The position numbers and the translations under genes are program-made. This document shows, piece by piece, positions 1-38,694 of a DNA stretch of 38,694 nucleotides. A model generated the notes under the pieces. The model made no database searches. It was not told the origin of the DNA and worked only from the letters and a program-made list of their open reading frames with translations. Source of the DNA: Deltaproteobacteria bacterium (GTDB lineage: Bacteria; Bdellovibrionota; FAC87; UBA2466); assembly GCA_900299195.1 (NCBI GenBank), contig OMIX01000086.1:1-38694 (forward strand). Direction: 5' to 3'. How positions within the stretch are numbered: the stretch's first letter is position 1; each line of letters starts with the position of its first letter.

Positions 1-48
1 CACAAAGAATTCCAGCGGGTTATGGAAGTGAATTTGGAGGTGCTCTAA
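1..48 (+). CDS. 3' end of a truncated or partial gene (unknown)
   Basis: An open frame enters from the left edge and ends at a TAA at 46-48, giving the 15-residue tail HKEFQRVMEVNLEVL. Nothing upstream is visible, so the product cannot be named. The tail loosely resembles the F-x-R-V-M-x-V-N-L stretch of short-chain dehydrogenases. In that family this stretch lies in mid-protein, so if the similarity is real the gene is truncated. The resemblance is too short to rely on. Confidence 0.3.
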   Translation, partial: HKEFQRVMEVNLEVL

Positions 49-71
49 ATCACGTCAAATCTTTTTTGAAT

Positions 72-201
72 GTTTTAGGGAGCTTTTAGGGAAAATACTT
101 TTAACAGTGAGATGAGAACCTTTCTCGCCGTAGATAGACAAGGGGTAGAAACCGAAGCTGTTGCAGGCCCCGTGCGATTTTAATGCTGTACGATACTAAA
201 C
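72..201 (+). ncRNA. Candidate structured RNA / dispersed element, copy A
   Basis: This segment is related to 22803-22944. The shared core runs GGGTAGA(A/C)ACCG(A/C)AGCTG, then CAGGCCCCGTGCGATTT, then AA-GC-GTA-GATACTAA. A further shared block, AGGGAAA(A)TAC, lies about 50 nt upstream of the core. Possible helices in this copy are GTTTTAG (72-78) with CTAAAC (196-201), AACAG (103-107) with CTGTT (158-162), and TTTC (121-124) with GAAA (148-151). No coding frame explains the conservation, since the two copies differ by single-base gaps. Strand is assigned by analogy to copy B and is not proven. No known riboswitch or housekeeping RNA signature was recognised. Confidence 0.4.
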
Positions 202-406
202 TTGTAACTATCTTAACTCCCGTTACCTCTCTAGACATAACCCCTTACCCAATTCCGTACAGAACGCCCCCATGTAAAATAAAAGGACACTTGGGTGCCA
301 TTAATTGCTTTAACACCAAGAGTTTTCAAATCTTAAGCGAGAACAATCTGAATACGATCCAGACAGATGGCCTATACTTTGCTCTCTTCCCACTAAGGAG
401 AGTTCT
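202..406 (+). other. Non-coding leader of the protease gene
   Basis: No convincing gene was found here. An imperfect stem-loop lies at 290-320 (CTTGGGTG with CACCAAG, one bulged base) and is followed by a short AGTTTTC. It could be a weak terminator for the element upstream. AAGGAG at 395-400 is a good ribosome binding site for the gene starting at 407. A short open frame from 183 exists but begins inside the conserved RNA element and has no ribosome binding site, so it is not called. Confidence 0.4.
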
Positions 407-1591
407 ATGTGGCAAAAGCTGTTACGGGTTGGAATTTTAATGGGGGTTATGAGTCCTCACCTCTGGGCGCAAATGAGTTCCTCTAACTTAAGTCCCAGCA
501 GTCTCTATCCTGCTTCAACGTGGTTGCAACGATGCTCAGAGGAAATAGACAACCGTATTTCTGGCAAAGAAAGCAAAGTTGTTATTCCGTGGAGAAATGG
601 TGAGGAGTACTTAACTACGAGTTGGGCTTATGGATTAGATTTAACAGCAGTTGCTATTGCCAGGGGAGCTCCTCGAGGAGTCGCTATCACACCCCGACAC
701 GTGCTTTATACAAAACACTATGGTTGGCATGCTTGGCCGGGGCAAACGGTCAAATTTCTAACTATGGATAATAAAGTGATTTCAAGACAAGTAGAGCAGG
801 TTAGATATTTAGGTTCACCGAATGATAGAGTTTTGAACTTGGATATCGCAGTGGTGAGACTTGTTGAAGATCTTCCTGACACCATTTCGCCCATGAAACT
901 AGTCGCCCCCTTAGGATTAAGTGACGTAGCTCAGCGGGGTTGTCCCATTCTTAGAATCGATCAAGAAAATAAAGCCCTCTTAGTGGTTGCGGACATGTTT
1001 CCCAAAGACTTCTCTGAAACTTTTTTTCGATTTTTACGACCTACCGACCATTCTCCACAGAAGTCGGTGCGCAAGTACGCCCCTTATTATGAGTCGATGA
1101 TTCCTGGGGATTCAACCTCTCCCTCGATTCTTTTGTATCGCGATCAGAATAGAGTCACTCCTTTTTTGATAAGTCAGGTAACTGCCGCTGATCTGGGACA
1201 TGGTCCCAATGCTTCTGGTTTAGCGGGGGATATTCAACAATTAATAGAGCAGTTCGGAGATACTGAAGTTAAGTATCAATTGGTATTGGGTCCAGATGAG
1301 TTTACTCGAAACAGTCCATTACCCCCCAATCCCACCTGTGAGCTCGACATCGTTTATAAAAAGAAGAGCGCTATAAAAGGGACCTGCTACTTCAATTTGA
1401 AAATTACAAATGAGAGCTTTATTGCTACTTATCCTCTCACGGCTCCAGAGGGTCCGAGTTGGAAAGTGTCTCGAAATAAAAAAAGAGCTTCAGGGGTTTT
1501 TGTGTGTGATGGTGACCACTATGAGAAAGATTTTACTGTGTTCATTAAAGGGCCAAGCGGACACGGAACTTGTTCAGGGACAGTGCATTAG
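407..1591 (+). CDS. Secreted trypsin-like serine protease with Cys-containing C-terminal domain
   Basis: Predicted exported S1-type (chymotrypsin-fold) endopeptidase of 394 residues. Residues 1-21 form a signal peptide with a likely cleavage after L-W-A. The triad can be read as His98 (ITPRHV, in place of the usual TAAHC), Asp146 (LDIAVVRL, like DIALL) and Ser236 (PGDSTSPS, like GDSGGP). The segment after about residue 310 is a separate beta-rich tail with four cysteines that could form two disulfides, suggesting an adhesion or substrate-binding domain. The ATG is supported by AAGGAG 6 bases upstream. It stands alone, convergent with ppiD. The family assignment rests on motif spacing only. 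The oxyanion region has T-S-P where G-G-P is usual, so activity and specificity are uncertain. Confidence 0.72.
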   Translation: MWQKLLRVGILMGVMSPHLWAQMSSSNLSPSSLYPASTWLQRCSEEIDNRISGKESKVVIPWRNGEEYLTTSWAYGLDLTAVAIARGAPRGVAITPRHVLYTKHYGWHAWPGQTVKFLTMDNKVISRQVEQVRYLGSPNDRVLNLDIAVVRLVEDLPDTISPMKLVAPLGLSDVAQRGCPILRIDQENKALLVVADMFPKDFSETFFRFLRPTDHSPQKSVRKYAPYYESMIPGDSTSPSILLYRDQNRVTPFLISQVTAADLGHGPNASGLAGDIQQLIEQFGDTEVKYQLVLGPDEFTRNSPLPPNPTCELDIVYKKKSAIKGTCYFNLKITNESFIATYPLTAPEGPSWKVSRNKKRASGVFVCDGDHYEKDFTVFIKGPSGHGTCSGTVH

Positions 1592-1622
1592 CCGTTCTCG
1601 CAGCTCTTTACTTACTTTTTCC

Positions 1623-1658
1623 CTGAGAGTTCGCAGCCAAACTGAACTTCTCTCTCAG
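1623..1658. terminator. Inverted repeat between convergent genes (weak terminator candidate)
   Basis: CTGAGAG (1623-1629) pairs with CTCTCAG (1652-1658). The stem can extend inward by TTC/GAA with a 3-base bulge. It lies between the ends of the protease and ppiD genes, where a bidirectional terminator is expected. No clean T-run follows it on either strand. A perfect 14-bp palindrome (GAGAATTAATTCTC, 1664-1677) lies beside it and overlaps the ppiD stop codon. Confidence 0.35.
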
Positions 1659-1668
1659 AGTAAGAGAA

Positions 1669-3186
1669 TTAATTCTCGGCAGTTTCTGGAGTGAGCTCAG
1701 TTTGTTTTTTTGAAATGAGTTCATTGTCGATTTTAGCCTTCTTTTTCAGATTGTCCTGCCAAGATTCCATCAAGGAACGTTGGAGCGAGGCTAAAAGTTT
1801 CTTTTCTTCCCCGTCACGTGCTTTGTCTGCTTCGGCAGATTTGGGCAAGTCAAAGGAAAGCAACTTAATATAGTAATAGTTTTCCTGAGAGTAGAATAAT
1901 TTTTTAGCTATGGGTTGGCTTTTCGATAATTCAGCAACCCCGTCCAGGATGGAGTCTACGGGACCTATACTAGGAATATTTCCCTCGCCAAAGTTGAAGG
2001 TTCCCGTTTTCTTTATTTCTACTTTCCAAGATTTTAGCTGAGATTCAATCGATTTCCCTTCGCTTAACGAGGTTTCTATTTTTTTTCTTTCTTGATTAGT
2101 CCATTCAAGCTTTTTCTTGTCTTTTAGAAGTTTTTGGGCGATCGAATCTAACTTTTCAGCCATAGGAATGACTTTAGAGGCCCGAGAGTTTTCTAATTTG
2201 ATGAAAAAATAGCCAAAGTTAGTTTCAATCAAAGGGGATATTTCTCCCTGTTTCATTTTGTCGATGGCATCTTCCAAAGGTTTTTCTAAGGTTCCTCGAT
2301 TGACCCATCCCGCATATCCGCCCTTTTTGGCATATTCGTCATCGGATTTGCTTTTAGCTAACGCTTCAAAGTTAGCGGCTGTGAGTTCTTTTTGAATTTC
2401 TTGAGCTTTGGTTCTCGCTGAACCCTTAACCGCATCTGATGCCTGAAAGGGAATCCCGACTCGAATTTTTCTTATTTCTACCGCAGCGGGGTCTGTGAAT
2501 TCTTTCATGTGAGAATCATAATAAGAGCGGATTTCTCCTGCAGAGTTCTTTTTGAATTCCTCCATCTCTTTTGGCTCCAGAGTGAATGCGGGAGCTAAAG
2601 TATTAAAGTCAATTTTTGCGTAGGCTAACTCCATTTTGGCTTGCGAGGTTTCATGGTTCTTCCGAGCCTGTTCTGGAGTGAGTCGAACCCTGTCCAAGAG
2701 GTAAGTCTGCCAGCGATTAGTTTCCATCTCTCGTCGCATGCGTCCTTCTTCTAGCCCTCGGTTGGGAAGTTTTAAGTATTGCTCTGCATCAAATTTTCCA
2801 TCCTTTTGAAAATAAGGAAGAGTGCGGATTTTGTCGGCCAGTTCACCATCAGAAACGACAAATCCTCGATTGTTAGCTTGTTGGGCTAATAATTTGTACT
2901 TGATGAGTTCTTCTAAAGTGGATTCGGGAATTCGAAATGCAGAGATAAGTTTCTCATCATACTGAGCTCCGAGCATTTGCTGGTATTGCATCAGTCGGTA
3001 TTGAAGGATCTGTTGAAACTCTCGTTGGCTTATACTTTCGCCATTCACCCAAGCGACGACTGCCCCCTCACCGCTTTTACTCGAACTTTTTCCGGCTCCG
3101 TAGACAAAGATCATGACGAAAATAATCGCGATAAGAACGATAGAGTAAAAAAGATTTTCCTTTTTCTGACGAATGGCTTCAAGCAT
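1669..3186 (-). CDS. ppiD: PpiD-like membrane-anchored peptidyl-prolyl isomerase
   Basis: Periplasmic chaperone/foldase that would act on proteins leaving the Sec translocon. The 505-residue protein has a short cytoplasmic N-terminus and one membrane segment at about residues 14-31. A SurA/PpiD-type N-terminal chaperone domain follows (about 35-170, containing the V-N-G-E-x-I start motif). A parvulin/PpiC domain spans about 230-340, with the Y-A-x-x-G-G-x-x-G-W core and the I-E-T-x-F-G-Y-F-x-I-K end. A charged C-terminal region closes the protein. E. coli PpiD is longer (623 residues) and also has one anchor. The ATG lies 126 bases from the divergent mreC start, so promoters for both must sit in 3187-3311. 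Many parvulin domains in PpiD are catalytically weak, so a chaperone role is safer than an isomerase role. Confidence 0.85.
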   Translation of the reverse strand: MLEAIRQKKENLFYSIVLIAIIFVMIFVYGAGKSSSKSGEGAVVAWVNGESISQREFQQILQYRLMQYQQMLGAQYDEKLISAFRIPESTLEELIKYKLLAQQANNRGFVVSDGELADKIRTLPYFQKDGKFDAEQYLKLPNRGLEEGRMRREMETNRWQTYLLDRVRLTPEQARKNHETSQAKMELAYAKIDFNTLAPAFTLEPKEMEEFKKNSAGEIRSYYDSHMKEFTDPAAVEIRKIRVGIPFQASDAVKGSARTKAQEIQKELTAANFEALAKSKSDDEYAKKGGYAGWVNRGTLEKPLEDAIDKMKQGEISPLIETNFGYFFIKLENSRASKVIPMAEKLDSIAQKLLKDKKKLEWTNQERKKIETSLSEGKSIESQLKSWKVEIKKTGTFNFGEGNIPSIGPVDSILDGVAELSKSQPIAKKLFYSQENYYYIKLLSFDLPKSAEADKARDGEEKKLLASLQRSLMESWQDNLKKKAKIDNELISKKQTELTPETAEN

Positions 3187-3311
3187 AGCGACTCAGATCC
3201 TTCACAGTTGAATTTTGAAAAATTGTCTAAAACACAATTAGTCAAATATGTTGAAATATGTTAAAAAACATCAATTACATTAAGGTGCTCCCTGACTAAA
3301 ATCAAGTAACC

Positions 3312-4145
3312 TTGGCGACTGGAAGAAAATATTATTTTGTGGCACTCCTTTCGGGGGTGACGTGTATCGTCGCTCTGTACGTCCATGTTCATCGGCAAGG
3401 CCGCACCACTTGGATTGATAATGGAATTATTTCAGTGACCGGTGGATTACAGTCTGTGGTCTTGGGATTGGGGCAGGGCGTAAAAAATCTCGTGGACCAT
3501 TACTTCCTGCTAGTCGATGCTAAAAAGAAAAACGAGCAATTAGAGTTAGAAGTGAGTTCTTTGCGTAGCAAAGTGATTACCCAAGATGAACTCATTTTGG
3601 AAAACAAAAGACTCCAGGAACAATTGGCTTTTAAGGCAAAAGAGAAAGAAACTTTGCTTTCAGCCAAAGTGATTGCTCATGATGTTTCACCCGATTTTTT
3701 GGGGATTCGGATTGATCGGGGTTCAGACGATGGGGTTCAATTGGGGATGGGAGTTATTCACACGAGTGGGATTGTGGGGCGAGTTCATCGGCTGACGCGC
3801 CGTTATTCAGATGTAGTAACACTTTTGGACCCGTCGAGTAATGTGGACGTGATTGTTCAACGGAGCCGAGCTAGAGGCATTCTTTCTGGCCAAAGCAAGT
3901 CCCTAAGCGGAAAGTTGAAATACATCGACCGATTAGATGACGTCATGGTCAACGATATCTTGGTTTCCACCGATTTTGGTAATATTTTCCCGAAAGGTTT
4001 AATGGTTGGCACTATTACGGCTGTGATTCCCAATTCGAATGGGATTCTACAGACCATTTCGGTCAAGAGTGCTATTGACGTTTACCGGGTAGAGGAGGTG
4101 TTTCTTGTATTTCCTCCAAAGCAATCAGAAAAAGCTATTAACTAA
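3312..4145 (+). CDS. mreC: Rod-shape-determining protein MreC
   Basis: Bitopic scaffold of the elongasome that links MreB/MreD to PBP2 and RodA. The 277 residues comprise one membrane segment (about 8-26), a coiled coil (about 65-108) and a C-terminal double beta-barrel domain. That domain carries typical MreC motifs: VTLLDPSSNVDV, and the F-P-K-G-L-M-V-G segment near the end. The start is a TTG at 3312; an in-frame stop at 3297-3299 rules out anything upstream, and no ATG fits the membrane segment. It is the first gene of a five-gene run. mreB, normally directly upstream, is absent here and replaced by the divergent ppiD. Confidence 0.93.
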   Translation: MATGRKYYFVALLSGVTCIVALYVHVHRQGRTTWIDNGIISVTGGLQSVVLGLGQGVKNLVDHYFLLVDAKKKNEQLELEVSSLRSKVITQDELILENKRLQEQLAFKAKEKETLLSAKVIAHDVSPDFLGIRIDRGSDDGVQLGMGVIHTSGIVGRVHRLTRRYSDVVTLLDPSSNVDVIVQRSRARGILSGQSKSLSGKLKYIDRLDDVMVNDILVSTDFGNIFPKGLMVGTITAVIPNSNGILQTISVKSAIDVYRVEEVFLVFPPKQSEKAIN

Positions 4146-4668
4146 CTTTAATCCAGTTTTTCTGACTGTTTTTGTATTGTTAATGATTTTATTCCGCAGC
4201 ACAGCTGAGGCTATAGTTCCCTCTGTGTTAACGGGTTGGGATATTTTACTCCCGATTGCGATTTATCTTGGGCAACGGCGAGCCATGTGGGAGGGAATTC
4301 TTATCCTATTGTTTAACGCCCATCTGTATTCATTGAATTCCTCAGCACCTATCGGTCTTTTTGTGGTTTACTATCTGTTGTTTTTCTTTTTTGCTCAGAT
4401 AGTTGCTTATATCCTGTACGCTCAAACCCCTGTTTCAGTTATTTGTTTGCTTTTTTTAGTGAGTCTGCTTTCTCGATTGGTGCTGCCACTATGTTCGCAA
4501 CTCTTTGACCAAGTTTTTTATGTGTTTTCATGGGGAAATTGGAGTTTTTGGAATGTAGTTTTAAATACTGTTTTGGGCTTTTTTACTTATCTAGTTTTAA
4601 GCATTTTAGATCGAATCACTCTTAAGGTTCCTCCTAGAAATATTACTTTGGGGGATAGCTCGTTATGA
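4105..4668 (+). CDS. mreD: Rod-shape-determining protein MreD
   Basis: Small polytopic inner-membrane partner of MreC. The 187 residues hold about five hydrophobic segments and little soluble sequence, matching the family in size and in position between mreC and mrdA. Sequence conservation in MreD is low, so position is the main evidence. The start is a TTG at 4105, preceded by a strong ribosome binding site (AGAGGAGG, 4091-4098) that lies inside mreC. The two genes overlap by 41 bases. The next gene overlaps the mreD stop by four bases (ATGA), so coupled translation is likely. Confidence 0.85.
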   Translation: MYFLQSNQKKLLTNFNPVFLTVFVLLMILFRSTAEAIVPSVLTGWDILLPIAIYLGQRRAMWEGILILLFNAHLYSLNSSAPIGLFVVYYLLFFFFAQIVAYILYAQTPVSVICLLFLVSLLSRLVLPLCSQLFDQVFYVFSWGNWSFWNVVLNTVLGFFTYLVLSILDRITLKVPPRNITLGDSSL

Positions 4669-6623
4669 TCGGTAGAGAGGATGAGGTCCGCGAGTTTCGG
4701 CAGAGGGTTTGGGGATTTCAGGCTCTTTTGATTTTTTTCTGGCTGATCCTTGTGATGCGATTAGGGTACCTCCAAATTTTTCGAGGGGACGATCTTCGAA
4801 AGTTTTCGGAAGCGAACAGGTTAAAAAACGAAAAGCTCTTTCCCACTCGCGGGATTATCTTTGATCGTAATGGAAAAGTGATCGTAGATAACCGAGCTGC
4901 CTTCGATGTGGTTTTGTTGTCTCAGTATTACAAGAGCAATCCGGAAAATAATGCGAGGCTTGCTAAAGCCCTTAATTACAGCCCAGAGGAAATGGAGAAA
5001 CGCTTACAGAAGATGGGGCGGGCTAGAAGTTATATTCCGGTTCTTTTACGTGCCGATGTTTCTAAAGAGATCATTGCCGCTGTTGAGACCCATTACCCGA
5101 GTTTATTAGGGGTGGACATTGAAGCTACGGTTCAACGAAGGTACCCCTTTAAAGAAGTGGCTTCGCAGTTATTGGGCCATATTAGTGAAGTCGATAACCG
5201 AGATATTCAACAGGATTCTAAAAAAATTCTTCAATTGGGCGATTATATTGGGAGAATGGGGCTTGAGAGATATTACGATTCGGAATTGAGGGGAGTGAAT
5301 GGAATTGGATATGTCGAAGTAGATGCTACTGGGCGTCGACGCAAAGTTGAAGGGGCCGAAAAACTATTAGGATTTGTGGCTCAAACGGAACCTGTTCCCG
5401 GAAATAACCTTTATTTGACCTTAGACGTGGATCTTGAAATTGCAGCGGCTAATTCATTGAAAAAAAATAAGTATAATGGGTCGGTAGTTGCAATTGATCC
5501 AAGAAGTGGTGAAGTCCTAGCGCTGGTCAACGAACCCGGTTTTGAGCCTGAGTCTATTTCTGGCCGGGAGATTGATCCTAAGGTTTGGTCCAACCTGAGA
5601 AATAATAAAGAGCGACCTTTACGAAATCGAGCTATCCAGGACATCTATCCTCCGGGTTCCACCTTCAAGTTGTTCATGGCTATTGCTGCGTTAGCAGAAG
5701 GAAAGGCTACTCGTCAGACCTCTCATTACTGCAATGGTGGAATGTCTTTTGGAAATCGCAGATTCAATTGCTGGAAAACTCATGGCCCCACCGATTTTGT
5801 GAAATCCATTCGTGAGTCTTGTGACGTTTACTACTATAACCTGGGCATTTCGTTGGGGCCCGATGTGATTGCTAAATACGCTAGATTGTTTGGTCTAGGA
5901 CAACCCACTGAAATTAAATTGCCAGGAGAGCAGAGGGGGCTCATTCCAGACACTCAGTGGAAGCAAGAGCGATTTAAGGATGTGTGGCACCCCGGAGAAA
6001 CTTTAAGTATTGCGATTGGACAAGGTTATATTTCTGCTACTCCCATGCAGCTGGCCAATGCTTATGCGGCTATTGGGAATGGCGGTTTTCTCTATAAGCC
6101 GTTTCTAGTGAAGAAGATCGAAAAAAGAAATGGGGAGCTCATCAAAGAATTTCATCCTGAACTCAAAAGAAAAATAGAAATTCCCCAAGAGGTTTTTGAA
6201 GCAGTAAAGGAAGGTCTTTACCAGGTAGCCAATACTCCCGGAGGGACGGCGATAGTGAGCGGCCATAGCAAGAAGGTTGGTATTTCGGGAAAAACTGGAA
6301 CTGCTCAGGTGAGGGCCTTTTCGGATATTATGAGAATGAAATGTGAGTCGATGCCAACTAAAGACCGTCATCATGGTTGGTTTGTGGGCTACGCTCCTAG
6401 GGAAAACCCAGAAATTGCCGTCGCTGTCATAGCCGAGCATTCGTGCCATGGGACTTCAGCAGCTCCGATTGTTCGCGATGTGATCGAAGCCTATTTTGAC
6501 AAAAAGAATCCGCCAACTCCTGATCCTACGGAAGTAAAGTCTAAAGAGGATAATCCATCAGTGACTGAAAAGAAGCTTCATGAAGTGGATGGAGAGGGTG
6601 GAGAAGTGGGGCAAATCAACTAG
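4665..6623 (+). CDS. mrdA: Penicillin-binding protein 2 (elongasome transpeptidase)
   Basis: Class B PBP that cross-links peptidoglycan during lateral wall growth, working with RodA. The 652-residue protein has an N-terminal membrane anchor (about 18-37), then a PBP dimerisation domain with the conserved T-R-G-I-I-x-D-R-N-G motif. A transpeptidase domain follows with all three active-site motifs: Ser332-T-F-Lys335, Ser385-C-D387 and Lys543-T-G545. S-x-D in place of S-x-N is normal for PBP2. The last 45 or so residues are a Pro/Glu/Lys-rich tail outside the catalytic fold. The ATG overlaps the mreD stop (ATGA). Confidence 0.95.
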   Translation: MIGREDEVREFRQRVWGFQALLIFFWLILVMRLGYLQIFRGDDLRKFSEANRLKNEKLFPTRGIIFDRNGKVIVDNRAAFDVVLLSQYYKSNPENNARLAKALNYSPEEMEKRLQKMGRARSYIPVLLRADVSKEIIAAVETHYPSLLGVDIEATVQRRYPFKEVASQLLGHISEVDNRDIQQDSKKILQLGDYIGRMGLERYYDSELRGVNGIGYVEVDATGRRRKVEGAEKLLGFVAQTEPVPGNNLYLTLDVDLEIAAANSLKKNKYNGSVVAIDPRSGEVLALVNEPGFEPESISGREIDPKVWSNLRNNKERPLRNRAIQDIYPPGSTFKLFMAIAALAEGKATRQTSHYCNGGMSFGNRRFNCWKTHGPTDFVKSIRESCDVYYYNLGISLGPDVIAKYARLFGLGQPTEIKLPGEQRGLIPDTQWKQERFKDVWHPGETLSIAIGQGYISATPMQLANAYAAIGNGGFLYKPFLVKKIEKRNGELIKEFHPELKRKIEIPQEVFEAVKEGLYQVANTPGGTAIVSGHSKKVGISGKTGTAQVRAFSDIMRMKCESMPTKDRHHGWFVGYAPRENPEIAVAVIAEHSCHGTSAAPIVRDVIEAYFDKKNPPTPDPTEVKSKEDNPSVTEKKLHEVDGEGGEVGQIN

Positions 6624-6637
6624 CCATGAGTTGAACT

Positions 6638-7732
6638 ATGGAATCTCAGAATTTTATTAAAACATTCAATGTGGGGCTCATCGTATCCATGTTTCTCCTT
6701 TTCCTGTTAGGAGTCATCACGCTATATAGCGCTGCTCGGGGGCCTGGACTCTATGGGCTTTATAAAAGTCAATTGATCTATTTTGGAATTGGTTTGGTTT
6801 TAATCTCTATTTTGGTCTTCATTGATTCCGAAATTTTACAGAAGCTTTCTTATTTGTCTTATGGCGGAGTTCTTATCATGTTGGGATTGGTTCTGGTGGT
6901 TGGGCATGAATCTAAAGGAAGCTCCCGTTGGTTTAACCTAGGTTTTTTTCATCTCCAGCCCTCAGAATTAGCAAAGGTGTCTATTGTGATGACCTTAGCA
7001 AAATACTTCTCTGATGAAAAATATGGGGGGCCCTACACTTTAAAAAGATTGGTAGTCCCCGCCCTTTTCATACTTCCTTATTTTCTCTTAATTTTAAAAC
7101 AGCCGGACATGGGAACAGGGGGGATCGTATTTTTAACGGCAGGGGCTTTGATTTTGTTTGTGAAAGTGGATTGGAGGTCTCTGGTCATACTCGGAATTTT
7201 AGGTGTGGTTACGGTACCTGTGGCTTACCAATTTGTACTCCACGATTATCAAAGAGAACGGGTCAAAACGTTTCTAGATCCTGAGAGGGACCCTAGAGAC
7301 ACTGGCTATAATGCTCTCCAGTGTAAAATCGCTGTAGGCTCAGGAAAAATATTTGGCAAAGGTTATCTGAAAGGAACTCAATCCCAACTTAATTTCATTC
7401 CCGAACAGCAAACCGATTTCATTTTTTCTGTTTTTGCGGAAGAAAGAGGATTTTTTGGGGCTTTGATCCTTTTAGCCCTTTATGGTTCTTACTGCTTTTA
7501 CTCTTTTAGAACCGTGGCACGGGCACGAGGAAAATTTGAGATGTTACTGGCTTTTGGGTTAACGGCCATCATGTTCTGGCACGTTTTTATTAATATAGGG
7601 ATGGTCATTGGGGTGATCCCTATCGTTGGAGTGACGTTACCCTTCTTCAGTTATGGGGGATCTTCACTATTAACTTTTATGTTGATCACAGGACTGCTCC
7701 TTAATATCAGCCGAAAAAGATATATTTTTTAG
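6638..7732 (+). CDS. rodA: RodA, SEDS-family peptidoglycan glycosyltransferase
   Basis: Polymerises lipid II into glycan strands in the inner membrane as the partner of PBP2. The 364 residues contain about ten membrane segments. SEDS signatures are clear: S-S-R-W near residue 95, Q-P-S-E-L-A-K, the K-Q-P-D-M-G-T segment, P-E-Q-Q-T-D-F-I-F (with the essential Asp) and F-F-S-Y-G-G-S-S near the C-terminus. It follows mrdA by 14 bases in the same operon. The order mreC-mreD-mrdA-rodA is widespread in rod-shaped and curved Gram-negative bacteria. Confidence 0.95.
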   Translation: MESQNFIKTFNVGLIVSMFLLFLLGVITLYSAARGPGLYGLYKSQLIYFGIGLVLISILVFIDSEILQKLSYLSYGGVLIMLGLVLVVGHESKGSSRWFNLGFFHLQPSELAKVSIVMTLAKYFSDEKYGGPYTLKRLVVPALFILPYFLLILKQPDMGTGGIVFLTAGALILFVKVDWRSLVILGILGVVTVPVAYQFVLHDYQRERVKTFLDPERDPRDTGYNALQCKIAVGSGKIFGKGYLKGTQSQLNFIPEQQTDFIFSVFAEERGFFGALILLALYGSYCFYSFRTVARARGKFEMLLAFGLTAIMFWHVFINIGMVIGVIPIVGVTLPFFSYGGSSLLTFMLITGLLLNISRKRYIF

Positions 7733-7736
7733 ACTC

Positions 7737-8870
7737 ATGACTGCAAATACCAAAAGTATTATCTACATCCAGTACACGAACCCTGCGGCTTTTCCTCCTT
7801 TAGAAAACAGTTCTCGCATTTTGGCAGAATGTGGCTGGCAAGTAGAGTTTATTGGAACCGAGGCTTTGGGACTTGAGGATATAAAGCTCCCTTCACATCC
7901 TAATATTAAAGTAGATTTGATTCCTTTTTGTCCCCCCGGATTGAAACAGAAAGTTCATTATTTTGTGTTTTTACTTAGGGCACTCATGGGGATTGCGAGA
8001 AATCGGGATTCTGTAATTTATGTTTCCGATCTTTTTTCAAGCCCGGTGGGTTGGATTGCTGCTCGGTTTCTTGGGGTCCGAGTTTTTTATCATGAACATG
8101 ACACTCCTGATGTTCCCAAAACGAATTTTACTCGAATGTTGCACTGGACTCGTAAAGAGCTCTCTCAAAGTGCTGAGCTTTGTATTTTCCCACAAAGGGA
8201 GAGAGCTCAATTGTTTTTAAGTCGATTTTCAGATTCTAAATTGGCTGTTTGTTTTAACATGCCGTTAAAAAGCAGTGTGAGGCTCTGTTCTTCGGGAGAG
8301 GGAGATAGGCCATTTTATCTTTGGTATCATGGCTCTCTTTTAGAAGAGAGATTGCCCATAGAGGTAGTTCAAGCGCTTAAATATTTACCAGATCATGTGA
8401 TTTTGAAATTTGCGGGTTATGAGACCCTAAGTTCAAAGGGTTTTATCGATCGACTCCTTCAATATTCCCATACTTGTGGGGTTCGGGATCGAGTGGAGTA
8501 CTGTGGAGTTCTAGAAACACGGGATTCTTTATTTCAGTTGGCTCAAACCTGCCATTTAGGGCTGAGTTTGTTTCGGAGAACATTTGTGGAGCCCATGGTT
8601 GGGGCTTCCAACAAACCCTTTGATTACTTAGCCTGTGGGATGCCTCTTTTGATTAACGATACCCCTGAGTGGACCCATTTTTTTGGTCCGTGGGGAGTAG
8701 CGAAAAGTTGTAATCCAGAAAGCCCGGAGAGCATCGCCTCTGCCATCCGCGGTTTGATTGAAAACCCCGAAGAATACCAACAAATGAGAAATCGGGCGGT
8801 TCAAAAAATAAGTTCCGACTGGGATTACGAATCTCAGTTTGCTCCGATAAAGAAAATATTAGAGGCTTAA
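7737..8870 (+). CDS. Glycosyltransferase, GT4-like (GT-B fold)
   Basis: Probable cytoplasmic retaining glycosyltransferase of 377 residues using a nucleotide sugar; the acceptor is unknown. The C-terminal half has the GT4-type donor-site segment N-K-P-F-D-Y-L-A-C-G-M-P (about residues 290-305) and a preceding E-x-M-V-G-A-S. The N-terminal half looks Rossmann-like with no signal peptide. It starts four bases after the rodA stop and so is co-transcribed with the elongasome genes. This hints at a role in an envelope glycan, but that is inference. Its last bases overlap the icmF stop on the other strand by four bases. Confidence 0.75.
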   Translation: MTANTKSIIYIQYTNPAAFPPLENSSRILAECGWQVEFIGTEALGLEDIKLPSHPNIKVDLIPFCPPGLKQKVHYFVFLLRALMGIARNRDSVIYVSDLFSSPVGWIAARFLGVRVFYHEHDTPDVPKTNFTRMLHWTRKELSQSAELCIFPQRERAQLFLSRFSDSKLAVCFNMPLKSSVRLCSSGEGDRPFYLWYHGSLLEERLPIEVVQALKYLPDHVILKFAGYETLSSKGFIDRLLQYSHTCGVRDRVEYCGVLETRDSLFQLAQTCHLGLSLFRRTFVEPMVGASNKPFDYLACGMPLLINDTPEWTHFFGPWGVAKSCNPESPESIASAIRGLIENPEEYQQMRNRAVQKISSDWDYESQFAPIKKILEA

Positions 8871-11800
8871 ATTCCCCTTCGATATTCTCCACCTACTTCA
8901 TAAAGCGCCTGACTCATTTGACCCAATGAACAAACGCGAGCGCACTCCATTAAGGCTTCAAAGATATTTTTACCTTGAATGGCGGTGTCCTTAAGCTTTT
9001 TTAACGCCTGTTGGCTTTCGGTCTGGTGAGCTTTTTGAAAAGCTCGTAGGTGGGTAATTTGCTCGTTCTTTTCTTCATAACTGGCCCGTGTGATTTCTTT
9101 GGGAAGCCCTTCAAGCGCATTTCCGGGATTTGGGTTGAGATAGGTATTCACTCCAATGATGGGAAGTTCGCCAGAGTGTTTCAAGTGTTCGTAGTAAAGA
9201 GACTCTTCTTGAATTTGTGAGCGTTGGTAGTGGGTTTCCATGGCTCCTAAAACTCCACCTCGGACTGAAATTTTTTCAAATTCTTTTAAAACGGCTTCTT
9301 CGACTAAGTCGGTGAGTTGATCGACAAAGAAACTTCCTTGGAGAGGGTTTTCATTTTTCGCCCAGCCGAATTCTTTGGCAATGATGAGTTGGATGGCCAT
9401 GGCTCGGCGGACACTCTCTTCAGTCGGAGTAGTAACCGCTTCATCGTAAGCGTTGGTATGCAGAGAATTACAATTATCGAAATAGGCGAGTAGCGCCTGT
9501 AGAGTAGTTCGAATGTCGTTAAATGAAATCTCTTGAGCGTGAAGAGATCTTCCCGAAGTCTGTATGTGGTACTTTAATTTTTGACTTCGTTCGTTCGCCC
9601 CATAACGATCTCTCATGGCAATAGCCCAAATTCTTCTAGCTACTCTTCCAATCACGGTATATTCGGCATCTAAACTATTGGAAAAAAAGAAGCTAAAATT
9701 TGGAGCGAAATCATCGATGTTCATTCCTCGGGAAAGATAATATTCCGCGAAAGTAAAACCGTTAGCTAAAGTAAAAGCTAATTGGGAAATGGGGTTAGCC
9801 CCAGCTTCTGCAATATGGTAACCGCTGATGGACACCGAGTAATAATTTTTGATTTGGTTGTGAATAAAGTACTGTTGAATATCCCCCATCATTTTTAGGG
9901 CAAATTCAGTTGAGAAGATACAAGTGTTTTGAGCTTGGTCCTCTTTAAGAATATCGGCCTGTACGGTACCTCGAACCGATTCTAGGGCCTGTTTTTTTAT
10001 GTGGAGGTGCTCTTCAGCAGAAGGTTGGCGACGATGGGTTTCAACAAATTTATCGACTTGTTGATCAATCGCAGTATTAAAATAAAAAGCTAGCAAAATA
10101 GGCGCAGGCCCGTTGATGGTCATCGAAACTGAAACGCTGGGATCACAAAGATCAAATCCTGAGTAAAGTTTCTTTGCATCTTCCAGAGTGCAAACGCTGA
10201 CTCCACTTTCTCCTATTTTTCCGAAAATATCGGGACGTTCATCGGGATCTTGCCCGTAGAGAGTCACGCTATCAAAAGCTGTGGAAAGGCGTTTAGCTTT
10301 TTCTCCCTGACATAAAAGATGAAATCTTTTGTTGGTTCGTGTGGGAGTCCCCTCGCCAGCGAACATGCGTTTGGGATCTTCTTCAGTTCGCTTAAAGGGA
10401 AAGACTCCGGCAGTGAAGGGGAAATACCCTGGTAAGTTTTCTCGATATAGAAAATGGATCAGCTCGGAACGATTTTTAAAATTGGGAAGAGCAATCTTTC
10501 TAATTTTATTGTGGCTGAGTGATTCGTGAAAGAGAGGGACAGAAAACTTTTGGTGTCTAACTTGGTATTCAAAGTTGTCTCCACTGTACTTAGCCGCCAG
10601 GCTCGGATATTCGTTGAGCAAGCGTTGAGTTGATAGGGAAAGGGCTTTCTCTTCTTGAGTGAGAATAGATTGAACTTCTTTTCGGGCGGGTTCCGACAGT
10701 TTGGGATCCGAGAGCAAAGTTTTGTAACCGTCCATTTTTTTGACCCGCTCAGATTCTGCCGAGGCCGTGCTGTGATAATGGCGAACTGTTTTAGCAATGT
10801 CTAAGAGATATTGGGTTCTGTCTTTGGGGACAATAGAGTATGAGAAAGGGTTCAGAAGTTCCAAGGGTTTTTCCAGGGCCGTTCGCTTTTCAGGGCTATT
10901 TTTAATTTTGAGTAAATGAGAAAAAGCGGCATTCACTCCGGGATCTGCGAAACGGGAAGCAATGGTTCCAAACACTGGGTAAAGGGAAGGATCTATCTTT
11001 TCAAATTCCCTGTGGTTCCTTCTAAAGTTTTTCCTTACTTCATTGAGGGCGTCTAACGAGCCAATCTTCTCAAACTTGTTGATGATGACCATGGCGGCGT
11101 AATCGAGCATGTTAATTTTTTCAAGTTGAGTAGGGGCTCCAAACTCGGCAGTCATGACGTAGAGATTGATATCTACGAGATCCACAATTGAGGTATCTGC
11201 TTGCCCAATCCCTCCCGTTTCTACGAAGATCCAATCAAACCCTGCAGCTTTAAAAAGTTGAATGGCCTCTTGCGTAGCTTTTGAAACTGCCGCATGGGCC
11301 TGACGAGTCGCAAACGAGCGCATGAAAGTTCGGGCATTATTCAAACTATTCATTCGTAGGCGGTCTCCTAACAGCGCACCTCCGGTCTTTCTCCGTGAGG
11401 GGTCAATAGCTAAGACTGCAACTCTGGCTTTGGGGTCGTGTTCTAAAACTCTGAGCACCAATTCATCAGTTAAACTTGATTTTCCAGCCCCTCCGGGACC
11501 GGTCAGTCCTACAACGGTTCCGTGCGATTTGGCTGCAGCGACATTCTTTTTTAAAGATTCCCAATGTGATCGATGAGCGGAGAAAGGGGAGTGGTCAAAA
11601 GCCGACTCTCCTAATTCGATACAAGTGAGAGCTTGAGCTAAAAATTTTGGAGCCTTAGAGAAATCGCTCAAGTGGTTCCAGTCGATATGTTCAAAGGGGT
11701 GGGAAGCAGAGTTTTTAATCATGTGGTCGATAATTCCCTGAAGGCCTAAGATTCTGCCATCTTCAGGAGAATAGATTTTTTGAACTCCATACTTTTCAAG

Positions 11801-12166
11801 TTCTTTGATCTCCTCTGGAAGAATGGTGCCACCGCCACCGCCAAAAACTTTTATGTGTTCTAAATGCTCTTTTTTCAAAAGATCGACCATGTATTTGAAA
11901 AATTCCACATGGCCACCTTGATAGCTACTGATCGCAATCGCCTGTGCATCCTCTTCAATCGCTGCCTTCAAAATCGAATGGACCGACCTATTGTGGCCTA
12001 AGTGAATGACCTCAGCCCCCGAAGATTGCAGGATTCTTCTCATGATATTGATGGCCGCATCATGGCCATCAAATAGAGAGGCCGCAGTAATGAAACGAGT
12101 TCGATGCGCTGAGGCATGATCTCCGGCCGAAAAAGTTTCTAATTGGGATTTTCCGAGTTTATTCAT
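8867..12166 (-). CDS. icmF: Fused isobutyryl-CoA mutase (IcmF), B12-dependent
   Basis: Interconverts isobutyryl-CoA and n-butyryl-CoA using adenosylcobalamin; some members also act on related branched acyl-CoAs. The domain order is diagnostic. An N-terminal B12-binding domain (about 22-150) has Asp33-G-His35 as the cobalamin ligand motif and G-G-G-G-T at 110-114. A MeaB-type GTPase chaperone domain has its P-loop at 223-231 (GPGGAGKSS). The acyl-CoA mutase barrel occupies about residue 520 to the end (motifs G-Y-F-P-F-T-A-G and S-V-S-M-T-I-N-G-P-A-P). The length of 1099 matches known IcmF. The ATG has no Shine-Dalgarno sequence and a promoter-like pair lies very close upstream. The exact substrate cannot be told from sequence by eye. 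Confidence 0.92.
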   Translation of the reverse strand: MNKLGKSQLETFSAGDHASAHRTRFITAASLFDGHDAAINIMRRILQSSGAEVIHLGHNRSVHSILKAAIEEDAQAIAISSYQGGHVEFFKYMVDLLKKEHLEHIKVFGGGGGTILPEEIKELEKYGVQKIYSPEDGRILGLQGIIDHMIKNSASHPFEHIDWNHLSDFSKAPKFLAQALTCIELGESAFDHSPFSAHRSHWESLKKNVAAAKSHGTVVGLTGPGGAGKSSLTDELVLRVLEHDPKARVAVLAIDPSRRKTGGALLGDRLRMNSLNNARTFMRSFATRQAHAAVSKATQEAIQLFKAAGFDWIFVETGGIGQADTSIVDLVDINLYVMTAEFGAPTQLEKINMLDYAAMVIINKFEKIGSLDALNEVRKNFRRNHREFEKIDPSLYPVFGTIASRFADPGVNAAFSHLLKIKNSPEKRTALEKPLELLNPFSYSIVPKDRTQYLLDIAKTVRHYHSTASAESERVKKMDGYKTLLSDPKLSEPARKEVQSILTQEEKALSLSTQRLLNEYPSLAAKYSGDNFEYQVRHQKFSVPLFHESLSHNKIRKIALPNFKNRSELIHFLYRENLPGYFPFTAGVFPFKRTEEDPKRMFAGEGTPTRTNKRFHLLCQGEKAKRLSTAFDSVTLYGQDPDERPDIFGKIGESGVSVCTLEDAKKLYSGFDLCDPSVSVSMTINGPAPILLAFYFNTAIDQQVDKFVETHRRQPSAEEHLHIKKQALESVRGTVQADILKEDQAQNTCIFSTEFALKMMGDIQQYFIHNQIKNYYSVSISGYHIAEAGANPISQLAFTLANGFTFAEYYLSRGMNIDDFAPNFSFFFSNSLDAEYTVIGRVARRIWAIAMRDRYGANERSQKLKYHIQTSGRSLHAQEISFNDIRTTLQALLAYFDNCNSLHTNAYDEAVTTPTEESVRRAMAIQLIIAKEFGWAKNENPLQGSFFVDQLTDLVEEAVLKEFEKISVRGGVLGAMETHYQRSQIQEESLYYEHLKHSGELPIIGVNTYLNPNPGNALEGLPKEITRASYEEKNEQITHLRAFQKAHQTESQQALKKLKDTAIQGKNIFEALMECARVCSLGQMSQALYEVGGEYRRGI

Positions 12167-12174
12167 GGGACAAT

Positions 12175-12202
12175 AATTTATATAATCCTTAGGTTAAGTC
12201 AA
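12175..12202 (-). promoter_or_regulatory. Candidate promoter of icmF giving a near-leaderless mRNA
   Basis: On the minus strand, TTGACT (12202-12197) is separated by 16 bases from TAAATT (12180-12175), within the AT-rich run TATATAAATT. Transcription would begin only about 1-5 bases before the icmF ATG at 12166. This agrees with the absence of a ribosome binding site there. The -10 match is only moderate. Confidence 0.35.
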
Positions 12203-12206
12203 AGTC

Positions 12207-12246
12207 GGAGAGTCAAAGCCTACGATCCTGAGGCCGGAGACTCTCT
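12207..12246. other. Two-tier stem-loop between icmF and rnd
   Basis: GGAGAGTC (12207-12214) pairs with GACTCTCT (12239-12246, one G-T pair). Inside it, GCCT (12218-12221) pairs with AGGC (12231-12234). It lies between the divergent icmF and rnd starts, upstream of both coding regions. It may be a leader hairpin for rnd, an operator-like element or a fossil terminator; the sequence does not decide between these. Confidence 0.4.
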
Positions 12247-12295
12247 TATTAAGAAAGCATAATAAAAATTATGCGACACTAAAAGGACGTTTCAC

Positions 12296-13486
12296 TTGAA
12301 GCCTAAACGGATTCCTAAACTGATCACGACCGCAGATGAAGTTTTCACTGTTTGTCAGCAACTTCAAACTGAACCTTTTTTGGCCTTAGACACCGAATTT
12401 ATTCGAGAGACCACATTTTTCCCTAAAATTGCTCTGATTCAAATTGCTAACCAGAAACAAGCTTGGCTAATCGATCCTACCGTCTTGGGGAAAGAGGATC
12501 TGGCCCCTTTATTTCAACTTTTGACGGATCCCAAGATTCTCAAAGTGATCCATGCGTCTTATGCCGATCAGGAGGTTTTGTATTGGGCCTACGGATGTAT
12601 TGTAGAGCCGGTTTTGGATACTTCAGTGGCGGCAGCGTTATGTGGAATAGGCGATAACGTCGGCTTACAAAAACTACTCAAAGATGAATTAGGGGTTTCC
12701 ATTCCTAAGGGCAGATCCAGAGTTAAATGGCTTTCAAGGCCTTTGTCCGAAGAGCTCTTGGTTTATGCGGAGGAGGATGTTCTGCATTTAGTGGAACTAG
12801 GTGACTCGATCAAAAATCGCTGTGAAAAGTTGAGCCGGTGGGAATGGGTTTTGGAAGAGAGTCAGAGTTCGAAAGATCAGTTTGATGTTTCTCCCGAGGT
12901 CATGGCCCAAAAATTGGGAAAGAGCGCTCATTTGGATGCCATTGGTAGATCCGTTTTGCTGGAATTGGTGACTTGGAGAGAAAATCGAGCTAAAGCCAAA
13001 AATGTTCCCCGCCATTGGGTGGTCGATAATGAAGTTTTACTTTCTTTGGCTAAAGTTCGTCCTCGAAGCACTTCGGATCTGAAAACCTTTCGAGGGTTGA
13101 ATGCTAAAGAGGTAGAGCGCAGTGGGGAAGAAATCTTGAAGGCAGTCAATCGCGGAGTGGAGTTGGGTAGCCAACTGGGAACGGCAGAGCCTGTTTCGTT
13201 TCATCGAAGTCCGCCAGTGGAAACTCATTTGATTAACTTAGTTCAAAGTTATGTCGCTTTTTTGGCCCGAGAGCATTCGATTGCGAATCGTTATTTATTA
13301 AGCGCTCCCCAAATTGAGTGGTTGCTTAAAAATTCCAACAAAACGGTCGACTCTTGGGTGGAGATTGGAATTTTAACTAAGCGAGCGGCAGAGTTAGTCG
13401 GCAATGAAATGAAAGCCTTTCTTGAAGGGAAAGTCGGTTTGAAAATATCTCAAGGGGCTTTAGAAGTGTTTCCAGTAAAAAATTAA
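12296..13486 (+). CDS. rnd: Ribonuclease D (DEDD 3'-5' exoribonuclease)
   Basis: 3'-5' exonuclease that trims tRNA and other structured RNA ends. The DEDD residues are present: Asp32 and Glu34 (ALDTEF), Asp91 (HASYADQE), and Tyr157 with Asp161 (VYAEED), giving the DEDDy type. An HRDC domain follows at about 220-290 (R-E-N-R-A-K-x-x-N-V-P-R segment), then a C-terminal helical part. The length of 396 is close to E. coli RNase D (375). The start is a TTG with AAAAGGA 8 bases upstream. The downstream membrane gene begins 15 bases after the stop and is probably co-transcribed. Confidence 0.9.
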   Translation: MKPKRIPKLITTADEVFTVCQQLQTEPFLALDTEFIRETTFFPKIALIQIANQKQAWLIDPTVLGKEDLAPLFQLLTDPKILKVIHASYADQEVLYWAYGCIVEPVLDTSVAAALCGIGDNVGLQKLLKDELGVSIPKGRSRVKWLSRPLSEELLVYAEEDVLHLVELGDSIKNRCEKLSRWEWVLEESQSSKDQFDVSPEVMAQKLGKSAHLDAIGRSVLLELVTWRENRAKAKNVPRHWVVDNEVLLSLAKVRPRSTSDLKTFRGLNAKEVERSGEEILKAVNRGVELGSQLGTAEPVSFHRSPPVETHLINLVQSYVAFLAREHSIANRYLLSAPQIEWLLKNSNKTVDSWVEIGILTKRAAELVGNEMKAFLEGKVGLKISQGALEVFPVKN

Positions 13487-13501
13487 GAAAAGGAAACTGC
13501 C

Positions 13502-15040
13502 ATGATCTCGGCGGGTCAGGAAAGATTAAAGCGACTCTTTCTGTTAACTGTGTGCACGGTTTTGTTATTTCTCATGGGATTTTGGAGTATTGGTTTTAAA
13601 CCGATGCCTGTGACCTCGTTAGGGCACGCTTTAAATGACCAAGTGGGCTACGTCAGTGGGGGAAGAGCGCTTGTCGAGGGTGGCCAAATTAACACCCATT
13701 GGATTCTTCCCTCGACTCTTGGGCAAAAAACAAAAACCCAAGTTCTCTATGTGCCTGGCCATTATTATGCCATGGCCGTAGCATTTAAACTCTTCGGATA
13801 CCATCCGTGGGCTGAACTGATTCCTAGTTTATTAGGTTTTATTTTATTGGTCTGTGGGGTTTATTTAATCGCAGAAAATCTTTTTGGAAAAGATTCAGCC
13901 CTTGGGTCGGCTGTGATCGTGTTGTTTTTTCCCTATCTGCTTTTGTTTAGTTTAACTTCGATGGCCGAACTTACCGTTTTGGCTTCAGCGGTCACAGCTT
14001 TTGTATTCTGTTTATGGGTCCCTCGCTCTTGGGTTTCTATTTTAGGGCCTGTCTTCATTCTTTCTGCGGTCTGCTTTCGTGAAACATCGATTTTGATTGT
14101 GTTGCCCCTCTTGGGAGTTCTTTGGAATCGAATCGATTCTTCTAAGAAATGGCAAAACCTAGGGGTATTGAGCCTTACTTTAGTAGCGGGATGTTATCTC
14201 TTATTTCGGGGCCCTCTGGGGGGGAGACCGGGGTTGATGGCTGCACAGATGTTCGGTGGTTTTAACGAGCTTTATTCTGATGCCACTTTTACTCAGTCGT
14301 TTCATGCTTCTGTGGGACAGTGGATTCAGGCTTTAATCCAAAGGTGGGTCGATAATGTGATTTTACTCTTTCACTTAAGACCGCTTACGTTTGAAGTGGC
14401 GGTGACTAAATCGCTCGTTTTTATGTCAGTGGCCATTTTGATTTGGGGAGCTCTCAAGCGATCCTGTTTTGAAATGACTGTGGGTTTGATGGGGGTAGTG
14501 CTCTGCGAAGTTCAAATGGCTATTTACACTCCCGCTTCTTTCCGAGCGACCCGAGTTTTTTTACTTCTCTCCCCATTTATTGCCATCGTAGTGGGAAATG
14601 GGGTTCATCACTTACGAGTGAAAAAGCTGGGTAAAATACTGGGTTTGAGTGTCTTTGCTCTGATCAGCTTAAAATGCGGTTGGTTTAATATTGCCAGCAG
14701 AGTTCCTAAGGAAAGGGCTCAAGAACAAAAAGTGGTTCAGTTTGTGAATGATCTTGATCCGGATAAGCATAAAACCTTGATTGGCCCTTTTTGGTTGGTT
14801 TCTCCCTGGGTCAAAGAAAATTATCCTGCGGATTGGTCCTTTCTTCCAGCCAACCGAGAAACCTTTCGCCTGTTAGAGGAGTCTCATCCTGTCGGAATGA
14901 TTTTACTTCATGATTCTGAACGTGCGGTTATGCCTCTCTCAGTCCTTCAGGAATTGGGGTACTCTCTACTAAAAGAGACTTTGTTCCAAGGAGAGAAGTA
15001 TTTTGTTCTAACTCTCGACCGGCGGACAGGAGCAAAATAG
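13502..15040 (+). CDS. Polytopic membrane protein, GT39/ArnT-like glycosyltransferase candidate
   Basis: A 512-residue protein with about 10-11 membrane segments and a soluble C-terminal portion from about residue 400. The first extracytoplasmic loop carries N-D-Q-V-G-Y, an acidic residue placed as in GT-C glycosyltransferases that use polyprenyl-phosphate sugars (PMT/ArnT-like). A second acidic site lies at R-E-T about residue 195. This suggests sugar transfer to lipid A, protein or glycan on the periplasmic side; the acceptor is unknown. AAGGAAA stands 6 bases before the ATG. Its last 33 bases overlap the convergent gcvP coding sequence. Confidence 0.6.
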
Positions 15041-17872
15041 ATTCCGGTCTCCCCAAACGTTATCGATTCTAGATACGGCCGGCCAGAACTTACGTTGTTT
15101 AACCGATTTGCTTGGGAAGAAGGCTATCTCCGCAGAGTAGGGGAGGGACCAAGCCTCTTTCATTAAATCGTAAGAGGTGTGTGGCGCATTTTTTAAAGGA
15201 TTGTTCTTTTTATCCCACTGACCCGAAGCAATTTTTTCAGACTCCTGAAAAATGGAGATCATCGCTTCACAAAATCGATCCAATTCCTCTAGAGATTCGC
15301 TTTCTGTGGGTTCAATCATCACCGTTCCGGCCACTGGCCATGAAACGGTAGGGGCATGGAATCCATAGTCCATCAGTCTTTTAGAAACATCTTCGACTTC
15401 GATGTCGGCTTTTTTCTTAAGGGGACGGAGATCTACAATACATTCATGGGCCACTAAACCGGAATTTCCTCGATAAAGAACCGGAAAATAAGGGTGAAGT
15501 TTTTGAGCCATGTAATTAGCGTTTAAAATAGCGACTTGGGTGGCTTTAGTAAGTCCTGAAGTCCCCATCATCCGAATGTACATCCAAGAGATCGGTAGAA
15601 TGCTAGCACTTCCCCAAGGAGCCGCAGACACGGGACCAATCGCATTTTCTCCACCGGTGGTCACTACTGGATGCGAGGGAAGGAAAGGAGCCAAATGTTT
15701 TTTCACTCCAATGGGACCCATCCCAGGGCCTCCTCCACCGTGAGGAATGCAGAAAGTTTTATGCAAGTTGAGATGGCAAACGTCGGGACCAAAATCCCCG
15801 GGTCGGCAAAGCCCAACCTGAGCGTTCATGTTGGCTCCATCCATGTACACTTGCCCACCGAGGGAATGGATAATCTGACAAATCTCTTCAATGGTTTCTT
15901 CAAAAACTCCGTGAGTTGAGGGATAAGTCACCATCAGAGAGGAAAGGTTCGCTGCGTGAAGTTCAGCTTTTTTTCTCAGGTCTGAAAGATCAATATTGCC
16001 TTCGTTATCGCACTCGACGGCAACTACCTTCATTCCCGCCATCACTGCACTGGCGGGATTAGTGCCGTGGGCTGATTTGGGAATTAAACAAATATTTCGG
16101 TGATGATCTCCTCGGCTTAAGTGGTACTGACGAATGACCAGAAGACCTGCATATTCTCCCTGCGCACCGGAATTGGGCTGGAGTGAAATCGCGTCAAAGC
16201 CAGTCACTTCAGAGAGCCAAGTTTCTAAGGTTCGAAACATCTCTCGGTACCCTTCCGTTTGGGTTTGGGGAGCAAAAGGATGGATTTGTGCAAACTCAGG
16301 CCAGCTGACCGGGTACATCTCGCTCGAAGCGTTGAGTTTCATGGTGCAAGAGCCCAGGGGAATCATGGAAGAGGTTAAAGAGAGATCTTTGCTCTCTAGC
16401 GACCGAATGTAGCGAAGCATTTCCGTTTCGGAGTGGTGCTGATTGAAAACAGGGTGAGTCAGAAATGAAGTTGTCCGCAAAAGTGACAAAGGTATTTTAG
16501 ATGGAGTTTGATGGGGAGTTCCTAAAGCCGAAGACACCCCAAAAATCTTTAACAGTTTGAGAAGATCGGCCACTTCAGTCGTTTCGTCTATTGAAATGCC
16601 GAGAGCCCCACTTTCATAGACTCTCAAATTGATTTTCTGCTTTTCAGCCTCGTTCAAAATGCGGACTTGCTGATCTTTAGAAAGTAAGACGGTCAAAGTA
16701 TCAAAAAAAGGCTGAGGGTGGAGTTTGAATCCAGCTCCCTTGAGTGCCTCAAAGAACAAAGTGGCTAGAGTGTGAACTCGAGTGGCAATTTTAGTGAGCC
16801 CTTTAGGGCCATGATAAACCGAATACATACTAGCCATCACCGCAAGAAGCACTTGAGCCGTGCAGATATTGCTAGTGGCTTTGTCTCTTCGAATGTGTTG
16901 CTCTCGGGTTTGAAGTGTGAGTCTCATGGCTTTTCTGCCGTCTCGATCTTTTGAAACTCCCACAATTCGTCCCGGAAGTTGGCGTTGAAACTTCAACCGG
17001 GTCGCCATGTAAGCAGCGTGAGGCCCGCCAAAACCCATAGGAACTCCAAACCGCTGCGTGTTTCCAATCGCTACATCGGCTCCCATGTCTCCAGGAGTTT
17101 TTAAAAGAACTAAACTTAAAAGGTCTGCAGCGACAGTGACCAGAGCATTAACTGTGTGGGCTTTTTGGATCCAAGAAGTGTAATCATAAATCGATCCATA
17201 AGTGTCGGGGTATTGAACCAATCCCCCGAAAAACTCTTGAGACCATTCGAATGTTTGCCAATCTCCGACGATAACTTCCACTCCGATCGGTTCCGCGCGT
17301 TGTTGAACTACCGCCAGGGTTTGAGGATGAACTGACTCCGCAACAAAGAACTTATTAGCCTGTTCTGAGGTTCGCTGCGCTAAACTGAGAGACATGGCTT
17401 CTGCCGCAGCCGTTCCTTCATCTAGAAGTGAAGCATTGGCCATTTCCAAACCAGTTAAATCGGTGATGAGAGTCTGAAAGTTAAGTAGAGCTTCAAGCCT
17501 TCCTTGGGCAATCTCGGCTTGGTAAGGGGTGTATTGAGTGTACCATCCGGGGTTTTCAAAAATATTTCGGCTAATCACTCCGGGCACAATACAGTTGGAA
17601 TAACCCATTCCGATGAAAGATTGGTAAACGCGGTTTTTTTGAGCCATCGCTTTTAATTCTTTTAAAGCTTCGGATTCGCTTAACGGCTCTGGTAACGCTA
17701 AAGGTTTTTTTAGTTGAATGGAATCGGGAACCGCCTTTTTGACCAGTTCTTCTAACGAACTTATTCCAATTTCTTTAAGCATGTGACGGATTTGAGATTC
17801 ATCAGGGCCAATGTGCCGATCCACAAAGGGGCTTGAAGATTCGAGGCTTAAAGTGAGAGGTCGGACTTCCAT
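15008..17872 (-). CDS. gcvP: Glycine dehydrogenase (decarboxylating), glycine cleavage P-protein
   Basis: PLP enzyme that decarboxylates glycine and passes the aminomethyl group to lipoyl-GcvH. The full-length fused type is present: N-terminal P1-like half ([17 protein letters not shown]) and C-terminal P2-like half with the PLP lysine in N-L-H-K-T-F (Lys705) followed by glycine-rich [10 protein letters not shown]. The ATG at 17872 (954 residues) is preferred over the in-frame TTG at 17890, because AAGGAA sits 4 bases before that ATG. No gcvT, gcvH or lpd gene is adjacent, so the other subunits must be encoded elsewhere. Confidence 0.95.
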
Positions 17873-17973
17873 AAAGTTCCTTATTTCCAATCAGTTAATA
17901 GAGCCAAGAAAACCATATTTGGGAGCGCTTTGAAACAAGATTTAGCGAGGAAGTAAGGTTTTAAAGGATCCTA

Positions 17974-18669
17974 TCAAGACACAGGCAGTCCAAGAAAAAC
18001 TCCCAATTTGAAGCTGTCCATTCGACCGAACCCTAAAAGCAGTTGGTACCTGGAATAGAGAGTCCAACGGAGGCCGTCAGATTCTTGGTAAGTGATATCA
18101 GCTTGAATCAAGGGATTATTCAAATTGTAAACGGAGAGTTCCTCAAAAGTGGCTACTTTGGCCCCCGTGGAAAAACAGGTACTCCAATGAATCTCAGTCC
18201 CAAGAGCCACTGCAAAATCATGTTCTGAGTAACTGGATCCTAAAACAGCGGGGAGAAAATGGGTTTTTCCCAAATCTACAAATCTTCGATACCACCCCCC
18301 TTGGAGGAAGAGGTTCCAAGACTGGAAAGGTCTATAGTGGAGATGGGCTAGGGCCAGGAAAGAGGAAAGGGAAGTGGTAGAGCTTAATGCGTTTTCTTCG
18401 GAGAAACGTAAGGAAGTAGAAAAAAAAGGGAACCAAGGCAGAGTGCCACCTAGCGCATATCCCCAGCTTTCAATATCCTTAGTAGAAAGCGAAAGGCGGC
18501 CAGCACTTTGGAATTGAATTCCATAAAGGGGGTTAGATTCAAAATAACCCGAAAAACTGGAGAGGTCTCGATCCGTATTCAAATGCTCAAATCTTCCATC
18601 TAAAGTTAAAGAGCTAGCCCACAAGGAGAGGGGAAATAAACCCAGGATCCACCCACTTTTAAGAAACAC
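17974..18669 (-). CDS. Unknown exported protein, probable small outer-membrane beta-barrel
   Basis: A 231-residue protein not recognised by family. Residues 1-18 form a signal peptide ending near L-W-A-S. The rest alternates polar and hydrophobic/aromatic residues in short strands broken by turns, as in 8-10 strand outer-membrane barrels. It does not end in the classical C-terminal Phe (the end is G-L-P-V-S). The start is a GTG that overlaps the end of the threonine ammonia-lyase gene by 11 bases, with AAGG about 7 bases upstream, so its translation is probably coupled to that gene. The function is unknown. Confidence 0.55.
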   Translation of the reverse strand: MFLKSGWILGLFPLSLWASSLTLDGRFEHLNTDRDLSSFSGYFESNPLYGIQFQSAGRLSLSTKDIESWGYALGGTLPWFPFFSTSLRFSEENALSSTTSLSSFLALAHLHYRPFQSWNLFLQGGWYRRFVDLGKTHFLPAVLGSSYSEHDFAVALGTEIHWSTCFSTGAKVATFEELSVYNLNNPLIQADITYQESDGLRWTLYSRYQLLLGFGRMDSFKLGVFLGLPVS

Positions 18670-19879
18670 GTGTGACCTTGAATCCGCGAGAGTTAAGTAG
18701 TTTTATAATCTCTTCGGTGTGCTTTGAACCCCGTGTTTCAATATCGGCTTCCACTTCAGCTTCTCCCACTCGAGAGTGGAGGGTGGCTCTTTGGTGATAA
18801 ATCTGAGAAATATTAGCCCCCGATTCGGCCAACACTTGAGTTAAAGCGTTTAAGCCCCCAGGGCGATCCATGACCGTAATGATCAAACGGACTAGACGGC
18901 CTTGTTCCACCATGCCCCGATTTAACACCATGTTAAGTGCTGGGATGTCGATATTCCCGCCCGAGAGAATGGCCGTGATGTTTTTTTCAGGAACCAAGTT
19001 TTCACAGATAGCCGCAACCGATAGAGCTCCGGCTCCTTCTGAAATCAGTTTTCCATGTTCCGCTAAAATAGCGACGGCATGGGCAATGGATTCCTCCGAA
19101 AGAGAAAAAATATCGTCGATAGAATATTTTAAAGCTTCGAGCATAAAAGCATCGGGACCTTTGGTGGCCACTCCTTCAGCCAAAGTGAAAGAAGGGGTCT
19201 CTCGAGTGGGGGTGTTTGTTTTAAAAGATTTATAAGCCGCAGGCGCATGGGCGGCGGTGACTCCGTAAACTCGAATGCCTGGGCGCAAAGCTTTGAGAGC
19301 CGTTCCTATTCCCGTGGCAATTCCTCCCCCACCGACGCAAACGAGAACGGCCTCGGTATTTTCAAAAAGGGGAGTTTGAGTAAGCTCTAAACCAATCGTT
19401 CCTTGACCCGCCATCACTTTGGGGTCTCGGAAGGGATGAACAAAGACCAACCCTTGATCTTGAGAAAGTTTCATCGCATGTTCGTAAGAGTCATCATAGA
19501 CCTTTCCGACCAATTCAACACTTGCCCCCCAAGCCAAAGTGTTTTGAACTTTAATCGCGGGGGTCCATTCGGGCATGACAATGGTGGATTTAATCCCTAA
19601 CTGATGACAGATCGCTGCCACACCTTGAGCGTGATTGCCCGCACTCGCAGCCACTACTCCAGATTTTTTACTTTGAGCCAAGTTTTCTAAGATGCAATTG
19701 GCGGCACCCCGTATTTTGAAAGATCCCGTAATTTGAAGCGATTCGCATTTTAAAAAAATATTTTTTTGTGTCTCTCGGCTTAAGTAATCAAACCGAATCA
19801 TGGGAGTGTTTCGAATGTACGGAGCTATTCGTTTCTGAGCTTCTTGGATGTCTTTGAGTTCAATAGGAGACTTGGTCAT
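18659..19879 (-). CDS. ilvA: Threonine ammonia-lyase with C-terminal ACT domain
   Basis: PLP enzyme converting L-threonine to 2-oxobutanoate and ammonia, the entry step to isoleucine. The PLP lysine is Lys55 in G-S-F-K-I-R-G-A. The phosphate-binding loop is V-G-G-G-G-I-A-T-G near residue 185. A single ACT domain occupies about 328-406 (R-L-I-I-T-V-M-D-R-P-G-G), as in the roughly 400-residue type rather than the 514-residue E. coli IlvA with its double ACT-like tail. The ACT domain implies allosteric control by an amino acid, probably isoleucine or valine. No other branched-chain genes are near. The symbol could equally be tdcB. No strong ribosome binding site precedes the ATG. Confidence 0.88.
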   Translation of the reverse strand: MTKSPIELKDIQEAQKRIAPYIRNTPMIRFDYLSRETQKNIFLKCESLQITGSFKIRGAANCILENLAQSKKSGVVAASAGNHAQGVAAICHQLGIKSTIVMPEWTPAIKVQNTLAWGASVELVGKVYDDSYEHAMKLSQDQGLVFVHPFRDPKVMAGQGTIGLELTQTPLFENTEAVLVCVGGGGIATGIGTALKALRPGIRVYGVTAAHAPAAYKSFKTNTPTRETPSFTLAEGVATKGPDAFMLEALKYSIDDIFSLSEESIAHAVAILAEHGKLISEGAGALSVAAICENLVPEKNITAILSGGNIDIPALNMVLNRGMVEQGRLVRLIITVMDRPGGLNALTQVLAESGANISQIYHQRATLHSRVGEAEVEADIETRGSKHTEEIIKLLNSRGFKVTRVS

Positions 19880-19934
19880 TTGCTAAGAATGATAGCACCA
19901 AGCCTCCCTACTGTCATGAGTCTAAAATAGAAGT

Positions 19935-22487
19935 CTATTCCTCTTTGGAGTTCTGAAGATCCAGAGTCATCCAATAGACTAAATTACGTCGCGCATAGTC
20001 TTGGAAGGCGCAGATACTTTCTCCCCTGACTGGCCAACTTCGGAAAGGCTCATTCATATAATTATTGTAGTGAATATTGAGCCCCATTTTTGCCATTTCA
20101 GAATTGCGTCCCACTTTATTTAAGTCGAAAGCACTTCGTAAAATAGCTCCTTTGCAAATAGGTTCAAATTTTTTACGATCTTCAAACGACAAGGTTTGAA
20201 TGCAGAGCTTTGCTTTAAATTGGTCGAAAGAACCAAATTCATCGTCAGCCCCTCGAATAGCGGGTTGAGTTGAAACATGAAACGGATAAAGTTCCGGATG
20301 GAACATACGTCGTGTCCAAGGAAGAACGGCGTAAGTTGAGGGTCCGCCTAGGTAAAAAGCCCAAAAGCCTCCCCAACTTCCGAAGTATCCTTGATCGCCC
20401 CAATAATCTTGATTGAGACGAGAGAGGGTTCGGAGATTTAAAAAAGAATTGGCGGGTTGTTGCCCGTCGGCGATATATCCTAGTTCTTCAATGGTGGGGT
20501 ACAAGCTGTCACTAAAAACTTGTTCGATAGTCTCTAAGTTTCGTTTGTTGACTACTTGTGCTGAGGCCAAATCATTTTTCATCATTGTGGGGTTGTGGCC
20601 TGTAGAGCTCAGCAACCGGAATAGCATTTCGTTGCCGCTTTCCAATAAGATTTGGTTTTCCCATTTCCCGAGATCCTCATCTTGTTTGATTCTTAAAGCA
20701 TAATCATACTGGATGAGAGTGGATAACCGGTTAGAAAGAAAAGTGTCTCTTTGAAGAAGAATATTGAATTGCTCGAAGGCCGATTCAATCACTGAGGCAT
20801 AAGCTTTTTTGATCTCTTCAGAAAGGCCCAAATCTTCGTTTTCAAGTGCGGTTCTGGCAATGGTGCGAATATTTTCGTAGCTGTCTAAGACTTTCTTAAT
20901 TCGAACGCGAGTGTCCTGAATGGTAGGAATAAGAATGAGATCTCCGTCTGAATCCAGAATCTTCTTTTGTAAATTTTTTAAGTAAGAAGTGATCCGCTGC
21001 AAACTTTCCACTACGGTGACGGTTTGATTAGTGACCGACTCATTCACTAAGTTCGGCATGTCGACAATCATTCTTTGTTGGAAATAGAGGCTTGCTTGGT
21101 TAAGCGCTTGATCCATCAAACGCTCTAACTGTTGCCCAATCACTTTAGACAACTGATCAGGGTCTTGGAATGGACCCTGGAACTGTCCTCCGTTCAACAT
21201 CCATTGATCCCAGCTCACTGGAATTCGAGTTTCTCCATCCTTAGGAGGACGACACTCGTTGGGCATGACGGTGAGACCGATGAGTTTGAATGGAATCATG
21301 TCTTCATGGGTGGCCATGGTGAAAAAATTAACGTGGCCATTGGTTTCGCTTCCTCCTGCTAAACGAGCAGTCAAACCTTTGATGAGTTTAAGGAGAGCAT
21401 TTTGTTTGCTACCTAAATCTTTCAAAGTGGAATAGGTGAGCAGCTCTTCCGAGTAGGTCCCTTGAATGGAGTAAATATCCATCATAAGACCATTCACATC
21501 TTGGAGAACTCTATTTTTAAAAACGGCATCGGTGGAGAGTTTGGGGCGAATTCCGAATTGGATTTTTTGAATCCACTGAGACACTTTGGGAATGTCGTGA
21601 GACAAAATGTAGTAACCCTCTAAAGGATTGTCTACGGTGGGCTCACCGCGTTTATTTCGATTGGGCTTTAAATTAGCAATCGAGTAATCTAAAAGTTGTC
21701 TTGCATCTCGCGCGGCACAATAGGTTTGGCTTGTGGTTTCCATGAGACAGCTCATCGACAACCAAAATTCACTTTGGTCCAATTTTCTCAAAGCGGTGGT
21801 GAATTTGCGATTTCTTACCATCGTCACCAGGTTGGCAATGGAATTTCCTAAGCGGCTGGTGACCCCTTCTTGGGATGAAACAAACGCAGCCGCCATTTTT
21901 ACAGAAGCAGCTAAAAGAGCCATGCCTTGGTCGGGATTTCCAATCAGACAACGATCATAGCTGGGAAGAACCGTAAAAACTTGATCCATCATGTCCATGC
22001 CAGTGAGCGCAGTTCTTCGCACTCGAGTGGAAAGATCCTTTAAACCCACTGCGATCGCTGCAGCGGCTGGATTGGCTGCAGCCCCGGCAGCTGCGGTCAC
22101 TCCTTCCACTTTAGCTGTTTCTGCAGCGAGAGAGGCCCCTTCTAAAGTTCTCGCTGTGAGAAGTTTAAAAACTTCCGATTTCAATTGTGGGCTTGCCACT
22201 GCGAAGTTTCTTAATGCGTTCATCTCATTGGGGACACTTTCGATACGGTCGGTTCGTTTGGTTTCACCTTCTGGAGTGTTGAGTGCGTCTTCGGCTATTT
22301 TTAATTTGGGGACAATGGACTCAATCCCTTTGCAGTTAGGATCATTTTTGAGGGTTTCGACAATGCCTAAAATGGTTTTGGTCTGGGTGAGGGCCGCTTG
22401 GGACCAAGCTCCCACCGAAGCACAGCCTCCTCCAAAAGAGTAGGTCCCCGCAAGAGCAGGAACACAAGTTATTGAAACTAATGCCAA
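19935..22487 (-). CDS. Unknown 850-residue exported protein with disturbed start region
   Basis: No family was recognised. The N-terminus (LALVSITCVPALAG) looks like the core and cleavage site of a signal peptide. The body is mostly helical with an Ala-rich stretch at about 110-150, several Cys pairs and many aromatic residues near the C-terminus. The only start in this frame is a TTG at 22487 with no ribosome binding site and no positive N-region. A strong site (GGAGG, 22519-22515) and an ATG (22510) stand just upstream but in another frame, ending after 10 codons at 22478. A -1 shift in the T-rich stretch would join them into a complete signal peptide. It is a single gene with its own upstream region, probably a lineage-specific periplasmic or surface protein. 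Confidence 0.7.
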   Translation of the reverse strand: MALVSITCVPALAGTYSFGGGCASVGAWSQAALTQTKTILGIVETLKNDPNCKGIESIVPKLKIAEDALNTPEGETKRTDRIESVPNEMNALRNFAVASPQLKSEVFKLLTARTLEGASLAAETAKVEGVTAAAGAAANPAAAAIAVGLKDLSTRVRRTALTGMDMMDQVFTVLPSYDRCLIGNPDQGMALLAASVKMAAAFVSSQEGVTSRLGNSIANLVTMVRNRKFTTALRKLDQSEFWLSMSCLMETTSQTYCAARDARQLLDYSIANLKPNRNKRGEPTVDNPLEGYYILSHDIPKVSQWIQKIQFGIRPKLSTDAVFKNRVLQDVNGLMMDIYSIQGTYSEELLTYSTLKDLGSKQNALLKLIKGLTARLAGGSETNGHVNFFTMATHEDMIPFKLIGLTVMPNECRPPKDGETRIPVSWDQWMLNGGQFQGPFQDPDQLSKVIGQQLERLMDQALNQASLYFQQRMIVDMPNLVNESVTNQTVTVVESLQRITSYLKNLQKKILDSDGDLILIPTIQDTRVRIKKVLDSYENIRTIARTALENEDLGLSEEIKKAYASVIESAFEQFNILLQRDTFLSNRLSTLIQYDYALRIKQDEDLGKWENQILLESGNEMLFRLLSSTGHNPTMMKNDLASAQVVNKRNLETIEQVFSDSLYPTIEELGYIADGQQPANSFLNLRTLSRLNQDYWGDQGYFGSWGGFWAFYLGGPSTYAVLPWTRRMFHPELYPFHVSTQPAIRGADDEFGSFDQFKAKLCIQTLSFEDRKKFEPICKGAILRSAFDLNKVGRNSEMAKMGLNIHYNNYMNEPFRSWPVRGESICAFQDYARRNLVYWMTLDLQNSKEE

Positions 22488-22519
22488 AAACCGAAAAAAG
22501 CCCGATCCATCAAACCTCC
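22478..22519 (-). promoter_or_regulatory. Ribosome binding site plus out-of-frame ATG at the start of the 850-residue protein
   Basis: On the minus strand, GGAGG (22519-22515) is followed 4 bases later by ATG (22510). The frame reads M-D-R-A-F-F-G-F-W-H-stop. It contains T TTT TTC, a classic -1 slippery heptamer in the correct phase, and a second run of five T. A -1 shift at the heptamer would yield M-D-R-A-F-F-R-F-L-A-L-V-S, which joins the signal peptide of the long frame. Confidence 0.5.
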
Positions 22520-22597
22520 AGCTTAAAGTTAACGCGTCGTATCATATTTTGTGGAGTTTCCGAAGCCATTTTATGGGGAGTTGTAGAATGGGAGGGG

Positions 22598-22688
22598 TGA
22601 GCTGCCCCAGTCCGCAGTGGGCCTCAGTTTAGCCGACGGATCTCAAACAAAAAGGCGAGGTGCGATGAATAAAGTAGAGTTCGACTAA
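22598..22688 (+). mobile_element. Possible left-end remnant of an IS3-type insertion sequence
   Basis: The stretch begins TGAGCTGCCCC, similar in style to the TG-starting ends of IS3-family elements. About 65 bases on, a ribosome binding site (GCGAGG) and ATG at 22665 open a frame M-N-K-V-E-F-D that stops at once. This is the spacing of the first transposase gene in such elements. No transposase, no right end and no target duplication are visible. The call is from pattern memory only. Confidence 0.3.
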
Positions 22689-22724
22689 AATTCAACCCTC
22701 TATTATCTAGGATAAATTTAAGGA

Positions 22725-22786
22725 AATGGAAAACCAAGTCTACCGGCTTAGGCTTCGCTATGCGCCGTACGACCTGGTTTTCCATT
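22725..22786. repeat. Long imperfect hairpin (about 20 bp stem)
   Basis: AATGGAAAACCA (22725-22736) pairs with TGGTTTTCCATT (22775-22786). After one mismatch the stem continues with GTC/GAC, TAC/GTA and GGC/GCC, each with small bulges. The loop is about 15 bases around GGCTTCGC. No proper T-run follows. It could be a terminator for whatever lies upstream, a small folded RNA, or the core of a miniature repeat. Confidence 0.5.
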
Positions 22787-22802
22787 GTTTAAGAAATCTC
22801 AT

Positions 22803-22944
22803 TAGAGTTGGAAGGGAAATACAAAGTGGTGCTATTCCAACTGCACGGGTGGCAGCGGAGTGTGTCGTACCGTCCATTCTGGAAGGGTAGACACCGCAGC
22901 TGACAGGCCCCGTGCGATTTGAAGGCGGTAGGATACTAACTCTG
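22803..22944 (+). ncRNA. Candidate structured RNA / dispersed element, copy B
   Basis: This copy is related to copy A (72-201) and folds better. TAGAGTT (22803-22809) can close with AACTCTG (22938-22944). Inside, GCACGGG (22843-22849) pairs with CCCGTGC (22909-22915). CAGC (22853-22856) pairs with GCTG (22899-22902). GTGTC (22862-22866) pairs with GACAC (22890-22894). These nest into one arm. The third position of GACAC/GTGTC is C-G here and A-T in copy A (GAAA/TTTC), a compensatory change. An alternative hairpin GTTGGA/TCCAAC (22807-22812 with 22836-22841) competes with the closing helix. No matching family was recognised. Confidence 0.45.
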
Positions 22945-23013
22945 TATAACCCTCAACGCCAAGATATCGCTTCGACCCATCAACCACTTGCACAAAAAAT
23001 TAGAGAGGGGCTT

Positions 23014-23086
23014 AGCCGACGACCGGAATCGAACCGGTGACCTGCTCATTACGAATGAGCTGCTCTACCGACTGAGCTACGTCGGC
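23014..23086 (-). tRNA. tRNA-Thr, anticodon CGT
   Basis: A complete cloverleaf lies on the minus strand. The 7-bp acceptor stem is GCCGACG/CGTCGGC. The D arm is GCTC...GAGC. The anticodon stem GCTCA/TGAGC encloses the loop TTCGTAA, so the anticodon is CGT and reads ACG. The T arm ACCGG TTCGATT CCGGT ends the fold. The discriminator base is T and CCA is not encoded. A run of six T follows about 17 bases downstream and may serve termination. Confidence 0.95.
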
Positions 23087-23339
23087 CCATATCTGTTCGA
23101 AAACACTATTCAATTTCGTAGGATTTGTCTACCCAAGCCCATTCGAAACTAGCTCTGTCTTAAAAGCTAACAGGTCAAACAGGGGGAATTCAGCTAGTTA
23201 GACTGTCAAAGAGTTGAGTCACTAAAAGCTTTACACTCCTGATGTTCCTTTTAGCCTGGGAACTCCCTTTAAAATGTGGTCTTCGGGTTGCATCACTGTC
23301 CAGTAGGGGAAAGTGTCTTCACACTATTTTGGGGGAGTC
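23087..23339. other. Intergenic region between tRNA-Thr and the lectin gene
   Basis: No gene was found. It must hold the divergent promoters for tRNA-Thr (minus) and the lectin gene (plus), but no hexamer pair stands out on either strand. GGGGGAG at 23331-23337 directly precedes the lectin ATG. An in-frame GTG at 23313 with AGGGGAAA before it is an alternative but less likely start. Confidence 0.4.
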
Positions 23340-24743
23340 ATGAAAGCTTCAAGATTCATACAACGAATTTTTTTCACTGCCGCTCTTATTTTTTTAAGCC
23401 ACTGTGCTCGAAAAACAGGGCCTAGAACTTCTTTTCCGGTGTTGGTGGATCCTTCTTCTACCACCTCTTCGACTGTGAGTACCTGCTCAGCCAATCCAGT
23501 GGTCACAGTTCAAGTGAGTTCTCCCGTGGTTAGGGCTGTTCCCACCACTGTCCGTTTTACGGGTTCTGGATTGTGCGGCAACGAATTTAAAATAATCAGT
23601 GGACTGAATAATCAAGTGGGAAGCTTTATTTCCTCAGGTGGGGTGTTAGAAGTCGCCGATGTTTTCAATTATTCTGGAACCTATACTAGGCAGTACAACT
23701 TTCAACTGGTCACTCCCGGCGGAGCCACTTTCGGAATTGTTTACTCTGCAGGTTTGGGTCTTACAGTCAACGAACCTTCGACTACCACCACAACAACAGC
23801 TCCGGTGACTACGACCAATCCTCCCGTAACAACCACGACGACTACTATGCCCGTGGTTAATCCTCCCACTTGTCAAATCGAACGAGTTTTAGATGCGGCT
23901 CACCCGCCTACAAGCAACGCCCAACAGTTAATTTGGGTGAGGGTGAATGCCTTTGGAAGTCAGATTGCTTCAACCACCTTGAATGGGTATTCGGTAACTC
24001 CGGGAGCGGTCTATGCGATTTCTACTAACAATTTTCCCTTTTATGAAATGGAGGCTAGAGTTTCTAATCAATTCGGGGCAACGACCTCTTGCCGCTTGAG
24101 TGTGGCCACTTCCTTCTGTTTACATTCTCGGGTTGGAGTAGTGAACCCCACTTCGGTAACCACCGAAGTGACGGTAGTTGGGGCTTATTCCCAAATTTTT
24201 ATTCAGGATGTCCTTCAACCGAATCCACTACCCGCTCTACCTTGGGTGGCTTATACCGAAATTTTCTCAGCTTCGGCGGTTGAGAGAGTCCGAACCACTA
24301 CGGGAAGAGTTTACTCGAGTGTGGGAGATACTTGGAGTTGTCCTGTGACCTACACGGTCCCTGCGTTAACTCCTCCGGCTCCCAGAAGCTTCATGAACAT
24401 GAATGAATATCTTTACGCGGGAGATTCGTTGGTGCCACCGGGGCCCAACATTTGTAATTGCCGAGCCGTCATGCAGCACGATGGGAATTTTGTGGTCTAC
24501 AAAGGAACCCGGGCCTTGTGGAATACTCACACTTGGAACAACCCAGGAGCCTACTTTGTATTCCAAAACGATGGGAATCTGGTCGTTTATAATGCATCAG
24601 GTAGGGCTAAATGGAATGCTTACACTTACAATCGCGGCGCTTGGCAGTTGCACATGCAAGCCGATTGTAACTTAGTCTTGTATTCCTATAATTTCTCAAC
24701 GCCAGTGTGGCAGACCTACACTCATCAAAATAATTGTTACTAA
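23340..24743 (+). CDS. Probable surface lipoprotein with Thr-rich linker and bulb-type mannose-binding lectin domain
   Basis: Predicted 467-residue exported protein. The N-terminus has a hydrophobic signal ending L-S-H-Cys22, a slightly non-standard lipobox. A beta-sandwich-like region follows, then a Thr/Pro-rich linker (about residues 141-170, several runs of 5-6 Thr), then a second Cys-containing beta region. From about residue 350 there is a B-lectin (GNA-type) domain. It carries three Q-x-D-x-N-x-V-x-Y sugar-binding motifs: QHDGNFVVY (379-387), QNDGNLVVY (409-417) and QADCNLVLY (440-448), spaced 30-31 residues apart. In plant and bacterial GNA-type lectins this motif binds mannose. ATG 23340 is chosen because it begins the lipoprotein signal exactly. 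Its stop lies 3 bases from the convergent GT2 gene. Confidence 0.8.
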   Translation: MKASRFIQRIFFTAALIFLSHCARKTGPRTSFPVLVDPSSTTSSTVSTCSANPVVTVQVSSPVVRAVPTTVRFTGSGLCGNEFKIISGLNNQVGSFISSGGVLEVADVFNYSGTYTRQYNFQLVTPGGATFGIVYSAGLGLTVNEPSTTTTTTAPVTTTNPPVTTTTTTMPVVNPPTCQIERVLDAAHPPTSNAQQLIWVRVNAFGSQIASTTLNGYSVTPGAVYAISTNNFPFYEMEARVSNQFGATTSCRLSVATSFCLHSRVGVVNPTSVTTEVTVVGAYSQIFIQDVLQPNPLPALPWVAYTEIFSASAVERVRTTTGRVYSSVGDTWSCPVTYTVPALTPPAPRSFMNMNEYLYAGDSLVPPGPNICNCRAVMQHDGNFVVYKGTRALWNTHTWNNPGAYFVFQNDGNLVVYNASGRAKWNAYTYNRGAWQLHMQADCNLVLYSYNFSTPVWQTYTHQNNCY

Positions 24744-24746
24744 AGG

Positions 24747-25730
24747 TTAGATTCGAACGATCTTCGGCACAAAACTCGATTCTTCCATGGAGAGCGAGTG
24801 GGGTGCCGAAGTTTCTAGAACTTTCTCTACGAGGTAGAGAGGTCTCTCTTTGACTTCATCGTAAATTCTAGCGATGTACTCTCCAATAATCCCTAGGCAG
24901 AGCAATTGAATCCCACTTCCAAAGGCTAGGGCGGACATGGTGGAGGCCCAACCTGGAATGGCTAAATCGGTAAAGAGTTTAATCGACACAATAGCAGTTC
25001 CCGAAATGAGTGCAGCAAGCGATGCGATTAAACCCATCACACTCACCATTCTTACTGGAAGGCTCGAGAAGCTTAAAAAAGCCGTGATAGCTAACTGGAT
25101 AAGTCCCTTCAATCCCACTCGAGAATTTCCTTCAAGTCGTTTTAAACGATGAACTGGAATCGCCTCGATTTTTGGCGAGGCAAATCCTACTAAGCCCGGG
25201 AAATATCTGTTTTTTTCTTTGAGCGTTTTGATGCGTTGGATCACCGAAGCATCAAGAAGACAATGGGTTCCAAAATTAACTGGGGGCAGTTGTGGGGCAA
25301 CTTTGTGAAGGAGATAGTAAAAAGTGTTAAACAAAACTTTGTTTGATTCTGATCTAGAAACCCTCTCGGCGACCACCGTTTTTGAGCCATTTTTCCAAGC
25401 AAGAAACATTTCAGGAATAGCTTCGGGAGGGTCTTGGAGATCGGCATCCATAAAAACGGCCAGATCTCCTCGAAAGTGCGAAACTCCACAAGCTAGAGCC
25501 GGTCCGTGACCAAAGTTGTGTAATAAATGAACGACCCGAATGTCGTTTCTACTTGAGTGCAATTGACTCAGTAATTCAGTCGACCCATCGCTAGAACCAT
25601 CATTGATAAAGAGGTAGCTCAGGGTGGCTGATGGGCTTAATTCTTTTTTAACCTGGTCGAGTCTTGCGATGAGGTTCGGGATATTTTTGACTTCATTGAA
25701 AATAGGCAAAATAACTTCGATATGGGCCAT
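24747..25730 (-). CDS. GT2 polyprenyl-phosphate glycosyltransferase (GtrB/DPM-like)
   Basis: Probably transfers a sugar from a nucleotide donor to undecaprenyl phosphate on the inner membrane. The 327-residue protein has a GT-A catalytic domain: P-I-F-N-E at the start, N-D-G-S-S-D-G-S, N-F-G-H-G-P-A-L, and the D-A-D-L-Q-D-P-P metal motif near residue 96. Two membrane segments follow (about 230-290), with the conserved G-E-Y-I-A-R-I-Y-D-E-V-K-x-R-P end. This layout is typical of bactoprenol glucosyltransferases of O-antigen modification and of ArnC-like enzymes. The GT-C type membrane transferase at 13502-15040 could in principle use such a lipid-linked sugar, but the two are 10 kb apart. No flippase (GtrA) is adjacent. 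Confidence 0.85.
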   Translation of the reverse strand: MAHIEVILPIFNEVKNIPNLIARLDQVKKELSPSATLSYLFINDGSSDGSTELLSQLHSSRNDIRVVHLLHNFGHGPALACGVSHFRGDLAVFMDADLQDPPEAIPEMFLAWKNGSKTVVAERVSRSESNKVLFNTFYYLLHKVAPQLPPVNFGTHCLLDASVIQRIKTLKEKNRYFPGLVGFASPKIEAIPVHRLKRLEGNSRVGLKGLIQLAITAFLSFSSLPVRMVSVMGLIASLAALISGTAIVSIKLFTDLAIPGWASTMSALAFGSGIQLLCLGIIGEYIARIYDEVKERPLYLVEKVLETSAPHSLSMEESSFVPKIVRI

Positions 25731-25762
25731 AAGTTTTCCGTTTTTTAAAGGTTCAGGGCTCT

Positions 25763-25791
25763 GCGAGATTTTTTCGCTAAGACACTCTTAG
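25763..25791. terminator. Stem-loops after xseA (weak terminator candidate)
   Basis: CTAAGA (25777-25782) pairs with TCTTAG (25786-25791) around a 3-base loop. Next to it, GCGA (25763-25766) pairs with TCGC (25774-25777). They lie just past the xseA stop and before the GT2 start on the minus strand. The stems are short and no long T-run follows, so read-through into the GT2 gene is possible. Confidence 0.3.
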
Positions 25792-25792
25792 T

Positions 25793-27037
25793 TTAACTGG
25801 ATTTTTCGGGGTTCGGAAGGATTTCTGAGTAAATTTGCCCAACGTGGAGCTGCGTCACCACTTTTTGGCCTGGGACTACCTCTTTAATGGAATGAATGAT
25901 TTGGCCTTCGGTAGTTCGCGTTAGAGAGTACCCTCGGGAGAGGACTTGAAGAGGAGAAAGGCTATTTAACATGCTCACTTGAGTTTCTAAGCGATGGCGA
26001 AGCATTTTTAAACGGTATTGAAAAATGGATAATATTTTTTGCTCGAGATGTGAGAACTTTTCCTTCATCGCTTTGATGCGCTCTTTAGGATCTACCAAGC
26101 GATTACTCAAATGGCCCAAATGCAGACGAAGTTGGGTTAAGTGTTTTTTGAAAATAGTTAATAAGCGAATCTGTTGATGGTCGATGAGGTTAAGAAGATC
26201 TTCTTTTCTGGGGACCACCAATTCAGCTGCTGCAGATGGAGTCGGCGCTCGTAAGTCTGCGACAAAATCTGAAATGGTCACGTCAATTTCATGTCCCACC
26301 GCTGAAATGATAGGAATCGAACATTGAAAAATAGCACGAGCCACGATTTCTTCATTGAAAGGCCAAAGATCTTCCAGTGACCCTCCGCCCCGGCCCACGA
26401 TCAAAACTTCAATAGCCCTTTCCGGATGGGTTTGATTCCACTCTTCTGCATTTTGGAGGGCAGAAACAATTTCAGGGGCAGCTTTGTCACCTTGGACACT
26501 TGTGGGCAAAATGAAAATATGTCGATTAGAAAACCGTCGATTGAGAACATTGAGCATGTCTTGAACGGCGGCTCCCGTCGGTGAAGTGACTAAGCCTATT
26601 CGCGAGGGGAGGGTAGGGAGATCTTTTTTATGTTTGGGATCAAAAAGACCTTCCGCTTGAAGTTTTTGTTTCAACTGCTCGAAAGCCAATTGAAGGGCTC
26701 CAGTTCCCAAGGGTTCTGCAGTATCGGATACCATTTGATAGTCTCCACGAGCTTCATAAATGGTGAGCCCCCCATGGAGTAAAATTTCCATTCCATCTTT
26801 CAAATCAAATTTGAGTTTGGAGAAAGAGTTGCGAAACATGACGACGCGAAGTTGGGCGCTTGCATCTTTTAAATTGAAATAAAGATGTCCAGAGCTTGGC
26901 CTTTTTAAATTACTGATTTCCCCTTTAACCCAAATATCAAAGAAACTATTTTCAATGTGCCCGCGCATTCTTCGGGTAAGTTGGGATACCGAGGGGACTT
27001 TAGTACGCCAGTCTGAAACTTCGTGTGTGATTTCCAC
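25793..27037 (-). CDS. xseA: Exodeoxyribonuclease VII large subunit
   Basis: Catalytic subunit of exonuclease VII, which degrades single-stranded DNA from both ends. The 414 residues hold an N-terminal OB-fold (about 17-105, with W-V-K-G-E-I-S-N). The catalytic domain follows with [12 protein letters not shown]-x-F-N and [17 protein letters not shown][10 protein letters not shown]. A coiled-coil region and the C-terminal S-R-G-Y-S-L-T segment complete it. The start is a GTG five bases after the hemJ stop, in the dnaA-hemJ-xseA run. The small subunit gene xseB, often adjacent, is not seen. Confidence 0.95.
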
Positions 27038-27042
27038 AGGCT

Positions 27043-27474
27043 TTAAAAAGGTTGAAGAATAACTAAAAGAACAATTCCAATCATGAGCAATGTGGGAACT
27101 TCATTTAATATTCGCAAGGTTTTTGAGCTTAACCGGCACTCTCCACGAACCAATTTTTTATGAACAGCACCTGCCATGTGAGTGATCCCGATCATAAAAA
27201 AAGCTAAAGCCAGTTTACCGTGCATCCAGTGATAATTTAAGAGGTTGGGATTATAAATAATCATGGACACCCCTAGAATAAAGGCGACTGTCAGAGCCGG
27301 CATGGTGATGATCCGGTAAAGTTTCTTCTCCATGACAGCGAGAGTGTCTTTGACTACCTGTTCTTTGGCTTCAACGTGATAAACAAAAAGCCGCCATAAA
27401 TAAAGAACACCGGCCATCCAAGCGATAACTGCGATAATGTGAAAGGCTAAAAGCCATCTATAAAGGGAGTTCAT
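27043..27474 (-). CDS. hemJ: Protoporphyrinogen IX oxidase HemJ
   Basis: Inner-membrane enzyme oxidising protoporphyrinogen IX to protoporphyrin IX in haem synthesis. The 143 residues form four membrane segments. Family signatures are present: the early His12 in segment one, W-M-A-G-V-L-Y-L-x-R-L-F-V-Y-H, and the N-Y-H-W-M-H-G-K-L stretch with conserved His and Lys. Length and topology fit HemJ (about 140-150 residues). The ATG lies 17 bases inside the dnaA 3' end, so the two are translated as a unit. No other hem gene is near. Confidence 0.85.
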
Positions 27475-28906
27475 AATTGTCCTTGGGTTGTCGAGCTTCT
27501 AATTTCTTAATCAGAAATTCGACTTGATAACCTTGAGTAGGTTGAAATTGCATGGTTTCTGACACTTTGTCAAAAGCATGGATGACTGTGGCATGATCCC
27601 GCCCAAAAGTCCTTCCAATTTCTTCCAAAGGAAGCAAAGTATATCTCCTAGCCAAGTACATCGCGACTTGTCTAGCCCAAACGATGGCCTGTTTTCTCGA
27701 TTTCGAAAACATATCCGAACGGTTAATTCCAAAATTGTGTTCCACTAAGGCGATGATTTCATCCAAAGTGATCACTTCTTTTTGAGATTCTTGAATCCAC
27801 CCCTCTTTAGCTAAAAACTCATTGTTGAGAGGTTTGTTTTCGAGCTGAGCTTGAAGGTGAACTCGGAACAAGGAACCTATCAACTCTCGAATATCTTTTT
27901 GACCTTTATCAGCCACACTTCTTAAAACGGTGGCTTCCACAGAAATCTGACTGTGAAAACTTACTTGGCCTAACAGTTCTACTTTTTCTTCAAAGTTAGG
28001 TGTTTTAATGTCGATACTAAGCCCTGAAGCCAGTCGAGATTTTAAAGGATCGATGAACTCAGTCAATCGAGTGACAGATTGGGAAGTGGTGAAAGCCACT
28101 CTTCCACCCCGAGCTAGAATTTCGTTGAAAATATGTAAAAGTTCTTCTTGGCTGCGTTTGCGTCCAGCCAGCCCCGCGACATCATCAAAAAGAAGAACGT
28201 CTGTTTCGAAACGGTATTTTCTTTGAAATTCACTTGCGGTTTTATCGTTAAAACTTTTGACCATTTCTGAAGTGAAAGCTTCAAAAGTGGTGTAACGAAT
28301 TCGTAATTGGGGCTGTCGACGATAAATTGCCTCCCCAATTTCACTCAGTAAATGGGTTTTCCCCATGCCGACTGCAGAGTGAATGATGAGAGGGTTGGCT
28401 TGAGCGTTGCCCCCTTCAGCAAATAGCATGGCACATTGATAAGCCAAGCGATTGTAACCACTCGCTAAAAAAGGAGTATTAAACTTAGGATAATTAGGGG
28501 CGTAGAGTGCGGCCGCTGAAGTGTTCTCATCGTCGTCATAGGCCGTTTCAGTTTCAATCAGTCTTAAGACAGGACGAGTAGAGGCAGATGGCGCTTGACT
28601 AGGGGCGGGTGCCACCACTTCGAGAGTGGGAAATTCTGATTTTGAGGCTTCTGTATTTTCGTCTCGGACTAGAACTTCAAATTCCAATTGAAGATCGTTT
28701 CCTGTTTGTCGACGAATAGCTTTTTTTAAAGTGTCGGCGAATCGGCTTCGAACCATGTCTTCATGAAACCGACTGGGCACACCAAGGTGGACTCTTTTTT
28801 CGTCAGAGCGAATGTATTCGATGGGCTTAACCCAATTTTGAAATTGGGCAAGAGGCAGATCCTCTTTGATCGAATTAACGGTAGCTGTCCAATCTAATTG
28901 ATTCAT
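27458..28906 (-). CDS. dnaA: Chromosomal replication initiator DnaA
   Basis: AAA+ initiator that binds DnaA boxes and opens the origin. The 482 residues comprise domain I (about 1-85, interaction), a variable linker (86-135), and the ATPase domain with P-loop G-M-G-K183-T and Walker B L-L-F-D240-D. Domain IV holds the signature G-R-D-H-A-T-V-I-H-A near residue 440. The Walker B region reads D-D-V-A-G-L-A-G-R-K-R where D-D-I-Q-F-I-A-G is usual, a mild divergence. AGGA lies just before the ATG, and a promoter-like pair sits 24-52 bases upstream. It is followed by hemJ and xseA instead of dnaN. Confidence 0.97.
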   Translation of the reverse strand: MNQLDWTATVNSIKEDLPLAQFQNWVKPIEYIRSDEKRVHLGVPSRFHEDMVRSRFADTLKKAIRRQTGNDLQLEFEVLVRDENTEASKSEFPTLEVVAPAPSQAPSASTRPVLRLIETETAYDDDENTSAAALYAPNYPKFNTPFLASGYNRLAYQCAMLFAEGGNAQANPLIIHSAVGMGKTHLLSEIGEAIYRRQPQLRIRYTTFEAFTSEMVKSFNDKTASEFQRKYRFETDVLLFDDVAGLAGRKRSQEELLHIFNEILARGGRVAFTTSQSVTRLTEFIDPLKSRLASGLSIDIKTPNFEEKVELLGQVSFHSQISVEATVLRSVADKGQKDIRELIGSLFRVHLQAQLENKPLNNEFLAKEGWIQESQKEVITLDEIIALVEHNFGINRSDMFSKSRKQAIVWARQVAMYLARRYTLLPLEEIGRTFGRDHATVIHAFDKVSETMQFQPTQGYQVEFLIKKLEARQPKDNYELPL

Positions 28907-28929
28907 GAATCCTATTGCGCAAAACGAAC

Positions 28930-28958
28930 TTTATACTGAGAGCCGAGATCAGCTGCAA
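28930..28958 (-). promoter_or_regulatory. Candidate dnaA promoter
   Basis: On the minus strand, TTGCAG (28958-28953) and TATAAA (28935-28930) are separated by exactly 17 bases. Transcription would begin about 17 bases before the dnaA ATG, leaving room for the AGGA site. The -10 box matches 5 of 6 consensus bases and the -35 box only 3 of 6. Confidence 0.5.
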
Positions 28959-29290
28959 TTCGGCTATTTTTAGAAATTTAAAAACGGATTCACAGTTTTT
29001 TCCACAGAGATAAGATATTGGAATTAAAAGCGATAACGTGCCGAGTAACTCGAAAACCTTAATTATCAAGCGGTTTAAGGATTTGTGCTAATAAATATAA
29101 GTAATAACAGATAGATATGGATTTAATCCACAGCGTGTGGATAACCACTAATTGCTTGTTTATTGCTGTTTTTTAAGTTTTTTAGCGTTTTCCTAAAAAA
29201 ATGTTAGGATTTTTAGGGCTTTAAATAGGCTTTTTAGGAGCTTTAACTCAAAAAGTTTGGGATTAAAAACAGAAGATAAAATAAGAGGAG

Positions 29291-29304
29291 AAACTCATGA
29301 GTTT
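29291..29304. repeat. Perfect 14-bp palindrome AAACTCATGAGTTT
   Basis: It lies at the edge of the origin region, 47 bases beyond the end of the HutG-like gene. It overlaps a ribosome-binding-like GAGGAG followed by an ATG that stops after seven codons (29297-29320). It could be an operator or the relic of a gene start; nothing further can be said. Confidence 0.4.
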
Positions 29305-29350
29305 TGCCTTGAGAGTATGAGTTGTTAAAGAGGGGTTAATCGAAAAATGA

Positions 29351-30346
29351 TTACAAGACAGATTTTAGAGCGAGGGTTCGGCTTCGCAGAAAAGCGTAGA
29401 GAAGCTCTGCGGCAATTCGACTGCTTCGCTCTGAGGTATCTAGAGGTGGAGCTACTTCAGCAATTTCGAAAAAACGCACTTTGAGTTGGCTTCCCGCTAG
29501 GGCTGCTAAAGTATAAAGCTCAGAGGCTGAAAAACCGATGACGGGCGCTGCACTCATCCCTTCAGCTTCAGAGCAACTGTCCATGTCAATGGTGACCCCT
29601 ATAGAGTGATGAGATCTCGCTAAGCGATCGAGTTGGAGTTTAAAAGCCTCCAGGATTGTTTCTGAACGCATTCTCAGCGATTCTAAAGTCATGACCAGAA
29701 CATTTCTTTTTTTCACATAGTCAAAATGGTTTCGAGAATTTCGGTTAGAGCGAGCCCCAAATTCGACAAAACTTTCTCCTGAAATCACCTCAGATTCTAA
29801 AATCTGTCGAAAGGGGGTTCCGCTGTGAGGAAGATTTTGCTCAAGTTCTCTGACATCCAAATGAGGGTCTACATTAATGAGTGCCACTTTTTCTCGGGGG
29901 TTCAGCGATTTTCGCCCTGCCACAAAACCTAGAAAGTGGGGAGCCGCTACATCGTGTCCGCCTCCCAGCGTCACCAAAGAATGACCTAAGGAAGAAATTT
30001 GAGAACTGAGTTTCTGTGCGTTTTGGTGAGTTTCAAGAATCGAAGAACTGACTTGCGTGTTTCCCACGTCTAAGAGTTCAATGTGTCTTTCCCATAGCAA
30101 ATCCATGGGTTGAGCCATTTTATAAAAGTGTTTTCTAATGCTGTCGGGACCTTCTTTGGCCCCGGGCCGTCCTAAATTTCGCACTACCCCTGTATCGTCA
30201 GGAGTTCCCAAAATGACGAAAGACTCTTTCTCAAGAGGTGCTTTTTCGATTTCCTGCGTCGATTTAACCCATTCCCCCAATCGAGGATCTCCAGCTCTGC
30301 CTTTAAAAAAAAGTTCCTGGCGTGTAGGTAGGGAAGAAAGTTTCAT
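29351..30346 (-). CDS. hutG: Arginase-family ureohydrolase, formimidoylglutamase-like
   Basis: Mn-dependent hydrolase of 331 residues. Metal-binding motifs are complete: G-G-G-H131-D, D160-P-H162-L-D164 and D254-M-D256. The H-S-G-T-P-F-R segment after the second motif is typical of formimidoylglutamase (N-formimino-L-glutamate to glutamate plus formamide, histidine breakdown). The long N-terminal arm also fits that branch better than arginase or agmatinase. No hutH, hutU or hutI is near, so the histidine role is inferred from sequence alone. No clear ribosome binding site precedes the ATG. It lies across the origin from dnaA. Confidence 0.7.
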   Translation of the reverse strand: MKLSSLPTRQELFFKGRAGDPRLGEWVKSTQEIEKAPLEKESFVILGTPDDTGVVRNLGRPGAKEGPDSIRKHFYKMAQPMDLLWERHIELLDVGNTQVSSSILETHQNAQKLSSQISSLGHSLVTLGGGHDVAAPHFLGFVAGRKSLNPREKVALINVDPHLDVRELEQNLPHSGTPFRQILESEVISGESFVEFGARSNRNSRNHFDYVKKRNVLVMTLESLRMRSETILEAFKLQLDRLARSHHSIGVTIDMDSCSEAEGMSAAPVIGFSASELYTLAALAGSQLKVRFFEIAEVAPPLDTSERSSRIAAELLYAFLRSRTLALKSVL

Positions 30347-30396
30347 GAAGTTATTTTAAAGGGATTTGGCGATGTTTCAATCCTTAAGGTGGAGTT

Positions 30397-30405
30397 TGTT
30401 ATAAT
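30397..30405 (+). promoter_or_regulatory. Extended -10 promoter for a leaderless mRNA
   Basis: TGTTATAAT is a perfect extended -10 element (TG, one base, TATAAT). It ends 6 bases before the ATG at 30412, so transcription should start at or next to the start codon. No Shine-Dalgarno sequence is present at the usual spacing. No good -35 box lies 17 bases upstream, which is normal for extended -10 promoters. Confidence 0.6.
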
Positions 30406-30411
30406 GAGTTC

Positions 30412-31380
30412 ATGAAAAATAAAAACTTTTTTCCTCTTCTTTTTATTCTTTGGATTGTTGAACCTCTTTTTTTGTGGGCCCTAGGAACTTGTGAAATTCA
30501 AGTGGCTCGTCCTGTGACTTTAATCTCACTTGGGGTCCGGTACTTGTTTTTTACTGCGGGTTTGCATGTGTTGTTAGTAGGCCCATTGATCTATTTTGCC
30601 TATCCCGATTTAAAGAGAATTAAAGTGACGGTGCTTAGACAGTGGGTTTTATTTCTGTTTCTTGCCCTGCCTCTTTTGTCGATGGGTTATTTTTTAGGTA
30701 ACTTCAAACATTCCGGGGCTTTTTTTGAATGGGTTTTCCCCTGTTCAGTTTTGCTGATTATTTCTGTGGTTGTTTTTGAAAAGACTCAAAAATTATCGCT
30801 TCTCACTTGGGGATTGAGTACGGGAGTCTTTGCTCAATGGTTTGTGATGGCTGATATTCTGGGGCCGTTCCCAACTTACTGGCAAATCATTCCGAAAAAT
30901 GATTCTTTTTATTGGTTAAAAAATGCCATGGCTATTGTGCTCTTAACTTTGGCTTTAACGAGAGTGAGAACCCAGAGAAAAGTGGATTTGAATAGCGGCC
31001 TAGCTAGCCGAGTGATGACTCTGACTTTATGGATGTTCTTAGGGTTAGGAATCTATTGCTGCTTACCTCCTCTCTTGGGATATTTTGAAAAGGGGATCAC
31101 TTTGCACCTGTCCTGGCTCGATTTTGCTTTCTGTTTATTCCCACCGTTGATTTTAGGGGAGGTTCAATCCCGATGGCAGACTTCTAAAATTTGGAACGGG
31201 TTTAAGTTTTTTGTGGCGCTCGTTTTTGCTCTGAGGGCTTCTATGATGGTTCTGAATGAAAGTGCCAGTGCTTGGGCCATGAGCTGGGTGGCTTATGATT
31301 CGATTGCGGCGATACTCATTGTTTTATCGATTGAAAAGAGAAGTCTAGAATTCAAGATTCCTGTGACAGCCTCAGAATAG
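30412..31380 (+). CDS. Unknown polytopic membrane protein
   Basis: A 322-residue protein with about nine to ten hydrophobic segments and short charged loops (R-V-R-T-Q-R-K near residue 185). It has no cleavable signal and no recognised catalytic motif. No family can be named. It stands alone between hutG (divergent) and the large cadherin-like gene (convergent), separated from the latter by a strong terminator. The upstream promoter implies a leaderless transcript. Confidence 0.7.
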   Translation: MKNKNFFPLLFILWIVEPLFLWALGTCEIQVARPVTLISLGVRYLFFTAGLHVLLVGPLIYFAYPDLKRIKVTVLRQWVLFLFLALPLLSMGYFLGNFKHSGAFFEWVFPCSVLLIISVVVFEKTQKLSLLTWGLSTGVFAQWFVMADILGPFPTYWQIIPKNDSFYWLKNAMAIVLLTLALTRVRTQRKVDLNSGLASRVMTLTLWMFLGLGIYCCLPPLLGYFEKGITLHLSWLDFAFCLFPPLILGEVQSRWQTSKIWNGFKFFVALVFALRASMMVLNESASAWAMSWVAYDSIAAILIVLSIEKRSLEFKIPVTASE

Positions 31381-31416
31381 AATCCTCACACTTTAATATC
31401 GGAAAAGAAAGTATCG

Positions 31417-31442
31417 AAGGGGGAGAGTTGACTCTCCCCCTT
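31417..31442. terminator. Strong bidirectional terminator hairpin
   Basis: AAGGGGGAGAG (31417-31427) and CTCTCCCCCTT (31432-31442) form a perfect 11-bp stem with a four-base loop. It lies between two convergent genes, 36 bases past one stop and 6 bases past the other. T-rich sequence follows on the minus side (CGATACTTTCTTTTCC) and a weaker CTTGTCTC on the plus side. Confidence 0.85.
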
Positions 31443-31448
31443 CTTGTC

Positions 31449-34400
31449 TCATCGAGAGACGCGATACTCAATTGTGATTCGATCCGAGATGTTCAGCTGA
31501 GATGTATTAATCATATCCCAATTGATAGTCACAACATTATTGGCCCCATCGTAGGACCACTGGTCGGTGGAGGACCCAGTGTTCCCGGTGAGAACGACAT
31601 TACCAATGGCAACCTTAATGGTTTTAGTCTCGATAGGTTTCTTCGATAAAGTGAATGGATTGTTCCCATGCACTTTAGCTCGGAAAATGACGTCCTTAGC
31701 GTAGTCATGCAAGGTTTTTTCCATATCGAATTGGCACTGGTTCACATAGTATTTGCCATTCGTTTTTTGCACGATGGTGTTGTAGGCATTTGATGGGCCA
31801 GCGGAACCAGGCTCGCTTGAAATCAGATCCGGGCATCCTGGTGCAATCGCACTGACTCGATAGCCTTTTCGTTCTTGGCGATGGAAAGTGACAAAGTCTC
31901 TAACAAAGTCATTAGGTGTGTAACTTTTTAGAGGCTCTGGTAGCTTTCCAGTGTAGTACTTATAATGATCCAATTGGTGAGTGATGATTAAAGCATCCAT
32001 CGGAATCGAACGCATCATGTACCCTTTGTGATAGATGTCCGAGAGTTTTTCTGAGGGCAGTTGCTCATAAAATCGGAACATCGACCAAATGGGCGAGTTT
32101 CTGCAGTTATTACAAGAACTGAAACTTCCCGCCAGTCCCACTCGCTTTTGAAATTCAGTCACAATGTTTTGTGTTTCTGAGCCGAAGAGTTTTAATCCTC
32201 CCGCTTCAGAAATAGGCAACCCTTTGAATTTTTCCACATCGGTAGAGAGAAGGATATTTTCATGAGAGACTTGAGCAGCGCTTAAGTCATTGTAGAAGAC
32301 ATCAATTTCCTGCCTCAGAGCCTTAATCGTGGAATCACAATATTTGGAATTGTCGACGACCCACAAAAGTTCTGTCTTGGCAGGACCCGAAGTGTCCACT
32401 GTGAATTGGTCAAGTTGTGTCCCAGGAACGATATTTACCACCAGCGTTCCGTCACTGGAAAGACCATCTTCGTTGGTCACTCTCAACTTGAATTCTTGAG
32501 TTCCTAGGTCTGAATCCTTAGCCGTGCCCGTCACAGTCCCGTCTGTGGCGACGCTTAACCATGCGGCACCTTCGACTTTAGAGAAAGAAATAGATTCACC
32601 ATCTAAATCTTTAGCTAAATGAGCGACTGCCACACTGAGGAGTTCGTTGGTCTTGGCCGTGAGAGTAGTAATAGGTTCATTGAGCCAAATGGGCGCTCTG
32701 GGATTTTTCTCAACGGTAATTTTCAAAGTTCCTGCGGCCATGAGCTGACCATCATCCACTTTGAAATTGCAGTCGTGATTTCCCACATGGATTCTTTTGG
32801 GATGATCCAAAGTGAGTTTCCCATCGGTTGAAAGTTTAACCCAATCCCCACAATCGGCTGAGGGCAGAAGAACGAACTTGATAGGATCGTTGTCCTGATC
32901 CTTAACCAACTCACTCAGAGAGAACTCAGCAATGTCTCGTTCTTTCACCTTGTAAGTGGGCAATACCCCAATGACAGGGGGATGATTTTTATGGACCACA
33001 CTAATCTTTCCTTGGGTCGTAGCACTGAGTCCACCGGGGTCGGTGACTTTGAAAGTGGCTACAATGTTGTCTCCAATATCGGCATTGGTGGGAATTCCAC
33101 TGAGAACTCCAGCGGTACTCACCATCATCCAATTGGGGCCATCCACTTTTTCGAAAGTGAGTTTGTCACCATCGATATCGGAGGCATATAGCTGGACTGG
33201 GAACGTGTAGGAAGTGTCCTCATAACCATCATTGAGAGGAATGGGATTGGCCGTCCAACGAGGAGCGTGATTGATTTTATCCACGGTGATTTGAACGGTG
33301 GTCACAGCTTCGGCGTTGGCTGCATCAAGGACACGAACTTGGAATGAATAAACTTTTCCCGCGTCCGCAAATTTCGGTTTGCCAGTAAGAGTTCCGTCTT
33401 GAGCTACAGTCAACCAAGAAGGGCTAGCCGAAATTTTTGAGATTCTTAGAGTGTCATTCGGCAAGTCGATGTCGGTAGCTAAAGAGCCAATCGAAGCCGA
33501 GTAGTTAGCATCCTCAGTGGCATTGAGCAACACGATGGGGTTCTGAGTCCACTTCGGTGCATGATTGACGTGTTGAACTTTAAAAATCACAGTAGCTTGT
33601 ACGAGTTCCCCACTCGCATCCGCTACAGCGACTGTGAATGTGTTGTCGCCATCATCGGAATGTTGAGGTGTTCCGGAAAAAATTCCTTTGGCATCCAGTT
33701 TTCCCCAAGTGGGTCCCGAGATTAAACTGAAGGTAAGCGAATCATTGTCGGAGTCTTTAGCATATTGAGCGATGCTTTGAGAAACCGGCTTTTCCTCTTG
33801 AACGGTGAAGATCATGGGATTGATCGTCCAATAGGGTAAGTGATTGGTGTGAATCACAATGAGTTGGATTTCAGCAATGTCATCTGGAGAGGAGATGCGA
33901 TCGGAAACCCTGACATTGAATCTATTTAACCCGACATCTTTGGCTCCAGGCACGCCGGATAGGGTTCCATTTTCGTTAACTACTAGCCAACTTGGGCCGT
34001 CCACTTTAGAGAAATAAACACGATCTCCATCAGGGTCGGTCACAAACTTGGAAAGATCCACATTGGTGTAGCTTTTGTCCTCTGCAGCATCGGGAAGCAA
34101 TGTAGGATGGGAAATCCAGAACGGAGGCTCATTAGCTTTTTCAATGAAGATTTCAACTTGGGTCGTGTCTTTGGCTCCATCTTGATCGGTTACAGTAGCC
34201 ACAAACGTATTAAGTCCTAAATTGCTTTTTCCAGGTTTCCCGGTGAAGACACCCGTGGTTGGATCTATTTTTGCCCAATCGGGTCCCGTCATGGAAAAAG
34301 TAAGTTTATCTCCCGGGTCTTGATCGGTCGCCGAGTTAGCTAAGGGTTGGGTGACCTGAGATCCGTGGGTTGTTTTGGGGAGTCTGATGGGATTAGCTAA

Positions 34401-35384
34401 CCATTTTGGAGGGTGGTTAACGTGAATGATCTTAAATTTAAAAGTCGTGGAATCGGTGTAATTCACGCCATCAATGGTTGTGGAGAGAGAGAGAACCACT
34501 TCCACATTGCCAGGTTGTTTCGGAGTTCCAAAGACAGTCCCACTGGAGGCTCCGACATTTAACCAAGGGGGAGGAGTTTGGCTGACCAGAGTGTAGCGAA
34601 TGGTAGCCCCTTCAGGATTGACGACATGCTGAGCAGTGTCTGCCGAGTAACTGGAATCTTCAAAAGCATCGGCCAAAACAATCGGGTTAGCGGCCCATTT
34701 TGGAGGAACAATTTTCTTTAGCACTGTGCCTCGAGCCGTAGCATTAGAGCTACCGGCAACATTCGTGGCTGTAATGATAATGCCGCTGTAAGGTCCAGCG
34801 AATTGGTGGTTTTGAGTGTAAGGAGGAGTTCCTGAGAGTTTCCCGGTGGCTCCATCTAAACTCAACCAACTAGGAAGTCCCTTGGCACTAAATGATTGGG
34901 CTGATTTGGGATCGGTCAAAAACTGAGTTAAATCGACCGAGAGAGGATCTCCCTCTTTGGTGACTCCCAAATCGATATCGGCAATGGTGAACTCGGGAGG
35001 AGGCGGTAGAATGAGGAGATTTGCTGGGTGATTGATATCCGATCCCTCAGGAGTCGCATCTTTAACTGTCAATTTGGGACGGAAGGTTCCAGCGAGGGTG
35101 GGGGTTCCTTTGATAAGGTTATTAGGTGCATCGACACTTAAACCAGCGGGCAAATCGATTGCTGCCCATTTGTAAGGAGCCACTCCTGGATCCGCTAGCA
35201 GTGTTCTTAAGTCGACCGAGTAAGAAACCCCAACAACAGCATTAGGAAGATTTAAAGGCTCTTTAAACTTAACTCCGCGATTTTTAGCTAGCGCCGCAGG
35301 AGAGACGCCTACCGTGGCTAAAATAATCGTCGTCGTTGTAATAAGTTTGGTGAAAAGAGAATGTAATTTTAGAGTGCGCCCCAT
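31449..35384 (-). CDS. Large secreted cadherin-like repeat protein with VWA-like C-terminal domain
   Basis: 1311 residues, exported: the signal peptide is about 1-33, ending A-A-L-A. Residues about 35-995 form roughly ten tandem domains of about 95-100 residues of the dystroglycan/putative-Ig (CADG/He_PIG) type. Most begin N-H-x-P-x-W-x-x-N-P-I and contain D-x-D-G-D, G-P-x-W and G-T-L-S-G-x-P motifs, consistent with calcium-binding cadherin-like folds. After about residue 1000 a VWA-like domain starts with E-L-L-W-V-V-D1011-N-S1013. The MIDAS motif D-x-S-x-S is degenerate here (D-N-S-K-Y). Two Cys pairs occur (C-N-N-C and others). No anchor or secretion signal is seen at the C-terminus. GAGGGGGA precedes the ATG. 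A cell-surface adhesion role is likely by family but unproven. Confidence 0.85.
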   Translation of the reverse strand: MGRTLKLHSLFTKLITTTTIILATVGVSPAALAKNRGVKFKEPLNLPNAVVGVSYSVDLRTLLADPGVAPYKWAAIDLPAGLSVDAPNNLIKGTPTLAGTFRPKLTVKDATPEGSDINHPANLLILPPPPEFTIADIDLGVTKEGDPLSVDLTQFLTDPKSAQSFSAKGLPSWLSLDGATGKLSGTPPYTQNHQFAGPYSGIIITATNVAGSSNATARGTVLKKIVPPKWAANPIVLADAFEDSSYSADTAQHVVNPEGATIRYTLVSQTPPPWLNVGASSGTVFGTPKQPGNVEVVLSLSTTIDGVNYTDSTTFKFKIIHVNHPPKWLANPIRLPKTTHGSQVTQPLANSATDQDPGDKLTFSMTGPDWAKIDPTTGVFTGKPGKSNLGLNTFVATVTDQDGAKDTTQVEIFIEKANEPPFWISHPTLLPDAAEDKSYTNVDLSKFVTDPDGDRVYFSKVDGPSWLVVNENGTLSGVPGAKDVGLNRFNVRVSDRISSPDDIAEIQLIVIHTNHLPYWTINPMIFTVQEEKPVSQSIAQYAKDSDNDSLTFSLISGPTWGKLDAKGIFSGTPQHSDDGDNTFTVAVADASGELVQATVIFKVQHVNHAPKWTQNPIVLLNATEDANYSASIGSLATDIDLPNDTLRISKISASPSWLTVAQDGTLTGKPKFADAGKVYSFQVRVLDAANAEAVTTVQITVDKINHAPRWTANPIPLNDGYEDTSYTFPVQLYASDIDGDKLTFEKVDGPNWMMVSTAGVLSGIPTNADIGDNIVATFKVTDPGGLSATTQGKISVVHKNHPPVIGVLPTYKVKERDIAEFSLSELVKDQDNDPIKFVLLPSADCGDWVKLSTDGKLTLDHPKRIHVGNHDCNFKVDDGQLMAAGTLKITVEKNPRAPIWLNEPITTLTAKTNELLSVAVAHLAKDLDGESISFSKVEGAAWLSVATDGTVTGTAKDSDLGTQEFKLRVTNEDGLSSDGTLVVNIVPGTQLDQFTVDTSGPAKTELLWVVDNSKYCDSTIKALRQEIDVFYNDLSAAQVSHENILLSTDVEKFKGLPISEAGGLKLFGSETQNIVTEFQKRVGLAGSFSSCNNCRNSPIWSMFRFYEQLPSEKLSDIYHKGYMMRSIPMDALIITHQLDHYKYYTGKLPEPLKSYTPNDFVRDFVTFHRQERKGYRVSAIAPGCPDLISSEPGSAGPSNAYNTIVQKTNGKYYVNQCQFDMEKTLHDYAKDVIFRAKVHGNNPFTLSKKPIETKTIKVAIGNVVLTGNTGSSTDQWSYDGANNVVTINWDMINTSQLNISDRITIEYRVSR

Positions 35385-35538
35385 GTTGTTTTCCCCCTCG
35401 AGAAGTAAATATGATTGTAATCAGTTTAATGACCAGGAAATGATTACCGAAGCCAAATAAAAAAAAGAGAAGACAGATGTTACCACTAAAACTTGTTGAA
35501 CTGAGAAAGCAATTCCCCGAGAGAGACTGTCGTTTAGT

Positions 35539-36834
35539 TTAAGGTTTGATCCGGTGGATGAGACGAGGAAATGCTGCAGCTTCCCGTAGGTGATCCAATC
35601 CACAAATCCACGAAATAGTTCTTTCTAAACCCAATCCAAATCCGGAGTGTGGGACAGAACCGTATTTGCGTAGGTCGAGATACCAATCAAAATTTTCTTC
35701 TTTAAGCCCGTGTTCATGTAAACGTTGGCGCAAATCCTCAATGTTCTCTTCCCGTTGGCCTCCCCCAATGATTTCTCCGTAGCCTTCTGGGGCGATACAA
35801 TCGCATCCCAACGCCAATTTAGGATTTTGGGGATCAGGCTTCATGTAAAAAGCTTTAATTTGAGCCGGAAACCGGTGAATAAAAATGGGCCGGTCGTAAT
35901 CTTCTGAAACAGCTGATTCTTCAGGGGCTCCGAAATCGTCCCCCCAATTCACTGAATGGCCCTTGCGTTTTAAAATTTCAATCGCTTCATCGTAAGAAAC
36001 TCTGGGGAATGGCGCTTTCACATTCTGTAGGTGGGTAGTGTCTCGACCCAATAGGGCCAGTTCCTGGGCGCATTCTTTTAAAACATACTGGATCGTATAT
36101 TCCAAAAATTGTTCAGCTAACCTCATGTTGTCATCAAGATCATTGAAGGCCACTTCAGGTTCAATCATCCAAAATTCGGTGAGATGGCGACGTGTTTTAC
36201 TCTTTTCAGCACGGAAAGTCGGACCAAAACAGTAGACTTTTCCAAAAGCCATAGCAGCGGCTTCCCCATAAAGCTGACCACTTTGAGAGAGATAGGCTTT
36301 TTCTCCAAAATACTCTGTTTCAAAAAGAGTTGTGGTTCCTTCGCACGCTGCGGGAGTGAAAATCGGGGTGTCAATCAGAGTAAACCCCTCTTTATCAAAA
36401 AAATCTCTCACTGCTTTCACAAACCTGTCTCGAATTCTTAAAATGGCATGGGGTCTTTGTGATCTTAACCAGAGGTGACGATTAGAGAGAAGAAAATCGG
36501 GCCCATGTTCTTTGGGTCCTAAAGGGTAGTCTTGGGCAATTTGAAGAATTTGTAAGTCAACTCCGTCTAGCTCCACACCTATGGGAGAACGTTTATCTTC
36601 TTTGACTTTTCCAGTCACAATCAGAGAGCTCTCTTGGGTCAGAGTATCGAGCTTGCTGAAGATTTCCTCAGAAACACTGCCTTTAAACCATACGACCTGA
36701 ACAATGCCACTTCCGTCTCGCATGAGGAGAAAACGTAGTTTTCCTGAACTTCGAATATTGTAAACCCAACCTCTCAGTTCAACGGTTTCGCCAATCTGTT
36801 TTTTTAGTTCTCGGATAGTGGTTCGCACTGCCAT
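35539..36834 (-). CDS. asnS: Asparaginyl-tRNA synthetase
   Basis: Class IIb synthetase charging tRNA-Asn. The 431 residues have an N-terminal OB-fold anticodon-binding domain (about 12-105, starting E-L-R-G-W-V). The catalytic core follows, with the motif 2 region F-R-A-E-K-S-x-T-R-R-H-L-x-E-F and motif 3 G-F-G-L-G-L-E-R-T. The C-terminal [12 protein letters not shown] sequence and the short length (aspartyl enzymes of bacteria are near 590) support Asn rather than Asp specificity. The gene follows secF by 5 bases and is probably co-transcribed with secD-secF. The 154 bases beyond its stop hold no gene, only a run of eight T and the probable promoter of the cadherin-like gene. Confidence 0.93.
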
Positions 36835-36839
36835 AACCT

Positions 36840-37805
36840 TTATACCGTTGCAGGTTTAGAAGTAGGTCGACTTGATTTGGTTTTGCCATTGCGGTTTTCC
36901 AAAAACCTTTCCACATAAATAGTGAACGGTGAAGCGATATACATAGTTGAGTAGGTACCCACAAAGATTCCAAAACACATAGCAATCGCAAAACTTTGAA
37001 TTTCGCCTTTACATAGAATGATGATGGGAACAATCGAGATCAAAGTAATCAATGAAGTTAAAACCGTTCTGGAAAGAGTCAAGTTGATCGCTTTATTGAT
37101 GGTTTGAGGTAAGGGTAAATTACTTCCACTTTGTTTGAGCATTTCCCTGACGCGGTCATAAACCACAATAGTGTCGTTCACACTATACCCGGCAATGGTC
37201 AAAAGGGCTGCAATCGCCGTGATAGTAAACTCTCGACCTGTGAGTAAGTAAAACCCAGTCGCCATGATTAAATCGTGAATCATCGCAATCGTGGCCCCCG
37301 GTGCAAAGCGAACGTCAAATCGTAACCAAATGTAAATGGTGATGAGGATCACCGAATAAAATAAAGATCTTAAAGCGGCCCCTTTTAATTCAGCCCCTAC
37401 TTTGGGACCCACCACATCCACCGATAAGACGGTAACCTGGTTGGCTCCTACCTTTTCAACCAATCGAGCATTGATGGGTGATAGGGCTTTGGCGTCTTTG
37501 GTCTCCAGATTCGATCGGGAGGTGATCATGAACTCTTGATTATTATCGCCCATGGCCACGACCGAGGCTTCGGATTCCCCTAGTTCCTCCATCATTTTTC
37601 GAACCGCTTCTGGAGAAGTAGGCTGATTAAACTTCACTTGCATCACTGTTCCCCCAGTAAAGTCGACTCCGTAATTCAACCCTTTAGTCCAGAGGGCTAC
37701 GAGAATAGCAATGAAGGTAATGACCGAAAAAGCCATGAAGTATTTAAACTTACCAATGAAATCGATTGAGAGATGGTTGGGAATGATCTGTAAATATTTT
37801 TGCAT
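36840..37805 (-). CDS. secF: Protein translocase subunit SecF
   Basis: Inner-membrane partner of SecD that uses proton motive force to pull secreted proteins across the membrane. The 321 residues form six membrane segments. The first is followed by the signature [12 protein letters not shown] and a periplasmic domain. The C-terminal block holds [16 protein letters not shown] and [13 protein letters not shown] lies 7 bases before the ATG. It starts 8 bases after the secD stop. Confidence 0.96.
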
Positions 37806-37813
37806 ATATGGTC

Positions 37814-38694
37814 CTAAATGCTGATGGTTTTTTTGCCTTTTACCACGACTAAGTAATCAAAAATTACTCGGGTCACAAAAACGGCAGTGTACATAGAGGC
37901 TGTCAACCCGATGAGTAGCGTGACCGCAAATCCGCGTATCGGTCCGTATCCGAAACTGAGCAAGACTAACCCTGCTACCATCGTGGTTGCGTTAGAATCC
38001 AAGATCGCCGAAAAAGCCCGGCTGTATCCTTCGCCAATCGCCGATGCTAGAGATTTCCCCATTTTTAATTCTTCTCGAATGTGCTCCAGAATCAGAATGT
38101 TCGCATCGACTGCCATCCCCAATGTTAACGTGATACCTGCAAGCCCTGGAAGAGTGAGTGTGCCTTCAAAGGCAGCTAAAATGGCCACTATGAAAAGCCC
38201 GTTGAGAAGCAATGCTATATTGGCAAACATTCCCGAGGCTTTGTAGTAAACAGTCATGAAGACGAATACTAACAGCAATCCAGCTAGCAATGAGAGAGTG
38301 CCCGCTTTGATTGCGTCAGCTCCTAATGAAGGGCCCACGACCCGTTCCTCTAAGAATTCCAAGCGAGCCGGAAGAGCTCCTGAACGAAGGACTAAGCTCG
38401 TGTCTTTAGCATCGTTAAGAACTTCGGCATCGGATCTTCCTTGAGAGCTCATCTCAATCATAGCTCTACCCCCGCCAATTTTTGTCTTAATTCGAGGGGC
38501 GGAATGAACATTACTGTCTAACACAATGGCCATGTATCGGCCGACATTTTCTCCGGTAGCTTTTTCGAATTTAGTGGCACCCAAGGATGTTAGCTCAAAG
38601 TTTACAATGGGCTGTTGAGTTTGTGGGTCAAAGCTGTAGTGAGCGTCTTGAAGATCTTCTCCGGTTACCAAAGCATCTCGATCAAAGAGATAAG
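37814..38694 (-). CDS. secD: Protein translocase subunit SecD, 5' end beyond the window
   Basis: The C-terminal 290 or so residues of SecD; the frame stays open to the right edge, so the N-terminal portion (first membrane segment and P1 head) lies outside. Visible are the end of the periplasmic domain (L-T-S-L-G-A-x-K-F, then S-G-A-L-P-A) and the five C-terminal membrane segments. These include G-P-S-L-G-x-D-A-I and the G-M-A-V-D-A-N-I-L-I-L-E-H-I-R-E-E signature with the proton-relay Asp. It is the upstream gene of secD-secF-asnS. A Met at 38671 is internal, not the start. Confidence 0.96.
   Translation of the reverse strand, partial: YLFDRDALVTGEDLQDAHYSFDPQTQQPIVNFELTSLGATKFEKATGENVGRYMAIVLDSNVHSAPRIKTKIGGGRAMIEMSSQGRSDAEVLNDAKDTSLVLRSGALPARLEFLEERVVGPSLGADAIKAGTLSLLAGLLLVFVFMTVYYKASGMFANIALLLNGLFIVAILAAFEGTLTLPGLAGITLTLGMAVDANILILEHIREELKMGKSLASAIGEGYSRAFSAILDSNATTMVAGLVLLSFGYGPIRGFAVTLLIGLTASMYTAVFVTRVIFDYLVVVKGKKTISI

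Follow-up and report, generated by a model that had tools for sequence, protein, structure and literature searches.

Template switching creates and mends hairpin stems, and the idea that an existing hairpin may prime the copying of its own stem belongs to the same literature (PMC8794818, PMC6649704). In template-switch hairpins and quasipalindrome correction, perfect stems arise and persist by copying of one arm from the other, and an existing hairpin can prime that copying (PMC8794818, PMC7202029). The palindromes of nematomorph mitochondrial genes are long perfect inverted repeats that reach into genes and whose arms evolve together (PMC6649704). REP and REPIN elements are small dispersed intergenic palindromes, often located behind genes. 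They use RAYT transposases, and what is recognised is a folded single strand containing unpaired bases; REP stems measure 5-13 bp, have a family-specific sequence and carry a GTAG or CGTC tag (PMC3733652, PMC8266576). MITEs are short, dispersed and devoid of genes, and share terminal inverted repeats between copies. Integron attC sites, with their RYYYAAC/GTTRRRY ends, conserve the structure of the folded strand more than its sequence.

The element described here, which we call X, was found in a window of 38,694 nucleotides, the whole stretch of DNA that was analysed (contig OMIX01000086.1 of assembly GCA_900299195.1, from a bacterium of the phylum Bdellovibrionota). It consists of a conserved core flanked by arms that differ from copy to copy. 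A covariance model finds about 15 X copies in genome JAIEOG01 (G011) and about 10 in JACPWY01 (G009), both from the same family as the window's genome (G000), in which it finds one, copy B, itself a training row of the model. With this model, no X elements appeared in the other five genomes of the window's genus or in a sample of 141 other genomes of the phylum. A strict pattern run over 84,980 species genomes matched 15 places, only in JAIEOG01 and JACPWY01, and none in viral contigs; plasmid and phage records contained none either. Apart from tRNA, no Rfam family exceeded its gathering cut-off in the window or the loci (the remaining hits, to microRNA-precursor and similar models, were sub-threshold). 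A known RNA family or riboswitch was rejected, since X matches no Rfam model. Our literature search returned papers on template switching and REPs, and no element with the X layout. Apparently, X is a family of dispersed DNA hairpins undescribed so far.

With template-switch hairpins, X shares perfect stems that seem to arise and persist by arm-from-arm copying, and a hairpin that could prime it. However, the cases described (PMC8794818, PMC7202029) have no dispersed sequence-specific core, whereas the X core marks about two dozen separate inverted copies. The nematomorph palindromes, also similar in reaching into genes, differ in lacking a conserved core and in belonging to an organelle (PMC6649704). 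Like REPs, X is small, dispersed and intergenic, often behind genes, but its stems are longer (20-37 bp) and copy-specific. The terminal GTAG/CGTC tag by which REPs are defined (PMC3733652) is absent, as no base outside the core is conserved in alignment A2. Like MITEs, X is short, dispersed and without a gene, but no terminal inverted repeats are shared between X copies, the arms being unrelated. Finally, X resembles attC sites in conserving folded structure more than sequence; its conserved bases lie inside and its variable ones outside, and no R boxes of the RYYYAAC/GTTRRRY type stand at the base of the stem, where X has no conserved bases.

The original prediction had drawn nested helices in copy B, with a compensatory change relative to a second stretch, copy A. 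The three helices it named (GCACGGG/CCCGTGC, CAGC/GCTG and GTGTC/GACAC) lie where it placed them (Table 1). All are present in the minimum-energy fold of 22833-22925 (-38.5 kcal/mol, z -2.4; 4 of 200 shuffles equally good). Taken alone, this predicted stability is modest. Comparison within the family makes the inferred structure secure, since 23 aligned copies retain the helices with two-sided changes. Changes on both sides are seen in 22 of 28 pairs, and the covariation score over these copies is 0.693, against 0.179 when shuffled and at most 0.224 when slid, so that the covariation looked for among homologues was strongly present. The exchange of a C-G for an A-T pair between copies A and B, from which the compensatory change had been deduced, can indeed be read, although by itself it is weak evidence. 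A GTTGGA/TCCAAC hairpin, thought to compete with the closing helix as in a switch, does exist (7-8 bp), within the outer arm of copy B, and coexists with the core in the centroid fold. Since it belongs to a copy-specific arm and is not a feature of the X family, the proposed switch found no support; mutually exclusive conserved helices, as in a riboswitch or two-state RNA, were not found.

Table 1. Features of the window, with positions counted from its first nucleotide.
Feature	Position	Strand	Description	Basis
Copy A	110..200 (similar stretch 143-199)	+		84% identity to copy B (query 91-145), E 2.4e-10
Second motif Y hairpin	22725..22786	-	beside copy B, on the opposite strand; not an X core	23-nt inverted repeat, 83% complementary
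X element, copy B	22833..22925	+	conserved core 22847-22911 with decayed outer arms	covariance model match over the full length (copy B being one training row of that model)
Closing helix	GCACGGG 22843-22849 / CCCGTGC 22909-22915	+		sequence, fold, pair counts
Helix 2	CAGC 22853-22856 / GCTG 22899-22902	+	between the conserved loops GG/ACAGG and GGA/GCA	
Inner helix	GTGTC 22862-22866 / GACAC 22890-22894	+		sequence, fold
Motif Y in copy B	GTCGTAC 22864-22870 ... GGTAGAC 22886-22892	+	3x3 GUA/GUA loop	pattern search (0.00 chance matches expected)
tRNA-Thr (CGT)	23013..23087	-	right-hand neighbour of copy B	ARAGORN and Rfam
ORF of 476 aa	23313-24743	+	Thr-rich linkers; C-terminal stretch resembles bulb-type lectin repeats by eye	

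The core is about 60-68 nt long, with the consensus GGGT-GR-NNNN-GGA-[variable inner hairpin]-GCA-NNNN-RCAGG-ACCC in alignment A2. Only the GGG/CCC part of the closing helix is invariant in the family, the remainder of this helix being copy-specific arm. In helix 2, pairing extends to 100% of the cells, and three of the four pairs have changed on both sides (CAGC/GCTG, CAGT/ACTG, CACC/GGTG, CGCC/GGTG, CTCC/GGAG, CCCC/GGGG), while the loop GG/ACAGG swaps with GA/GCAGG among copies. By covariation, the core is shown to fold, as modelled, on its own strand. That strand is probably the + strand in the orientation of the window, because inner hairpins of equal length contain 11 G.T pairs, about seven of which look independent, and no A.C pair. 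Mutational strand bias could imitate such an excess, yet the arms in the same DNA show none: their first 30 nt contain 18 G.T and 17 A.C mismatches, which gives no sign of selection on one RNA strand there. The core thus looks to be under selection to fold on the + strand, and the arms look homogenised at the DNA level.

Copy A has only its 3' half in common with copy B. It lacks the GGGTGGCAGCGG partner, the absence of GCACGGG pairing having been correctly predicted, and its best fold (z -0.73; 47 of 200 shuffles equally good), in which the GAAA/TTTC helix is missing, is no better than chance. For these reasons, we take copy A to be a 5'-truncated remnant and not a second fold: of the two possibilities raised for it, degeneracy holds and an alternative fold is unsupported. 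A third partial copy is located at G000:C60:19745. The arms of copy B are reduced to 9 of 12 pairs, and neither the anchored test nor strict HSPs (see below) detect any outer inverted similarity around it. Judged by these arms, which are nearly without remaining match, the window copy is old and worn. Since the window's genome contains this worn copy and two 3' remnants elsewhere, the X family looks old and decaying there.

Better-preserved loci inform us about the arms. The near-perfect arms of about 20-37 bp are specific to each X copy and show no relationship to those of other copies, even within one genome or where the cores are near-identical. These perfect arms are the inner part of a longer inverted repeat of 21-112 nt (strict HSPs) that decays outward. 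Pairing falls from 97% at 10-20 nt to 77% at 20-30 nt and 64% at 30-45 nt, and in the outer zone the inverted copies are now about 70% identical. As the first gapped alignments of the flanks wander by chance (for example at the window copy), strict HSPs and an anchored test with swapped pairs were used instead. Outside the arms, anchored extension averaged 9.5, against 2.4 for the 254 swapped pairs, every one of which was exceeded at 11 of 24 loci; several G011 loci (L090, L092, L094) retain no inverted similarity beyond the perfect arms. With gene ends taken from a simple caller and distances compiled by hand, 11 loci were counted at which inverted similarity enters the gene or tRNA on the right, against none at which it enters the gene on the left (p 0.001). 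Because it enters on the right only, the left arm is most simply an inverted copy of the end of the right-hand gene, the right side being the original. At L091, the left side repeats the prs leader, start codon and first codons in inverted, decayed form, and at L099 the end of recO; tRNA-Gln is another right-hand neighbour copied into a left arm. Flanking paralogous genes were considered as a source of the inverted repeats and rejected, none being found. Two marks of template switching are therefore present, namely an arm that is an inverted copy of DNA from the opposite side and homogenisation of the arms close to the apex with no bias towards an RNA strand.

X elements mostly stand just past the 3' end of a gene. 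The neighbour lies close on the right of the element, usually on the opposite strand with its 3' end facing it, and the folding strand is antisense to this gene at most loci. Copy B, 88 nt behind a tRNA-Thr gene of the opposite strand, has the usual X setting. Six right-hand neighbours are tRNA genes (Thr in the window; His, Gln, Asp, Leu and Ser in G011). Genuine genes are also found in this position, encoding PRPP synthetase (L091), RecO (L099), ferredoxin (L089), glutamine synthetase (L086), a solute-binding protein (L095), DnaK (L098) and a response regulator (L085). GC skew, taken as a sign of replication-linked orientation, was uninformative (negative at 13 of 24 loci), and no longer version of X with an internal gene was found among 23 sites of the 3' half.

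We propose, with a probability of about one half, that the hairpin core of X spreads and primes the fold-back copying of the neighbouring gene end, and that the window copy is a worn member of the family. The conserved core would spread, or have spread, to sites beside genes; we infer this spread because near-identical cores stand in unrelated surroundings. Once folded, the core would let a growing DNA strand snap back, copy itself for about 20-110 nt and then return to the template. Later template switching would keep re-perfecting the 20-37 bp beside the core, leaving the outer part to drift to about 70% identity. It is tempting, if doubtful, to propose further that the core is a mobile hairpin with self-primed integration: once it is attached to a free 3' end close to a gene terminus, its folded end would prime copying of the gene end, insertion and inverted duplication being one act. 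To our knowledge, such a mode of spread is known in no bacterium.

Fold-back copying is supported by two other core families with the same layout as X. In family Z (G009; L195, L200, L202), a short loop, GTCGAAANNCNGNAACGCC, occupies the middle of 108-155-nt inverted repeats whose arms are unrelated. In family W (G011; L204, L205, L206), a core of about 70-80 nt stands directly behind tRNA-Phe, tRNA-Arg and one more tRNA-like 3' end, and the far arm is an inverted copy of the tRNA 3' end and trailer.

A similar arrangement could result if the core inserted into the tips of pre-existing palindromes, for instance the terminator hairpins that follow genes, so that the arms would be target sequence. 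Hairpin-targeting elements are known, and this explanation agrees both with every X copy having its own arms and with the terminator positions that X elements occupy, including sites 14-18 nt behind tRNA genes. We nevertheless consider it unlikely. The G011 tRNA genes without X are mostly followed by hairpins of 6-12 bp, some with T-runs, and few of these reach 15-22 bp; in 400 kb of G009 there are only two core-less short-loop palindromes of at least 19 bp. Moreover, the T-run that directly follows an intrinsic terminator hairpin in gene direction is absent behind the four tRNA-linked elements examined (L115, L122, L132, L136), and, unlike in a terminator, the similarity continues into coding sequence and tRNA, and does so on a single side.

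It is likewise improbable that X as a whole is a functional RNA, either a 3' UTR or an antisense RNA, with a long stem that selection for base pairing maintains. The lack of strand bias in the arms argues against it, and so does the antisense orientation of the folding strand at most loci; besides, selection for pairing leaves unexplained the outer similarity that reaches into the neighbour's coding sequence. What speaks for an RNA, besides the position just behind genes, are the conserved loops, the covarying helix 2 and the G.T excess of the inner helices, and these reside in the core. The core part alone may be a functional RNA, which is partly compatible with fold-back copying primed by that core.

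That a known transposase moves X, as an ordinary REP- or MITE-like repeat, seems very unlikely, palindromic, dispersed and intergenic though X is. Copies have no conserved ends in common and no REP tag (PMC3733652). Homologues of the Y1 transposase exist in G000 and G009, but also in genomes without X, and none matched in G011, the genome with most copies (93% complete). Reverse transcriptases showed no correlation with X-bearing genomes either, and both enzymes were rejected as markers since their distribution does not follow X. Movement in trans by a lost enzyme may be compatible with the failure to find a linked transposase. Lastly, an assembly or amplification artefact or chance complementarity is hardly credible: all the genomes concerned are draft metagenome assemblies and fold-back chimeras arise in amplified DNA, but the outer inverted copies, at about 70% identity, are too diverged for a chimera, the same core occurs in independent assemblies, and swapped-pair and slid-pair controls do not reproduce the signal.

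Other small repeats were observed in these genomes. Next to copy B stands a hairpin absent from the original prediction (z -5.9; 0 of 200 shuffles equally good), which has the motif GTCGTAC/GGTAGAC (motif Y) in common with copy B. Motif Y also occurs inside the X cores L051, L054 and L056. With A-rich/T-rich outer arms, hairpins with its 3x3 loop form a family of their own in the window's genus (window 22725-22786, G000:C43:17020, G000:C50:11963, G001:C1:60758). The repeat CGTCTTCGC..GCTACGCC.GGCAAG, possibly a small mobile hairpin, is present at the same point, the GACAGG loop, inside two X cores, L109 (G011:C427) and L190 (G011:C438), and also behind several tRNA genes. In G009, L066-L083 (e.g. 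L072 11508-11639, L079 10204-10335) are MITE-like, with shared 23-bp ends GAGCCTATCC.AAAACCC.TTC and 86-nt centres, and also include several inverted repeats with centres of 129-132 nt.

Overall, the original prediction was right about a structured copy B with compensatory changes and a degenerate copy A; it missed the dispersed family, whose stems appear to be copied from the ends of neighbouring genes. What is unusual here is a specific, conserved and dispersed core at the turn of inverted copies. The origin and upkeep of long perfect hairpins is an open question, to which template switching is a leading answer, usually inferred from scattered single cases. Marking the turning point of about two dozen inverted copies of named genes and tRNAs, in which a perfect zone lies inside and a decayed one outside, the X core provides a natural experiment on fold-back copying and could reveal how hairpin repeats of bacteria originate and stay perfect. 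X, if its core is mobile, would also be a bacterial element whose ends are made from host gene ends, one that repeat finders seeking shared ends would miss.
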